From positions 1-64,000 of the forward strand of contig RSEH01000051.1 in the NCBI GenBank assembly GCA_006503475.1: DNA of 64,000 nucleotides, given 5' to 3'. Of this stretch, positions 1-64,000 are shown one piece after another (within the stretch, counting starts at the first letter, position 1; each line of letters begins with the position of its first letter). The notes below the pieces were generated by a model that was not told the origin of the DNA, did no database searches, and saw only the letters and a program-made list of their open reading frames with translations. The DNA is from Stentor roeselii. Lineage: Eukaryota; Ciliophora; Heterotrichea; Heterotrichida; Stentoridae. The position numbers and the translations under genes were made by a program.

Positions 1-1190
1 AATAACAACCAGTATAAGACCGATTATTATTAATGAGTTCCCAAAGCACAGCCCAGACCAACTCATGCCGATCATTAAACCGATTATGAAACTTCTCACT
101 CGGACTGACTTAATTTTTGATGAGTTTCAAGCCTCTATTCATTATATCCAAATCTGTGCCTCATTCATGGCTTCATATAATGCATGGTCTTGTGCTGTAA
201 GACCTCTTCAAACACTTCATTAAAAACAACTCGATGTACTATATTTGCAGATTAGAGTGAGAAACAACGAACTGTTCAAGTCCCAAGGCTTTAACCCACT
301 ATGAGACTTTTCATGGAACTAGTGACAGAAACACGGTTAAACTGTTTCCACACTTTTCAAATGTCTCAAGTTCTCAAGGCAGAGTTGCTTCTACCCAAGA
401 AGTGCCGATGCATGTAGAAGTGTCTTTTATGTTCTTCCCAACCTTCATGAATTTCAGCAGTGCTCCACGAAACGTTGAGCTGACTTTCGGGATTTTCCTT
501 AAAAATTGAAGTGCCTTGTTGATGTTCGCGATTCAAAAGAAGTGATCTTCAGGTTCTGATCACATGAACCACCTCAGCGCGGCCTTCCGATCGGTCGGTC
601 ACTGAGCGAGATGTCCGTCCGCACGAATTAAAGGAACTCGTGTAAGAAGAGGTTGAGAGAAATACCTGCAAGTCGACCAACTAGCTGTGAATTTAATTTT
701 GACCTCTTCGCTGACTTCTTTTGCTGAGGATAGGAAGAGTGGTCCTCAGAATGCCTTGGCTAGTGCTTCGTCGAGGGCCTTGGTGTTTTTGATTGACTTG
801 AGACTTCTGAGGGTTGTTTGAGATGCTTGCATTTTAAACTTCTCACTTCATAGATTTTGAAGGATCATTTTTTTCACTGAGAATAACAGGCCGGGGTCTG
901 CGACTACTTCTTGAGATCTTAACGACTTTCAGTCTCTTGAAGGTATGACTGAATGTGGCAGAGAATCACTACCCAATAACACTGCCAGATCTCTCAGCTT
1001 TTGCCTGCAAATATTACTTCCAGTTTCTCGCGTTTTACAGTCGACTGATCAGACGACTTACCACTTGTACGGTTTACAGCTATTATCGAAACTTCAAGGA
1101 GTTCGTTTATTGAAGTGGCCACGTCTGAGATTTCGATTTCAAGTTTCAGAAAATGATGGACTTAATTTTAATATATATATAAAACTGAGA
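1..1190 (-). other. GC-richer tract with a TGA-rich minus-strand frame, origin unknown
   Basis: No normal gene is visible. On the minus strand one frame (containing the ATG at 832-830) runs through almost the whole tract with only about four TAA/TAG triplets but about thirteen TGA triplets. For this base composition one would expect far more TAA/TAG and about half as many TGA. The translation is protein-like (charged and amphipathic stretches, TGG also used) but I do not recognise a family. Base composition is richer in G+C than the AT-rich DNA that follows. Possible explanations are a gene from a source where TGA is read as an amino acid (mitochondrial or foreign), a decayed mobile element, or chance. 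The left end may be cut by the window edge. Confidence 0.35.
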
Positions 1191-1446
1191 ATCATGTCTT
1201 TATTTTAAGATTCTAAGCATTATCAACATCTTCATTATTGATCTTCGAAAAGAATCTAAAAAATTGTTTGAAAGTTGGAATTGTATCTAATACCCATATT
1301 TTCCTCTAAATCTGAAATGCATTCCGCATTCTCTAAAATCTAAATTATTAATTGAAAAGATTTCTCTCATAAGAAACCTATATTATAAACACCTTTGTAA
1401 TCTCCCTAATTTACTCTTGATCTAAAATTCAACACCCATAATAAAA

Positions 1447-1926
1447 ATGTCTCACTCATGTTGCATAATCAACTGCAAAGAAAAAACATTTTTAAGCTGT
1501 TCATGTTCAGATTCAAAATACATCTGCCAATCACATAAATTCTCACATGTTATCAGTCGGAGAGCACATTCCCCGAAAGTTATTTACCCGAGTGCACGAC
1601 AATCAAAAATCCCAAATAATCGACTACCTATCATCATGCCAAAAGCACATCCTCCAAACAGTCGAAAACCTAAAAACCTTCACCAGCGATTTAATAAGTC
1701 TAATCAACTCATAGCCCCCAAAAGCCTTGAAAAAGTTAATGAAAGCTCAAGAAAAGTTAAAAAAACAGCAAAATTCTTCCTAAACGATTCACTTATAAAG
1801 ACAGAAGTGGTAAATCTTCAGTCATCAAAAATTTTCAGAGTTGAAGAAGAAGGCGAATTTGAGTTTAAAGATAAGAAAATTTCGACCTCTTCTGGACGAT
1901 TTGATCTAGATAGCAGATTTGGATGA
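1447..1926 (+). pseudogene. Zinc-motif (B-box-like) protein gene, frame apparently disrupted
   Basis: The open frame of 159 residues starts with closely spaced Cys/His (CCIINC, CSC, CQSHKFSH) resembling the B-box-like metal-binding start of many ciliate WD40/kelch proteins. After about residue 34 the protein becomes proline- and asparagine-rich and unconvincing. A neighbouring frame (about 1544-1714) reads as a natural amphipathic helix (for example DYLSSCQKHIL and VENLKTFTSDLISLI) and then stops; the first frame looks sensible again near 1780. No 15-base intron explains both shifts. I therefore read this as a frame-damaged gene copy, or a gene with sequence errors. A short functional protein is the alternative. 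Confidence 0.35.
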
Positions 1927-2674
1927 AGTTTGATGGGTATTTTTCATAGGGCTGTAGCGGTTTTACTTGGAATACACTACGGGTTGGCTTTTCAGATAAT
2001 TTCACGAATTCGCTTGAGTATCTGAAATAGTTTTCCATTTGTTATGAGAAAAAGTGTAGAATTTTCGAATAGGGATATAATGGTTGTAGAAATATTTGAT
2101 TGTGAAGGAATATGATCGAATTTAATATTCCTTGAGAATGGATTATTTATTTTTAGATATTCTTAACCTAGTGACTTAATTATCATTTTTTCATTCTAAT
2201 TTAAGTAAATTGAGAAAATTTATGTTTTTTCTAGGATATTCTATGGGATTAGAAGTTTAGAAAATGGTGCACAAAGTTTTCAGTTGATGGATTCTTTACA
2301 TATGAAGTTTATGAACAATCCAATTCACTTAAATTAATAATTTAAAAGTTCAAAAAGGCTATAAAATTTTCCAAAATTACAAAAACATTAAACCTATCAC
2401 ACTTAGAGCATCCACCAAAAATCACTAAATCTCAACGAAATCTAACAATCATCAAAACTTTATCATTAAATTTTCATTCATTCACACAAAAAATTTTAAA
2501 ACTTATTTAAATCTTGATTCACTTACTAAAAATTTATTCATATCGCTTAAAATCAGAACTCTTTACTCAAGCCTTTTAAAAGTTTATAAATACTGTAAAA
2601 ATGTTAATTTTAAAAACATTAAAATCAATATAAAATCTTAAAATTTCTACAAATTCAAATGGTAACTAATAAAA
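1927..2674. other. Intergenic AT-rich stretch
   Basis: About 750 bases with no convincing reading frame or RNA. The first 130 bases might be more of the damaged gene before it. The last 250 bases are rich in A and C on the plus strand, a composition also seen ahead of several other plus-strand genes here, and probably contain the promoter and leader of the channel gene at 2675. Confidence 0.4.
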
Positions 2675-4945
2675 ATGGAAGAACATGAAAAATCTACCTC
2701 AGAAGAGGCAAAAGATCCCTTCATTCCTTCAGAAATTTTGATTAATGCAAAAAATCATCTAAAGGCGAACCGCAACTGTCTTACCAGCTCTTCCATAAAA
2801 GATTATTCCCATTGCGACGTATGCCCCAAATGCGGTCTTCCAATAGTACTAAAAAAATAGGATAATACTCCTCTCAAACTTTTCTGCAAGATAGACGATC
2901 TGAAAAAGTTCGGAATCGCTTTTTACCTCTACTTCAAGATGGGCCAGACGATTTTCTGTTTGATGTTGATAGGATCGATCATGGCGATTCCTATAATGGC
3001 TATTAACTCAGCAAATGAAGGCGGCCTGGGAGGAGATGTCAATACCTGGCCATCGACTTTATCATCTCGAATCAATGATGCAAGTGGTTGGATGGTAATT
3101 ATTTATACTCTTTTTTTTGCGCTGATTTTTAATGTTTTGGTGAAATCCATTTATAAAACCGCAGGAAGTTTTAAGGTTTCTGATAAAAACCCTTCCAGCT
3201 ATACTGTTATGGTTACCAATGTACCTGATGGAATTGATGATAATGAGTTTAAGAAAGCCATCGAGGATGATGTTTTTGAAAAGTCTAAACAGAAGGTCGA
3301 GGTGAAAGATGTTTGCTATGGGTATCAAATCGATCAGTTTATTAAAGATTGTATTGACTATCATAAATGTGTCAATATATTAACTAAAAGAGGAGAGAAA
3401 AATGTTAAAAAACTTTGGATTTTTAGGAGAACTAATGAAGAGCTCAAAAAAATGATGGAAGATTACAAAAAGAAAATAGATGAACAAAAATACAACAATT
3501 TCGAAAAAAGAAATTCATTTGCATTCGTAACATTCAAGACTATAGCTCAAAAGATCATAGTAAAAAAGCACTACAAACTAACACCCTGGCAAAAATTCAA
3601 AAACCTCTTAAAATATCTTTGCTGTTGCTTCACATTTTGCTATTTATGCCGCAAAAACACTTCCCTTGCCCGAGGTTCTCTAAAAGTGCGATCATCTCCA
3701 GCACCATCAGACATAATCTGGCAAAACTTATCCCTCTCAACTTTCGAAAGATTCCTAAGGCAATCAATAGGTTCATTAGTGTCAACAATACTATCAATAA
3801 TCTGCAACATGCTAGTTCTATCACTGCAATTCGAGAAATCAATGATAAAAAACAATCAATCGTCCGATTCAGGAGGACTGACGATTTTTATCTCCCTTTT
3901 GATTATAGGGTTCAACATGCTGATTTCCAAGGCACTAGACTTCTGTGCGAACTTCGAATGCCACATCAGCTATACAGATCTGACCATATCAAAAATGAAG
4001 AAAAAATTATACTACACGACCGGCAACACAATCATCAGCCTTTTGATCACTTTTCTTTTTGACATGATGCACGGGAACTATTTGAATGAAAATTCGAAGC
4101 TTCCGGGGACCATCACAGCCTGGGTATTCATGGAAGCCGTTGTTACGCCCTTTCTGCTCATTTTCGACCCTTGGTACTTGTGGAAGGTGTATCGAAGAAG
4201 ATTGATGGAGAAGGGAAAACTGAAAGCGGGGCAAGACTCAGCTTATGATATTTTCACAAACCCGCAGTTTGACATCTCGGATCGATCTGTGAAGTACATC
4301 AGGCTCATCGGAGTCATTTTGACATTTTCTGCTTATTTCACTTTTGGATTCCTCTTCTCGTTGATTCCGATCACGACTTATTACTGGACTGATAAAATTT
4401 TGTTCTTGAGAAGATACTCCAGGTCGAATGAACTTGGAAAAAAAATCAGTCTTCATATTCTGAAGTACTTGGAGGATAATTGCTTGAAGTACCTGGTAAG
4501 GGTTATTTAGTATGGCTCAATCATTTTCTTTTCTTTGTGTCTGAAAAGGTCAGATATTTATTACATTTTTATCCCTGTGTTTTTATACGTTTTTTTGATG
4601 TTTTTTTGGTGTTGCTGCAAAGGAAAGATATGCAATATCCTAGAGCTGCCTAATAATTACGCGAAAAAGTTTAAGTATGAAAATTGCAGTCAGCAGGAAT
4701 ATATACCTGAGAAGTTTGAAATCACTTATCGCACTACTAACCCTGTTCATAAAAAGTTTATCATTGATAAAAGACAGAAAACTGAAGAAATGATAGCTTT
4801 CGAGCGTGGGGATAAAGAGCTGAATGAAATTGTTATGAATCTTTATAAATATGCCGTAAATGCCAAAGATGATGCTAAAATGGCTGAAGAAATTTCTACT
4901 AAAATAGAAAAAGAAGAGGAAATGGAATCTCGAGTAATTTCTTAG
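2675..4945 (+). CDS. OSCA/CSC1/TMEM63-type osmosensitive cation channel, three exons
   Basis: Three reading frames join in phase when two 15-base introns (2846-2860 and 4496-4510) are removed, giving about 746 residues. Exon 1 supplies a cytosolic start with a CPKC pair. Exon 2 has an N-terminal hydrophobic span, a cytosolic RRM-like domain (SSYTVMVTNVPDGIDD to SFAFVTFKT) and the family hallmark APSDIIWQNLSLSTFERFLR followed by several membrane spans (RSN1_7TM/DUF221 region). Exon 3 adds one more span (IFIPVFLYVFLMFFW) and a charged tail. Known members are mechanically or osmotically gated Ca2+-permeable channels in plasma or organelle membranes; the exact stimulus here is unknown. A decayed paralogue fragment lies just downstream. 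The first exon ATG is the only good start. Confidence 0.85.
2846..2860 (+). other. 15-nt spliceosomal intron
   Basis: GTACTAAAAAAATAG, phase 0. Its terminal TAG would otherwise stop the first exon. Removing it joins ...GLPI to DNTPLKLF and carries the frame into the ATG-containing second exon. A is at intron position 10, as in the other five introns of this window. Confidence 0.85.
4496..4510 (+). other. 15-nt spliceosomal intron
   Basis: GTAAGGGTTATTTAG, phase 0. Unspliced it ends the channel at VRVI-stop. Spliced, it joins CLKYL to YGSIIFFSL and restores a further hydrophobic span and the C-terminal tail. A is at position 10. Confidence 0.9.
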
Positions 4946-5184
4946 TTTTAAGGTTTTAGATATTAAATATAGTTTTTTATATAATAGTTACAGTCTATAT
5001 TCTTTGATCTATTGCCCATGAAACAATATACTCAGGCATTCGTTTTAAAGAGAAATCACTTGAGTTTTGGTCTCTATAGAAATCATCGAATAGTGTAACA
5101 AGCCTTTAAGTTTATTTTGCAATATTATAGAAATCTTACACATAGGCTTTTTTACACTTTAACTCAATATTTAAATTCACAATA

Positions 5185-5330
5185 ATGGTAAGATTATCTC
5201 CAGAGTCTTCAGACATAAGATTGCAAAACCTGCAATTATCAGACTTTAAGAGGTACTTAAAACAATTAGTAATCTTCTAATTGGAATATCTGCAACTACT
5301 TTTGGCTTCTTTGCTATTTTTGTGCTAGAA
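5185..5330 (+). pseudogene. Decayed fragment of an OSCA/CSC1 paralogue
   Basis: This lies in the 570-base gap after the channel gene. The nucleotides line up with the channel gene around 3688-3830. Translated, SPESSDIRLQNLQLSDFKRY matches the channel's SPAPSDIIWQNLSLSTFERF, and a following ISATTF/ISIICN-like stretch is hydrophobic. The frame is soon closed by stops, so this is the remnant of a tandem duplicate rather than a working gene. Weaker similarity may extend upstream to about 5050. The rest of 4946-5517 is AT-rich with nothing else recognisable. Confidence 0.6.
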
Positions 5331-5517
5331 GTAGGAAAATACCTGATAGTCCAAACGAACAGAACTAAACCAAATTTGAATAACTACCACCTAAATAACT
5401 GTTTCAGCATTTATTAAAAGATTAACAACTCTTGAAACCCAAAACTTTCTAAATAAAAAATCCCCAATTAAAAAAAAATCCTTACCTGCTAAATAAAAAA
5501 GCGATCTAATCTAATCC

Positions 5518-6300
5518 TCATCCATTAATATTCCTAGCAGTTCTATACAAAGTAAAAGGCACTTTACTCATATGTCCCTTACTCTTTAACTTCTGTTTCA
5601 TCTCAATTTCCTTCATCTGCTGAATCTTAGCACGTGTCGAAGAAAGCAGACTAGGTTCAATAGACATTTTTGTCGGTTTACTCTTCGACCCTTGTTTCAA
5701 ATTTGAGTTATCATAAATACTAGGCAGTTTCTGAATCTCAGGTTTTAATTCAAGTTGCAGTTCCTTGATTTTCTCCAAAAACTCCTGATTTTTTTTACAA
5801 GTCGCAGGCTGCAAGTCTTGCTTAGTTCCAAAAAGTTCATTATACATCTCCTGGTACTTAAGAATTCCCATTTTCCTTCTAGCCGTCACTTCCTGAACCA
5901 TTTCATCAATTTTTTCACTTACATAAACCGACGGTTTTCTTACAGTTTGCAAACTATCAACTTTTTCGAAGTACCCTGCGAGTTTTTCAATGCTGGTTGT
6001 TTTCTTTTTAGAATTTTTCGATTTTGACTTGTTTTCGTCGTCTTCTTCTTCCTTTTTGGGGTTTGAGGTGCTGTGGATTCGCTCCAAGTAAGGCTGTGAC
6101 TTGCTGCCTTGGATTCGATGGTCTTCTGGTTTTTCGTCTTCTGACCAGTGAGGCTGACGGGTTCTTTCGAGGGGGTGAATGTCGTGTGTCCAGATGTAGT
6201 GCGAAAATAAAGGAAGTCGTTTTATGTCTGAGTTTAACTTCGCGATTTTTAAGTTCTCGTGAATGTCCACCTCGTCTTTGTAGATCTTTTGGTTCAGCAT
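5518..6300 (-). CDS. Hypothetical charged protein, 260 residues
   Basis: I do not recognise this protein. It is soluble and highly charged with no signal peptide or membrane span. A Lys/Glu/Asp/Ser-rich stretch lies near residues 80-105 (KKEEEDDENKSKSKNSKKK), with predicted coiled or helical segments around 105-150 and 165-190, and a basic C-terminus ending in YRTARNING. It ends with TGA, with a TAG nine bases further in the same frame, which supports TGA as a true stop here. It lies 58 bases downstream of the Cdc14 gene on the same strand. It could be a cytoskeletal or axonemal protein, but that is only a guess from its composition. Confidence 0.7.
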   Translation of the reverse strand: MLNQKIYKDEVDIHENLKIAKLNSDIKRLPLFSHYIWTHDIHPLERTRQPHWSEDEKPEDHRIQGSKSQPYLERIHSTSNPKKEEEDDENKSKSKNSKKKTTSIEKLAGYFEKVDSLQTVRKPSVYVSEKIDEMVQEVTARRKMGILKYQEMYNELFGTKQDLQPATCKKNQEFLEKIKELQLELKPEIQKLPSIYDNSNLKQGSKSKPTKMSIEPSLLSSTRAKIQQMKEIEMKQKLKSKGHMSKVPFTLYRTARNING

Positions 6301-6358
6301 GATTTATTTGAATTGATGTTTTATTGAGATTTAAAGACTTGCTACCTAAAACAATTTT

Positions 6359-7604
6359 TTACTTACGTTCTTGCTGCTTTATAAAATTTCTCAGAGCTGC
6401 TCCTGGAGGGATTCTTATACCGATCGGCTTTGACAGGTGTGGCGGCAAGTTCACTGGGCTACTTGGAGCGGAGTTCATTACTTGAGTTAGTTTATCACTT
6501 TGACCCATTTCGCCGAATTTCGCTTTGTATTTCTCGAAGAGTGTCATTTCACCTCGAGCAGGAGCTTGAGGACTTTTAGCTCTCAAGATATCAGCACCTT
6601 TACTCGCCTTCAAATACGAGGCTCTTTCTGCGAATTCACACAAGAAGAACTGCTGAGGTCCTAAAACCGATCCAGGCCTACAAAGTCTAGCCCATCCAAT
6701 GAATTCAGGTCCAGTAAACCCAAAGTTCCTGATAGCCCAGCATCCAATAAGTGTGCCAGTCCTTCCAAGTCCAGCCTTGCAATGAACAGCGACAACAGAT
6801 TTGTTGTCGTTGCAGATCCTAATAAACTCTTCAACAATATCATCAGCAGGGACACTTCCATCTAAAAAATAAAGATCATGAAAGCGGATGCCATGCTGAG
6901 TGATTTTCGAGCAGTCGTAATGTTCCTTGTTGAGCCTGACGACGGTATTCACCCCGATGTCCCTGAACAAAAAGCCGTAGTCTTCAGGCGACATGGCCTC
7001 GCCCTTTACTTTCTTATCAGGACTAGGCGCACTAAAGGCGAGGATCTTTTTAGGGACTATCCAATTGAGTCCTCCATTTTCCACATACGACATCGTTTCG
7101 TATTCCTGAAGATTAAAAGAGTTGAAGTCGAACCAAGCCAACTTAATCGCTTTTTCAAGTCCTTTAAGGCAGTCCAAGATGTAAAGTTCGAAAGGCGAGC
7201 CTTCAGAGCTGGCATCTCTGAAAGGAATAAAGCGATTTGTGTTCTCGAAGTACTCCCAGGCCTCCTCTGCTGTTCTTTCCAGTCGAATGACTTGATAAGC
7301 GCCCATCAGCAAAGCAGCGTTGGCCCTCTTGGCAGGGATTAGGGAAGTGTAGTGGTAAATTGAATGATGAGAGTACCTCGAGTCAGTCAGCAGCTGGTCA
7401 AGATGACAGCAGAACTTGTAAACACACCCCAGGTCCAAAGGCCCGAAGTCACTTGCGTAGGGCATGTAAACTAGTTCCTAGGTGAATCTTACTTGGTCTA
7501 TGCAAAATGTGTGCACTCGTGATTTTGAAGCTGGAGGAGAACGGTCGCAGACCCAGAACAACTTACGCGGAATTATCTCGATTGGGTGATTTGCTGGCAA
7601 CATT
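6359..7604 (-). CDS. CDC14: Cdc14-type dual-specificity protein phosphatase
   Basis: This is a dual-specificity phosphatase of the Cdc14 family, which dephosphorylates CDK-type phospho-Ser/Thr-Pro sites in mitotic exit, cytokinesis and cilium biology. The catalytic loop HCKAGLGRTGTL carries the nucleophile Cys (about residue 270) and the Arg. The family signatures YASDFGPLDLG, KRANAALLMGAYQV and WARLCRPGSVLGPQQ are all present. A 15-base intron (7478-7492) joins an upstream exon whose last part, VHTFCIDQ, runs into ELVYMPYASDFG exactly as in other Cdc14 proteins. The exon-1 ATG at 7604 reads MLPANHPIEIIPRK, but about 60 bases later the family-like frame (FWVCDRSPP) is one base out of step, so exon 1 holds a +1 frame break or a sequence error. 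The C-terminal tail is basic and Pro/Ser-rich. Confidence 0.85.
7478..7492 (-). other. 15-nt spliceosomal intron
   Basis: On the minus strand it reads GTAAGATTCACCTAG. Removing it joins HTFCIDQ to ELVYMPYAS, the expected Cdc14 N-terminal sequence. A is at position 10. Confidence 0.85.
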
Positions 7605-7631
7605 TATTACTTTATATTAACCAACTGGATG

Positions 7632-7967
7632 CTAATTACTTGAAGTTTGCATTAATTTTCTTAGTTCCTCTGAGGTTAGAGACTCCAGGTCTAACTCGAA
7701 CTTGAAGGTTAAAGGAGACTTTGGAGGATTTTTTAAAGATTTGCAGAGATTTGATAGTGGAAGGCATATTTTGAAGAAGTGCTTTTTACGTTTTTTAAAT
7801 ACTCGCTTGCATAGTGGACAACGCGCGGAGTTCTCTTGGAAGGTCTTTTGGAGAGTAAGGATGCAGTCTTTGCAGTAGACGTGTCCGCAGTCAAGGCAGA
7901 CTGGGTCTTGAAAAGTGTCTAAACAAATCGGGCATTCGAGGTGGTTTAGCAGGTCTTCTCTGTCCAT
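7632..7967 (-). CDS. Small RING-finger protein (probable E3 ubiquitin ligase)
   Basis: This 111-residue protein has a complete C3HC4 RING near its N-terminus: CPIC at about residue 12, CLDCGHVYCKDC, then CPLC. The spacing fits a zinc-binding RING that would recruit an E2 ubiquitin-conjugating enzyme. The rest is a basic region (FKKRKKHFF) and a short acidic/leucine tail (LDLESLTSEELRKLM) that may be a docking helix. There is no membrane span. It lies 27 bases upstream of the Cdc14 start on the same strand. The substrate is unknown. Confidence 0.8.
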   Translation of the reverse strand: MDREDLLNHLECPICLDTFQDPVCLDCGHVYCKDCILTLQKTFQENSARCPLCKRVFKKRKKHFFKICLPLSNLCKSLKNPPKSPLTFKFELDLESLTSEELRKLMQTSSN

Positions 7968-8206
7968 GAAAAACCAATTATAAAGGTTAATGTCAGTTTT
8001 CGCTTATTTCAGCCACTGGAAGAAATGGGGACTTTCTGTTAGTTTAACAGCAAATCTCTTTTTTGCAGATATCAGAAAGGTTTTGGTCTAAGTGATTAAT
8101 TTGCATCATTTCACATTATCTGATCCTATTATTAAAAATTTATCTGTTCCAAGTTCTTAAAAGCCTTTATTTAAACAGTCAACCTAATCTAGCAAGTTGT
8201 TAAAAC

Positions 8207-9508
8207 TTAATTATCTTTACCTTTCCTTAAAATATTCCTCATTTTTTCCTTATGACTCTGATTAGCCTTGATAAGAATTTCCTTATTCTTTAAAGAAAAA
8301 GCAGAGGAGCTGATAAAAAGAGGTTTATTTTTCTCAAAGCTTTTCTTCAAAAGATTAACCATTTGAAAGTCATTTTTTCTGTAAAACGAAATCACAGTTC
8401 CAGGCCGTCCAGCCCTTCCTGCTCTTCCAGCCCGATGAATATAATCGCTTTCAGTCTTAGGAAAATCAAACTGAACCACAAAATTAACAAAAGGAAAATC
8501 CAGGCCTCTTGATCCAAGATCAGTGCAAACTAAGAACTTGACATTTTGACTTGAAAACTTTTCAACATTGATAACTCTGAGCTTATTCGGTACATCTCCA
8601 TGAAGACTGACAGAAGGGTAGCCTCTTTCATTCATGAAGTGTTCAACAGCTCTTGCACTTTGGATGTTATTACAAAAGACGATGCAGCTTCCAGCTCCCA
8701 ATTTTGCCTGCACATCTTCTAACACCTTGAAAAACAGAGGATTTTTGTCGTATTCTTCTAGTTGGATAAAGTCATGCTTTAAATGTGTTAAGTTCAAATG
8801 AGTCTTTTCTTCCACTACTTTTTTCATGTAGTTTCCCTTGTTTTCTTCAAAAGAAAACCGTGTTTCTACGAATTTCTTCAGACTTGGAGGAAAAGTCGCA
8901 GAGACAAACATGAACCTCGACCTTTTCTCAAGTTCCTTGCAGTACAAGTCGATATGTCTGGAAAAACCGGAGTCGAGGAGAGTGTCGCTTTCGTCTATCA
9001 CGATTTGTTCAACTTTTTCAAATGAAAGAAGCTTTTGAAGTCTTAACTTGTCGATTCTTTCTGGAGTTCCTACAAGGATGTCGATTCCATTTTCAAGCTC
9101 TTTTGATTCGATTGACGATTTTTGACCTGAAAACACGGCGAAGGTCTTTAAACGCTCTTCGTGTTTGAATAGGCTGAGAACTGATTCCACTTGTCTGGCG
9201 AGTTCGCGGTTTGGAACTATTACGACTGCTCTTGGACATTTAGAGGTTGTTAGAATCTCACCTTTTAAATGCTCTGATTGTTTTAATAGGTGGAAGAGAG
9301 GAAGTGTGTAGGTTAGAGTTTTACCTGTTCCTGTCTGTGCTGCTATCAGATGATGAAAGTTGGTTTCGATTAAACTTGGAATCGCCTGCCACTGAATACT
9401 CGTAGGTTTAACCAAGTTATTCTTATGCAAAACATTCAAAAGTCCAGGCAACAATTTCATCTCAGCAAAAGAGCCAACAGATAAAACAGCCTTATTAACT
9501 TTTTTCAT
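8207..9508 (-). CDS. DEAD-box-family RNA helicase with a DESD motif II
   Basis: This 433-residue protein is the two-RecA-domain core with little extension. Motifs in order: Q motif (KPTSIQWQAIP), motif I AAQTGTGKT, Ia PNRELARQ, Ib GTPERI, II VIDESD (residues 172-175, Asp-Glu-Ser-Asp instead of Asp-Glu-Ala-Asp), III SAT, V TDLGSRGLDFP and VI HRAGRAGRAG. It would be an ATP-dependent RNA remodelling enzyme, probably in ribosome biogenesis, organellar RNA or mRNA metabolism; the sequence does not say which. The last codons contain a possible 15-base intron (8206-8220, GTAAAGATAATTAAG). If spliced, the protein would end KVLTTC at a TAG near 8189 instead of KGKDN. It lies six bases downstream of the DRC4 start codon end. 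Confidence 0.88.
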   Translation of the reverse strand: MKKVNKAVLSVGSFAEMKLLPGLLNVLHKNNLVKPTSIQWQAIPSLIETNFHHLIAAQTGTGKTLTYTLPLFHLLKQSEHLKGEILTTSKCPRAVVIVPNRELARQVESVLSLFKHEERLKTFAVFSGQKSSIESKELENGIDILVGTPERIDKLRLQKLLSFEKVEQIVIDESDTLLDSGFSRHIDLYCKELEKRSRFMFVSATFPPSLKKFVETRFSFEENKGNYMKKVVEEKTHLNLTHLKHDFIQLEEYDKNPLFFKVLEDVQAKLGAGSCIVFCNNIQSARAVEHFMNERGYPSVSLHGDVPNKLRVINVEKFSSQNVKFLVCTDLGSRGLDFPFVNFVVQFDFPKTESDYIHRAGRAGRAGRPGTVISFYRKNDFQMVNLLKKSFEKNKPLFISSSAFSLKNKEILIKANQSHKEKMRNILRKGKDN

Positions 9509-9514
9509 TATTAT

Positions 9515-10942
9515 CTAAATATTAGCAGGAACCAAAGGATCGAATCCAAGTTCTTCAACCGGGATTCCGAATTCAAACAATTTCCCTTCATAAGTTTTGA
9601 CCATATTGTTATGCGCTTCTCGAATTTTCTTCAACTCAGCTTGAATCAGGTTAATCTGTTCATTTTTAACAGTTTCAACATCTTCCAACGACGAGCTGAC
9701 CTGAGCAAGAGTTTCCGGACTGAGGTTTGCAGCAGTGATGACCTGATGAAGTTGAATGTCTTTGGCTTCCAATGTTTCCTGAATAGTTTCCAGTTTTTTT
9801 TCCAGGATTAAATTTTTGAGTCCTACTTTCTGCTGCACTTCAAGTATTGAGTCTTGGAAGCGATTATAGACTCCATCGCGTTCTCTTGTCAAGTAATCAT
9901 ATTGCTGAAGTAACACCTCGTATTCCCATGTCCATTGCCTTATTTCCTCCTCCACCTGAGTGATTCTTTCAAAGGTGTTGTGAAGTTCCGCCTTGTCTTT
10001 CATGTATTGTTCCAGTTCTTTTTTCCTCTGGTCTACCAGGTTTCGAGTTTCTTTCAAAGGGTTCACGAAATGCTTGTTTTCGAACTTTAACTTGTTTAAG
10101 GTTTTTAGATTTGAAGCTTCGGTTTTTCTTAACTTGTGGACTTCTTCTTGCAGTTGTTTTATGTGCGAAATGTTGGAATCGGTTATGTTTTTGTAGTAGT
10201 TTTGGATGTCGAGTAACTTTTGTTGGTGCTCGTGAGTCACTTTTTTTATGTCTGCGTTCATTTTTGCCTCGATTTGCTCGATTATTCGCTTTTTCTTTTC
10301 TTCCATGTCAGTTCGAAGACGGTTCATTTTTTCTGTGTAACGATCTTTCATTTCGAATGCTCGTCTTTCGAACTCGGCTCGAAGTTCCATCTTTTTTTTG
10401 TCTTCGTCTTTTTTTACACTTCTCATGTAGTCTTCGTGGTTCACTTCTTTTTCTTTGTGAGTTACTTTAAGAGCTCGAACATCATACTTAAGGTCCCTCT
10501 GCTTATACCTATGGTCATCCTCCGAGTTCTTGATCGTGACCTCAGCTTTAGTCTTAGCTTCAATTAAATTATCCAAATTATGAAACAGCAGATGTTTGAC
10601 ACGATTTTTGCAAACATTGATTTCAATATCATGTTTTTCCTTAAGTTCCTGCAAAGACCATTCCTTATTTCTCAAATCCGCCTGTGACTCTTCCAAGTGT
10701 TTTTTCTCAGCAATCCAGAAATAGTTGATTCTTTCCCTTTCCTGCTGATAAAGTGATGCAAATTTGTTTTCAGTATCACAATCTCCCATGATTTCATGCA
10801 ATTCCAGCATTAAATTAGTTTTGTATTCTTCACTTTCAATGTCATCAACTGCTTCTGCTCGTCTTCTAGCCTCAGCCTCGCCTCCTTTCTTCTGTTTTTT
10901 TCCGCCGCCCTTTCCTTTGCCTCCTTTGCCTTTCTTTCCCAT
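9515..10942 (-). CDS. DRC4: Nexin-dynein regulatory complex subunit 4 (GAS8/DRC4)
   Basis: This 475-residue protein is almost entirely coiled coil after a Lys/Gly-rich start (MGKKGKGGKGKGGGKK). Length, heptads throughout and the C-terminal signature FGIPVEELGFDPL match GAS8/DRC4, whose members end with a FGIPxxxLGFxPL motif. DRC4 is a structural coiled coil of the nexin-dynein regulatory complex on the outer doublets and coordinates dynein activity during ciliary beating. The clear start is the ATG before the basic Gly/Lys segment, typical of microtubule binding. Together with DNAAF1 at 54366-55601 it shows that the organism has motile cilia. Confidence 0.9.
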   Translation of the reverse strand: MGKKGKGGKGKGGGKKQKKGGEAEARRRAEAVDDIESEEYKTNLMLELHEIMGDCDTENKFASLYQQERERINYFWIAEKKHLEESQADLRNKEWSLQELKEKHDIEINVCKNRVKHLLFHNLDNLIEAKTKAEVTIKNSEDDHRYKQRDLKYDVRALKVTHKEKEVNHEDYMRSVKKDEDKKKMELRAEFERRAFEMKDRYTEKMNRLRTDMEEKKKRIIEQIEAKMNADIKKVTHEHQQKLLDIQNYYKNITDSNISHIKQLQEEVHKLRKTEASNLKTLNKLKFENKHFVNPLKETRNLVDQRKKELEQYMKDKAELHNTFERITQVEEEIRQWTWEYEVLLQQYDYLTRERDGVYNRFQDSILEVQQKVGLKNLILEKKLETIQETLEAKDIQLHQVITAANLSPETLAQVSSSLEDVETVKNEQINLIQAELKKIREAHNNMVKTYEGKLFEFGIPVEELGFDPLVPANI

Positions 10943-11087
10943 ATTTATTAATAACCGTCAGTGTTCGGCCTTCGAATCTCATCCTACCCAAAAATGAAAA
11001 AACAAGAAATTTTAATAACCCGGAAAAAAATTTTCATTCTTTATTAAATTCTTTTTTATCATGTGAAATAACTTAACTAATAAGGCT

Positions 11088-14000
11088 TTATTTCGAGACT
11101 TTTGATACAAACTCGTCATAGTCCTTCCATTCTGGGATGTATTTTTTCGCTGCTTCGATTTTATGCTCACGGGTCAGGGGATTGTTGCAGAGGTCGATTG
11201 ACTTCGCCTGTTCTTGACTTTCTGCTGAACACCAACTCGCGCACCATAGCCATTCTTGGGGAAGACTGAATATTTTTAGATGTGTTTGGGCGAAATTGGG
11301 TAAGTCTTGGTCTAAATTACTGAGGGAATCGGGACTAGGTGCTAAGGTTTCATAGAAGTACCTTAAAATATCTCCAGCTCCTAAGTTTCTGAAAGTGAAA
11401 AGGTCAACAATATAAAGAGCACTGATATGATAAGGTAATTCCTTCAAGTGATTTTTCCAATATCCTCCTTTCCAGAACATAAACTTCTCAGTAAGTGGAT
11501 TAGAATCACAAAAAGGTACATAAGCATAAGGAGCGCCCTCAAGGTCCATTTCCCACAATTCCTTGATATCCGCACGAACGACCTGGTCAGCATCAATATA
11601 AATAACCCGATTCACACTAAGAGGAAACAAAACATCTAAAAACAAAATCTTATATCCCCAAATAATCCTTTGTTTCTCAGTCTGACGATAAAGCCAACTA
11701 GGCCATTTATAACTGAGCAGTTCATACTCAAACCCAAGCTTTTTCGCTAAATTTTCAATTCCCTCTGAAAAATTAGGGCTGAAAAAGTCTTCAAGTAGCC
11801 AGAACTTGACTTTATTCTTTGTAAATTTCATGACAGAAGTCATCATGATCTTAATAAGCCTTTCATACAACTTTCCCGAAGCCAATGAAAAAACATGAAT
11901 AGTGTCTCCATATTCAACCCTCGAAGACTTCTGAACTTCAAGCACCTCTTCTTTCTCAAAGCCAATTTTTTTGCTGACAGTCATAAGAGAGACTTCGCCG
12001 TTGATATCTTTAACGTGAACAGCCTGCCCTTTGACAATATCAAAAATCTCAGAACTTCTTCCTTGTGCCAAATCAATTTCAAAGGACCCAGGAAATGCCT
12101 GGAACTGAAAATACCCAAAATTTTTCATGACGATAGTCTCAGCGACTGGCATCCCAGCACTAGTCAAAGTAAGTTGAAGGCCGTTGGGAGGTTCCAGGTT
12201 CATGCCATGCAAGGTCTGTGCACATTGGCCTTGAACCAAGATGCTTTTGATTGAAAACAAAATAGTTTCTTCGTCCTTTATAAACAAATTGTCCAAGTCT
12301 TTCGAGCTCTTCACAGGTCTCACAATCCAGGAGTCCAGTGAGTCGATGTTCAAAGAATAAGTGTGGGTCTGGTTGAATGTCATTCGAAGTTGCGAGTCGA
12401 AATCGGACTTTATCAGGTACTTGTAGTAAGTCCTTATTGGAAACTTCGAGTCTCCACTCAGTGATGCAAGAGTCAGCGTCACTCGTCCTCCCAAGTCGTG
12501 CAAATAAGAACAAATCGAAATTATTTTAACAGCTTCTGAAGAGTCGATGTCTATTAAAGCTGATACCTCGAAAAGAGACTTGCTATTGAAGACTCGAGTT
12601 AATGGACTTGACTTTAATGATGATGGAATCGGAGGCGCTCGGTAGGCTTGCAAGGATTTTGAGTATTGCAAGTTGTTGAGAAGTGTGTGGATTAAATGCT
12701 CTAGATTTGTGGCTTTTGGAAGAAGTTTGGAAAGCTCGGGAATGTTTAAACGAGATGATTCTGTTTCTAGTGCGATGTAGAAGTCTCGGTAGTTTAGGAA
12801 TAGGGATTTATTTAGTTCTCGTGAATTTACTATTATGCATGAATCGCATAGGCCGAGTGAGGTTATTTCGGTTTGCATTTCAAGAAGAGAGTTTTCGATG
12901 TTGGATGGAAAATTTGCAACTCGGGATAACTCTGATGCTAGATCCGGTGGGAGTGAGTTCATGTTTAAAAGGAATTTGAATTGAAGACCCAAGTCTGAAG
13001 CCCTATCATAAAAATCCAAAGCAATCCTAGCAAGTTCCAAGTCACTTTCCTTCAAAACAACATAAACAAACCCTTGAGGTTTTTTGCTTTCCCATCCGAA
13101 AGCAGTGTTAGGTAATTTTCTGACAACTTTGATCTTAGCAGTCGGAACAGAGCTAATAGCTAAATTGACCCTTTCAGTAGTATTCGTATATTTAACCTTT
13201 TCAAAAAACGCTTCAAGAGGTTGTTCCAAATACCCTCTCATGGCAAGAGTAGTGACAGTTCTTTTCTCCTTCATAAGTTCATACAACAAATTTTCCTTCA
13301 AAGTCTCAAAATACGAGAGGTCAACATCAGGTAAATCCAAGACCCTTCCATTGACAATAACCTGTGCAGGTCCACAAAGTCCAACATTAAGACAAAACTT
13401 TTCACATCTTTTCCCCAAACTGCTATTTTCCACATCAAATTCACATTCAGGACACAAGGTATTCAACAGCTTTAAAACCTGAGATTCACTCATTCCGAAT
13501 TCAAGCATTTCTAAGAATTCAAAAGGCAAGTCTTCCTCAACTTTTTTCAACGTTCGAAGCCCTTCAAGCACAAGGGTTGAGTAGTTCAAGTCACCTGTGA
13601 TGATGACTCCGAAGTGAAAAGGTACTAAATCAACGAGTTTTATCATGTTTTTCAAGGATTTGAAACCTTCCAGGGTGTTAAGGTCGCTGACAAGGATCAC
13701 ATTTAGCAGGTTCAGGGCAACTGGTGGAATGTTTTGACTGTAGGACATGAAAAAAGACTCTGGGGAATGAGGCAGGTCGAAATAACGTCTGTCGAGTTCA
13801 AGGTCGTTTAAGTAAAGACGCCCTGTTGTTATTGGAGTTTTTATTATTTTAGAACGCGTTTGGAATGAACGAAGATGAAAGTTTGCGAAGGTCTGGATTT
13901 CAGATGCTTCTGATGAGGAAAGATTTAATGATTCTAGGTTTTGAACTGCTCGCATTTCTGAACGTAGGACCTTTAGGCTCTCGAAGATGTCTGCTTGGAT

Positions 14001-14852
14001 TTCTTGGTTGTTTATTAGAAGAGTGTTACGAAGAGGGGTCTGGGAATAGGCGAGTTTTTCGAGTTCACGTGAGACAGATTTGCTTATTTGGGTTGAAATG
14101 ATTGACTCAACGTGGTCTGGAATGTTGGATAAGATCTCGGAAATTTCTTTTAGGGAGTCTTGAGTCAGTAAATGGGTAAGTGCTTTTCTAGAAATTGCCT
14201 GAATATCCCATTTTTCCAGCGGTACATAATTCAAATTCAAGTCCTCAGTAGGGTTATACTCCATATTCTTCATGATAAGTTCCGCTCCAAACCCTCCAAC
14301 CATATCAATCCCAATTCGTCTTCGGTCGATATGTCTAAGAGCATATGTCAAGTTAAACCTTTCAGCAAACTCCTGACATTTTCTGTGATTTTCTTTAAAC
14401 TCAGGACTAGTGATATCTGCATAAAAGACCAGATGTCCAACACCAAATCGAAAAAAGTGGTCAAAAGAGTTCTCAAGAATCACTGGAAAAGCCGTCAAAG
14501 CCTCGTCAAGTGAACAGGACTGCTTCGAGTTGATGACGTAAAAAGGACGACAAGGCGACTGTTCCAGACGCTCAAGTTGAGAGTAAAATTCAAGTCTTGA
14601 TGCGAATTCACGGTTGTGAAGCGACGTTAATAGAAGATCCTGCTGCAGAGGCGAAGAGAATAATGAAGGGAGAAGTGCATCTAAAGGAAGACTCAGGTTT
14701 TGATCTAGAAAATTCCAAAATTCTCCTGTTTCTGAATAGTATTCGCTGATTTCTTGAATAAGGGAAGATGATGTGTAGGTCTTCCATTTCGTGTCGATTG
14801 AAATGTTCAGAGAAGCTTCAGATGAGTAAAAAAGCAGAAGCAAGAAAAACAT
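11088..14852 (-). CDS. UDP-glucose:glycoprotein glucosyltransferase (UGGT)
   Basis: This 1254-residue protein is an ER-lumen folding sensor that re-glucosylates misfolded N-glycoproteins for another round of calnexin/calreticulin binding. It starts with a hydrophobic signal peptide (MFFLLLLFYSS). The long N-terminal part corresponds to the thioredoxin-like repeats and beta-sandwich. The C-terminal GT24 catalytic domain begins near IHVFSLASGKLYERL. It carries the metal-binding DAD (IDADQVV, Asp1087 and Asp1089) and the family motifs KRIIWGYKILFLDVLFP-like, GYWKNHL, YHISALYIVDL, SNLDQDLPN and LPQEWLWC. The end, DEFVSKVSK, has no obvious HDEL/KDEL retrieval signal, unlike many homologues. The size is slightly below animal UGGT. 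Only the signal-peptide ATG is a plausible start. Confidence 0.92.
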   Translation of the reverse strand: MFFLLLLFYSSEASLNISIDTKWKTYTSSSLIQEISEYYSETGEFWNFLDQNLSLPLDALLPSLFSSPLQQDLLLTSLHNREFASRLEFYSQLERLEQSPCRPFYVINSKQSCSLDEALTAFPVILENSFDHFFRFGVGHLVFYADITSPEFKENHRKCQEFAERFNLTYALRHIDRRRIGIDMVGGFGAELIMKNMEYNPTEDLNLNYVPLEKWDIQAISRKALTHLLTQDSLKEISEILSNIPDHVESIISTQISKSVSRELEKLAYSQTPLRNTLLINNQEIQADIFESLKVLRSEMRAVQNLESLNLSSSEASEIQTFANFHLRSFQTRSKIIKTPITTGRLYLNDLELDRRYFDLPHSPESFFMSYSQNIPPVALNLLNVILVSDLNTLEGFKSLKNMIKLVDLVPFHFGVIITGDLNYSTLVLEGLRTLKKVEEDLPFEFLEMLEFGMSESQVLKLLNTLCPECEFDVENSSLGKRCEKFCLNVGLCGPAQVIVNGRVLDLPDVDLSYFETLKENLLYELMKEKRTVTTLAMRGYLEQPLEAFFEKVKYTNTTERVNLAISSVPTAKIKVVRKLPNTAFGWESKKPQGFVYVVLKESDLELARIALDFYDRASDLGLQFKFLLNMNSLPPDLASELSRVANFPSNIENSLLEMQTEITSLGLCDSCIIVNSRELNKSLFLNYRDFYIALETESSRLNIPELSKLLPKATNLEHLIHTLLNNLQYSKSLQAYRAPPIPSSLKSSPLTRVFNSKSLFEVSALIDIDSSEAVKIISICSYLHDLGGRVTLTLASLSGDSKFPIRTYYKYLIKSDFDSQLRMTFNQTHTYSLNIDSLDSWIVRPVKSSKDLDNLFIKDEETILFSIKSILVQGQCAQTLHGMNLEPPNGLQLTLTSAGMPVAETIVMKNFGYFQFQAFPGSFEIDLAQGRSSEIFDIVKGQAVHVKDINGEVSLMTVSKKIGFEKEEVLEVQKSSRVEYGDTIHVFSLASGKLYERLIKIMMTSVMKFTKNKVKFWLLEDFFSPNFSEGIENLAKKLGFEYELLSYKWPSWLYRQTEKQRIIWGYKILFLDVLFPLSVNRVIYIDADQVVRADIKELWEMDLEGAPYAYVPFCDSNPLTEKFMFWKGGYWKNHLKELPYHISALYIVDLFTFRNLGAGDILRYFYETLAPSPDSLSNLDQDLPNFAQTHLKIFSLPQEWLWCASWCSAESQEQAKSIDLCNNPLTREHKIEAAKKYIPEWKDYDEFVSKVSK

Positions 14853-14965
14853 CTTTATAGAGAAGACATTTTAGGTATTAAGATACTTTGAGGAATTTAC
14901 AGTATTTGATGATTTTATGTTGTCAACTTATCATGTTATTCAGTCTAAGAGTAATAAATGTAAAT

Positions 14966-16066
14966 ATGGGAAACAACTGCTGCTCAGACCGTCGGGCTCT
15001 TAAACAAGAAATCATTTCTTCTCGCATTACTCAAAGTTCAGAAAAACCCAGCAGATCCTTCAAGCCATTTCTCGTCCCTCCTTCATTATCAATTGAAGAA
15101 ATTTCACTTCCCAGTCCTGCTCACAACAATCCAATCCTCGACGATAGTCTAATCGAAGAACTTGAATACACATTAAAAGAACCGAAAGACCTGAGCGCAG
15201 AAGACCGATTCAAGATTTTAAAAGTTTTAGACTCGTCGAAGGCCAACATCCCTTCAAATGAACAAGAGTACTTCGAAGGCTTTTCAATGGTTCAAGTGCA
15301 GGTTTCTGACCAGGTCCTCGACAACCGAGTGATTTTTTTCAGTAACTACGCGATTTATCTGTTAAAACCGGAAGATCTCAGCTATGTCTATCGTCGTTTG
15401 CCTTTAGAAAATATTCAGCTGATCCTTTTTGATACTTGTTTCGAGTCCTTTATTTTTCATGTTACTCGAAATGAAATCTTGGGAGATTTGTGGATTTTTA
15501 CGCATGATTTCGAAGATGTTGAAAATATTCACAACTGTTGTCAGACCTTGTTTCGCCTTCTTACGAAAAGATTTATTCCAGTGAGTTGTTTTGAGGAAAA
15601 AGTGCTTAAAACGAAGTTTAACAACGTTTCTCTTACTTTTAAACATAAAATGTTGGATGATGAATTTCTCAGGGTCAATAATATCGTCGTTCAAGAAGGA
15701 AAACTTGGGGAAATGATAAAATTTTTTAAGAAAACGAGAAGTTCTGTTAAGGGAAACTTGGTTGAAACTATTGTTGTTTTGACTAACCTTGCATTGTATT
15801 GTTTGACTTTAGAATATAGGTTTATTTATAGGGTGGACTTGAAAAATGTCAAGAGTCTTCTGGTCACTGAAAATTTGGATAAGATTTTAATTGAAAAAAA
15901 TGATGGGGACAGGCTTTTGTTGATGCTTGGGTCGAAGTTTTTAACTGATTTGGAAAAAATGATCATGCAGGTCACTGGGCAGAGGGTGGCTTTGTTGAGG
16001 AAGCCGACTTTAAATGTAGAAGAGTTTTTAAATGAAACTAGGAAAAAACGGTTTAGAAGGTCTTGA
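14966..16066 (+). CDS. N-terminally lipidated protein with two PH/TH1-like domains
   Basis: The frame is open from 14888, but the likely start is the ATG at 14966, because it gives MGNNCCSD, a classic N-myristoylation site with adjacent palmitoylatable cysteines; 366 residues. Two similar beta-rich segments follow. The first (around FEGFSMVQVQV to RRLPLENIQLILFD) and the second (around VVLTNLALYCLT to RVDLKNVKSLLVTENLDKIL) have the strand pattern of PH or myosin-I TH1 membrane-binding domains, each ending in an amphipathic helix. I infer a membrane-associated, lipid-binding scaffold. No catalytic motif is visible. Its TGA stop lies inside the first copy of a 42-base tandem repeat. Confidence 0.65.
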   Translation: MGNNCCSDRRALKQEIISSRITQSSEKPSRSFKPFLVPPSLSIEEISLPSPAHNNPILDDSLIEELEYTLKEPKDLSAEDRFKILKVLDSSKANIPSNEQEYFEGFSMVQVQVSDQVLDNRVIFFSNYAIYLLKPEDLSYVYRRLPLENIQLILFDTCFESFIFHVTRNEILGDLWIFTHDFEDVENIHNCCQTLFRLLTKRFIPVSCFEEKVLKTKFNNVSLTFKHKMLDDEFLRVNNIVVQEGKLGEMIKFFKKTRSSVKGNLVETIVVLTNLALYCLTLEYRFIYRVDLKNVKSLLVTENLDKILIEKNDGDRLLLMLGSKFLTDLEKMIMQVTGQRVALLRKPTLNVEEFLNETRKKRFRRS

Positions 16067-16144
16067 ATGCAAATAGAGATTATTAGACTTTAATAGTAAT
16101 AATCTTGAATGCAAATAGAGATTATTAAAATTTTATAGTAATAA
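16061..16144 (+). repeat. 42-bp tandem direct duplication across a stop codon
   Basis: Two adjacent 42-base copies (16061-16102 and 16103-16144) share TCTTGAATGCAAATAGAG at their starts and TAGTAATAA at their ends, with a few differences in the middle. Copy 1 includes the last serine codon and TGA stop of the upstream gene. Copy 2 ends two bases before the ATG of the beta-glucosidase gene. This looks like a recent local duplication that lengthened a very short intergenic region. Confidence 0.9.
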
Positions 16145-16146
16145 GT

Positions 16147-17700
16147 ATGGGTGAGCTTTTTTTATTTATTCTCCTCGCCTCGGTCTCGGCACAGGTCCTT
16201 CCTGCTGACTTCGCCTGGGGCTCAGCTACTGCGGCTTTTCAGGTCGAAGGCGCTTGGAATGTGTCGGGAAGGACTGAATCGATTTGGGACACTTTTCAGG
16301 ATAACCCTGGAAGGATCTATAATAATGAAACAGCTCATGTTGCTGATGATTTCTACAATCGGTATCAATCTGATATCGATTTGATGGTTTCTCTTGGAAT
16401 CAAAGCCTTTAGAATGTCTTTTTCATGGACCAGGCTTCTGCCGAACGGTGACTTATCAGTGATTAATCAAGAAGGTGTGGACTTTTACATGTCACTTCTA
16501 ACCAGTTTAAAATCATCAGGAATAGAGCCATACGTGACTCTTTACCACTGGGACCTTCCATCATCATTCAACTCCAAATCCAACACAAGTGGTTGGCTAG
16601 ATCCTGACATGCCAAACAAGTTCAACACCTACAGCGACTTCTGCTTCCAGACATTTGGCCACCTAGTAAAAAACTGGTTAACAATGAACGAAATTCAGAC
16701 ATTTGCATGGGTAGCTTACGGTCTAGGTATTCACGCTCCAGGAAGATGCAGTTCTAACTACGGATCCTGGTGCGAAGAAGTCGGCGGAGGAGGAAATTCA
16801 AGCACAGAGCCTTACATAGTGGCGCATCACGCTTTAATCGCCCATGCCTTGGCAGTAAGGACGTTAAGAACCAAGTACAAGAGCCAGAACGGCAGGATTG
16901 GCTTAACGATTAACAGTGGCTTCGAACTGCCTTTTAATACTTCAGACTTGAATGATGTTAACGCTGTTAATACTGCAGTCGCTTTTGAATTCGGGTGGTT
17001 CGCTGATCCTGTGGTATTTGGAAGGTACCCCCCTGAAATGACTCAGGCCATTCAGGATGGAAGACTTCCGAGTTTTAATCAATCTATGGCAAAGTTGCTT
17101 GCTGGGTCTTTTGACTTCTTGGGACTTAATTATTATGGAAGCTATTATGTCAAATGGACCGGGCAGAATGGAAATGATTATGCTAGTGATGGGAAGTTTT
17201 ATAAAACTGGAGTCAATGCCACTGGACATCAGATTGGACCTCAGGCTGACTCTTCTTGGCTTTATGTTTATCCTCAGGGGATTAGACTCATGCTTAATTG
17301 GATTAAAAAAAGGTATAATAGTCCAGAGATTTATGTTTTTGAAAATGGAGTCAGTTGTCCTAACGAAAGTGAAATTCCTTTCCCAGCAGTCCTTAATGAT
17401 ACATTCAGAGTAGACTATGTCTACCACCATGTGATGACAATCATGGACAGTATCATAATCGATAAGGTAAACGTCAAAGGCTACTTCTTATGGAGTCTTC
17501 TCGATAATTTCGAATGGACAGACGGTTACCGAGTGCGATTCGGCATTACTTACATCGACTACTCTCAAAATCTGACACGTCACTTAAAAGAATCCGCTTA
17601 CTTATACGCAAGTCTAATAAACTATCTAGGAACCAGCAACCCCACCAGAACCCCTTCTCTAAAATCTTTAGTTTCTCAAGGAAAACTTCTTATTAACTAA
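16147..17700 (+). CDS. Secreted/lysosomal GH1 beta-glucosidase
   Basis: This 517-residue glycoside hydrolase family 1 enzyme would cleave beta-linked glucosides or similar by a retaining mechanism. It begins with a signal peptide (MGELFLFILLASVSAQ). The (beta/alpha)8 motifs follow: FAWGSATAAFQVEGAW, FRMSFSWTRLLP, the YHWDLP strand, the acid/base segment WLTMNEIQ (Glu182) and the nucleophile segment IYVFENG (Glu399). The C-terminal YFLWSLLDNFEWTDGY motif closes the barrel. In the acid/base motif Ile replaces the usual Pro (NEI for NEP). A phagotrophic ciliate probably uses it in digestive vacuoles; that is an inference. The next gene starts six bases after its stop. Confidence 0.93.
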   Translation: MGELFLFILLASVSAQVLPADFAWGSATAAFQVEGAWNVSGRTESIWDTFQDNPGRIYNNETAHVADDFYNRYQSDIDLMVSLGIKAFRMSFSWTRLLPNGDLSVINQEGVDFYMSLLTSLKSSGIEPYVTLYHWDLPSSFNSKSNTSGWLDPDMPNKFNTYSDFCFQTFGHLVKNWLTMNEIQTFAWVAYGLGIHAPGRCSSNYGSWCEEVGGGGNSSTEPYIVAHHALIAHALAVRTLRTKYKSQNGRIGLTINSGFELPFNTSDLNDVNAVNTAVAFEFGWFADPVVFGRYPPEMTQAIQDGRLPSFNQSMAKLLAGSFDFLGLNYYGSYYVKWTGQNGNDYASDGKFYKTGVNATGHQIGPQADSSWLYVYPQGIRLMLNWIKKRYNSPEIYVFENGVSCPNESEIPFPAVLNDTFRVDYVYHHVMTIMDSIIIDKVNVKGYFLWSLLDNFEWTDGYRVRFGITYIDYSQNLTRHLKESAYLYASLINYLGTSNPTRTPSLKSLVSQGKLLIN

Positions 17701-17706
17701 ATATTA

Positions 17707-19191
17707 ATGCTTCGAGCGATTTTCAGACAGTTTTCAAGGTTCTGCTCAGGATGTGGCTCCGCATTTCAGCACTCAGACGCCAGTCTCGAAGGGTACATCC
17801 CTGAGAACAGGTACAAAAACACTCTCATTCAAAACACAAAAGCTGAACTTATATTGAAAGACATCAAAAGCAGCGAAATTTCGCCAAAAGACTTCAAATT
17901 AACAGGTGAAAAGAAATCTCCACGAGAAAAAAATCAAAAACCTCAATTCCAAGAACTAGATTCAATTGAAGAAATCGAAGAAAGAATCAAATCCGCGATA
18001 CCCCTTCACGAGTTAAACCAAAAAGTAAGAATAAGGCCATTAGTCTGCATGCGTTGTTACAAACTTACTCATTACGGTCAACTTGCAGACGTGAAAGTCG
18101 ATATTGCTTCAAAGTCCTCAGAATCACTTTTAGAAGACATCTTCAACATGGTCAAGTTCAACTCAATCATCATTCAAGTAGTGGACCTGCTGGACTTCAA
18201 CGGGAGTCTCTTGAAGGAAGTCTTTGAAAGGTCACTCTCGAAAAAATCGCATGTTATTCTTGTGGTTAACAAAATTGACGCCTTGCCTCTTGAAGCAAAA
18301 CTTGAACGTATCTATCGCTGGACCATTGACCAAACCCGAGAACTCTCAAAGAACTTGGACGTGGTCCCGCTTTCTGCAAGGACTGGAGAAGGGTATGATC
18401 GGCTTTTGAGGATTTTGAAAGAACTGAAAGAAAATAATTCGTATTCAAAAGTCTTTGTTTTAGGAGCTACTAACTCGGGGAAGTCGTCTTTTATTAATCG
18501 ACTTGCTAGGAAATGTTGGAACTTGCCTCAGGAAAAGTTTAAAAACCCTGAACTTACGACTTCTTCTTATGCTGGAACGACTTTAACACCTGTTGAAGTT
18601 TCACTTAGGTCCCTTGAGATGAAGGTTGTTGATACTCCTGGAATACCTACTTTGTCGCAGATTACTGCATTTATGAGTGATGAGGATTGCAAGTTAGTCG
18701 TTCCGAATAAGAGAATTAAACCGGTTGTTTTGACTGCTACTACTAATTTTGCGTTTTGGATTGGGGCTTTGGTTAGGGTTGAAATGGTTTCTGGCGATTT
18801 CAAGTATCTTACCTTTTTTAATTCGCATATGTGCACTGTTCACAAGACGAAAAAAAGCAAGGTCGAAGAAGTTTTTGAGAAACAAGCAGGCAAGTTACTA
18901 AGACCCGGTTATTCAAAAGAAATAGAATGGGAAGTATACAAAGTCGACCTCAACTGCAAAAGCAAAGAAAAAGCTACAAAAGACTTAGTGATTCATGGAC
19001 TTGGGTGGATTTCAGTGACCGGATTCGGACTTTGCGAATTTCAAGTCAGGGTAGCGAAGGGAGTCGGGTTTAATGTAAGAGATCCGATCATGCCTTATGA
19101 AGCCAAGCCCGAACGTGTTCAGTACACGAAAGGAAAAACAGTGAATATCGAGAAATACAAGAACAAGAAAGACAATAAATTAAAGAAATAA
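17707..19191 (+). CDS. Circularly permuted GTPase, NOA1/YqeH type, probably mitochondrial
   Basis: This 494-residue GTPase has its motifs in permuted order: G4 NKID, G5 SARTGEG, then G1 GATNSGKSS, G2 region and G3 DTPG. Upstream is a zinc-ribbon-like pair, CSGCG near the N-terminus and CMRCYKLTHYG near residue 118, as in YqeH/NOA1. The start MLRAIFRQFSRF is basic and amphipathic, suggesting mitochondrial import. Known relatives assist assembly of the small ribosomal subunit. The C-terminal domain (YMPY-like and a Lys-rich end) is less conserved. It starts six bases after the beta-glucosidase stop and ends 10 bases from the convergent gene downstream. Confidence 0.85.
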   Translation: MLRAIFRQFSRFCSGCGSAFQHSDASLEGYIPENRYKNTLIQNTKAELILKDIKSSEISPKDFKLTGEKKSPREKNQKPQFQELDSIEEIEERIKSAIPLHELNQKVRIRPLVCMRCYKLTHYGQLADVKVDIASKSSESLLEDIFNMVKFNSIIIQVVDLLDFNGSLLKEVFERSLSKKSHVILVVNKIDALPLEAKLERIYRWTIDQTRELSKNLDVVPLSARTGEGYDRLLRILKELKENNSYSKVFVLGATNSGKSSFINRLARKCWNLPQEKFKNPELTTSSYAGTTLTPVEVSLRSLEMKVVDTPGIPTLSQITAFMSDEDCKLVVPNKRIKPVVLTATTNFAFWIGALVRVEMVSGDFKYLTFFNSHMCTVHKTKKSKVEEVFEKQAGKLLRPGYSKEIEWEVYKVDLNCKSKEKATKDLVIHGLGWISVTGFGLCEFQVRVAKGVGFNVRDPIMPYEAKPERVQYTKGKTVNIEKYKNKKDNKLKK

Positions 19192-19201
19192 ATTAGAAAT
19201 A

Positions 19202-20224
19202 TCAACGATCACCTTCCATTGAGACCAAATCAAAATCAATTTCAACTAAAGGACCCATTTTGGCGTTGATCAAGGGCAAACCATCATCCTTTTCAAAATT
19301 AACAGGCCAAATCTTCGAAGGGTCAAGTTCAAACGGCAGCAAGCCCATCGCTTTAAATGCAGAAGCGACTAACTCACTGCAAAAAAAATCTTCTTCTTGT
19401 CCAGCCTTTTTATTATTCTTTATAATCATCTTTTTTGCATTGAAAGCGAACTTTTTTCCCTTGGTTTCATTGATGAACTTCTGCAAGTCCATCAACATCG
19501 TATCAGTTCTTTCAAATTCAACCTTGCGATAAACGACTTGGCTGTAAAGGTCAAGCCAGTTCAATTCAAAGAACTGGTCCCAGTCAACCAAAGCTACTCC
19601 ATCCTGATTAGTAGCTTCGAAAATTGAGACTTTTCCTGAAGCATGACAAAGAATCATTGCTACATGATCAAATTGACTTCCAGCGATTTTCCTTTGAATC
19701 CTGGCACCCACATTTTTCGCTTGAAAAAGCATCAAATCAGCAGTATTTGCCGTACAAAGAAATTTCAAATTAGAGATTTTTTCGATTTTCCAGAAGTTTT
19801 CTTTACTTGCAATTGAATTCAAGATTTGGTCTCTTGGTGAATAAAGGTTGAGATTGATGCTAACACAAGTAAGCCACTTTTGTCTTTCTTCCTTGCTTCG
19901 AGTCTTGTAGAAGAACTGATGATGACAACTGTGAAACTCAAGAATAAATTTTTTTGTTCCGATAGTTTCAATGGTCCCTGTCAGTTGTTTGAAGTTGAAG
20001 ACTCCAGCAGGAGTCACGTCAGATTCATAAAGAAAATAACAGAGTTTTCCTTGCACCATTGTAAAAAATCGCCATTCCCAGTCTTTCATTCCATGAATCG
20101 GTTTGCGTCGAATCCAGCCTTTGATTTGTTCGAAGTCATCAGAAACCCAGGTCTCAGAAGCGCCTTCTGGAGGGTCGTTTAAGTCGCTTTGAAGAGCGAT
20201 TTCAATGGAGTAGTCGTCTATCAT
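19202..20224 (-). CDS. PH domain fused to a permuted papain-like (YiiX/C92) amidase
   Basis: This 340-residue protein begins with a PH domain (about residues 33-128; IKGWIRRKPIHGMKDWEWRF to KTRSKEERQKWLTCVSIN). It continues with a papain-like fold of the YiiX/C92 (NlpC/P60-superfamily) type. Typical marks are the entry strand ADLMLFQ, the catalytic-type His in SQFDHVAMIL, FEATNQDGV, and the Cys in DFFCSELVASAF. In the permuted arrangement His comes before Cys, as seen here. I infer a phosphoinositide-targeted hydrolase acting on lipids or amide bonds at a membrane; the substrate is unknown. It ends with TGA followed shortly by an in-frame TAA. Confidence 0.75.
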   Translation of the reverse strand: MIDDYSIEIALQSDLNDPPEGASETWVSDDFEQIKGWIRRKPIHGMKDWEWRFFTMVQGKLCYFLYESDVTPAGVFNFKQLTGTIETIGTKKFILEFHSCHHQFFYKTRSKEERQKWLTCVSINLNLYSPRDQILNSIASKENFWKIEKISNLKFLCTANTADLMLFQAKNVGARIQRKIAGSQFDHVAMILCHASGKVSIFEATNQDGVALVDWDQFFELNWLDLYSQVVYRKVEFERTDTMLMDLQKFINETKGKKFAFNAKKMIIKNNKKAGQEEDFFCSELVASAFKAMGLLPFELDPSKIWPVNFEKDDGLPLINAKMGPLVEIDFDLVSMEGDR

Positions 20225-20248
20225 TTATATAGAAAGGGAATCTAATGA

Positions 20249-20698
20249 TTAAATCTTAGGAATTTCTGCGGATTGGAATATCTTGAAATGTGTTCCAGTT
20301 GCTATCAGTTTTTCATTGTCTCTTACTATGAAGTTCATCTGGGCGAAAGGAGTTTTTTGTTTTACACAGCTGCAGGTGAAGTAGAGGTAATCTCCAGATA
20401 GCTTCGGGTTTATCATTGAAAGTTTTAAGTCTACTGATGTTGATTGTTTCGTTGAGAATATTAAGAGAATTGGAAGGGCTCCTGTATCGAATATGGAAAG
20501 TAAACAACCTGAGGATATTTCTCCAAGATGATTCAACCAGAGATTATTGAACTTCATCTTGAAAGTAAGAGTCACTTCATGTTGAACCTGCTCACATTTT
20601 AAATCTTCAAAACTATTTAAAGTCGTTGCTTCAAACGCACCTCTTTCGAAGAGAACACAAACATCTTTCAGATATTTTTCTATAAGATTGATATCCAT
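20249..20698 (-). CDS. Hotdog-fold thioesterase-like protein (tandem copy 1)
   Basis: This 149-residue protein has the layout of PaaI/THEM2-like acyl-CoA thioesterases. There is a helix region with a Gly-Glu-Ile-Ser-Ser-Gly turn (HLGEISSGCLLSIFDTGALP), then STSVDLKLSMINP, then strand pairs ending in a core beta-strand KLIATGTHFKIF. Such proteins hydrolyse acyl-CoA in the cytosol or organelles. The usual catalytic Asn/Asp region is degenerate, so activity is uncertain. It shares organisation, the SVDLK/SVELK motif and the C-terminal PKI with the next gene upstream, so the two are tandem paralogues about 100 bases apart. Confidence 0.7.
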   Translation of the reverse strand: MDINLIEKYLKDVCVLFERGAFEATTLNSFEDLKCEQVQHEVTLTFKMKFNNLWLNHLGEISSGCLLSIFDTGALPILLIFSTKQSTSVDLKLSMINPKLSGDYLYFTCSCVKQKTPFAQMNFIVRDNEKLIATGTHFKIFQSAEIPKI

Positions 20699-20797
20699 TA
20701 TTTGTAAATAAGGTGAAAATCTGACAGATTATTACAAAAGTAATTATTTGCTGTGCTTCGATTCTTAGAAAAATAAATTCAATTAACCAGTTATTAA

Positions 20798-21256
20798 CTA
20801 TATCTTCGGACTTTTATAGTCCTCTTTCAAGTAAATTTTATTATGACTGGCAACAGCGATCAATTTTTGACAGTCCCTGAGACTTACAAAGGTTTGAGTA
20901 ATCAAATCATGAGATTTATTGCAAACCAATTTTAAAAACAAGAACTCTCCAACAAAACTGCTATCAATCATGGAAACTTTCAACTCAACAGACGTGGCCA
21001 TACGATGACTGAAAATAAGATGCAAGAGTGGAGTGGCTTCATCTGCAATAGAAAGTACGAGTGCAGGTGTTAGTCTTCCGCTCCAATCCAGCCACTTGTC
21101 TAACACCCTGACCTGTGCATTGACTTCAATATGACTTCCCAGATCATCAATCCGAGTAAGTTCAATATTTTTATATATCTCCATTTCGATTGAATCCTTG
21201 ATAATCGATCCTAAAAGTATCAAGAATTTCTTCTTCAGTTCATCTAAGCTGATCAT
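20798..21256 (-). CDS. Hotdog-fold thioesterase-like protein (tandem copy 2)
   Basis: This 152-residue protein is a paralogue of the gene at 20249-20698. WLDWSGRLTPALVLSIADEA corresponds to WLNHLGEISSGCLLSIFDTG, ATSVELKVSMID to STSVDLKLSMIN, and KLIAVASHNKIY to KLIATGTHFKIF. The fold is that of the PaaI/THEM2 thioesterase group. The copies have diverged strongly, so the duplication is old. It lies 30 bases downstream of the MORN gene on the same strand. The substrate is unknown. Confidence 0.7.
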   Translation of the reverse strand: MISLDELKKKFLILLGSIIKDSIEMEIYKNIELTRIDDLGSHIEVNAQVRVLDKWLDWSGRLTPALVLSIADEATPLLHLIFSHRMATSVELKVSMIDSSFVGEFLFLKLVCNKSHDLITQTFVSLRDCQKLIAVASHNKIYLKEDYKSPKI

Positions 21257-21286
21257 TTATCATTAATTTACGCGACTATCAGAATA

Positions 21287-22123
21287 TTAAGATCTTCTCG
21301 TTTTTACTGTAATCACCTGGTCTGATCCCATAATTTTACCCTTCCCGTAAATGAATTCACCGTTTTTGAAGTACCCTGAAAGTCGACGGAAAAATGACCC
21401 GCTTTGTTTGGAATATCTGATCATGCCCTTCCCGTGTGACTTGAAGTTCTGCCATTGTCCTTCATATTTGCACCCGCTCTGTGCGTCGAATGATTTACCG
21501 TAAATCAAAGAGTCTGAGTCAAAGAGTCCTGAAACTCTCCAGGGTCCTTTTTCGAATTCGCCTGCGCCGTGTCTTAAGCCATTTCGGAATTGACCTTTGT
21601 AGAGGATTCCGTCTGAGTATTCCTCGCCGAAGCCGTGCTTTTTATTGTTTTTCCATCGTCCGATGTAATAATAAGTTTTGTCAACAAAGAATTGTCCAAA
21701 CCCAGAATACTTCCCTTTTTTAAACTTCCCGATATATGTCCCCTCTTTCTGACAGTCCAGATAACCAAGTCCTGAAGGAAATCCACACTTCCACTCTCCA
21801 TAGTACTTGTAATTCATTTCTGAAAACCAAATTCCCAGTCCAAAAGGCTGACCGTCTTTGATCTGCCCTGAATAAACGCCAGACCCAATTTTAAGACCAG
21901 TAGTAAAAGAGTACCCAATCTTCGGAATCAGTATTTTTCCTATTTTTTTAAATATTTGATTGAAAACCTGATCTTGCTGAGGATTTTTAGGACTCAGACA
22001 GTTACTTAAAACCACCACTGAAGGCAAGTTGTTCGCATGTCCATCACTCGCACTGATAAATGAACTGTTCAAAGATGACGAAAAATAAGAAATGTTGAGA
22101 GCAGGAACTACTTGGCCAGACAT
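21287..22123 (-). CDS. MORN-repeat protein, 278 residues
   Basis: After a Ser/Asn-rich N-terminal 90 residues, the protein consists of about seven MORN repeats (for example YYGEWKCGFPSGLGYL, YIGKFKKGKYSGFGQF, YIGRWKNNKKHGFGEEY, YKGQFRNGLRHGAGEF and YEGQWQNFKSHGKGMI). MORN repeats form an elongated beta-meander sheet that scaffolds membrane or cytoskeletal complexes, and they are very common in ciliate cortex and cilia. There is no kinase or other catalytic domain. It is transcribed divergently from the CNNM-like gene, with about 90 bases between the two start codons. Confidence 0.85.
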   Translation of the reverse strand: MSGQVVPALNISYFSSSLNSSFISASDGHANNLPSVVVLSNCLSPKNPQQDQVFNQIFKKIGKILIPKIGYSFTTGLKIGSGVYSGQIKDGQPFGLGIWFSEMNYKYYGEWKCGFPSGLGYLDCQKEGTYIGKFKKGKYSGFGQFFVDKTYYYIGRWKNNKKHGFGEEYSDGILYKGQFRNGLRHGAGEFEKGPWRVSGLFDSDSLIYGKSFDAQSGCKYEGQWQNFKSHGKGMIRYSKQSGSFFRRLSGYFKNGEFIYGKGKIMGSDQVITVKTRRS

Positions 22124-22214
22124 TTATTATCAATATTTACAGATACTATCTTTGGACAAAATTTAAAAAAAATTATGAAATGTAGGGTTTTGTGAGTTTA
22201 GATTATGTTGAAAA

Positions 22215-23399
22215 ATGAAAGTTGTCGTTCTCGCTTTTTGCATTTTAGAAACCTTAGCTGGAACTGATAACAGAGAAGCTTTTAAAGAGCTTCCTATTCA
22301 AGAATACATAATTTTTTCATTTGTTTGCATCTTTTTAGTTTTACTTGGAGGACTGATGTCAGGCTTAACAGTCGGTCTTCTCGGAATCGACGAAATTGCA
22401 TTAGAGCTTAAAATCACATCAGGTACCGAAGAAGAAAAGCGCGACGCTTTGAAAGTTCTTCACGTAGTAGAAAACCACCACCTCCTGCTAGTGACTCTTC
22501 TGCTGGCCAACGCAATTGCAATGGAAGCCCTTCCTTTATTCCTAGACACAATGTTCAACACCGAGATCTCAGTGATCATCTCAGTAACGTTCATCCTCGC
22601 CTTCGGTGAAGTGATTCCTCAGTCAGTATGCACCGGGCCTAATCAATTAAAAATCGCTTGCAAGTGCATTCCAATAGTGCGAGTTTTCATCATCATTCTC
22701 TACCCTTTGTCCTACCCGATAGCCAAACTGCTCGACAGGCTCTTGGGCGAAAAAGAAACAAAGAAAAAATTAGATGACCAACAATTAAGAACTTTCATCG
22801 GAATTCAGAAACTTGATGAAAATGACTCATCAGGACTTGATGTCTTTCAGATAAAAATGATGAATGGACTCATGGACCTCAGTCAATGGCCTGTTAATGA
22901 CTTGAAGGTACCCCTCGCACAGGTCCCTATGATTGAAAAAAATGATATCATTTCACAGGAACTTATCAAGAATGTCATGGCTTCTGACTTCTTGTTTGTT
23001 GTTGTTTTTGCATTGAAAAAAGCTAATGTTTGTGGAAGTTTCAGTGTTAAGAAAATCTTCGCTGCTCTTAAGGAAAAGACTTTTTTGGCTTCACAGTTTC
23101 AGCTGGAGGACTTTTTAGTTATCAATCAGTATAAAAACTGTTTAGATGCTCTTAAAATGATGACTTCTGCAGTCGTTGAAATGCTTTTTGTAGCTAATGA
23201 TAATGGTGAAGTAATCGGGGTTATCAGGAAAAGTGACGTGATGGATAAAGTCCTGCTTTCGCATAACCTCGGGGAAAAAAATGGAATAAATGAAATTTCA
23301 AACGCTTTGATCAGTGTCTTAGAACATCGTGAAAAACACTATCAATCGAGTTCCAAGACTGAAGTTGTTAAGCGTACTAAAAGAATAGTTTCACATTAA
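22215..23399 (+). CDS. CNNM/CorC-type metal transporter (DUF21 + CBS)
   Basis: This 394-residue membrane protein has a signal peptide (MKVVVLAFCILETLAG), then a DUF21 domain of three to four spans. The family core is visible: GGLMSGLTVGLLGIDEIALE, NHHLLLVTLLLANAIAMEAL and FGEVIPQSVCTG. A cytosolic CBS-pair region follows (VPLAQVPMIEKNDIIS and EVIGVIRKSDVMDK). CNNM proteins handle Mg2+ or other divalent cations at the plasma membrane or vacuole. The C-terminus ends shortly after the CBS region and no CNBH domain is evident, so it is shorter than animal CNNMs and similar to many protist members. Confidence 0.88.
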   Translation: MKVVVLAFCILETLAGTDNREAFKELPIQEYIIFSFVCIFLVLLGGLMSGLTVGLLGIDEIALELKITSGTEEEKRDALKVLHVVENHHLLLVTLLLANAIAMEALPLFLDTMFNTEISVIISVTFILAFGEVIPQSVCTGPNQLKIACKCIPIVRVFIIILYPLSYPIAKLLDRLLGEKETKKKLDDQQLRTFIGIQKLDENDSSGLDVFQIKMMNGLMDLSQWPVNDLKVPLAQVPMIEKNDIISQELIKNVMASDFLFVVVFALKKANVCGSFSVKKIFAALKEKTFLASQFQLEDFLVINQYKNCLDALKMMTSAVVEMLFVANDNGEVIGVIRKSDVMDKVLLSHNLGEKNGINEISNALISVLEHREKHYQSSSKTEVVKRTKRIVSH

Positions 23400-23632
23400 T
23401 AAATAAAATGACTGAAAACTTAAACTCAAAAACCAAAAAAATTCAAAATTTTTCAAGTTCTTAACTTCCAAGCTCTTAAACCATTCCAAATTAAAATTTC
23501 GATGAAACCCTTTAAACCACATAAAACTTAAAATTTTCCAAAGAAAACTCTTCAATTTTTCCGCTTTGGATTCATTTTTACCTAGTATCCGTTTTTCCAA
23601 AGACCTCTCATCAGGTCAACTTATAATAATTA

Positions 23633-25429
23633 ATGGCCGAGAAAGGAGTCGACATCGCATGGAAGGACTTCGAAGTAGTCCGTCCGCTGTCAAATGCAGA
23701 GAAAAAGCAACGTGAAAAGGACGGGAAGCCCTTAGACCCTATCCGAGTGCTAGATCCGTTTTCAGGTGTAATAAAAAAGGGGACTTTTACTACCATTCTA
23801 GGCTCATCAGGCTCAGGCAAGACAACTTTTCTTAATTTTCTGTCAAACCGTCTTCATTTCTTAGATGGTCTCGAATACAAAGGCGAAGTTTTCATTAACG
23901 GAATGAACCGAATTGAGCTCGACTACAACTCAGTCGCGGGTTACGTCATGCAAGAAGAAGTTCTTTTAGAGTTCTTGAAAGTCAGAGAAACTCTTGAGTT
24001 CAGCGCATCTTTTAAAATGTCTAAAAAAAAGGCAGAGAAAAGAGCGACAGAAGTCATTGGTCAACTTGGTCTGAAAAGCTGTGAAGATAGTTTAGTTGGC
24101 GGTATTTTCCATAAGGGAATTTCAGGAGGTGAGAAAAAAAGACTGGCTATTGGAGTAGAACTACTTGTTGACCCTTCAATACTATTTTTAGATGAACCTA
24201 CGACAGGTCTTGACTCATTTAACGCTGAGAACTTGATTGAATTGCTGAATAAGTTGAAATTAGAAACAGGAATTACTATAATTGCAACGATTCACCAGCC
24301 GAACTCGTACATGTACCACAATTTCGATAGAATGCTGCTCTTAGGAGGTTCTGTCGTCGTTTATCACGGAGAAGCGAAGAAGGCTTTAGGGTATTTTTAT
24401 GATCTTGGCTTTGAGTGTCCGGAATACAGCAACCCTGCCGAGTTTTTACTTGAACTTCTCACGAATACTGGAGACAAATACGAGGAAAACATTGCAAAGT
24501 TGAAAGCAGCTGCTCAAAAGGAAGAACTTGTGATAGAATCACATCCATTACCTGAGTTATTCAAACGAGAGCCAATCGGTTTTTTTAAACAAACAGGGAT
24601 TTTGGTGTATCGATCATCATTAAATATCACCAGGAATGTCAAGGCGATTATGTACAAAGTTATTGCAAATATTTGCTTTTTGTTACTAGTCATGGCGGCT
24701 TATTTCCAGGTTTGCGACGAGGATGACCTTACTTCAATCACTGACCGGGCAGGAGTGATTTTCATCATTCTGGTCTACATGGCCTTTATTGGCGTTAACA
24801 GCACAACAAGTCTTTCCACTGATAAAGCCTTGTTCATCAGAGAGCAGGCAAGTCACACATACGGTCCACTCGCCTTTTACATGAGCAAACTCTTGTTCGA
24901 CATTCCCTTCGACGAGATCATCGTGGCTGTCATGTCAGTTCTTCTTTACCTCGTCATCGGACTTGACCTTGAAGCAGGAAAACTCTTTTTCTTTTCCCTT
25001 GTTATTCTCATTCTTGACTTCACTACTCGAGGATGGGGAAACTTTTTATTGATTTCTTTGCCAAACTTAGAAGCGGCTTCAGCAGCGACTCCTTTTATTG
25101 TGATTATTCAGCTTTTATTTGCAGGAGTCTTTATTAATTACGATAGCATTCCTGATTACTTGAAATGGCTTGAGTACTCCTCAATGTTCAAGTACTCCTG
25201 GAGTGCTTGCATGATTAACGAACTTGATGATTGGGATGAAGACCATTGGGATGGTTGTGATACTGGCGAGGAATACGAGCAAAGCGACATGTGTGACCCT
25301 CTTGACTTTTACAGTATCGAGATTGACAAGTGGGACAATGTGTTGATCCTTCTTCTTATCGCTTCAATCACTCACTTCTTGTCATATGTGGTACTCGCCA
25401 TCATTGCTCAGAAGTACCGAGTGAAGTAG
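23633..25429 (+). CDS. ABCG-type half transporter
   Basis: This 598-residue ABC transporter has the nucleotide-binding domain first and membrane domain second, the ABCG (White/Scarlet) order. Motifs: Walker A GSSGSGKTTFLNFL, Q-loop YVMQEE, signature ISGGEKKRLAIG, Walker B ILFLDEPTTGLDS, and H-loop ATIHQPNSYMYHNFD. The C-terminal half has about six spans, including FIVIIQLLFAGVFINYDSIP, typical of ABC2_membrane. An acidic, Cys-bearing loop (DDWDEDHWDGCDTGEEY) precedes the last span. Such half transporters dimerise and export lipids, sterols or pigments; the substrate here is not indicated. The 230-base gap before it is A/C-rich on the plus strand. Confidence 0.93.
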   Translation: MAEKGVDIAWKDFEVVRPLSNAEKKQREKDGKPLDPIRVLDPFSGVIKKGTFTTILGSSGSGKTTFLNFLSNRLHFLDGLEYKGEVFINGMNRIELDYNSVAGYVMQEEVLLEFLKVRETLEFSASFKMSKKKAEKRATEVIGQLGLKSCEDSLVGGIFHKGISGGEKKRLAIGVELLVDPSILFLDEPTTGLDSFNAENLIELLNKLKLETGITIIATIHQPNSYMYHNFDRMLLLGGSVVVYHGEAKKALGYFYDLGFECPEYSNPAEFLLELLTNTGDKYEENIAKLKAAAQKEELVIESHPLPELFKREPIGFFKQTGILVYRSSLNITRNVKAIMYKVIANICFLLLVMAAYFQVCDEDDLTSITDRAGVIFIILVYMAFIGVNSTTSLSTDKALFIREQASHTYGPLAFYMSKLLFDIPFDEIIVAVMSVLLYLVIGLDLEAGKLFFFSLVILILDFTTRGWGNFLLISLPNLEAASAATPFIVIIQLLFAGVFINYDSIPDYLKWLEYSSMFKYSWSACMINELDDWDEDHWDGCDTGEEYEQSDMCDPLDFYSIEIDKWDNVLILLLIASITHFLSYVVLAIIAQKYRVK

Positions 25430-25448
25430 AGATAGATAGATTAATTAA

Positions 25449-27194
25449 CTATGCAAAAAAGCGAGACATGGAAGGATAAGTCATTTTCCACCCCTGATGG
25501 TCTTCTTGAGTCACTACTTCTTTCACCTTCGTGAATGACGACACGCTGACCACCCACATCTTAGAACTCGCTTCTTTCGGCTTGGTGAATAAGTAAAGAC
25601 AGTCAGGACTCAATGCCAGGTCCTTCAACTCACCGCCGGTGTACTTCAAGCTGCCTATTTGAATACCTGAAGCGACTTCCCAGAAAAGCAAAAGATTATC
25701 CCCTGCGAAAGTCACCATTAACACCTGGTTACTATCAAAAGTGCACAGCTTTATCACGTCTGTATGGCCTGGAAAACAAAGAATTTCTTTGAAACTTTCA
25801 AGACTCCAGCAGCGAATCGACCTGTCAGCGGAAACACTCAGCAAAGTCCCTCGGGTGTCCATGAAAATTGAACCGTTCACGAAACGTGTGTGACCTGAAA
25901 GCTTTCCGATTTGCTTTAAGGATGAAAGAGAGATTATTGAGATTAAGCCGTCAATTGTACAGGCAGAGAGAAGGGAAAAGTTTGAACTTTGGGATAAGCT
26001 TGTTATTTCTTTTTGGCTTATTTCTAGCTTGTGGATTTGATCTTGTTGGAATAAGCTCCAGATTCGAATTGTTCCGTCTTCTGAGGAGGAGGCGATTTGG
26101 TCTGGATCTGGAAGGCTTAAAACGCTTGTCACTTTTTTGGTGTGTCCTCGGAAGGTTTGCTCTAGGGAACAGGTGTAGATGTTGAATACTCGAACTGTTG
26201 TGTCGGATGATCCTGAGATTACTTTTGTGTAGTCTTTAGCGAAGTTTACGGCCATGACAGTCTGTTCATTTCCCACCAAAATCCAAGGACTACTTCCATA
26301 TTCATACAATCTATGAACAGCAATAGTTTTATCCTTCGACCCACTTAACAAGATAAGATTATCCAGCGACAAAGCAAGTGAAGTGACCAAATCTTCCTGT
26401 CCAGGCAAGTCCCTAATTTTCTTTCCATTACCCAGATCCCACATCTGAACCTTTCCATCAACAGTGCAAGAAACAACAAAGCTATTATCACTGCTGATGA
26501 CCACAGAGTTGACAATAGACCCACATTCACTGATAGTCCTCAAAAGTTTAAGTGGCTCAGTCAACCAAATTTTAATTGACTTGTCATTTCCTCCAGTGAC
26601 GACAATTCTTTCATCACGACTGATGCTTATCGAGTTAATGCCTCCTGTATGGCTCATGACGTTCAACCCCAAGTCAATCATCATCTTAAAAGCATTATTT
26701 TGACTCATTAGTCCTGAGTTGACAGTGAAAGGCGAAATTTTAAAAGATGTAAGAAGATCCTGAAAATTTCTGTCAAGTGCTGGACATTCAGCGCTTATTT
26801 GAGGTAAAGGGTTAGATATGTAGTAATCAAGTCGAGCTTTTTCATTTTCTGAGAATTGTCGAGTTTTTAGAAGTGTAGTGCAAAGTTTTAGCTCTTCGTT
26901 CAAGGAGGATAAAGAAATTTTCAATGCTGCTTCTAGCTTTGAAATGTAAGTTTTTACTAGCTTTGAAAGCTGATATGAGTAGTCGTTTAAAGACTTCATA
27001 CGGGTCAGCAATGTCGTGTAGTAGGACTGTGTCAACGTTGGACTATTGGCTTGAATTGCTTGGAAAGGTGTTAAGTTTGCTATTGAGATAGGATATCGCA
27101 TCGGGTCTACTACTGTCCCTGAAGCTGAAAAATTCATGTCACAAATGCATTCGTTGTAAAACCTTTTACAATACGAGCAATTATTCTGAGACAT
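25449..27194 (-). CDS. WD40-repeat protein with an N-terminal Cys cluster
   Basis: This 581-residue protein begins with a compact Cys cluster (CSYCKRFYNECICDM) that may bind zinc, then a helical/coiled section (about residues 50-150). A WD40 propeller fills the rest. At least seven repeats are visible (SHTGGINSISISRDERIVVT, SDNSFVVSCTVDGKVQMWDL, RGHTKKVTSVLSLPDPDQIA, SGHTRFVNGSIFMDTRGTLL and others, with SIKIWL, TIRIWSL and SIRCWSL blade ends). It probably acts as a protein-binding scaffold; no catalytic domain is present. Many such Cys-start WD40 proteins seem typical of heterotrichs, and the damaged ORF at 1447 has a similar start. It is convergent with the ABCG gene, 19 bases away. Confidence 0.85.
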   Translation of the reverse strand: MSQNNCSYCKRFYNECICDMNFSASGTVVDPMRYPISIANLTPFQAIQANSPTLTQSYYTTLLTRMKSLNDYSYQLSKLVKTYISKLEAALKISLSSLNEELKLCTTLLKTRQFSENEKARLDYYISNPLPQISAECPALDRNFQDLLTSFKISPFTVNSGLMSQNNAFKMMIDLGLNVMSHTGGINSISISRDERIVVTGGNDKSIKIWLTEPLKLLRTISECGSIVNSVVISSDNSFVVSCTVDGKVQMWDLGNGKKIRDLPGQEDLVTSLALSLDNLILLSGSKDKTIAVHRLYEYGSSPWILVGNEQTVMAVNFAKDYTKVISGSSDTTVRVFNIYTCSLEQTFRGHTKKVTSVLSLPDPDQIASSSEDGTIRIWSLFQQDQIHKLEISQKEITSLSQSSNFSLLSACTIDGLISIISLSSLKQIGKLSGHTRFVNGSIFMDTRGTLLSVSADRSIRCWSLESFKEILCFPGHTDVIKLCTFDSNQVLMVTFAGDNLLLFWEVASGIQIGSLKYTGGELKDLALSPDCLYLFTKPKEASSKMWVVSVSSFTKVKEVVTQEDHQGWKMTYPSMSRFFA

Positions 27195-27298
27195 TTTTAT
27201 AAAAGATTGTAGAACTCTAAATATTAAGTTTAAATGTTAATTATTTCACTATCTAAATATACCTGAATAACACCCTATCTTTCATCTTAAGTAATCTA

Positions 27299-27901
27299 TT
27301 AATTTTCTCCTAAAAACCTCTTCCACAAGTTCTTTATCGTCGACTTGATCGTGTCATCCTCCCAAAACGAAGCATAAGAAATAACTCCACTAGACACAGA
27401 AAACAAAAGAACCTGAAAAAAAGGCACCGTCTTCGTCAATCCTCTTCTTTTCAGGTACTTCCAAAAAGCATCAAAAAACCGCGGCATGACATAAAGCGAG
27501 AAGTCACTGATCTTAGCAGCACTTTCAATAAAAGTAGCAGGAATAACTCCAAGCGAAGCCAAGACCATAGCCCAGCTATCAGCGCGGTTCATATAAGTGA
27601 CGTAAGCACAAATAGTGATTTTTGCAAATAAAACCATTCCAGTCAAGACACCGGCAGACCTGATCGAAGCCTTTGCGACTGAAATCAAAGTTTTCAGAGG
27701 TTGTCGAAGCCATGACTTGAATCGAAAGAGACTAGAAACGACATTTAAAGGAACATAAAGTTTGAGACTAAAAAGAACACTATGCACCAGACACTTAAGC
27801 CAATAAGTCCAACATTGCCCGACATGCAGATTTTCACAGTTTATCTTAAACAACCCGTTCGCTACTTGGATGAGCTGCTCGTCAGTCAAAGGCTTTGCCA
27901 T
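27299..27901 (-). CDS. TMEM135-like membrane protein
   Basis: This 200-residue protein has a Cys-containing start (CENLHVGQCW) and several hydrophobic segments. Its C-terminal part, SLYVMPRFFDAFWKYLKRRG followed by PFFQVLLFSVSSGVISYA and a final KRFLG, resembles the C-terminal region of TMEM135 (SLYLLPRALDSLW-type), a peroxisomal/mitochondrial membrane protein linked to lipid metabolism and organelle dynamics. It is much shorter than animal TMEM135, corresponding to roughly its C-terminal half. It starts 10 bases after the glutaredoxin stop, on the same strand. The family call rests on reading a limited motif. Confidence 0.55.
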   Translation of the reverse strand: MAKPLTDEQLIQVANGLFKINCENLHVGQCWTYWLKCLVHSVLFSLKLYVPLNVVSSLFRFKSWLRQPLKTLISVAKASIRSAGVLTGMVLFAKITICAYVTYMNRADSWAMVLASLGVIPATFIESAAKISDFSLYVMPRFFDAFWKYLKRRGLTKTVPFFQVLLFSVSSGVISYASFWEDDTIKSTIKNLWKRFLGEN

Positions 27902-27911
27902 TTATTCAAGA

Positions 27912-28241
27912 CTAGTTAAAAGGAACGTTCGCTTCTCGTAGTTTTGCCTGGACTGAGCCGTTTGATAGTCCACTTTGCAAGTCTGAATTACCACCCACGT
28001 GTTTCCCTCCGATGAAGATGTTTGGAACTGTCTCCTGGCCGGTCAACTCGAAGAGGTGGGTCATTATTTGGTCACCGTTCGGCATCGTGTCGAGGTCGTA
28101 GATCACGGCAGTGATACCCATTTTCTTTAGGGTCTCTTTCGCACGCACGCAGTATGGACAGTGCACCCAGGAGTAAACTAGGACTGGAGTGGAATTTATT
28201 TGTTGGATAAGGTATGCGTGGTTCGGGTTTGATGAGTCCAT
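27912..28241 (-). CDS. Dithiol glutaredoxin (CPYC)
   Basis: This 109-residue single-domain glutaredoxin has the active site WVHCPYCVRAKETLKKMG, the cis-proline glutathione-binding motif TVPNIFIGGKHVGG and the following SDLQ. It reduces protein disulfides and glutathionylated proteins with electrons from glutathione in the cytosol or an organelle. There is no clear targeting sequence. The length is standard for class I glutaredoxins. It lies in the same strand run as a thioredoxin reductase gene about 1 kb upstream, giving a loose redox neighbourhood; co-regulation is not shown. Confidence 0.93.
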   Translation of the reverse strand: MDSSNPNHAYLIQQINSTPVLVYSWVHCPYCVRAKETLKKMGITAVIYDLDTMPNGDQIMTHLFELTGQETVPNIFIGGKHVGGNSDLQSGLSNGSVQAKLREANVPFN

Positions 28242-28395
28242 TTATTAGGGGATAATTGAATGTGCGCTTTTGGACCGGCCAAGCAGGTTATACCTGGAGA
28301 TGTGTTAAGTTTAAAGCAGAGGCTATAACTTGACCGTCTACCAGGATACCATAATTAAATTATATCCATTTACATCAAGTATATTCTAATCACCA

Positions 28396-28953
28396 TTACA
28401 CAATCGTGTCCTTTTTGTTTTTCCGCACCATATCCATCAAATGTTTCATGCCTTCCATAAGTCCCTCACCACTAAGCGCGCAGCATCCCTGAATGAACCA
28501 GAGTCGATTTTTCACCTTAAAAAGTTCAAGTTTATCAAAAATCTCAACAACAGGCATCACATTGGGCAAGTCCTGCTTATTCGCCAAGATCAGCAAAGGA
28601 ACTTTTTGAGTTTCCGGATGAGATAAAAAAGTGTCAAGCTCTTCTTTCGCTGTTGAAATACTCTGCCGGTCTTCTGAGTCCACCACAAAGATGAAAGCTT
28701 TGCATTTCGGGTACATTGATGTCCATAAAGGACGATATCGGAAAAAACCACTCAGGTCCCAGAGATCCAGTCGCAGTGACTTGAATTTTACGGTTTCTAC
28801 GTTGAAGCCGATCGTAGGGGTTGTTGCTATTACCTCGCCTAGGTGTAATTTGTAAAGAATTGTTGTTTTTCCTGAAGATTCTAAACCGATCATGACTATC
28901 TTTATCGGCTTTCCTCCGAGGGTTGAACATAACTTTTTTAAGGATCCTCCCAT
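28396..28953 (-). CDS. Atypical ARF/ARL small GTPase lacking the catalytic Gln
   Basis: The frame is open upstream to 29013, but the true start is almost certainly the ATG at 28953, giving MGGSLKKL with the myristoylated Gly2 typical of ARF proteins (185 residues). G1 is GLESSGKT (residues 23-30), the switch I Thr is in [12 protein letters not shown]4 is NKQD and G5 is CCALSGEG. Switch II reads [13 protein letters not shown] where ARF/ARL proteins have WDxGGQxxxRxxW. Thus the GTPase Gln (ARF1 Gln71) is Phe70 here and the first Gly of GGQ is Ser. The protein probably binds GTP at membranes but hydrolyses it slowly or by another route. It is an ARF-like rather than a canonical ARF. Confidence 0.88.
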
Positions 28954-29144
28954 GATAAAGTGATTATTTTTAGATTGCAAAGAAACTGAAAGAAGAAAAA
29001 AAATCGACAGCAAAAAAAACCAACAAAAATTTCAATAAAACTCCTGAAAAACATAAAACTCCAACCAAAACCTAAAAATAACCCAAACCAATTCAAATCA
29101 ACCCATCCTTCCTCAATAACCCATAAAAAACTTAAAAATACCAC

Positions 29145-29198
29145 TAAAAGATCTCCAGCTCTGCTTGACTTTAAGCAAAACCTTCACACGACCTTTCA
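29145..29198 (-). promoter_or_regulatory. Candidate SECIS element of thioredoxin reductase
   Basis: It lies in the 3' region of the TrxR gene, about 31 bases past the in-frame TGA. On the minus strand, helix I is TGAAAGGTC paired with GATCTTTTA (9 bp with G-U pairs). The non-Watson-Crick core pairs TGA (in GTGTGAA) with GGA. Helix II is GGTTTTGCTT paired with AAGCAGAGCT (10 bp). The apical loop begins with unpaired AAA, 11 bases after the core TGA. This matches the eukaryotic SECIS plan (UGA, AA, GA). The distance to the Sec codon is short. The fold was made by hand, not computed. Confidence 0.75.
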
Positions 29199-29222
29199 CA
29201 CCAAGGGGCCAGGCCCAGGCCC

Positions 29223-30755
29223 TTAACCTCAGCATCCAGTTTTGACGGCACTAGCTCCAGACCTCTTAGTAACAAACAGTTTTGTAACTTCTTCTGCAGA
29301 AGTAGGATGAATTCCTACAGTCATATCAAGTACATCTTTAGTAAGGCCAGCTTTGACAGCGACAGCGAATCCCTGAATGACTTCGCCAGCATGTGGTCCT
29401 AAGAAGTGTATTCCGATGACTTTTCCATTTTGCAAGTTAACCAAAACCTTAGCAAAGCAAGTCATTTCCTCCCTTTCCGGCAAGAAGTTCCATTCAAGAG
29501 GCCTGAAGACTGAATGAAAGACTTCCACATTTTCATCTCCTAGGACCTCTCTTGCCCTTTCCTCACTATACCCGACACTTCCATACTCCAAGGGTGTAAA
29601 GACCGTAGTTGCGATATTTAGATAGTCCATCAAAACAACTGACTTCCCGAAAAGTCTTCTTGCAAGTAAAGTGCCGGCTTGAATAGCGACAGGAGTTAGT
29701 TCAGGCTTCCCGTCAGCGACGTCTCCGACAGCCCAGATGTGGGGAATGTTTGACTGGTCCAAGTGATTCACGAGGACCTTTAAGTTTGAAGCGCTTGTCT
29801 CCACCCCCGCGTTTTGCAGGTTAAGTCCTTTGGTAAGGGCGTATCTTCCTATCGCCAATAGAACCCCTCCGTAAATCTCGACTTTTTCTTCACCACTTTG
29901 GGTGTAAAAGACTTGCACTCGACCATCTTCTAACTTTTCGAATTTACTTGGAACCGCTTCTCGGATAAATTCAATTCCTGAATGTGACATGAACGCTCCG
30001 AGCTTTTCAGCGATTTCTTGGTCGAAACCTCTTAAAAGAATGGATCTTACCATTATTTTCACCTTTTTGCCTAAACCGTGAAGAAAACCTGCACATTCTA
30101 AACTGATGTAAGAAGCTCCTACTACTAAAAGATCGTCTGGAATCACTTTCATTGAAAAAATGTCGTCGCTTGTGAAACAACAGGACTCTGCACCGGGTAT
30201 TCCGTATGTGGGTCGACCTCCGACTGCTATTAGAAAATGCTCTGAAGTTACTTTTTTTACCACTTTTCCTGTTTTATCTGATAAGGCCACAGTGTGAGGG
30301 TCAACGAAACTTGCATAGTTGTTGAAGTACTGAACGTTTTTATCCATGAGTTGAATCCTGTATCCCCAGTTGAGAGTTTGAATGTGTTTTTGCACATTAG
30401 TGACCATTCGTTCCCAATTGTGTCTTTTTTCACCAGGCAACTCCCAGCCACAGGCCTGTTGGTCTTTGTACTGCTCTCCAAAAGAAGCAGAATAATGCAT
30501 GAGTTTTTTAGGAATACAGCCTACATTGACACAAGTACCTCCCAGTCCCCAGGCAGTACCCTTGGGCGAAGGACTGACGAAATCAGCCAAAGCGACCTTG
30601 GCACCGAGAGAAGCAGCTTCTTTGGCACTGGCAAGTCCTCCAGACCCTCCACCAATGACGAAGTAGTCATATTCATAAGGAGAGTTCCTAACAGGAGCCT
30701 CTTCCATTTCCATGTCGTCGGCCATGGCGATGTCCATTACTTCTTCATCAGCCAT
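29223..30755 (-). CDS. TXNRD: Thioredoxin reductase, selenoprotein (C-terminal Gly-Cys-Sec-Gly)
   Basis: This FAD/NADPH flavoenzyme reduces thioredoxin. It has the FAD motif VIGGGSGGLASAKEA (Gly residues 35-40), the disulfide GGTCVNVGCIPKK (Cys75/Cys80), the NADPH-site VVGASYISLECAGFL and the catalytic-base motif GIHPTSAEEV. The frame reaches GGA TGC TGA GGT TAA. This is exactly the Gly-Cys-Sec-Gly-stop end of large animal-type TrxR, so the TGA at 29231-29229 should be read as selenocysteine (residue 509 of 510). A SECIS-like hairpin follows at 29145-29198. A shadow annotation that stops at the TGA would lose the second redox centre. An acidic N-terminal extension (about 28 residues) precedes the FAD domain. 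TGA as an ordinary stop is the alternative, but the precise GCxG end makes it unlikely. Confidence 0.9.
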
Positions 30756-30834
30756 TTATAATACACCAAATTTCTCTTTAATCTAAAGATCAATTTTCTT
30801 AATCCTTTTAGATTTTTAAGGTTTTTAACATATG

Positions 30835-33099
30835 TTAACATTTTAAGGCTTCTTTCTTGAGCTGAACTAACAACTCACTCATATTTTTGTACTCTTTCGA
30901 GATATTCGATGCAAAAATATGAGCCTGTAGGAACTACTTAGGACTTACATGGTCTTCAAATTCAAATTCTCTCTTTTTGATACCAACTAAAGGATTATCT
31001 TGATCCATTCTCAGTTTAAGTTCATTTTCAACACGATGGTCAACTTGAATACCTAAATTTTCCAAAATTTCTTCAAGAGTTTCAAAACTTAAGTCATAAT
31101 CAAGATGTTCTTTCGGAACTCTTTTCATCATAATCATCTTCTTAAAAGTTATTTTTTTCTCTGACTCTTCTTGATGTTGACTTGCGAATTTCATTCTTTT
31201 TTCAATGAAACTTTTTACTTTCGTGTCTTTTCGGGTCCCTCTTCTGATCCCATTTGCCCTTTTCCAGATTAACCTGTTTTTTTGCTTGAAAGGAGTGTCG
31301 TTTTTGAAACTTATCATCACACCTGTGTCGTTTCGCTGAAGTTCACTCGTCGGGCCGTCATCAGAGCTGCTTTCAAAGAAGAACTCAGTGCTGAGACTAT
31401 TGTATTTTTGCATTTTTTCTTCTAAAGCTTCAAGAATAATTTTCTCATATTTTTCCCTTCTTAACTTCGCAACTTTTAAAACTTCTTCAAAAATTGGTTC
31501 ATAAGTTTTTAGGATGTTTATGTAATTTTCTTTGTTTATTGTGTAAATTTCAGCGAATCTTGTAAAAACACTTGCTGTGCAGATTCGGCTTATTTCATCT
31601 AAAACCTCGATTTCGCCGAAGTAGTATCCTTGAGGATAAACTCCGATGATGATATCTTCTCCAGCTTTGATGAGGACCCTTCCAGTTCTAATGAAATAAA
31701 CCTCATCAGCCAGGTCATCCTCTTCAAACAAAAGTTCTTCATAGTTAAAGTAATAAAGCTGCATATTGTCAAAGACACTGTTGATGAAACTCGTTGGTTT
31801 ATCATTAAAAAATTTCATGCATCTTGCAAGGTTCTGGTTACTATGAGTCTTTATAGATTCACGTAAATTTGCAGGAAGGTCTTTAAAAATTCCCCAAAAA
31901 TGAACATTTTCCGTTTGAAACTTATAAGCGCTCATGTTTAAATAGTTCTTTACTTTCAACGTTAAGTCCAAGGGCAAGTCAATCGCTTTAGAAAAGTCTT
32001 TCAAGAACTTTTTTTTTGCTTTTAAAATCGACTTTGCCTGGTCTCTTGATTTGATAGTACTGCTCATCGCGCCAATCATGTAAGAATAAATCCAGGCCCC
32101 GAAGGCCATCATGACAATAGTGAAGATTTTTTCAGAGTTGCTGACTGGAGTGATGTCGCCGTAGCCAACAGTTGTAAAAGTTGTGAAAACGAAGTAAATG
32201 CAAGTCAGATAGATCTCAACATCGTCTTTATCAGAAATGTTTTGCTTGTCGATCCAAGTGAATTTTTCAGTTTCTCCCAGATTTGACACGTAAAACCAGA
32301 TGCAGCCTGAAATGTGGATGAATAAAGAAATACTGATGAAAAAACCAATTACTCTTGTTAGGTTTGAATTGAATTTGTTAGTCATTAGGAAAGTGTCGAG
32401 GAACTGGGAACGGGTAAATCGTAAAAGCTTTAAAAGACGTAAAATTTTTACTATTTTGTAGATTCGGGTTATTCGAAGAATCCTTAAAAATCGGTTGTAC
32501 ATCGCTGTGTCTGATTGCTTGGATAATATATAATCTAAAGGGAAACAAGAGAGAAAATCTATGAAAAACCAAGTTTTCAAATACTTAAAAGCGATTTGTT
32601 TCCTTGAATAAATAATTTTTTCTCTGATGGAAACAAGACCAGTGTTGAAATTAACTAAAATATCGAGAAAAAAAAGAGAATCCACACAAATATCTAGAAT
32701 TGCCCAGCGGTCATCTTGTAAAAAATTAAAACAAATGCGATAAGGTAAAACAGTAGCTGTGTAGAACAGTAAAAGCATTAAAATGAAATTCCAGATCAAC
32801 TTAAAGCTCGATTTTGGATGAAATAAGAGTTTTTTACCGAAAATACGAGGTTTTACTTCAAAAGACTCATGAGGTAGTTCTTTAGCTCTTCTTGATCCGT
32901 AGTTTTCGATTTCTCGTTTGATTCTTAAAAACCTTCCAATGATTTTAAGGAACACCCGGATCCTACCCCAGTAAATATCCACTTTTGATTTACCTTTTCT
33001 ATGGTTTTTTAAGATTTTACTGTATTCGATGTCCGGCTTGCAAATTTTTTTACTTTTATCAAAGAAAATTTCAGTTCGTTCATGTTCATAAATGCTCAT
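30835..33099 (-). CDS. CNBD-containing voltage-gated K+ channel (EAG/HCN type), two exons
   Basis: This is a six-span K+ channel subunit. S1 begins near LIWNFILMLLLFYTATVLPY. S4 has regularly spaced Arg (RFLRILRITRIYKIVKILRLLKLLRF region). The pore is TTFTTVGYGDITPV with the K+-selective GYG. A C-linker follows, and then a cyclic-nucleotide-binding domain (LADEVYFIRTGRV to GYYFGEIEVLDEISR). The apparent stop at 30934-30936 is the end of a 15-base intron (30934-30948). The spliced exon 2 adds 32 residues (FLQAHIFASN to a helical tail ending LKC), about 749 residues in total. It is transcribed divergently from a second CNBD channel gene 200 bases away. Such channels link cyclic nucleotides to membrane potential and ciliary behaviour. 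Confidence 0.9.
30934..30948 (-). other. 15-nt spliceosomal intron
   Basis: On the minus strand it reads GTAAGTCCTAAGTAG, phase 0. It joins FEFEDH to FLQAHIFASN and removes an apparent TAG stop. A is at position 10. Confidence 0.85.
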
Positions 33100-33298
33100 C
33101 TGATTTATAATAACAAATCGAATAGCGAAGAGGAGAAAACGATTTTTTTAACTAACTAAAAAACGATTTTAATGAAAAAATTAGAATTTCAGGGATTTTT
33201 AATAGGTTTAAAGAATGAAAACTGCGAGTTTTTTCATTAATTTCCTTTAAAAGTTCTAATTTGGTCTAAATTGCGTGAATTTTTCAGGATATAAGAAA

Positions 33299-35260
33299 AT
33301 GGAAACCCAACCCTCAGAGAACAGGAGAAGTTCTGTTGCTTTTTCTAGTAAAAGCATCAATAACCTAAGTTTAACAGCGAGAAGAAGAGAATATATCTTC
33401 AGCCATAACATAGAAAACTTCAAAGTTTACGAAATATTTCAAAGAGCAAAAATGAAAATCAAATGTGTTCAGTTCTTCACGAGCATCATCAAAGATATAA
33501 AAGGTTATGGGACAGGATCGAGTTTATTTGACGGGACGAAGAACTACAAGGAGACCCTTCCCGTTATCATGATAAAAAAAATTATTGAAAAGAAGGAACC
33601 TGAAGTCGTTCAGGTTAAAATTGAAAAAAAATCCGTTATTTTGCCTCATTTTCTAGTCTATAAAATCTGGAACATGATTTTAAGTTTTGCTCTTATTTAT
33701 ACGTGCAGTGTAATGCCCTGGTTAATGGCCTTTCGTGAAACTCGAGGAACAAAGTGGGAATCAATTGAAATTTTCATAGACTGCATCTACATCTGCGACA
33801 TTCTAATCACAGCAAATCTCGCTTACACAGACAAAGAAGGTATTTTAGTCCATTCACGAAAATCAATAATAAAAAACTACACAAAAGGTCTTCTTTTCAT
33901 TGACATCCTTGCAATCATTCCTTATCACTACTTGTCAAACCTTCCAAAGTTCAACAGTTTTTTTAAACTTCTAAGACTTGGACGACTTTCCATTTTGTTA
34001 AACTTGATAAAGCTCGACACATTAATTTCATTTATCTCAGGTGGACGTGAAAAGGTGATCCTTTCAGTGAATCGTCTTTTTTCAGGAATCGGTTTTCTGA
34101 TACTTTTAGTTCATTTTTCCTCTTGTATCTGGAACATGTTGCCAAAAATCAATGAATATTCTCCTAGTTCCTGGATAGTCCGAAAGGAAAACATTGACGA
34201 CAACGACTGGGAACTTTACTTGACTGGGTGTTATTTCTCGATAACGACTATCATGACGGTAGGCTTCGGGGACTACTCCGCGATATCAAAATCTGAGAAA
34301 ATAATGTGCATTTGTTTAGAGTTAACAGGAATTTGCTTTTACTCATTTATTCTCAGTGTTATGACCTCTCTTCTCACAACTCTTGCACAAAAGGAAAATT
34401 TTATCAATACCAAAGCACAAGTCGGCCAAGTCTTATCTGAAGACTTGGAACTTCCTTTCAAGACAAAAAGTCAAATCTCTAAAGAAATTCGAAGGTTCTA
34501 CAAACATAACGTTTTAGAAGACAGTCAAATTCAAACCATTTGGCAGAGACTACCTAAAAAGTTAAGATATGAGTTGTTTCCTTTGATGTACTCTGGGAAG
34601 TTATCAAAGGTCTTTTTTTTGCAGAAACAGGAAAAGTTTGTAAGGTCGAGTATCATTCCGAGACTTCAGTTTTTAATGGTAAAGGAAAAAAATGTTATTT
34701 TTTCTGAAGGGGATTATCCTTCTAATATTTACTTTTTACTTACAGGAAGAGTTTCTTTTGTGTTTTCTGAGAGAAATATCGTGTTTAAGACTATGCTTCC
34801 TGGATCGTATTTTGGAGAAATTGGACTTTTGAATCATAAATATCGGGAATTTGGAGCTTTGACGTGTGTTAAAAGCGAGTTACTTGTTATGAGCAATCAA
34901 CTTATAAGGGATATGGTGGAACAGTTCCCACATGTTTATGAACAGATGAGGGTCACTGCTGCTGGAAGGGATGAAAGTAATAAGAGGGATACTAAGGATA
35001 TTATTGATGTTTTAGATATCTGTGAAATCACTAAAATGAAAACTTTAGATGAACTTGCTGGAATAAGAGTTTCAGATGAAGAGTTGAAACTTCCAAAAGT
35101 TGTCAAATATCCCTCAGGCTGGGTGAAATTCGAAAAAAATCTCGAACTTCAAAGCAAAGTCTACATCCATGAATTAATCGTAATTTTCAATCAGCTGATA
35201 AAAAAACGACTAGACCATTTAAATGGAATGATTCATAAAATATGTAAGATTATAAGATAA
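33299..35260 (+). CDS. CNBD-containing K+ channel with a GFG filter
   Basis: The first real ATG is at 33299 (METQPSENRR), giving 653 residues; the frame upstream has no ATG. It is a six-span subunit with S1 around VYKIWNMILSFALIYTCSVM, an S4 with spaced Arg/Lys and a pore ITTIMTVGFGDYS carrying GFG. A C-linker precedes the cyclic-nucleotide-binding fold (PSNIYFLLTGRVSFVF to GSYFGEIGLLNHKYREFGA). It is a distant relative of the neighbouring divergent channel, so the pair may come from an old duplication. The Arg that contacts the cyclic-nucleotide phosphate is near RE in the motif, but binding is not proven. Its TAA stop shares one base with the next gene's ATG. Confidence 0.88.
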   Translation: METQPSENRRSSVAFSSKSINNLSLTARRREYIFSHNIENFKVYEIFQRAKMKIKCVQFFTSIIKDIKGYGTGSSLFDGTKNYKETLPVIMIKKIIEKKEPEVVQVKIEKKSVILPHFLVYKIWNMILSFALIYTCSVMPWLMAFRETRGTKWESIEIFIDCIYICDILITANLAYTDKEGILVHSRKSIIKNYTKGLLFIDILAIIPYHYLSNLPKFNSFFKLLRLGRLSILLNLIKLDTLISFISGGREKVILSVNRLFSGIGFLILLVHFSSCIWNMLPKINEYSPSSWIVRKENIDDNDWELYLTGCYFSITTIMTVGFGDYSAISKSEKIMCICLELTGICFYSFILSVMTSLLTTLAQKENFINTKAQVGQVLSEDLELPFKTKSQISKEIRRFYKHNVLEDSQIQTIWQRLPKKLRYELFPLMYSGKLSKVFFLQKQEKFVRSSIIPRLQFLMVKEKNVIFSEGDYPSNIYFLLTGRVSFVFSERNIVFKTMLPGSYFGEIGLLNHKYREFGALTCVKSELLVMSNQLIRDMVEQFPHVYEQMRVTAAGRDESNKRDTKDIIDVLDICEITKMKTLDELAGIRVSDEELKLPKVVKYPSGWVKFEKNLELQSKVYIHELIVIFNQLIKKRLDHLNGMIHKICKIIR

Positions 35261-35847
35261 TGTTAGAATTTCTTGACACAGTTCTCAGTAGTTTCCTGAC
35301 AGTCTTCATCTCCGAGTTAGGCGACAAAACTTTCATATCAACAGCGATGCTTGCAATGAAATACTCTAAATCCGCAGTATTATGCGGAAACTTTTCAAGC
35401 ATGACAATAATGATGCTACTTGCATCCTACATCGGTTACACAGTGATGGTTTTAATAAGTCCAGAAACAGTGAAAATCTTATCAATTTTAGTCTTTTTTT
35501 ACTTCGCAGTCGTGAGTTGGACTGAAGCAAGCAATGAAGACGATGAAAAAATCCAAGAAAAAAAGATCCAAAACAGCTGGAAAAGTGTTTTTTGGCAAAC
35601 AATGGCACTTGTCTTCTTCGCTGAGTGGGGAGACAAGTCGCAAATAGGGATAATTGCATTGTCAGCGCAGTATCCAGTGCTTTGGGTGTTAACCGGTGCA
35701 GAACTTGCAATTCTTGCTTGTGGGTCAATTGCGGTTCTTTCAGGGCATTTATGTGAAGGGTACTTGTCGCATAGTTACATGTCTTATATTTCGAGTTTTA
35801 TTTTCCTTTCATTCAGTTTGTTTAGCTTGAAGGACTATTTGATTTGA
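35260..35847 (+). CDS. GDT1/TMEM165 (UPF0016) Mn2+/Ca2+ transporter
   Basis: This 195-residue protein has two copies of the UPF0016 hallmark, SELGDKTF (Glu19 to Thr24) in the first half and AEWGDKSQIG in the second. Each copy sits in a three-span repeat, giving about six membrane spans. Members exchange Mn2+ or Ca2+ for H+ in Golgi or other secretory membranes and support glycosylation. The ATG overlaps the last base of the previous gene's TAA. It must be the start, because the next Met lies beyond the first ELGDKT motif. Its leader must therefore lie inside the upstream coding sequence, or be absent. It ends with TGA. Confidence 0.92.
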   Translation: MLEFLDTVLSSFLTVFISELGDKTFISTAMLAMKYSKSAVLCGNFSSMTIMMLLASYIGYTVMVLISPETVKILSILVFFYFAVVSWTEASNEDDEKIQEKKIQNSWKSVFWQTMALVFFAEWGDKSQIGIIALSAQYPVLWVLTGAELAILACGSIAVLSGHLCEGYLSHSYMSYISSFIFLSFSLFSLKDYLI

Positions 35848-35883
35848 AGGATTAATAGTTTAAGATTTATAGTTTAAGATGGA

Positions 35884-36558
35884 TTAACTAAGAGATTTTT
35901 CTGGGATTAATGAAAATTCTATGTATGTGCCAAATGGCCCTGCCTTTACTTGAATACCTTTACTTGTTAAAAAGTCGTTGATTTCGATGAATCCTTGAAG
36001 GACTTCGAATATCTTTCGTGCTCTTGTGTTTAGGATCTCGTAACAGCAGCCTATTCCTAGAACGAAGATGAAAATCGAGACTACACTTAACCATGGAATG
36101 TCTAACCAGTAACCACTTAGGATTAAGAAGCTGCAGAAGAAGAATAGAAATGTCACTCCGATGTAAAATAAGGTTTTTCCTTTTTGAGCCTGTTTGGGTA
36201 TTACTTGTCTCATTACGAAAGAACAGTGCTCTGATGCACTTGAACAGTATTCCTCGATCTGCTGCTGTGATACCACCTGAATCACTCTACACCCATCAAA
36301 TCTCTCCACTTTGAACTGGCCATCAGCAAATGTGGTATTACAACATAACATCTTGCTAAGAGGGGCTTTTGCTATTAGTGACATGTCGTCACTTTCTGGT
36401 ATGGCAAGTTGCTGACCTGATCCTGAGTCTTTTTAATGCTTACCATGCCATTTCGGAACAACTTGGACTTGCAGCTGTTCAGCTGGAGAGTGCATCAAGA
36501 CACTACCTTCAGACTGATGAGAAAGGTGTGAATAAGTAACTTTGTCCTTTTGATCCAT
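35884..36558 (-). CDS. Small two-span membrane protein, two exons
   Basis: A 15-base intron (36429-36443) joins a first exon starting MDQKDKVTYSHLSHQSEGS to the second at WHDSGSGQQLAIPES. The total is about 219 residues rather than the 166 seen without splicing. The N-terminal 110 residues are soluble (Cys at CCNTTF and a GQFKVERFDGCRVIQVV beta-like part). Two adjacent hydrophobic spans follow (LFYIGVTFLFFFCSFLILSG and WLSVVSIFIFVLGIG), and then a cytosolic tail. I do not recognise the family. It starts 60 bases from the divergent Rad9-like gene and probably shares its promoter region. Confidence 0.75.
36429..36443 (-). other. 15-nt spliceosomal intron
   Basis: On the minus strand it reads GTAAGCATTAAAAAG, phase 1. 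It joins VVPKWH-G to ACTCAGGATCAG and opens the frame back to the ATG at 36558. A is at position 10. It ends in AAG rather than TAG. Confidence 0.8.
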
Positions 36559-36618
36559 ATATTTAATAATTCGTCACTAGTTCGTGAATTTTAATCATTT
36601 CTGGCACCCGGTTTATAA

Positions 36619-37503
36619 ATGCTCAGTGAAGAAATAGTATGGAAGGTCAACCAACCTGAAAAGGTTCAAGCTTTACTTCGAGCTTACAAACATCTGGCAA
36701 CTATCGACGAAGTGATCACTCTGTTGATACGACCGAAGCGTATTGAGTTATTCGCGGAATCAGCTGATAATTCTTCAGCTCTGATCTGCACTTTCACTTC
36801 GTCGTTTTTCAATGATTTCCGAGGGTCCTCGTCTAAGATTTTCGCCGTCTTTTCTCGACTTTTGGTTCAGGTTACTGAAGTTCATAAGTCGAGTATTGTG
36901 AGCGTTCTTACTAAAATTAGGCGCGAAGATTTTATTGATGTTAGTGTTGAGTATAACTCTGGAGTTGTAGCTTCCTATGGAATTCCTTTCACTGATAGGA
37001 TTCATGAAATATGTTTGGCGGGTGGACCGGAACTTCCTCTTTACCCGAGCTGGGTGGCGGATCATTATGTGCTATGGGACGAGAAAATCATTCGACTCTT
37101 TCCAGGAGCTCATGAATTTTTAGCAATGAAAATCACTCTACAAGGCCTAGAAGTTCGCCTTTACGACCCAGACGACGACAAAAGATCGACAGGTCCTCCT
37201 ATAAAACTCCACAGATCAAAGATACAAGTTTACGAACCCCAGAAAGAAATCGAAATTCTTGCAATTCCCTTTGCAAGACTTAAAACTTTCATAGAAACAA
37301 GTAAAAAGCTGAAGTTTCATGTACAGATGAGTCCAGAATTCACTGACACGAATTCTCAAGCGTTTTGGCAGTGCTTTGATGAGAAAAAAAGCGCTTATTT
37401 TACACTATTGTTAGGTTGTGAAGCGAGTGGTGACCGTACAGGAGTCAAGAAAGAGACTCAGGATGAAATGGATTTGATGAGGTTCAGGTCGATGGATGCT
37501 TAA
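36619..37503 (+). CDS. Rad9-like (9-1-1 / PCNA-fold) protein
   Basis: This 294-residue protein has the two-domain PCNA-like layout of Rad9/Ddc1. Domain 1 reads KHLATIDEVITLLIRPKRIE then SSALICTFTSSFFNDF, and domain 2 contains LAIPFARLKTFIETSKKLK followed by core strands. The C-terminal phosphorylated tail of animal Rad9 is short here (about 25 residues). Rad9 forms the 9-1-1 clamp with Rad1 and Hus1, loaded at DNA damage to activate the checkpoint. Other PCNA-fold members (Hus1, Rad1) cannot be excluded by eye. It is divergent from the small membrane protein gene. Confidence 0.5.
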   Translation: MLSEEIVWKVNQPEKVQALLRAYKHLATIDEVITLLIRPKRIELFAESADNSSALICTFTSSFFNDFRGSSSKIFAVFSRLLVQVTEVHKSSIVSVLTKIRREDFIDVSVEYNSGVVASYGIPFTDRIHEICLAGGPELPLYPSWVADHYVLWDEKIIRLFPGAHEFLAMKITLQGLEVRLYDPDDDKRSTGPPIKLHRSKIQVYEPQKEIEILAIPFARLKTFIETSKKLKFHVQMSPEFTDTNSQAFWQCFDEKKSAYFTLLLGCEASGDRTGVKKETQDEMDLMRFRSMDA

Positions 37504-37710
37504 GTTTAAATTTAATAGAATTCTTGGAATATTCATGAAAATATCAGATTTTAATCATTTTCATCAATTGAAAACGATTCCTTATTCCACAATTTAATTT
37601 TCTTAAATAAACTTCAATCAATCCTTATCTTCAACTCCATACTTCAACAACCCTTCAAATAAATCAACCCTCTCATGTTTTTTCCTTCTTTCTACTAAAA
37701 ACCTTTAAAA

Positions 37711-40053
37711 ATGCTAAAAAAATTATTGGTCTGGCTTCTTCTTCCAGTCCTATTTTCATTCACAGCATTTATCGCAGTCCGTTTGCCATCTCCTAAAACT
37801 AAAACTCTTTACCTTCCAGGCTCATCATCAAAGATTGACTTAACAAGAGACTCTCTCGGAATTCCACATATTTCTGCAGAGACTGCTGAAGAAGCCGTCT
37901 ACGGTTTAGGATATGCGATGTGTGAAGACCGTATGTGGCAAATCGACATGATGAGAAGATTAGCAACTGGGCAATTATCTGAAATGTTTGGAATTGATGC
38001 TTTGGAAACTGATATGTTTATGAGGAATGTCAAACTTGCAGAGATGGGCTTAAATGACACGATTAATGCCTCAGAACGCACTAAAGTATTTGCAGGGAAT
38101 TTTGTAAGAGGGATTAATGATGCAGCAGCAAATTCATGGTTACCACTAGAGTACTATCTTGTTAATCACAAATGGAAAAATTTCACTGAAGCTGAATCTC
38201 AGTCAATGCTTTACTTGACATCATTTTTTCTTTCTATGCTTTGGGGAAATGATGTTTTGAAGGTGCAGGTCAAAGAGTTTCTCGCTGAATTTAGTGAACT
38301 TGTTTTGCCGACTAGATTTGAATTTATAAACCCCAGAACTTTTATTGTTCGGGATGATGAACTTGCTGATGAACTTTTAGGAATTGAGGAAGAGTTATTG
38401 AAGAGTAACTTGACTAAAGTGGGTTTAAAGCCTAATTACTTTGACCAAGGCTCGGGTAGTAACGGATGGGTTATAAGTGGAAATCATACTTTAAGTGGAA
38501 AACCGATTCTTTCTAATGACCCGCACTTGTCATCGTCAATTCCGTCACTTTGGTACCTGAACCACCTGAATATTAGTGGAAAAAGCTTATTCGGCGTCAA
38601 TTCAGTTGGGTACCCTATGAGTGCCATTGGAAGAACTGAAAAATTCGTCTGGGGAATCACGGCGTCGAAAGTTGATGATGTGGACATCTATGAAGAAAAA
38701 CCAATAAATGATACACACTATATTTACAATGAAACCTTTTTGAAATTTGATAAAAAACTGGAAATTATTCAAATAAAGGGACAAAAATCTGCAGGTTTTT
38801 ATGTTAAGTCTACTATTCATGGCCCGCTGCTTGAAAAGACTTTAAAAACTGCGAAAAAATTTGTTCATACCTTGCCTGATGTAGAGTCTGAGAACCTGTC
38901 CTTCGCCTGGACATGTTTCGGTCACTTAGACCGAAGCATGGATTTCTCATACAAGATCCACGAAGTGGATTCAATCCACGAATTCCGCGATTTGATGAAA
39001 GGTGTAAGCGCAATAAAACTTGGAGTAGTCGCTGGGAGTTCAAACGGTGACATTTTATATCAAGCGACAGGACGTTCGCCACTGCGAGGAGCCGAAGGCG
39101 ACCAGGTCCTTCCAGGTTGGGACCCGAGGTACACCTGGAAAGGTATAATTCCATTCGAAGCCCAGCCCTATTCTCTAAACCCCAAAAAAGGTTTCATCGT
39201 GGCAGCAAACAACTTCATAACAAGCAAGTCATACAAACATTCCAATTCTCTAGGCCACTACTTCTGCCAGGGCCGTGCAGATCGTTTGACTCAGTTTTTC
39301 ACATCAAAAATCCAAGAAAACCACAAATTTACCTCAAAAGACCAAATTTTACTATTACAAGACGAGTTTGATATTTTCGCATCAGAAACTCTGCCAGTTC
39401 TTCTGTCAAAACTGAAAAATTCTTCAAAAATAATAGAAGAAAGAAAAATTCTTCAAGAATGGGATTTTATCATGTCACGAGAAAGTAAAGCTGCAGGTCT
39501 TTACGCGAACTGGCTGTTGAGGATCAGTTCGAACCTTCTCAGTCCTCATCTTCCTGAAGGCCTTTTACAGTCCTGTATAAGAAGCAACATAATGCAATAC
39601 CCTTTGACTAATTTTTTCCTTCCATTTTACCCGAGTTTAGAAGGACTTTGTGATGATCCGAAGACTGAAAGTGTTGAGAGCTGTGAAGAGTTGATTCAGA
39701 AGTCATTTGAAGAAGCTGTTGGACTTAGTAATGGCCGGGTCTGGGGAGAGATTCATGAAGTGACTTTAAGGCAGAACCCTTTTAGTATGAATAAGTGGGT
39801 TAGATGGTTCTTTGAAAGAAAAATGATTGTTGGAGGATGGGGAACTACTGTTCATGCAATTTCGAGTAACTGGGCAGTTGGACTTGCTGGAAATAATGGA
39901 CCTGGAGTTAAGTTTGTCGCTGATTTGGGAAATCAAACTGAAGGGTTTTGGAGCTTGGAGAGTGGAATGAGCGGAAATGCTCTGGGAAGACATTATGATG
40001 ACATGTTCAGTAGTTTTCATTATGGAGAACTTCCTAGGTTTGTTTTTCATTAG
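37711..40053 (+). CDS. Penicillin-acylase-type Ntn hydrolase
   Basis: This 780-residue amidase of the penicillin/acyl-homoserine-lactone acylase superfamily (S45) starts with a signal/anchor segment (MLKKLLVWLLLPVLFSFTAF). An alpha-chain segment follows (TRDSLGIPHISAETAEEAVYG and ALGYAMCEDRMWQ-like). Next comes the autocatalytic nucleophile GSGSNGWVISG, with Ser250 as the probable new N-terminus of the beta chain, then LSNDPHL and SAIGRTEKFVWGITAS. The enzyme self-cleaves and hydrolyses amide bonds. In eukaryotic protists it is likely secreted or lysosomal, with unknown substrate. It ends five bases from the convergent CNBD/TPR gene. Confidence 0.9.
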   Translation: MLKKLLVWLLLPVLFSFTAFIAVRLPSPKTKTLYLPGSSSKIDLTRDSLGIPHISAETAEEAVYGLGYAMCEDRMWQIDMMRRLATGQLSEMFGIDALETDMFMRNVKLAEMGLNDTINASERTKVFAGNFVRGINDAAANSWLPLEYYLVNHKWKNFTEAESQSMLYLTSFFLSMLWGNDVLKVQVKEFLAEFSELVLPTRFEFINPRTFIVRDDELADELLGIEEELLKSNLTKVGLKPNYFDQGSGSNGWVISGNHTLSGKPILSNDPHLSSSIPSLWYLNHLNISGKSLFGVNSVGYPMSAIGRTEKFVWGITASKVDDVDIYEEKPINDTHYIYNETFLKFDKKLEIIQIKGQKSAGFYVKSTIHGPLLEKTLKTAKKFVHTLPDVESENLSFAWTCFGHLDRSMDFSYKIHEVDSIHEFRDLMKGVSAIKLGVVAGSSNGDILYQATGRSPLRGAEGDQVLPGWDPRYTWKGIIPFEAQPYSLNPKKGFIVAANNFITSKSYKHSNSLGHYFCQGRADRLTQFFTSKIQENHKFTSKDQILLLQDEFDIFASETLPVLLSKLKNSSKIIEERKILQEWDFIMSRESKAAGLYANWLLRISSNLLSPHLPEGLLQSCIRSNIMQYPLTNFFLPFYPSLEGLCDDPKTESVESCEELIQKSFEEAVGLSNGRVWGEIHEVTLRQNPFSMNKWVRWFFERKMIVGGWGTTVHAISSNWAVGLAGNNGPGVKFVADLGNQTEGFWSLESGMSGNALGRHYDDMFSSFHYGELPRFVFH

Positions 40054-40058
40054 GTTAA

Positions 40059-42230
40059 TTAGTACTGGCGACTTGGTGGAAGAAGAGAGGATATCATCGA
40101 GCTTTTGAATGATACCCAACTTTGAAGGAATGATTGAATTGTTTTGGAGTCGAGGGATGAGGGACTGTCGATGTCGTCTACTTGGAGAAGGGTTGAGATT
40201 AGACGCTTTTGAAGCTTGGGGGATAGGAAATTTAGATGATAAGGCTTGAATTGAAGTACTTCGACTGAAGATGACTTGGCGATCTAATTAAGGCATACCA
40301 CAGAGAACTTCGAAACAGGAACCTTAATTTTCGGGTCAGTTGCAGGTAAAGTAAGAGCTCTACATGCAAAGTAATCATTTTCCTTCAATATTTTATACTC
40401 AATCCTTTCAACTTGCAACATTTTATCCTGTTGCTTCAAACATGTATCCTCCTGATGAACTTTCTCAAAAATATCTTTCCAAGTTGTAATAGTTAAACTG
40501 AACAAAGCTTGATTAATTTCACTTTGTTTCCTGACAATAATCCTCTCATCTTTATTCCTTTCACCTCGTTTCCCAGTACGCAAAGTAATTTTTTCCCTGT
40601 TGACCACGCGAAATCCTTCAGCAACAAGTGAAACAAATCCACTAACAATGACAAAAAGTCCATCAGGAGGTTTTTCAGTTCCAAGAAGCGTATCTCCATG
40701 ACAGAACTTTTTGACTTTCAAAGCCGAGGCAAGTGGAATAAGAAGAAAACGATTGACTCCCATGAAAAAGTCAACACTAGTCAAAGTTTTGAACTTCTTC
40801 TGAATGTCAAACTCGACCTGGTCGATTAACACCTGATTATACAGGTCTTTTGGCAGAGTGATTAAAATACAATGTTCCACCGCGCGACAACTTGTCTGTT
40901 GAAAAGCTTTAATCGCGGACTTTTCCTCTTCAGGTACCAGGGAAGACTCGCCGAAGTACCTCCCGTCATATAAAGTCGCGACTTCTACTGGATGACTGCC
41001 GAGCTCTTGGCAGAGCTTTTCCATTACAACTGAACCTTTTATTATTGCGAACATGTGACTCACTGACTCTCCTGCTGAAATTATTGTTTCACCTGCTTGG
41101 AATTGATGCACTTTTGAAAGGCTTAAAAGAAAAATACGAGTTTTTTCAGAAAATCTCGAAAAAAACTTGTTTTTTTTCGTTAAGTTGTCGAGAATCTCGT
41201 AGTCTCGAATTTGACTTGGCTTTGAAAGCTCGGAAATTATTTGCTTTGAATCGGTTTCAGAGATTGAATGGGAAAATAAACGCTTTGGTGTCAGTTTTGA
41301 AATGTTTTGGCTTAGATCGTTTAATTTTGAAAGGTCTAAATCTGGGCAGGGCTTTGATTCTGTTTTGAAAAATTTTTGGGAGAAGACTTCTGAGGTTTCA
41401 ACGTTTTCTTGGATGAAATTTGAGATTTTGTAGGTTTTTTTTAAGGGCTTTGGAAAAATTTGCTGTTTTTTTATTTGGGATTTTCCGAATAGCTCTTCTG
41501 GTGGAAAACTGGGAAGGTTGGAAACTGATTGTTTTGGACTTGGTTGTTTTTTGGAGATTGGGTTTAGTTTATTGAGACTTTTTGTTCGTTGGACCTGGTT
41601 TTGAGGTTTGTACCCAAGACTAAGTTTCTTCCAGTCAAAGTTTTCAACAATCCTATAAAAAGTCTTTTTCGGTCTGATAACTGTCGATTTACTAACAGGA
41701 CCTTCAGAATCCGATTTAATATTCATCCGAGATTCCAAAACACTAGAATACCTAACAGGTGCCCTAACAGCCGAATACGAAAACTTTAATTGAAAACATC
41801 CCGTCTTACCCTCAACATATTTTTTAAGCGATTCAAAATCCGGATCAGTGACTTTCCAGCAAAGGTTTAAACTACTAAGAGCAGCATTAAACTCATACTG
41901 AAAAACATAAGCCAAAGCCAAATCAAACACAGAGATTTCATTTTTCGCGATAGAAACAGCCTGAGTCAAATAACGAAGAGCAGCAGGTTTTTTCCCAAGA
42001 TACAAATAACAACACCCAACATTAGTCAGACACTCAAAGCTATTCGACAGTAGTTTATTAACCCTTTTAAACATCTTAAGAGCCCTGTAAAAATCACTTT
42101 CCAAATACGAATCAAGTGCAGCTTTAAACTCTCCATCAAGTTGAGACTGTTCCAAACATCTAAAAACCTTAGGAACAAAGATTTTACTAGAAAACCTCGA
42201 AGTACTTATAGATTTATCAGAGCAGTTCAT
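40059..42230 (-). CDS. TPR protein with two cyclic-nucleotide-binding domains, two exons
   Basis: The protein is about 718 residues. The N-terminal part carries TPR-like helices (LESDFYRALKMFKRVNKLL, NVGCCYLYLGKKPAALRYL, FDLALAYVFQYEFNAALSSL). A long Ser/Lys/Pro-rich linker follows. Two cNMP-binding folds come next: HQFQAGETIISAGESVSHMF to DGRYFGESSLVPEEEKSA, and FCHGDTLLGTEKPPDGLFVI. A 15-base intron (40284-40298) hides the end: the frame seems to stop at VVCLN, but splicing joins KFSV to IAKSSSVEVLQF and adds 74 residues. This is not an ion channel, since there are no spans, so it is probably a cAMP/cGMP effector or scaffold. The convergent amidase ends five bases away. Confidence 0.82.
40284..40298 (-). 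other. 15-nt spliceosomal intron
   Basis: On the minus strand it reads GTATGCCTTAATTAG, phase 0. The exon that follows stays open for 74 codons to TAA at 40061-40059. A is at position 10. Confidence 0.88.
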
Positions 42231-42285
42231 ATAATATATTCACTTTTCTCATCTAAAACTTTACTCTTGCTAGGATAATAAATTC

Positions 42286-42642
42286 ATGGCGGACAAATCG
42301 TATCTCTCTCAGCTGCAGAAGGCTGAAGGCTTAGCCACTGAAATCATTCGCAAAGCTCAGGAAAGCAGAGATCGAAGACTCAATCAAGCCAAGTTCGATG
42401 CGCAGCAGGAACTCGGAAAAACCAAGGCTGACTTGGATAGAGAGTATCATGAAGCTGCGGAAAAAGACACCAAAGGCTCTGACCCTGAACTTTTGAAGAT
42501 GCAGGAAAACTATAGGAAAAAAGCTGCTGAAGTCTCACATTCTTTCAATCAGTACAAAGATAATGCTATTGAGTTCTTGGTTGAAAGTGTTTTTAGAGTC
42601 AATTTGGAAGTTCCTAAGGTAGTTATAGGCAAGTTCGATTAA
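42286..42642 (+). CDS. V-type H+-ATPase subunit G
   Basis: This 118-residue helical protein has a start typical of V-ATPase subunit G: LSQLQKAEGLATEIIRKAQE then RDRRLNQAKFDAQQEL. It forms part of the peripheral stalk (EG) linking the V1 head to the V0 ring that acidifies vacuoles and contractile-vacuole membranes. The length and Lys/Ala/Glu-rich coiled coil fit the family, and it ends in a short beta-like FRVNLEVPKVVIGKF. There is no membrane span. It is divergent from the TPR/CNBD gene, with 55 bases between start codons. Confidence 0.9.
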   Translation: MADKSYLSQLQKAEGLATEIIRKAQESRDRRLNQAKFDAQQELGKTKADLDREYHEAAEKDTKGSDPELLKMQENYRKKAAEVSHSFNQYKDNAIEFLVESVFRVNLEVPKVVIGKFD

Positions 42643-43049
42643 TTTATTGGATTTAGAGGGTTTATAGGGTTTTTTTTTGGGGATTTAGAGGGTTTTGTTG
42701 GTGGATTGGAAAGTTGATGAAGTTTTAGGATTTTTTGGTTTGTTTATCAGAATGGTTTAGAGAAGGATTTAGTAATTCTTGTAGAATTTAGTAAGTTGCA
42801 TTTTTATTCTTGGAGGATAATCGGAATACTTTTTAAAACTTTCTGTGCTGGATGAACTTTAACACATAGCCAGTAAGTTTAAATAATGAAAAATATTTTC
42901 AAACCTTTTCAAAGCAAACTTCAAACATCTCACAATTCCTCTTCCAAATCCCATACCCCTAAAATCACTAAAATTTAACCCTTATCTACTTCAACCCATA
43001 TCAAGCAACTTCATTACCAATTTAAAAAAAATCAAATAAACGACTTGAA
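42643..43049. other. Intergenic stretch, G/T-rich then A/C-rich
   Basis: About 400 bases without a convincing gene. The first half is G- and T-rich on the plus strand with GGATTTAGAGGG twice (42649 and 42681). The second half is A/C-rich and probably contains the leader of the following plus-strand gene. Nothing else is recognisable. Confidence 0.4.
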
Positions 43050-43832
43050 ATGAAACCAAAAATTTCAAGAGATCCTGAATCTAATCCTTTCGACCTGATA
43101 GATCTCGACAAGTTCCCCAACGAAAACACTCGAAAAGTCGCTAAAAAAATCTTCGAAAGCATTTACCCTAAAAGAAAAACGCCTTCTCCAGACAAACACG
43201 AAATAACCAAATCCGCCCACGACCGTCAAACAAGTCTAACCCCGATTCCTTTAAAATACTACAGAAACCCTAAAAAGCTAGAAAGTCAATCAAAAGTTTC
43301 AAAATTAACCCAAAATTCATTTTCATTCAGCAAAAGACCGAAAACCTGCCATCAAAAAGTGAATTCCCAGCAGTATCCAAGTACCACTGACGAGAGTTAC
43401 TCAAAATCCCCATCAATCCATCCAAGCAGCAGTAAAAGTATCGACTTTAAGTTCGGTTCAAGTGCAAGTCATTCAAAAACGCCATCAGCAGTGAAAAGTA
43501 AGAAAACTGAAAAAAGTGAGTACTTTGAAATGATAAACCAAATGGCAAGTAAGTTATTTCTAAAGACTCCTTTCTTTAACGGGAAGGACAAACGAAAGGT
43601 GGTGAAAGAGAAAGACGATGTAATAGTTCTCATCAGAAATCTCCAAAACTACGGAATTTTTGAAGGAAAAGTGAAAGATGAACTTATCAGGTATTCAAAC
43701 GAGTCTCGTCAAGCACTTGATGGAGACCGGGCAAGTATCGTCGGGCAGATCAAGACAGGTCTATTCGACCCGAACAAAAACATAATAAAAATCAAAACAC
43801 GTATCAAAAGAAAGCTAGTGAAAGAGTTCTAA
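43050..43832 (+). CDS. Hypothetical Ser/Lys-rich protein, 260 residues
   Basis: I do not recognise this protein. It has no signal peptide or membrane span. The N-terminal 40 residues (NPFDLIDLDKFPNENTRKVA) are more ordered. A central region (about 50-155) is very rich in Ser, Lys, Thr and Pro (SKSPSIHPSSSKSIDF) and likely disordered. The C-terminal third becomes helical and basic (MINQMASKLFLKTPFF, KDDVIVLIRNLQNYG, RIKRKLVKEF). It could be a nucleic-acid- or cytoskeleton-binding protein. It ends with TAA one base before the end of the convergent gene at 43834-44355. Confidence 0.65.
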   Translation: MKPKISRDPESNPFDLIDLDKFPNENTRKVAKKIFESIYPKRKTPSPDKHEITKSAHDRQTSLTPIPLKYYRNPKKLESQSKVSKLTQNSFSFSKRPKTCHQKVNSQQYPSTTDESYSKSPSIHPSSSKSIDFKFGSSASHSKTPSAVKSKKTEKSEYFEMINQMASKLFLKTPFFNGKDKRKVVKEKDDVIVLIRNLQNYGIFEGKVKDELIRYSNESRQALDGDRASIVGQIKTGLFDPNKNIIKIKTRIKRKLVKEF

Positions 43833-43833
43833 T

Positions 43834-44355
43834 TTAACTAACACCTTTCAATTGGTTGTACTCTGAGTCACTCAAGTTGTGAACACCCATCACAAGTTTT
43901 ACCTCGAAGAACAAAACAACGACTTCAGCAATCAACACAAAAGTCTGAAGCACGATATAAGCCGTGTTACGCAGGACTCCCATCACTATTACTTGAACTA
44001 TTAGGATTAGTGACAGGTAGACCAGGTAAAACTTGTTTAAACACTCGCTGTATTTGTGAGCTCCGATAAATCCTACTATTGGAAATGCAAAAGTCAATAC
44101 TAATGGCCATGCACCGGGAATCAGGTAAAATAAAGTGCAAAGGCTTAAACATAATGATGACCATTTCACGATTTTAGAGTATTTTCGAAGAGGGGCTAGA
44201 GAACTTGATGAGTCGTCCATGGTTGAACCTGGGATTATCCCACTTGGCTCTTCGACGTAGAAACTTGATTGAAGCTTCTCTGGAGGGGTCTGACCTTCCT
44301 CGACGATGATGTCTTTGAAACTGCTTTGAGGGTTGTTTAGTGAGCCTTGGTTCAT
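43834..44355 (-). CDS. Four-span membrane protein, 173 residues
   Basis: After a polar N-terminus of about 65 residues come four hydrophobic spans: WSSLCLSLCTLFYLIPG, WPLVLTFAFPIVGFIG, FYLVYLSLILIVQVIVMGVL and VLQTFVLIAEVVVLFFEV. The end is soluble (VHNLSDSEYNQLKGVS). There is no signature motif, and I do not assign a function. A possible 16-base intron near the stop (starting GTG, with a GTT...AG alternative) was not convincing. Its stop lies one base from that of the preceding plus-strand gene. Confidence 0.7.
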   Translation of the reverse strand: MNQGSLNNPQSSFKDIIVEEGQTPPEKLQSSFYVEEPSGIIPGSTMDDSSSSLAPLRKYSKIVKWSSLCLSLCTLFYLIPGAWPLVLTFAFPIVGFIGAHKYSECLNKFYLVYLSLILIVQVIVMGVLRNTAYIVLQTFVLIAEVVVLFFEVKLVMGVHNLSDSEYNQLKGVS

Positions 44356-44549
44356 TTTTATTTAGGGAAAGAGAGTTGGTTATTTATTAGAAATTTTGGA
44401 CTTTGTGGAGATAATGATGAAGTGTTATTGAGAGATTTTGTAATTTATTTGAAGTTATGAGAGTTTTATTAGGGTGGTTGAAGGGAAGTCTTTTGGAAGG
44501 TTAGAGTTTGATTGAGTGTGAATAAGTTTAATGTTTTTTATAATAGAAA

Positions 44550-44948
44550 TTGATTCACCTTCATTTGCAGTCTATTGATAGAAAACATCTCAGAGCTCCT
44601 GATAGACGATCTACATCTTCACTTCGATTTGGGTCAAAGGAAGTCAACCTTAAATGGAAATTTAACCCCTTTAATATCTCTACCTTTTCTAAGCTAATAC
44701 CGATCAAAACTCAAAGAAAAGTTATAGCAGTTAAACATGATTCCTTGTCGGGAGAATTAAAACATCAAGAGTCGAAAAATTCTGGACTTAAGATTAGGAT
44801 TCAGAAGTATCATCGAAAAACTCACTCCGATAATTCGGATGTTGCTACAAGATCGATCAATTTGATTAAAGAATACGATGCTGACCATGATGCACTTCTA
44901 GTGAGTGACTTGAGTCGATATGTAGGTGAAAGTTTAAGACTTAACTAA
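44550..44948 (+). CDS. Hypothetical basic protein, start codon not found
   Basis: This frame of about 130 residues has no internal or nearby in-frame ATG, because an in-frame TAG precedes it at 44544. It is basic and polar, ending SINLIKEYDADHDALLVSDL and SRYVGESLRLN, which looks like real coding sequence. The ATG at 44531 is in another frame (MFFIIEIDSPSF). Either a short intron or frame break lies near 44570, or the copy is damaged. Its 3' end overlaps that of the convergent gene by 15 bases. Confidence 0.4.
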   Translation: MIHLHLQSIDRKHLRAPDRRSTSSLRFGSKEVNLKWKFNPFNISTFSKLIPIKTQRKVIAVKHDSLSGELKHQESKNSGLKIRIQKYHRKTHSDNSDVATRSINLIKEYDADHDALLVSDLSRYVGESLRLN

Positions 44949-45392
44949 TGACTTTAGAATAGGCTTGTTATGTCTGGAAGCGAGGTATGCCAAAAAAACC
45001 TCAATATCTTTGAGTGTAGGTCCTGAGAGCTTTTGCTCTGGAATCAATGACTTGGCATCTAAACTAATCTTGTGACATGAAAGACTTTTCCTTTTAAATC
45101 CTGAGAGCCTAAGTTTTGCTCGAAAATTTTCAGGTATTGAGACTAAACTGTCTTCTTTTTGAAGAGTTTTAGGAGTTGGAAGGATTAGCTTCTTCTTCAC
45201 TTGAGATAAAATAGGCTTTAGAAATACCGGCTTTGTGGGGGTGGTTGGAATGATGATGGAGCTTTTCGCTTTTGATGATAAACTGCTAGGAAATAAACTT
45301 ATTGGAGAAATCCCTTCAGGGATCTTCAAAGTTCTTTTAAAAAAAGTGCTTTTTGATGCATTCTCAGGGTTCTTTAAAACTGAGGATTTCAT
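44934..45392 (-). CDS. Hypothetical Ser/Lys-rich protein, 152 residues
   Basis: I do not recognise this protein. It is basic, with many Lys, Ser, Leu and Pro (KSSIIIPTTPTKPVFLKPIL) and two Cys/His-poor ends. The C-terminal part (LKDIEVFLAYLASRHNKP) is helical. There is no signal peptide or span. The last 15 bases of its coding sequence overlap the coding sequence of the convergent gene at 44550-44948. The upstream region to about 45500 is intergenic. Confidence 0.55.
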   Translation of the reverse strand: MKSSVLKNPENASKSTFFKRTLKIPEGISPISLFPSSLSSKAKSSIIIPTTPTKPVFLKPILSQVKKKLILPTPKTLQKEDSLVSIPENFRAKLRLSGFKRKSLSCHKISLDAKSLIPEQKLSGPTLKDIEVFLAYLASRHNKPILKSLVKS

Positions 45393-45739
45393 AGTATTAT
45401 GATGAGAAATTTAAGAAGTTTCGACTAGCCTAGAGAAAGGTCTTAGACTGCTTTTGTCTTCTTTGATTTACCTCTCTGCCTCTTGGCGAGGGCTTATATT
45501 AAGATAAGTAATAATTATTATAAATGGCTTTGAAACTTGTATAAATGGAAGAGCGTAAGAAATTAGAAGGAATAAAAAATGATTAAGACATGAGAATATT
45601 ATAAAAACATATCTTGTAAAATAGACTGCTTATTTACATAAATTTCATTAGGCTTCATCGATTTGATTCATTAAGATAAGTAAAATTTCTTGACTTACTA
45701 TTTAGGCCAAAACAACCTGAAATGAAATCTGAAGATAAA

Positions 45740-46600
45740 CGACTTAATCATGAAATTGAGAAGGCAAAGTTTTCAATACTTTCTAGATATTACATCTCGA
45801 AACATGAAAAATAATTGATTGTGATTGATGATGATCATCTAACATTATCAAATTGCATATTTTAACTTCAATCCAATATTCATGCAAAATATGGATCTAT
45901 CTTTTAGTTGTCACAGAAAGTGTCTCCTCTGTTTATCTAGATGGCTATATAATACTTTCCAAGGCTTATTCATTTTGATCAAATTCACTTATGAATAAAA
46001 CTTACAATTCAATCATGAGCGTGATTAGTAAACTTTACCTTTTTTCCCATAACTAAATCAAATCATTGTGTAAGAATTTTCAGTTCAATTATTTCATTCA
46101 AGTTTTGAATGTGAAAAGTGATGAAGTTGTACAAGTTTGGATATAGATAAAAAAACTTGTATTATTTTCTCAGATTATTTTTTGGGTAATAATTTTCAGA
46201 GATTCAGTCTTAATGCCAGGACAAATTGTCCAAATTTTAGTGGTTGGAAGAGAAGGAAAATATCAATTTTAAATAATGATCATTTTGGTGTGAATAGGTC
46301 TAATTTTATAGAAAAATTCCCAGGGCTTATTTAAAAATTTACTAATTTATTGCTTTAGTAATGAAACTGAATGATTTTGAAAGTTTTAAGAAGAATCGAG
46401 ATAATTTGGAGTAGCTTATCTTACTGGTTTCAGGATGACTGATAGTTTGGCTATTTAAAATAATTTCGAATGATTCTCTATATATTCCATAAATGATGGA
46501 GATTTCATGTGATATAATTCGATTAGTATTAATAGAAATCCATTTTTTTAGGGAGATTAGGTTAATTACTCTTTATTTGGATTATTTGAGATTATTCTTT
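45740..46600 (+). pseudogene. Decayed paralogue of the downstream ANF-type receptor gene
   Basis: The 1.7-kb gap before the receptor gene holds a relic of it in the same orientation. Similarity is clear at the protein level despite many stops: LIVIDDDHLTLSNCI (45814 on) against LLVIENDLPNLRNLI, KIWIYLLVVTESV against KYGEYLLFITDNP in the following part, and VNRSNFIEKFP (46290 on) against VNRSNFFSEVP. The nucleotides also align around 46430 (GGATGACTGATAGTTT). Stops and shifts occur throughout, so it cannot be translated. It corresponds to roughly residues 150-440 of the intact receptor. Regions 45393-45740 and 46600-47109 are AT-rich with nothing certain. Confidence 0.7.
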
Positions 46601-47109
46601 TTTTTAACTTTTTCATGCCTTATCAAAATTATAATATTTGATCGTTTTAAACATTTCAAACTCGATTCAACATTTTATTAAATATGATTCTGCGAGCTCT
46701 GATTTAATTTCAAAGAAACTTCTCATTTCTGATTATTTTGATGATATGGTAAATTATATACTGAGATTATTGATCAATGTGGGAGTTGTATTAAAGCGAA
46801 TTTTCTAGATTAATATATAATAAACTATAAGAAACTTTAGAACAGTAATTTCTAAATTTTAGGTTTTTAGACAACATATATATCATTTATTTGTGAGGTT
46901 TCTGATTAAATTGATTGATTTTCACTGATTATATAGATTAAGATCCTTAAATTTTAAATTTTTAACTGAAAATAATTCAAGAAATTTAAAAGAAACAATT
47001 TTTGATAGTCTTTGAATATCAAAGCTTTATTCAAATCACTAATTCTTTGAATAGTTGATGAATAATACAAAAATAATCATCATTTAATCAGAAATGAAAT
47101 GAAACTATA

Positions 47110-50100
47110 ATGTTTTTGTTTCTAAGTTTGATATTGAAGGCTGCCAATTGCTATGACTTAGATTCTATATTACTTGTTTATGGTCTCTTGACTCCATCTG
47201 GTTCTTTTGAGTATTTCGATCAATTTAATACTAGATTGAATATTTCAAAATCAACTTCGATTTCAGAATTCGATCAATTTTTTGGTATTCAGATGATTGT
47301 TGATATTACTTATGATCAAAACCTTTTTTACCTTCTTGACCAAGCAGCAGAAGTTTTAAATATATTCTATCTAACAGCTACAATCGAAAAGCAAAAATTA
47401 TTTTCAAGCTTCCGATTTCATGCCAAGCCCAGTATCGAGACTAAATCTCAAGCAATAACAGACCTAGTCACAACTCTGAACTGGTCTGAATTCAGTATAA
47501 TTTCTCATAATAATTACGAAAATATTGAATTATGCTATCTTCTAAAACAAAAAATCAATCATAAAATAAATTTAGAATTTTTCGTATCCTACTCGATACA
47601 AAAATATAAAAACTTTATCCAGACTCAAATAAAATCAAAATACATAAAATATCTTTTAGTGATAGAAAACGATTTACCAAATTTAAGGAATTTGATTTTC
47701 GCGCTTAAACTAAATAACTTTCCTAAATATGGAGAATATCTACTCTTCATTACAGATAACCCCTCAGTTATTGCTATTCCTGGTTCTTTAGTTTTTTCAT
47801 CAGCCTACTCGACAGAGTCAAACTACTTTTTTAATCAAACCTTCAACTCAATAATGAAAGTAATTCAAAAGCTCGAATTCGTAACTTATGAGGAAATGAA
47901 AAAGATTTGCCCAGATTTCCAATGCAATGATTTCTTCGAAATCATTAATTATAAAATTTCTGAACAAGTCATAGTCGGAAAATGGATTCAAAAGATTGAA
48001 ATGTTTGATAAAATCGTGTTTCCTGGAGAGAATTATGATAGTTTTTTACCTGATACCCCTGAAGAATTGGTTATTTCAAGACTTGATAGCACAGTCAATA
48101 GTTTAACCAGTTTATCAATGAGAGAAAATCTTTGGTTTAAAGGAGTTGAACATGCTGTGAACAGGTCTAACTTTTTCAGTGAAGTTCCTAAGGCTGTTTT
48201 AAAACTCAACTTATTACCTTGTGTTAAAAATTCGACAACCTGGCTTAATGACTGCATCGCGGAGAGTAGAAATGAAGTAGGCATTGCTTTTATTACAAGT
48301 ATCTGGATGATTGACAGTTCTGAAACTTATGAGGCCTTTGAAAACAACTCAATTTATATACCTCAAATATCACCTTTAAGTTTTACTATAAATTCTTCTG
48401 ATACTTTAAGTTATTTACGACTTGTTCATCCTGGGTTTGATGTTGGAGAGATTATTGAAAGCTTGTTATTACTTTTTATCTCATTTGAATGGAGAGATTT
48501 TATCTTTTTCACTACTGATGATTCGACAGATATGGCGATTTACTGGAAATACTTGGAAATAGTTAAAAATATGAACTTAAATATTGTGAACCCTGAACAT
48601 CTTCGGATTTTTCCTGCGAACTACACGAGGAATGACTATGAAAAATACAAAGATTTCTTTATTTATGCGAAAAAAAGCAAATGTCGAATTTTTCATTTAT
48701 TATCTTTAAAGAACGGTGATATTATTGAAGGACTTTATGATGTTGGAGTTAAGGAAGGAGATGGAGTTATTATGGGAAGTATTCATATTTACAAGTTTTT
48801 ACTTGAAGATATAGAAGAAAAGTATTTGATTAAGAGAAGGATCATGTTGAGGAATGCACTTTTAACTACTATTCCAGAGTTTAAAGGAGAATTTGGAGAA
48901 ATTATAAAAAAAGAACTTCAAATGAAATATGAAAATGTTAAGTTCATGTGTTTAACTTTTGATACTGTTTCTATTTTGAAAAGCGCTTTCATTTATATGC
49001 AAATTAAAGGTTTAGAAACTTCAGATATTATTTACATCATTTCTAATCAGAGAGTTTTGGGTTGTTCTGGTTTTATATATTTTCTTGGATCTATCAATCA
49101 TCGAGTAGCAGCGGAAGTTGGAATAGATCAACTTGTCTATGATAAAAAGTCTCAATCTCTTCAACTTAAAACTTCTATGATATTAAATCGATTTTCCACG
49201 AATGCCATCCTTGAAATACAAGAACCTGAATGGTATGGAACTTCAACTACCCCCAGTAATTACTTAGATATTAATGAATGTGGTTTTGATATCAGAGATT
49301 CTGTTTCTTCTAAGAAAGGAAGACTTATTTTAATACTTGTCAGTATTTTCGTGTTTGTTATCTGTGTAGTTACTTCTTATTTTTCAATCAAATTTTACTT
49401 CTATATCATCATTCCAGAAGAAAAGAAATTTGCAGGTAGTGTCAGTGATATATTGTTTTTACTGTTTCTTCCTGTTGAACTTGTACAAATTTTAAGCCTT
49501 GAGCCGACTGGAGGAATTTTTTTCAGTTTACTAAAAAATTCGATTTATTTATTTGGATGGGATCTTTTTAAGTATTTTGACATAAAGTTTAGCATGTACT
49601 GGACGATTTACACTGTGCTATTGTGTTACGCTTTAATAGTCTCTGTTACTTCTATCCTATTTTCTGTGTATTGGAAACATCTAGATGAATCAATAAATCG
49701 ATTTCATAGATTCATTATTTTTACTTCAGAGCATGTCTTACCAATCATTGTAAATCTTTTATTCATGCCTACAGTTTCAATGGTTTTAAACATTTTTGAG
49801 TGCACTGAAAGCACAGGAGATGAAATTACACAAATTTATTTTAATTGGGACTGTACTCAAAATTGTTTCATCGGAAAACATCTGGTTTTTTGTATTGTTG
49901 GAGGAATTATTCTTATTTTTTATGTTGGAACTTGTTGTTACCTGAGAATTTTCTGGGAACTTATTCAGTACTCGCTTCATTTTTGTACAAATCCTGTTTA
50001 TTTGGCTTCTTTGAATATTTTCCAAGTTGTTATTGTGATGGTTCATAAAAATTTAGATTATATTGATTCAGGGATTTCAGGATTTTTTATTTCAGGAATA

Positions 50101-50430
50101 ATTTTTTTGTTTACGATATGGACTTTCAAGTTACGCCCTTATAACTATAGTAGGATAAATGTTATGCAGATTTCGGTTTTGATTATTGCAGGAGAGATTT
50201 TGCTTTTGTCATCTTTTTATGTGTTCTACGAAGAAAGTATTTATGTTTATTTTGTGTTTTTTCCAGTGACTGGTTTGACTTTATTTATTTTGATGGGCTG
50301 GTTTAAAAAAAGTCCAGTTTTTTTTATTCCTGATAAGATGGAAGAAATTCCGAAATTGATTCAATTTCAATTCAGAAATAGCATCGATTTAGTCAATTTC
50401 ACAAATAATTTAGATAATATAAATAGCTAG
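47110..50430 (+). CDS. Large receptor-like protein: two ANF-type binding domains and about nine membrane spans
   Basis: This 1106-residue protein has a signal peptide (MFLFLSLILKAANC). The large extracellular part looks like two periplasmic-binding/ANF-receptor domains in tandem. Each has the domain's mid-region mark, LVTTLNWSEFSIISHNN (about residue 120) and LLFISFEWRDFIFFTTDDS (about residue 460). A juxtamembrane cysteine segment (NECGFDIRDS) leads to about nine hydrophobic spans from residue 735 to 1065, for example LILILVSIFVFVICVVTSYF, IVSVTSILFSVYW, HLVFCIVGGIILIFYVGT and FISGIIFLFTIWTF. A short cytosolic tail follows. It is not a standard class C GPCR, because the span number and Cys pattern differ. 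I infer a chemosensory or ligand-gated membrane receptor. A decayed copy lies upstream. Confidence 0.72.
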   Translation: MFLFLSLILKAANCYDLDSILLVYGLLTPSGSFEYFDQFNTRLNISKSTSISEFDQFFGIQMIVDITYDQNLFYLLDQAAEVLNIFYLTATIEKQKLFSSFRFHAKPSIETKSQAITDLVTTLNWSEFSIISHNNYENIELCYLLKQKINHKINLEFFVSYSIQKYKNFIQTQIKSKYIKYLLVIENDLPNLRNLIFALKLNNFPKYGEYLLFITDNPSVIAIPGSLVFSSAYSTESNYFFNQTFNSIMKVIQKLEFVTYEEMKKICPDFQCNDFFEIINYKISEQVIVGKWIQKIEMFDKIVFPGENYDSFLPDTPEELVISRLDSTVNSLTSLSMRENLWFKGVEHAVNRSNFFSEVPKAVLKLNLLPCVKNSTTWLNDCIAESRNEVGIAFITSIWMIDSSETYEAFENNSIYIPQISPLSFTINSSDTLSYLRLVHPGFDVGEIIESLLLLFISFEWRDFIFFTTDDSTDMAIYWKYLEIVKNMNLNIVNPEHLRIFPANYTRNDYEKYKDFFIYAKKSKCRIFHLLSLKNGDIIEGLYDVGVKEGDGVIMGSIHIYKFLLEDIEEKYLIKRRIMLRNALLTTIPEFKGEFGEIIKKELQMKYENVKFMCLTFDTVSILKSAFIYMQIKGLETSDIIYIISNQRVLGCSGFIYFLGSINHRVAAEVGIDQLVYDKKSQSLQLKTSMILNRFSTNAILEIQEPEWYGTSTTPSNYLDINECGFDIRDSVSSKKGRLILILVSIFVFVICVVTSYFSIKFYFYIIIPEEKKFAGSVSDILFLLFLPVELVQILSLEPTGGIFFSLLKNSIYLFGWDLFKYFDIKFSMYWTIYTVLLCYALIVSVTSILFSVYWKHLDESINRFHRFIIFTSEHVLPIIVNLLFMPTVSMVLNIFECTESTGDEITQIYFNWDCTQNCFIGKHLVFCIVGGIILIFYVGTCCYLRIFWELIQYSLHFCTNPVYLASLNIFQVVIVMVHKNLDYIDSGISGFFISGIIFLFTIWTFKLRPYNYSRINVMQISVLIIAGEILLLSSFYVFYEESIYVYFVFFPVTGLTLFILMGWFKKSPVFFIPDKMEEIPKLIQFQFRNSIDLVNFTNNLDNINS

Positions 50431-50823
50431 ATATAAAGAAATTTTCTTATTTGAATTCCATAAATAAAATACCAATCATGAATCATATATACTTTAATGT
50501 TCACTTATTTAACTAAATAAATAATTTTCGATATATTTCTAAGCATCTTAAAAATAAACAGATAGTAAAAAAAGATTGAAAATTTCTTCAGAAAAATATT
50601 CAAAAAATTCGAAATTCATTTGAATTTCTAACTAAAAACTCCCTGAATTTTATTATATTCAATCTTAATTCAAAGACCTGCACTGTTGAGTCAAATATGA
50701 TAAAAAATCTTCATAAAAAATAAATCCATCATATCATAAACTCCAAAACCCCCAGCTCTTACTCTCCCATTTAAATCAACTCATCCATCTCCTCATCTCT
50801 CACAAATAAACATAATCATATCC
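50431..50823. other. Intergenic AT-rich stretch
   Basis: About 390 bases with no convincing reading frame or RNA. The last 100 bases are A/C-rich on the plus strand and precede the RING gene start, so they likely contain its promoter and leader. Confidence 0.4.
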
Positions 50824-51885
50824 ATGGAGCGTAGTTTTGAATGTCCAGTTTGTTTCGAGCAGTTTTCATCATCAACAAAGCCACTGTTAATCCCCTGCGG
50901 CCATACAGCCTGTGAAAGTTGCATCCAGTCCTTGATCCGTTTAAAGGCATTAGAATGTCCAGTATGTCGATCTTTACACCACAACCTTCTAACCTCCTCC
51001 CTTTCCACAAACTTCGCCCTGATCCACTCAGAGTCCTCGAAGCCATCAATGACGCTTTTAGACCGTTTGCAAGACCTTCACAGTCAACAGTCGACTCTTT
51101 CCTCTCAAAAAGATCAACTTTTGACGAATTATCAGAAGTCAGAAAGTCTTTTACTGCAGTTTAAGTCAGAAATTCAGCAAAAGCAGGACTTTCTCATCAA
51201 TTTCATCACAACTGTCAGTAAATCTCTTGCAAGCCAAGTTGAATCGATGCAGGCACAGATTAGGTTAACTTATGAAAAGACTTTCGCGATTTTAGAGCAA
51301 AATTTGTTGGTTCGAGCTGATTTAATATCGACACTTGAGTCATTTTATTCAAAAAACGAAGAAATTTCGCCGGCTTCGAGATTGCAATTGGCGTCTCTGA
51401 CGTTTCCAGTGATTGATACCAGTTTTCCGAGGTTTATTTATAAAAGTTTGAGTGTGGATTTCAATGAGAAAGTTTTGAATTACTTTGGAACTATTGAAGA
51501 GGAAAAAGTGGTGAAAAGTAGTGAATCTATGGTGATGGATTTGGATATAGGAAAAAAAAGCGAAAAAATTGAAAAGATTGAAAAACATGAACAGGGACGA
51601 GGCAGGGGCCGTGGAAGAATGGACGTAGAACAACTAAAGCAGCCTCGACAGCCTAAACTCGAGCCAAACTTCTGGTCAGTTAAAAACCGATTCGGAAATT
51701 GGGAAAAGCTTCCAGTCTGGTTCGACCTTCAAATAAAATCAGCCGCTGAGAACAACCAAGAATTCATCAACATTACAAACCCAGCCGGAAAAGTTGAGTA
51801 TTTAGTAAACCTTCGCGAAAAAATCAGTTATCGACTACAGAAATCTGGACAACCTGGCAGAGGCAACCAAATCGCTTTGGGTTGA
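50824..51885 (+). CDS. RING-finger protein with coiled coil, RG-rich stretch and WWE-like end
   Basis: This 353-residue protein has an N-terminal C3HC4 RING (CPVCFEQF, CGHTACESC and CPVC; residues 7-46). A long coiled coil follows (about 80-180; LQDLHSQQSTLSSQKDQLL), and then an arginine-glycine patch (QGRGRGRGRMD). The C-terminal 70 residues read WSVKNRFGNWEKLPVWFDLQ and then INITNPAGKVEYLVNLREK. This resembles a WWE domain (ADP-ribose binding, in Deltex/RNF146-type ligases) in its Trp and Tyr-Leu-Val pattern, but that is tentative. The RING implies E3 ubiquitin ligase activity. It ends with TGA 30 bases before the Rb-family gene on the same strand. Confidence 0.78.
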   Translation: MERSFECPVCFEQFSSSTKPLLIPCGHTACESCIQSLIRLKALECPVCRSLHHNLLTSSLSTNFALIHSESSKPSMTLLDRLQDLHSQQSTLSSQKDQLLTNYQKSESLLLQFKSEIQQKQDFLINFITTVSKSLASQVESMQAQIRLTYEKTFAILEQNLLVRADLISTLESFYSKNEEISPASRLQLASLTFPVIDTSFPRFIYKSLSVDFNEKVLNYFGTIEEEKVVKSSESMVMDLDIGKKSEKIEKIEKHEQGRGRGRGRMDVEQLKQPRQPKLEPNFWSVKNRFGNWEKLPVWFDLQIKSAAENNQEFINITNPAGKVEYLVNLREKISYRLQKSGQPGRGNQIALG

Positions 51886-51915
51886 TTTTAATCTGGTTAA
51901 TTAGAGTTTTTTTAA

Positions 51916-54345
51916 ATGGCCATAAATAATACCGGGAAGATGGACCACCAAAAATTCCAGCTTTGGGAAGAACTCGAAGAACTCGGACTTGACGACTCAA
52001 CTCGCAGCTCCTCAGAAGTCTTGTATTTTAAAATAAAGTCAAATGAAGAAGAGAACAGCAAGGAAAAGGCTCTGGTGTTGATGAGATGCTGCAGTTTGGT
52101 CTTTTCACTCACTCAGCCCATGAAAACTGTTGAAGGACTTGAAACTCTTGGAGGACATGTCAATGTTTCTCATTTTCTTAAAAATTCCTCGAAGGACTTG
52201 AATGTTTATTTAACTCATTTAGAGAAAATTCAAGCTGTTCTTAGCCAGAGTCACTTTTTTTCTTTACAGGAACTGATAAGAAAAGTAGAAATTTCGAAGA
52301 TTTTGTTCATTAAGTTTAAAGAAACTTGGGAAAAAGTGCAGTTGAAGGGAAATAACACTTTTGTAAGTTCAATGATGCAAATGTTGTGGCTTGTTTTGAT
52401 AAATTTGAAGTTTTATTATAAAATCCATGAAATCGCTGAGATTGGTTATTTGATTATCTCAACTTTTGATGTTTTTCTTAGGAATGTTGATGAAAAAACT
52501 GTTGCTTTGGAACAGCCGTTTATGAATGAATTGTGTTCTTTTTTTAAAGCAAATCCTGAAATTGCTTCCACCTGGGTTCGTAAGATTGAAAAAGGTGTTC
52601 AAGAGTACATCGCGACTGGAGATATGTTTTCGAAGGACTTTCAAATTTCAGGGGTTTTTAAAGGATCGGTTTTGAATAGGAATGTGAATTTACTTAATGC
52701 TTTGTATCAGTCACAGATGGATAATAGCAATATTGATGAAAGAGATTTGATATTACTTAAGCAAAAGATTAGGACTCCACAGAAACCGAGGTTTTTAAGG
52801 CAGAATAAACCTAATGGGACTATTGGGAAAGTACTTAAGTGGGATGAAAACTTTGTTGGACCTAGTATTAATTCAAAGCTTCATGAAGCTAGTCAGACTC
52901 AAGCTTCGCCTTATATCCCTCCACCGACCCCGATGTCAATGGCAATGGAGCTTGACTCGTGGTTCAGTGATTTTTTTGACTGCAAAAGGGAAGACGAAGA
53001 CTTGAAAAACGTTTTGAGTCCTCACGTCCTGTCCGTCTTAATGACCAGAACCGAAAACTTCATGAGTGAAACAAAAACAGTCTTCGATCAGAGAGAAATC
53101 GGGACAAATTCCGCTCAAGGACTGAAATTCGTCAGCGAGAACTTTGAAGGAAAAGCTTTTGACGACTCTTGCGTACTTAACACGAGACTTGAACAGTTAA
53201 AAGTCTTTTTTTTTGTTGTCATCGGGAAGATCTTGAAGAAAGAACATGAAAAAGAAAATTGTGTTGAAAAACTCGCTTTAAATGAAGAGTTTGTTAGAGG
53301 AATTTTCGCTTGTTGTTTGGAAACTCTACTTTTTACCAAGAATATTCTGAAAATTAACTTTGAAGAGGTTTTAAGCATCTCTGGAACGAATTGTTTTGAG
53401 TTTTGGAAAGCGATTAACCCTTTTTTCCAGTTTGACTCGAATATTCCGCACTCGGTTAGAAGACATTTCAGAGAAATTGAAGTTAAAATTTTGTCTTGTC
53501 TTGCTTGGAAGGAAGGAAGTCGGGTAAACTCCTACATAAAAGAAATGAAATTTTCAAACCACGATCAAAACGAGTCAAGCGACACAAGTCTTTTCCTAAA
53601 GCGACTTCTCTCCCACTGCGCAAACCGTATCCTTGAGTTAACAAACGCGCTGAGTTTAAACGAGTCACTAAAAGAAGAGATCTGGTCAACATTCAAATAC
53701 GTCTTAAGTGAAAAAACAGAGATATTAATTAACCGTCATGCAGACTACCTGATCCTATGCACGATATTCGGTGTATGCAAAGTGAACAACCCAGTAGAAT
53801 TCCGAGTGATAATCGAAAAATACCGTCTTTTATACATGGAAGACACGAATTTCTTCAAAAAAGTTCAAATCCAAGCAGGTCTCTTCGACACAATAATAGT
53901 TTTTTACAACCAAATCTTCATCCAAGCGACAAAAGAGTTCATCACTCATCAAATCAAACAGTTCAAGCCTCGACTCGAAGTACTAAACCCTCCAAGTCCC
54001 CTTCGCGCAAGTATCCCCATTCAAATGACAAGTTACGTCGCAATACAAAACCTGATAAAGTCCCCATTGAAGTCCATTGTGAAGACTCCGAGATCTGAAG
54101 CGCTCTGGGCGACGAATGAGGCTTTTTCTCCTTTAAGAAAGCCGAATGAAATCCAGGCTATCAATTTTGATAGACCTATTTCGTTTAAACGACCGAAGAT
54201 CATTGAAGATATTTTAAATACCAAAGATGAGGGAATCGGACCCGCACCTGTTTTGAAGAAAGAGAAAACGGTTGAAGATGTTGCGATATGTTTGACTGGA
54301 AGCTTTAGGACCAAGGAGCAGGAAAAGAAGAGTGATTGTTTATAG
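51916..54345 (+). CDS. RB1: Retinoblastoma-family pocket protein
   Basis: This 809-residue protein has the Rb organisation: an N-terminal domain (residues 20-260), a cyclin-fold A box (about 310-510) and a B box (about 560-720). The B box has the clearest match to animal and plant Rb: HADYLILCTIFGVCKV, then YRLLYMEDTNFFKKVQIQ, then DTIIVFYNQIFIQATKEF. Rb binds E2F-type factors and LxCxE proteins to restrain S-phase genes and is switched by CDK phosphorylation. Several Ser/Thr-Pro sites lie in the C-terminal part (KSPLKSIVKTPRSEA, FSPLRKP). The start is the ATG at 51916, though a second Met (MDHQKF) nine codons later is possible. Rb is expected for a ciliate cell-cycle regulator. Confidence 0.88.
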   Translation: MAINNTGKMDHQKFQLWEELEELGLDDSTRSSSEVLYFKIKSNEEENSKEKALVLMRCCSLVFSLTQPMKTVEGLETLGGHVNVSHFLKNSSKDLNVYLTHLEKIQAVLSQSHFFSLQELIRKVEISKILFIKFKETWEKVQLKGNNTFVSSMMQMLWLVLINLKFYYKIHEIAEIGYLIISTFDVFLRNVDEKTVALEQPFMNELCSFFKANPEIASTWVRKIEKGVQEYIATGDMFSKDFQISGVFKGSVLNRNVNLLNALYQSQMDNSNIDERDLILLKQKIRTPQKPRFLRQNKPNGTIGKVLKWDENFVGPSINSKLHEASQTQASPYIPPPTPMSMAMELDSWFSDFFDCKREDEDLKNVLSPHVLSVLMTRTENFMSETKTVFDQREIGTNSAQGLKFVSENFEGKAFDDSCVLNTRLEQLKVFFFVVIGKILKKEHEKENCVEKLALNEEFVRGIFACCLETLLFTKNILKINFEEVLSISGTNCFEFWKAINPFFQFDSNIPHSVRRHFREIEVKILSCLAWKEGSRVNSYIKEMKFSNHDQNESSDTSLFLKRLLSHCANRILELTNALSLNESLKEEIWSTFKYVLSEKTEILINRHADYLILCTIFGVCKVNNPVEFRVIIEKYRLLYMEDTNFFKKVQIQAGLFDTIIVFYNQIFIQATKEFITHQIKQFKPRLEVLNPPSPLRASIPIQMTSYVAIQNLIKSPLKSIVKTPRSEALWATNEAFSPLRKPNEIQAINFDRPISFKRPKIIEDILNTKDEGIGPAPVLKKEKTVEDVAICLTGSFRTKEQEKKSDCL

Positions 54346-54365
54346 TTAGGAATAGTATTTAATGA

Positions 54366-55601
54366 CTACTCGAGTTCCTCAAATGTTTCTAATGAGTTGC
54401 TGTAGTCCCACCAGTAGCTTCTTAAGGTTTCTGTTGTGCAGTTGTAGTCGTGGCTTAGGACTTCCCAGACCTCTTGGAAATCGAACTCGTGATAAACTAA
54501 CAGCTCTTCTAATTCATTCATTTTCAGCTCGTTTAGGTCTTTTAGTACTCCCTGAGCTTTTTCTGCTTCGACTGTATTTCCGAAATGGTCGAAATTTCCA
54601 CTTTGATAAACGACTTTTCCAGGTTGCAGGTAAAAATCAACAAGTTCTGACTCTTGAATAGGTTTTTCAATCCTCGCCTCCCATTCATTAATTTCCTGAA
54701 CCCTTTCCTCTACATTTGAAACCAGTCCATTAATAACTTTTTTCCTTTCCTCTAAAATTTTAACCTTTTCATCTTGCCTCTCTTTTAAAATCTTTCTCAT
54801 TTTCTGTTCTTTCTGGTCAGCGAAAACTTTTTCATAAGCTCCAAACTCCTGAAGGCCTTTTTTGACTTCTTCTTCTTTTGCTTCAAAGAACTTTTTTCTT
54901 ACTTGCATTTCTGCTTCTTTTCCATGTTCAAGCCAAGCCTGACAAGCAAGTCTTTCAACATCGCTGATCATTTTTTCATCAAGAAAATTAAGTTTTTTCA
55001 AGTCAGCAGTGAAAGTTTTTCGATAATTAGAAATATTTTTAAGGCAAGGGTTTCCTTTGATAACAAGACATCTGAGTTCTGGCATTGATTTTAAAGTTTC
55101 AAGAAGAAATTCCGAGTCCTCGATGATATTTTCACGAAGATCAAGAGCTTTTATAGAAGGAGTTTGTTTTAGTCCTCTAAGTGAGAAGGAAAACTGGAGC
55201 TTGTTGTGGGAAAGGTCGAGGTCTTCAAGGACTTTTAACTCGGAGAGGTTTTCGATGACTGTGATTTGGTTGTGGGAAAGGTTTAAAGCTGTTAGTTCTT
55301 TGAGGTTGTCGAGATTTTCGATCTTTTTTATTGAGTTGTTTTGAAGGTAGAGGAAGCGAAGCTTGGATAGTGATGAAAGGTTGTTGATTTCTTCGATGTG
55401 GTTGTTTTCTAACCAGAGTGCACGCAGGTTTATGTAGTCTTCTAGGTTTCGGATGTCTGATAAACCCATGTAGTGAAGGTAGAGATGGGTGTTTAATTTT
55501 GGAGTTTCGTAGGCCTGGTTGTAAATGCAGAGACGCTTTAGGAAGTCTTTGGTTATTATTTTTTTACCTTCTTCGTCTTGATCTGCTGACGGACGGGACA
55601 T
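54366..55601 (-). CDS. DNAAF1: Dynein axonemal assembly factor 1 (DNAAF1/LRRC50)
   Basis: This 411-residue leucine-rich-repeat protein has the DNAAF1 N-terminus ITKDFLKRLCIYNQAY. Six SDS22-like LRRs follow (LYLHYMGLSDIRNLEDY, LRALWLENNHIEEINNL, LRFLYLQNNSIKKIENL, LTALNLSHNQITVIENL and onward). The LRR cap LVIKGNPCLKNISNYRKTF has the typical NYRKT motif. A long charged coiled coil and an acidic C-terminus follow. DNAAF1 works in the cytoplasm in pre-assembly of outer and inner dynein arms before transport into cilia. The animal protein has a longer tail, which is shorter here. It is convergent with the Rb-family gene, 20 bases away. Confidence 0.92.
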   Translation of the reverse strand: MSRPSADQDEEGKKIITKDFLKRLCIYNQAYETPKLNTHLYLHYMGLSDIRNLEDYINLRALWLENNHIEEINNLSSLSKLRFLYLQNNSIKKIENLDNLKELTALNLSHNQITVIENLSELKVLEDLDLSHNKLQFSFSLRGLKQTPSIKALDLRENIIEDSEFLLETLKSMPELRCLVIKGNPCLKNISNYRKTFTADLKKLNFLDEKMISDVERLACQAWLEHGKEAEMQVRKKFFEAKEEEVKKGLQEFGAYEKVFADQKEQKMRKILKERQDEKVKILEERKKVINGLVSNVEERVQEINEWEARIEKPIQESELVDFYLQPGKVVYQSGNFDHFGNTVEAEKAQGVLKDLNELKMNELEELLVYHEFDFQEVWEVLSHDYNCTTETLRSYWWDYSNSLETFEELE

Positions 55602-55687
55602 TTTAGTTTTATTTATGCGGTTGATAGATTAGTGAATAATTTTAGGGTTTTTAGGAGTATAGGGAAGAATGTTGTTTAGCCTGTCAA

Positions 55688-57439
55688 TTATTTACATTCA
55701 AATAAACTATTCTTAGTTGTCAGCAACTCTTCAAGAGGTGTCCGAACAATCCTTAAAAATTCTTTGTAAAAACACGAGTCTGGAACTAACTCATTAAAAT
55801 ACGCGAATTCAATAAAAGGAACCGGTTTCCTTTTCCTTCCAAAAATACTAGCAATAAATTCATTAGCAATAACCATACACTCATTATGAATCGGTGACTC
55901 ATTCGGAAGATTTTTTTCCATGCTATAAATTTCATCAGGCGTGATTTTAGAGTCACTTCTCGCATCATAAATAGCGAAAGAAAACATTTTCTGCGTCATT
56001 TCCGTCTGTTGCGCTTCAAAGATCATATTCAAGAACCTGGCTTTCGTGACATCAAAATTTTGAGGTCCCGCGAAATAATAATAAAACCTTTCACTGACAT
56101 AGTCACATTTAGCCCCCAAGAGTTTCGGCCAGTTCTCAATCATTGAAGGAATTGAAATAGTTTTGAAGTCCGGAGAAGACTTATCTCTTAAAAACTCGAA
56201 TTTTTTCAGTAGTTCCTCTGTTTGGGCGATGTGGAAAAGACCCATTGAAAGATCTAGTTCGAAGTAATAGTTGGACTTCGGGTCGTCTTCTGGTAAGCAA
56301 AGAACACCGTTGTCTACTTTTGACTGGAAAATTATTTCTTCGCTTTGACGACGTGATTTGACGACTGGAGTTAATACTTCTCTGTTGTTTTCTATGTCGA
56401 AGTTGCAGGTGTAGAAGAAAAAGTTTTGAAGAAGTTGAGGCTTTTTTTTGAATTTTATTCGTAAAAAATCGTCGAAGGATAAAGCTTCTGGCTTTTCTAA
56501 GGTGTTGGTTGGAAGCTTTTTGTTTTCACCTTCTTCTGGCGAGGAGTCTGAACTTGATAAACTTTGGATGCTTTGTTTTCGACCTTTGCGTGACTCGGAT
56601 CGCTTTGCTGGCAAAAGACCTTTTTTCTTTAATTCGAACATTTTCTTGATTTTGATGAGGTCAGAATCATAAATATTTTCCTTTCTGCTTTCAATAGCAT
56701 TATAAGTATCCTGATAACAAACAAATCGATCCTTATTAAAATCAAAGCAATCAAAGCACATCATATAATGTTTAACATCCCCAGCACAAATAAACCTATC
56801 CATCTCAACACAAAAATCTTCAAAATTCGCACTTTTGAAATCAAAATGCTTAGTCATGGCTTCAGCCATTTCACTCGGAAACTTCTTCTGCAAAAAGACT
56901 TTAAACAAGTAATTCGTAAGTCTACAGCTTTTAAGTGAACTGTTGGGCATTCCGCACATGGCCTGAAAAAGTTGAATCAGTTTAACCTTTGACCGATTCA
57001 AGACTTTTCGCTTTGGAATTATTACTTTTCGCTTCCGTGACCTTGGCCTGAATACTTTTTCCTTTTGGATGTTTAATGCTTGGTATTGCAAAATTGGAGT
57101 TTTTGGATAAGCTTCTAATTCGCATTGGTCTGAACCGATTGAGTTGGAAGCTCGTGATTTTGAACGGTATGTACCTGGGGATCTGTTGTTTGGAGCTGTT
57201 TTGCTCTCGTATCGACGGGATTGCTTTGAACTCGAAGATATGGAAATGTATTTGAAATAGTATTCTGAAGAACCTAGTGATGAATGGGCTATTATGTTTG
57301 AATCTGATGCTTTTTGGATAAAGTAATTGAAGATTTCAGGATGTTTGCGCAATTTTTGCAAAAACTCTTGAAATTCGACTACTTTTGTATCCGTTGAAAG
57401 GATAGTAGGAAGACGGTAAAAGTCTAAATGCTTTTGCAT
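55688..57439 (-). CDS. EF-hand-containing protein
   Basis: The frame extends upstream to 57529, but the ATG at 57439 (MQKHLDFYRLPTIL) is more natural, giving about 583 residues. At least one EF-hand-like loop is visible (FDFNKDRFVCYQDTYNAI, with Asp-Phe-Asn-Lys-Asp-Arg at loop positions), and a second, more degenerate one is DARSDSKITPDEIYSME. Between them lie a Ser-rich linker and helical segments such as PHFDFKSANFEDFC-like. This would be a Ca2+-binding protein of the calcineurin-B/PP2A-B''-like or axonemal type; the family is uncertain. No signal peptide or span is present once the later start is used. Confidence 0.65.
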   Translation of the reverse strand: MQKHLDFYRLPTILSTDTKVVEFQEFLQKLRKHPEIFNYFIQKASDSNIIAHSSLGSSEYYFKYISISSSSKQSRRYESKTAPNNRSPGTYRSKSRASNSIGSDQCELEAYPKTPILQYQALNIQKEKVFRPRSRKRKVIIPKRKVLNRSKVKLIQLFQAMCGMPNSSLKSCRLTNYLFKVFLQKKFPSEMAEAMTKHFDFKSANFEDFCVEMDRFICAGDVKHYMMCFDCFDFNKDRFVCYQDTYNAIESRKENIYDSDLIKIKKMFELKKKGLLPAKRSESRKGRKQSIQSLSSSDSSPEEGENKKLPTNTLEKPEALSFDDFLRIKFKKKPQLLQNFFFYTCNFDIENNREVLTPVVKSRRQSEEIIFQSKVDNGVLCLPEDDPKSNYYFELDLSMGLFHIAQTEELLKKFEFLRDKSSPDFKTISIPSMIENWPKLLGAKCDYVSERFYYYFAGPQNFDVTKARFLNMIFEAQQTEMTQKMFSFAIYDARSDSKITPDEIYSMEKNLPNESPIHNECMVIANEFIASIFGRKRKPVPFIEFAYFNELVPDSCFYKEFLRIVRTPLEELLTTKNSLFECK

Positions 57440-57615
57440 TTTTTTAAGAATAACAATTATGAAACTAAATAAAGTCTGATAATCATGATTAGAAGGATAA
57501 ATAATAGACCTAATCCTAATAGCATTCAATCAAAAATCTTCAAATAATATAAATAATACTAAAACCTCTCATTATCCTCAAAAATAATAAATATAAACCC
57601 TAACAACAATCCTTA

Positions 57616-58272
57616 TCAATATCTCATTTTAAACCTCTCCTCATTAAAACTCTCTTCATTCAACATTTGTTTCCTTTTTTCCAATTCCGCCTTCAAAGCA
57701 AGTTTTTCCTTCAACTTCTTCATAATATCTTGAGGATCCTCTTTTCTTTCAACACTATTTTTAACCTTCTGAGTCAAAGTGTTAATCTGAGGTCGATAAA
57801 CCTGCTCTTCCCACTGATTCAGCATTTTTTTGAACACTTCTTCAGGATTTTCACTGAAATGTTGACTTTCTCTAAAAGAAGAAGACCCGAACTCCATGTT
57901 TTTGATCTCTTGAATGATTTCTTCTTTAAAGTCTTGAAGTTCATTTGAATAGTCCCGGTTTTGAAAATTCTTTTCAATCGAATTCAGTTGTTTTGAGAGT
58001 TTTTCAATTGATGTCTGCATTTCTTTAATGCAAGAAGACCAGGAGGCTACTTCTTGTTTAAGCTGCTTTAGGTCATCTTGTTTTTTTGGCTTTTCGAATG
58101 AGGAAAATACGGGTTTTATTGGAGAGTTTTGCTTACTGAAGGAGGAACGAGGCGATTCTGAACGGTCTGAGTAAAAAGATTTTACCTCTTCTTGTAGTTC
58201 GTCAAGTTGGGCTTTTAGTCTTTGTTTCATGTCGATTTGATCGTCGAGGAAATCTGAATAGTTGGGTTCCAT
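57616..58272 (-). CDS. Hypothetical coiled-coil protein, 218 residues
   Basis: I do not recognise this protein. It is soluble and acidic/basic, with coiled-coil segments around 10-35 (MKQRLKAQLDELQEEVKSFY), 70-125 (KQLKQEVASWSSCIKEMQTS) and the C-terminal 50 residues (KKLKEKLALKAELEKRKQML). A Ser/Pro-rich patch lies between the first two coils. It ends with TGA after FKMRY. A cytoskeletal or basal-body component would fit, but nothing specific supports that. Confidence 0.65.
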   Translation of the reverse strand: MEPNYSDFLDDQIDMKQRLKAQLDELQEEVKSFYSDRSESPRSSFSKQNSPIKPVFSSFEKPKKQDDLKQLKQEVASWSSCIKEMQTSIEKLSKQLNSIEKNFQNRDYSNELQDFKEEIIQEIKNMEFGSSSFRESQHFSENPEEVFKKMLNQWEEQVYRPQINTLTQKVKNSVERKEDPQDIMKKLKEKLALKAELEKRKQMLNEESFNEERFKMRY

Positions 58273-58587
58273 TGGAAGAAGGTTAATAATGGAATATTTT
58301 AATGAGACCTTAATTTTAAATGATTAGTAAGTGGCAATTTAAGGATGTGAAGAAGTGATAGAGAAAAGTTTTTTTTAGAAATGTTTTTTGAAAATTATTA
58401 TCTTTGATGATAGGAGATACTTTAAATCATAAGGATTAAAATAAGAAGAAGGTTAAATCTTATCTAAGTATTCGTAATTTCTAGATTAGGATAAAATAGT
58501 GGCTTATGAAATTCTTGTTTGAGGATAAAACATAAAAAACACACCAAATACTTAGACCTATCTCAATAGTTGAATAAACTAACTAAA
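58273..58587. other. Intergenic AT-rich stretch
   Basis: About 315 bases between two minus-strand genes with no convincing reading frame, repeat or RNA. It should contain the promoter of the downstream coiled-coil gene and the 3' end of the TRP-like channel gene. Confidence 0.4.
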
Positions 58588-61500
58588 CTATTTGTTCTTC
58601 TCGATCATCATTTCAAACTTCTCTAGCCGAGTATTGAAATCATTCCTGGTTTCCTCAATTTGACTTGCAATAGTCTCAATTTTTTCCTCTAAGATGCTAC
58701 TATCCTCCTGCATTCCTAGAATAACATTTTCACAACTAGCAAAGAATTTAACCGAATTATTCATCCTTCTCCAAAATATCAAAACTTCTACTTCATAAAT
58801 AGTTTCAATCATGACCTTGAAATCAATTAACTTTGCTTCATTTAAGAAGTTTTCAAAGATATTTCCCAAAACAGAAATAAGCAAGTTAAGCATAATGATG
58901 ATAATAAGGAAAGTACCTAAAGTAAACATAGTGTATTCAATAATATCTTCATCAGGTTCATGTGTGAATCCGCCAACAGACTGATCAAAAGGATTCTTCC
59001 AAATGACTTCAAAATCAAGTTTAGACTTACTCACAACATTTAAAAGTCCAAAACCAAAAGTAAAAAACAAGAAAATCATTAGAAAAGGGATGATTTCGAC
59101 AATGCATCTTAAAATAAGTCTTACAAAAAACCTTGTCTGATCAAATGCCCGGAAACCAAGTACAGCATTGATGAGATTGAGTAACACAAAAAACCAGGTC
59201 AAGTACAAGTCTTGTCTCTCGTTGTTATTTTGGTTTGATGTATTCACTTCTAATAACTTGAACTTGATGATCCAAACTGCTGAAATAATGTAGCGAATTA
59301 TGTCCATTGTGTTCTTATTAAAAATCAGTTTAAGAAAATCATTATAAAATTCCCGAATACACATTTCCCTTTGTAGAAAGAACTCGAGTAGGTTGCAGAA
59401 CAGGAAACTGTACAAGAAAGACTCATATTTCGTCAAAAGAAAGGCGAACAGGAGGTAAACACAAAACCTGAAACATAGAAAATCAAAAAATTTCATCCTA
59501 GCCTCAGCATCATCACAATATTGGATTACTGGGAATCTGTAGAGACTGTAAGATACTAAAATTGCAAGTGAAATGTAACCGCATAGCATGTTTTCAAAAA
59601 CAAAACTAAGAACAACTAGAATCTCTGCTATGAAAAAACAGATAAAATTGTAAAAGCGCTCAGTTTTCAGGTCTTCATTTAAATTTCTCATTTTCAAGTA
59701 GTAAATTGTTTCACATCCTAACAAGATTAAGTTAAGGACAAGGAGATATAAGTTTGCTGTAGGAAGGCAAACGAAGAGAGTGATGCTGAAACACATGAAA
59801 CCAAATCGCAGTCCAATCAAAAGTACTGGTCCTAAGTAAGACCCGATGAAAATCAGCATCTCGATGGCTCCCACAATTATAAAGTAGTAGAAAGGCTCAC
59901 TTGTGAAGAAGTAAATAGCTAAGAGTCCAAGGGCAGGAATAGTTGAAAAAAGCATGTATTCTAAACCACAAAAAGATGTCACTTTCATGATTCTAGTTAT
60001 TGATAAGGCTTGGGCTAGTACAAAAAGTGCAGCAAAATAATAATCAGGATATAAAAACACGAAACAACAACTGATAATTAGCTGAAGTATTGAAAAATAT
60101 TTGATTTCTTTAATTCCAATATAAATTTCAACTCCCAGGTTCGCAGCTTGGATCAATTCACTCAATAAAAGCAGGGCATTGATAAAAACAAAGAGATACA
60201 AGTACCAAGGGTTCGAGTCTTTATTTACAAGAAAAGTAACTAAAACAATGTTGAGCCACATCAACAGTGTAAGTCCGAATATGCTGAATTTTAAGTTATT
60301 CCACTTTAATCGAATAAAAGTTCTGATGAATTCAGTGCCGAATATCCTCAAATCCTCGACTTCACATAAGCTTTTACTTAATTGTAAACTGGCAGGGGAT
60401 CCTAAACAATCTGGAACCCTTATCAAGCTGTTTTTCACTTGGTAGTCTTTCCTGTTGTTTGTTGACCTTCCAAAAAAGTACCCTCGAATTGAAGAACCTC
60501 TGAAGTCGTAGGTTTTGTATAAGGGAAGAGAGTCACTTTTTAGAGAACCGTATTCGAGATTTATTGAAAATAACTTGTTTAAAAGGTCTGGAACACTCAT
60601 GCAGGCTGAAGTAAGGATTTCTGGAAAGACATTTTCGATTTCGTCATATATTAGTTTTATTTTAGGGAAATCGTCACTTATTTGAAGGATATGTTGTAAA
60701 AGAATTTCGGTACATGAATGATTGTTCTCATTGAGTGTTAGCTTTAAAGGAAGTTGCTCAAAATTCTCAGGAGTGAGGTTGTTGATTTTCCAGTTTAAGT
60801 AGAATTTTAAATTGATAGCGTCCTTTGCTGCACATAGGGTTTCAATTATTTTTTTCTTTTTATTTTCCGGGAACATTTGATGAATGTACTCAATTTCACT
60901 AATTGTAAGTCTTGGTGAGACTGTTCCTTTGCTTGTGAGAAGAATTTTATAGCAATCAAGAGACATACCCTTATATATAATGAAGAGAAACGGAGAAACA
61001 AAATTTATTTTTTCGATGAGCCTATGGCATTCCAGCCTAGGAAGAATCTTAAGTTCACTCAATGAATAAATAACTAAATAATCTCCTTCTCCTTTGAACA
61101 TTAATTTATCACTAATGCAAGTAGGGCCAATTGATAGAAAAGATTCATATCTATTGTAATCTTTTGAGCCATAACAGTAAATGTTTTTTATTTCATTTGT
61201 CAAACTGTAGTCAATCAATGAATGAACATCTAATGCTCGAAGTTCATTTGTTTTGTAAGTAATCAGCAAAGAGTTTAAGATGGAGTTTTCTATGTTTGAA
61301 ACTGAATTTTTCGAAAAAAATTCTGGCATTATGCTGGTTTCTGCAGAAAAAATAACACTTAGATTGTTACTTTGTTTTTCATCTGTTGCATTTATTGAAA
61401 CATTTCTTAGATAAAGGCGATTGTTTAGTTTTCGAATGATTTTTAGGTTCATTGAAGAAGAGTTTCCTAACATCTTGAAATAAATATCATCGAAGTAGTT

Positions 61501-62475
61501 TTTTTCGACAACTAGCTGGTCAATTATTGCCATGTTTTCTTGATTAATTATTATTATTTTGTGGATATATTCTTGTTGTGAATCAAGGTCTTTTTCAGAG
61601 GTCACTACTGCGATTAGCATTTCTTCTATGTTTAGGTAAAAAAATCTGGGCTCTTCATCAAGTTTACAATAAGCCGAAGTGACACTTAGAGTCTGGGTAT
61701 CTTCCACTTCTACTCTTATTTTTATATTGAAAACAAATTTTCCAACTGTATAATATATTTCTATGCAATTATCAGTGTTATATGCTGTAAAATCCTTTAT
61801 ATTTCCCCCATTTTTTACTTCATCTATATCAATCAAGCTACAAAACGGAATTTTATAGCCATCTAAATAAATATCTTCTTCACAGTTCCACAACATAATA
61901 AATTCTCTATTCCCAGCAAGGATTGTTCTATGATCATTAGTTAATTGAAAATACTCAAATTTGAAATCAGATATTTGATTATATATCTTATATTCAGTCT
62001 TACGTTCCTCATCTTCAAAAAAGGATATGAGATGAAATTTAGCATCATTGCTATTAAACAAAATTCTATTGATAATTATTTTCTGGCCATTTCGTTCATA
62101 TTCAATGATTTTAGCTGTTTGAAAATGTGATTTTTCGATGTAGGCTATGAACTTTTCAAAAATTTTGCTCATCAGAATTTCTTCATAAAGACCAGTTAAA
62201 TCAATATATTGTTCTACTTGAATACGGGTGTTCATTCCTTGATTTAAGAGAGTATTGCTTCCAACTCTGTTGGTTTCAGTGTTTTTGCTGCTGAATGCCT
62301 CAAGGTCAGCATGAATATCAAACCTATCATCTTTTTTGTGCATTAGAAGATTCTGAAAATCAAGACCATCAAGTTCAGGGAAAAAGTATTGAGTTTCCTG
62401 GGTTTTAACCTGTGAATCAATTTGGTTTTCCTGGTTGATAATCAGAGGATTTTCTAGATTTTGATTATCTTCCAT
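58588..62475 (-). CDS. Large TRP-like ion channel
   Basis: This 1295-residue protein has an N-terminal soluble part of about 740 residues that is rich in beta-strands and WD-like repeats (for example ILAGNREFIMLWNCEED) and lacks ankyrin repeats. The C-terminal half holds several spans and an ion-channel pore region of the TRP type: FLMIFLFFTFGFGLLNVVS as a pre-pore span, a pore loop around WKNPFDQSVGGF, and the last span MFTLGTFLIIIIMLNLLISVL. The latter is followed by the LISVLGNIFENFLNEA helix seen in TRP and related channels. A coiled coil ends the protein. It likely conducts cations and may be gated by stretch or ligand. The N-terminal domain is unusual. Confidence 0.8.
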   Translation of the reverse strand: MEDNQNLENPLIINQENQIDSQVKTQETQYFFPELDGLDFQNLLMHKKDDRFDIHADLEAFSSKNTETNRVGSNTLLNQGMNTRIQVEQYIDLTGLYEEILMSKIFEKFIAYIEKSHFQTAKIIEYERNGQKIIINRILFNSNDAKFHLISFFEDEERKTEYKIYNQISDFKFEYFQLTNDHRTILAGNREFIMLWNCEEDIYLDGYKIPFCSLIDIDEVKNGGNIKDFTAYNTDNCIEIYYTVGKFVFNIKIRVEVEDTQTLSVTSAYCKLDEEPRFFYLNIEEMLIAVVTSEKDLDSQQEYIHKIIIINQENMAIIDQLVVEKNYFDDIYFKMLGNSSSMNLKIIRKLNNRLYLRNVSINATDEKQSNNLSVIFSAETSIMPEFFSKNSVSNIENSILNSLLITYKTNELRALDVHSLIDYSLTNEIKNIYCYGSKDYNRYESFLSIGPTCISDKLMFKGEGDYLVIYSLSELKILPRLECHRLIEKINFVSPFLFIIYKGMSLDCYKILLTSKGTVSPRLTISEIEYIHQMFPENKKKKIIETLCAAKDAINLKFYLNWKINNLTPENFEQLPLKLTLNENNHSCTEILLQHILQISDDFPKIKLIYDEIENVFPEILTSACMSVPDLLNKLFSINLEYGSLKSDSLPLYKTYDFRGSSIRGYFFGRSTNNRKDYQVKNSLIRVPDCLGSPASLQLSKSLCEVEDLRIFGTEFIRTFIRLKWNNLKFSIFGLTLLMWLNIVLVTFLVNKDSNPWYLYLFVFINALLLLSELIQAANLGVEIYIGIKEIKYFSILQLIISCCFVFLYPDYYFAALFVLAQALSITRIMKVTSFCGLEYMLFSTIPALGLLAIYFFTSEPFYYFIIVGAIEMLIFIGSYLGPVLLIGLRFGFMCFSITLFVCLPTANLYLLVLNLILLGCETIYYLKMRNLNEDLKTERFYNFICFFIAEILVVLSFVFENMLCGYISLAILVSYSLYRFPVIQYCDDAEARMKFFDFLCFRFCVYLLFAFLLTKYESFLYSFLFCNLLEFFLQREMCIREFYNDFLKLIFNKNTMDIIRYIISAVWIIKFKLLEVNTSNQNNNERQDLYLTWFFVLLNLINAVLGFRAFDQTRFFVRLILRCIVEIIPFLMIFLFFTFGFGLLNVVSKSKLDFEVIWKNPFDQSVGGFTHEPDEDIIEYTMFTLGTFLIIIIMLNLLISVLGNIFENFLNEAKLIDFKVMIETIYEVEVLIFWRRMNNSVKFFASCENVILGMQEDSSILEEKIETIASQIEETRNDFNTRLEKFEMMIEKNK

Positions 62476-62876
62476 TAATATAGTGACTCAACCATCAAGA
62501 TTAGGATAATTTTGGTTGATAAGGGAAAATATAATTACACTTATTGAATACTTGGAATAATTGTTTATTTGCTTAGGTAAAAGAAACGTAATTAACCTTA
62601 AATTATCTAATCATTTGAATTGTGATAAATTATTTTGATTAAGATAAAAATCTGAATTCAACAATTGCTAGCCTGATTGTTCGAACAAAGTCAAACTATC
62701 TGGCAGCTTATTATAGCAATTAGTGGCTATCCAGTAATATTATAGCCCAAGACAGTCCCGCAATCCAAAAATATATCTGATACCCATCTATCACTATCCA
62801 CAAAAAACAATCCACTTAAGTCCTTTCCATTCAGAATAAAGTCTCCAAATCCCTAAAATTTAATTTGATAAATTAA
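62476..62876. other. Intergenic AT-rich stretch between divergent genes
   Basis: About 400 bases between the divergent TRP-like and MORN genes with no convincing gene or RNA. The 120 bases before the MORN start are A/C-rich on the plus strand, like other leaders here. It should hold both promoters. Confidence 0.4.
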
Positions 62877-63989
62877 ATGGGAACAAACTGTTCATGTTTA
62901 CGAGGAGGAATCTCCGAAGACAAGCAAGTACGCCTTGACCGTAATTTCGAGAAAGAACTAATAAAAGAGTACTCATCACGTCCATTCAAGTCCCAAGAAG
63001 ACCAAAACACGCTAATCAGCCTTCAATCTCTTCTGCGAGGTTACATCGACCGTCATTCCCTTCAAAAGTTGCGTTCAATCGAGTTCCAAGTCTCAAACCG
63101 TTCAAGACAATCAATCGAAAACACGCGTCAAGAGGTAATAGAAGACATTGTCCGAACAGAGTTAAGAGAAATTCCGCCTAATCTAGTCCCAGACTACACA
63201 ACAAGCATCACAAAAAGTGTAGAGCAGCGACTCGGTCCTTTTCCTATTCACGAGTCCAAGTCCGACAACATGACTCGCTTGAGGAGAGGTCCCGTTGAAA
63301 TGGAAAACGGCGCGATATATATCGGAGAATGGAACAACGATAATCAAAGACATGGAATTGGAATGCAGATCTGGAACGACGGGTCTAAATATGAAGGCGA
63401 GTGGCGATTTGATAAGGCTAATGGCAATGGAAGGCTCATTCATGCTGATGGAGATGTTTATGAAGGCAAGTGGAAAGATGATAAGGCTCATGGCTTTGGA
63501 GTTTATATTCACACTGATGGCGCTAGATATGAAGGCAACTGGGAAAATGATAAACAACATGGATACGGCGTTGAAACTTGGCAAGATGGCGCCAAGTATG
63601 AAGGAAATTATAAAGCTGGAAGAAAAGATGGAAAAGGAAAATTCAGCTGGGCTGATGGAAGTCTTTATGAAGGAATGTTCTTTGATAATAATATTGAAGG
63701 CACTGGAATTTACATGTGGAGTGATTCAAGGAAATATGAAGGCAGCTGGAAATGTAATAAAATGCATGGAAGAGGACTTTTTACTTGGAGTGATGGGAGA
63801 AGTTACTCAGGACTTTACGAAAATGATAAAAAACATGGACATGGAATTTTTAGCTGGCCTGATGGAAGAAAATATGACGGAATGTGGATGAATGGAAAAC
63901 AACATGGCCTGGGAACATATTCAAATACAGACGGGTCTATCAAAAAAGGAGAATGGCAAGAAGGTAAAAGATTGAGATGGATAAGTTAA
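62877..63989 (+). CDS. Lipidated IQ/MORN-repeat protein
   Basis: This 370-residue protein begins MGTNCSCLRGG, a myristoylation plus palmitoylation signal, so it is probably anchored to the plasma or ciliary membrane. An IQ-like calmodulin-binding motif follows (LQSLLRGYIDRHSLQKLRS). About ten MORN repeats then start near residue 140 (YIGEWNNDNQRHGIGMQI, YEGEWRFDKANGNGRL, YEGKWKDDKAHGFGVY, YEGNWENDKQHGYGVE and so on). MORN arrays are rod-like scaffolds at the cortex and cilia of ciliates. A C-terminal WQEGKRLRW ends the protein near the window edge. No kinase domain is present. Confidence 0.9.
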   Translation: MGTNCSCLRGGISEDKQVRLDRNFEKELIKEYSSRPFKSQEDQNTLISLQSLLRGYIDRHSLQKLRSIEFQVSNRSRQSIENTRQEVIEDIVRTELREIPPNLVPDYTTSITKSVEQRLGPFPIHESKSDNMTRLRRGPVEMENGAIYIGEWNNDNQRHGIGMQIWNDGSKYEGEWRFDKANGNGRLIHADGDVYEGKWKDDKAHGFGVYIHTDGARYEGNWENDKQHGYGVETWQDGAKYEGNYKAGRKDGKGKFSWADGSLYEGMFFDNNIEGTGIYMWSDSRKYEGSWKCNKMHGRGLFTWSDGRSYSGLYENDKKHGHGIFSWPDGRKYDGMWMNGKQHGLGTYSNTDGSIKKGEWQEGKRLRWIS

Positions 63990-64000
63990 TAAGTACTTCA

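Follow-up and report, generated by a model that had tools for sequence, protein, structure and literature searches.

Here, we describe a thioredoxin reductase (TrxR) gene in a stretch of DNA of 64,000 nt (hereafter the window) that encodes, with a probability of roughly 0.92, an animal-type (high-Mr) TrxR containing selenocysteine (Sec), in a heterotrich with the standard genetic code, the penultimate UGA being recoded via a SECIS element in the 3′ UTR. Three lines of evidence agree, namely homology, a TGA that takes the place of Sec and has Gly-stop behind it, and a SECIS-like element encoded on the strand of the gene; they support the proposal of an earlier note, made from the letters of the window, that this TrxR is a selenoprotein with its own SECIS.

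The TrxR frame comprises 508 codons up to the TGA (29229-30755 on the minus strand in the ORF list) and contains over its full length the Pfam domains Pyr_redox_2 (PF07992) and Pyr_redox_dim (PF02852), covering FAD/NADPH and dimerisation. In a phmmer comparison, residues 25-508 aligned with rat TrxR1 (E 2.1e-170) at 55% identity, which extends to the Cys before Sec. The motifs CVNVGC and IHPTSAEE are both present, which we take to be the redox motif and the base motif (HPxxAE) of high-Mr thioredoxin reductase, and C75, C80, H483, P484, A487 and E488 are the same residues in rat TrxR1. On the minus strand the frame closes with AAA ACT GGA TGC TGA GGT TAA, and in the alignment its tail VTKRSGASAVKTGC is paired with VTKRSGGDILQSGC of rat TrxR1, a segment that runs up to residue 497 of the 499-residue rat chain. 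The last two residues of that chain, past the alignment, are presumably the Sec-Gly of the animal enzyme, and the TGA thus sits exactly at the expected Sec position, with the Gly codon and a stop coming next. The C-terminal GCUG of high-Mr TrxR therefore has its counterpart in GC-TGA-G-TAA, known here at the level of DNA. The Gly-Cys-TGA-Gly-TAA end (29223-29234), which the earlier note had read as that of animal-type TrxR, is confirmed by these comparisons.

Table 1. Coordinates of the TrxR gene, its predicted downstream RNA structures and the candidate introns in the window.
Feature	Position	Strand	Basis or remark
Thioredoxin reductase CDS	29223..30755	-	510 residues if TGA = Sec (...KTGC-U-G-stop)
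Cys508 codon	29232-29234	-	sequence
TGA, proposed selenocysteine 509	29229..29231	-	flanked by Gly-Cys and Gly-TAA
GGT (Gly) codon	29226-29228	-	sequence
TAA, proposed true stop	29223..29225	-	sequence
GGGCC-TGGGCCT-GGCCC hairpin, SRE-like	29206..29222	-	folding energy; between TAA and SECIS
SECIS-like hairpin, two helices, 54 nt	29145..29198	-	MFE fold, pair probabilities, descriptors, shuffles
Helix I, 9 bp	29190-29198 with 29145-29153	-	MFE fold
5′ internal loop GTGTGAA	29183-29189	-	MFE fold
SECIS 5′ core TGA, G before (GUGA)	29184..29186	-	42 nt past Sec codon
Helix II, 10 bp	29173-29182 with 29157-29166	-	MFE fold
Apical loop AAAGTC	29167-29172	-	MFE fold
SECIS 3′ core strand GGA, then G	29154..29156	-	MFE fold
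Candidate 15-nt introns, GT..AG, A at position 10	4496-4510, 2846-2860	+	join open frames
Candidate 15-nt introns, GT..AG, A at position 10	7478-7492, 30934-30948, 36429-36443, 40284-40298	-	join open frames

Downstream of the TAA, folding predicts a SECIS-like hairpin (Table 1), in which all 19 pairs have probabilities of 0.83-1.0 and helix II includes three G-U pairs. The marks that the earlier note had listed, namely a TGA/GA core, an AAA in the apical loop at a distance of 11 nt from the core UGA, and helices of 9 and 10 bp, were all recovered in the MFE fold and the pair probabilities, including the UGA/GA core, whose absence from a fold prediction the note had named as decisive against its proposal. 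A published SECIS search rule (NTGA; AA at 10-13 nt; GA 15-39 nt further; PMC2375036) finds its elements in GTGA, AA after 11 nt and GA after 15 nt, the last being the lower limit, and the two helices (9 + 10 bp) surround the core in a stable fold, as expected of a eukaryotic SECIS. Counting against the SECIS reading, the core bases GUGA/GGAG differ from the commonest AUGA and KGAW; most ciliate GPx SECIS have the core UGAN/KGAW (PMC7409322), and in the UGAA/GGAG of the TrxR element the K of KGAW is matched while the final W is replaced by G.

The chance expectation for such a hairpin was assessed with two descriptors, a strict one, which was written with the target already known, and a permissive control, which was run for that reason and gives a weaker result. 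Dinucleotide shuffles of 29080-29228 reached an equal or better score in 50 of 20,000 cases with the strict descriptor (219 with any match) and in 69 of 5,000 with the permissive one (727 with any match). Over both strands of the 64-kb window, the TrxR site ranks first of 18 sites (21 hits) under the strict descriptor and only eighth of 330 under the permissive one, where seven sites score higher and one ties. We also searched downstream regions of 250 nt behind 37 ORFs (the 41 of at least 150 aa minus four overlapping larger ORFs; the end of the window leaves 11 nt of one region); the TrxR region obtained the top score with strict and permissive descriptors alike, any match being found in 2/37 and 10/37 regions, respectively. 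Published Tetrahymena SECIS were recovered in one of six cases by the strict descriptor, in four by the permissive one and in five with still looser limits. With the Rfam SECIS models, neither the gathering thresholds nor a limit of E<=10 produced a match; this is a criterion of detection, of uncertain sensitivity for protist SECIS, and not of function. Further, a MAFFT alignment of the six Tetrahymena SECIS yielded no consensus structure and hence no covariance model. We regard the predicted SECIS fold by itself as evidence of moderate weight and, together with the homologous Sec position, as strong evidence. The many permissive sites in the window, the non-canonical core bases, the short spacing described below and the lack of an Rfam match would all suit a situation in which Sec is inserted with the help of a different SECIS farther from the gene and the hairpin at 29145-29198 is due to chance; given that the TrxR region scores best of the 37 downstream regions with both descriptors, we consider this improbable. 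Another site with SECIS-like features, at 2103 (+), lies 176 nt past an ORF that ends in TGA (1447-1926, +) and is probably a chance match, because this ORF has no Pfam family and no recognised tail.

Stop codon usage bears on how the TGA is read. The 37 ORFs end in 17 TAA, 12 TAG (three of the TAG ends lie in putative introns) and 8 TGA, the TrxR frame being among the 8; the codon thus terminates seven further ORFs, in agreement with the earlier note, which had stated that other genes here use TGA as a plain stop. In 15 of 34 ORFs the next three codons include a further in-frame stop (4/8 of those ending in TGA and 11/26 of the others), and since a second stop so close is common here, TGA-GGT-TAA alone proves little. 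Both counts are compatible with the TrxR TGA being a plain stop as well, the protein ending at Gly-Cys508 with a decayed or shortened tail. This would, however, require that precisely the catalytic residue, at the Sec codon, had been lost while Gly-stop was retained, in a protein whose remaining active-site residues are conserved and whose 3′ region contains a SECIS-like element, and we regard it as still less probable than a SECIS located elsewhere. Splicing around the TGA was also considered: no GT..AG stretch of 15 or 16 nt covers it, and the stretches of 19, 24, 25 and 30 nt that do would each delete the conserved Gly-Cys tail. A variant code with TGA as an ordinary amino acid, be it Trp, as UGA is read in the heterotrich Blepharisma stoltei (PMC9942806), or Cys, as in Euplotes, is very improbable, because no TGA interrupts 34 ORFs that together comprise 16,840 sense codons, 216 of them TGG, and many of which span whole conserved domains (internal TGA being absent by construction), and a SECIS would then not be needed.

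If the UGA is recoded, as we prefer, the 3′-UTR SECIS would recruit the EFSec/Sec-tRNA complex to the ribosome, the penultimate UGA would be decoded as Sec and translation would stop two codons on at the UAA, giving a product with a -Gly-Cys-Sec-Gly redox tail. By the mechanism of animal TrxR enzymes, electrons of NADPH would pass through FAD and the other subunit's CVNVGC disulfide to this tail, and from there to thioredoxin. We infer both Sec insertion and enzyme activity.

The candidate introns (Table 1) are a further feature of the window. A seventh 15-nt candidate (40690-40704) has no A at position 10. The candidate at 7478-7492 would fuse a frame lying upstream with that of a dual-specificity phosphatase (Pfam match from profile position 35), presumably a Cdc14-like one. 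The 15-nt length class itself is not enriched (seven stretches have this length, and each of the other lengths accounts for 0 to 12), so the case for these introns rests on the branch A and on the frames that they join. In Stentor coeruleus, which uses the standard code, introns are 15-16 nt long and in most of them the branch A occupies position 10 (PMC9505925); the standard code is also reported for Fabrea (PMC10553269). The standard stops and 15-nt introns observed here fit, and suggest, a Stentor-like heterotrich with the standard code. Coding GC and GC3 in the window (37.9 and 38.1) are closer to those of Stentor roeselii (37.3, 34.2) than to those of S. coeruleus (32.8, 22.7) (PMC10384029).

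As to the gene content of the window, Pfam scans of the 37 ORFs (E cut-offs 1e-3, 1e-8, 1e-8, 1e-5) listed no family of the Sec machinery (EFSec, SBP2, SPS2, SepSecS or PSTK), and neither tRNA-Sec nor any other tRNA was found in the 64 kb with ARAGORN in its bacterial setting. Genes are tightly packed, adjacent ORFs, whether on one strand or on opposite ones, being 1 to 10 nt apart (junctions 9508/9515, 17700/17707, 19191/19202 and 43832/43834). Three genes with cyclic-nucleotide-binding domains lie within 12 kb (30934-33099 (-), 33275-35260 (+) and 40284-42230 (-)), two of which are ion channels according to Pfam. The ORF at 37711-40053 (+) encodes a protein of the Penicillin-amidase family (Pfam E 1.8e-145), a family that is unusual in eukaryotes, and its transfer from bacteria is possible.

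Directly behind the TrxR stop codon, we noticed another predicted hairpin, GGGCC-N7-GGCCC, that is not in the earlier note. It adjoins the TAA, is separated from the TGA by a spacer of 6 nt and, with -10.2 kcal/mol, has the top stability among 127,964 18-nt windows on both strands, although its five pairs reach probabilities of only 0.35-0.78 in the larger fold. The 30 nt and 90 nt past the TrxR ORF fold with -10.4 and -29.1 kcal/mol, respectively, the most stable values among 33 ORFs (the 37 minus four with intron or window-end problems), and among 18,260 sampled windows 46 (30 nt) and 43 (90 nt) were equally stable. SREs are stem-loops close 3′ of a Sec UGA that stimulate the insertion of Sec and inhibit termination (PMC8704476), and at a Drosophila readthrough stop, a downstream stem-loop acts depending on its distance and stability (PMC13170385). 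The hairpin at 29206-29222 is likewise a stem-loop a few nt past the Sec UGA and in this resembles the SREs of SELENON and SELENOT (PMC8704476); unlike these, it lies past the true stop, in the UTR, and its function is putative. By analogy to redefinition elements, we infer that it probably slows termination and favours recoding.

Counted from the Sec codon, helix I begins at the 31st base (30 nt between), matching the roughly 31 bases given by the earlier note, and the SECIS core follows after 42 nt. The judgement of the note that this spacing is unusually short stands in comparison with published figures. The minimum spacing reported for Dio1 is 51-111 nt, so the 42 nt of the TrxR gene fall below it, which speaks against the SECIS, although the counting points may differ, and mammalian selenoprotein genes have 207-5207 nt between UGA and SECIS (PMC3316567 section 14). 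Measured from the stop codon, the SECIS core is ~225 nt away in human TRs and 138 and 124 nt away in Euplotes TR1 and TR2 (PMC3737529), and for ciliate GPx SECIS in the 3′ UTR the mean distance to the stop is 76 nt (PMC7409322). We consider the compact spacing unusual relative to these systems and claim no record.

The enzyme type as such is already known, and the compact recoding signals are the unusual part. The mammalian Sec-TrxRs (TrxR1 and TrxR2/TR3) share with the gene described here the domains, the motifs, the GCUG tail (at the DNA level here) and a SECIS in the 3′ UTR. In Tetrahymena, UAA and UAG are sense codons. Three putative Sec-TrxRs with predicted 3′-UTR SECIS were described in Tetrahymena thermophila (TTHERM_00486500, TTHERM_00823430 and TTHERM_00047660; PMC2612030), the cores of which, as read from the printed RNAs, combine AUGA with UGA, whereas the TrxR described here has GUGA with GGA. 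The Euplotes crassus enzymes TR1 and TR2 are also ciliate TrxRs with Sec, but UGA in Euplotes additionally specifies Cys and is not a stop (PMC3737529), unlike in the window analysed here. Sec-TrxRs have furthermore been reported in algae and nematodes (PMC2375036) and, judged by titles and the beginnings of abstracts, in Acanthamoeba. On the same basis, none of the papers listed for Stentor in combination with selenoproteins is a TrxR study.

Searches for relatives with single-sequence patterns found none, and a two-row alignment search returned 27 loci on viral contigs and 80 on genome contigs (80 of at least 589 relatives). Among these 107 loci listed, identity to the TrxR in the best segment was at most 45%, and the longest motif-bearing frame of these prokaryotic or viral relatives never ended in GC-then-stop, which counts in favour of the Sec reading. 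A Cys within the last four residues occurred in 20 of the 107, in tails CCAG or CCSA, which we take to be as in mercuric reductases; no class was assigned to the other 87. None of the relatives listed looks like a eukaryotic TrxR, and these searches yielded no homologous eukaryotic locus.

A Sec-TrxR with a SECIS is thereby added from a probable heterotrich that retains UGA as a stop. Tentatively, and with somewhat less than even weight, we suggest that in this compact genome the recoding signal, made up of a redefinition-type hairpin and the SECIS, is packed into ~85 nt past the UGA and that the system either tolerates a SECIS near the decoding ribosome or depends on the adjacent hairpin. Such a condensed layout, if true, would stand between the bacterial arrangement, in which the element is adjacent, and the animal one, in which it is remote, and would place the SECIS core closer than the spacing reported to work in mammalian Dio1. 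The gene would then be a natural test case for how near a eukaryotic SECIS can sit to its Sec codon and for whether a hairpin past the UGA compensates for the short SECIS spacing.
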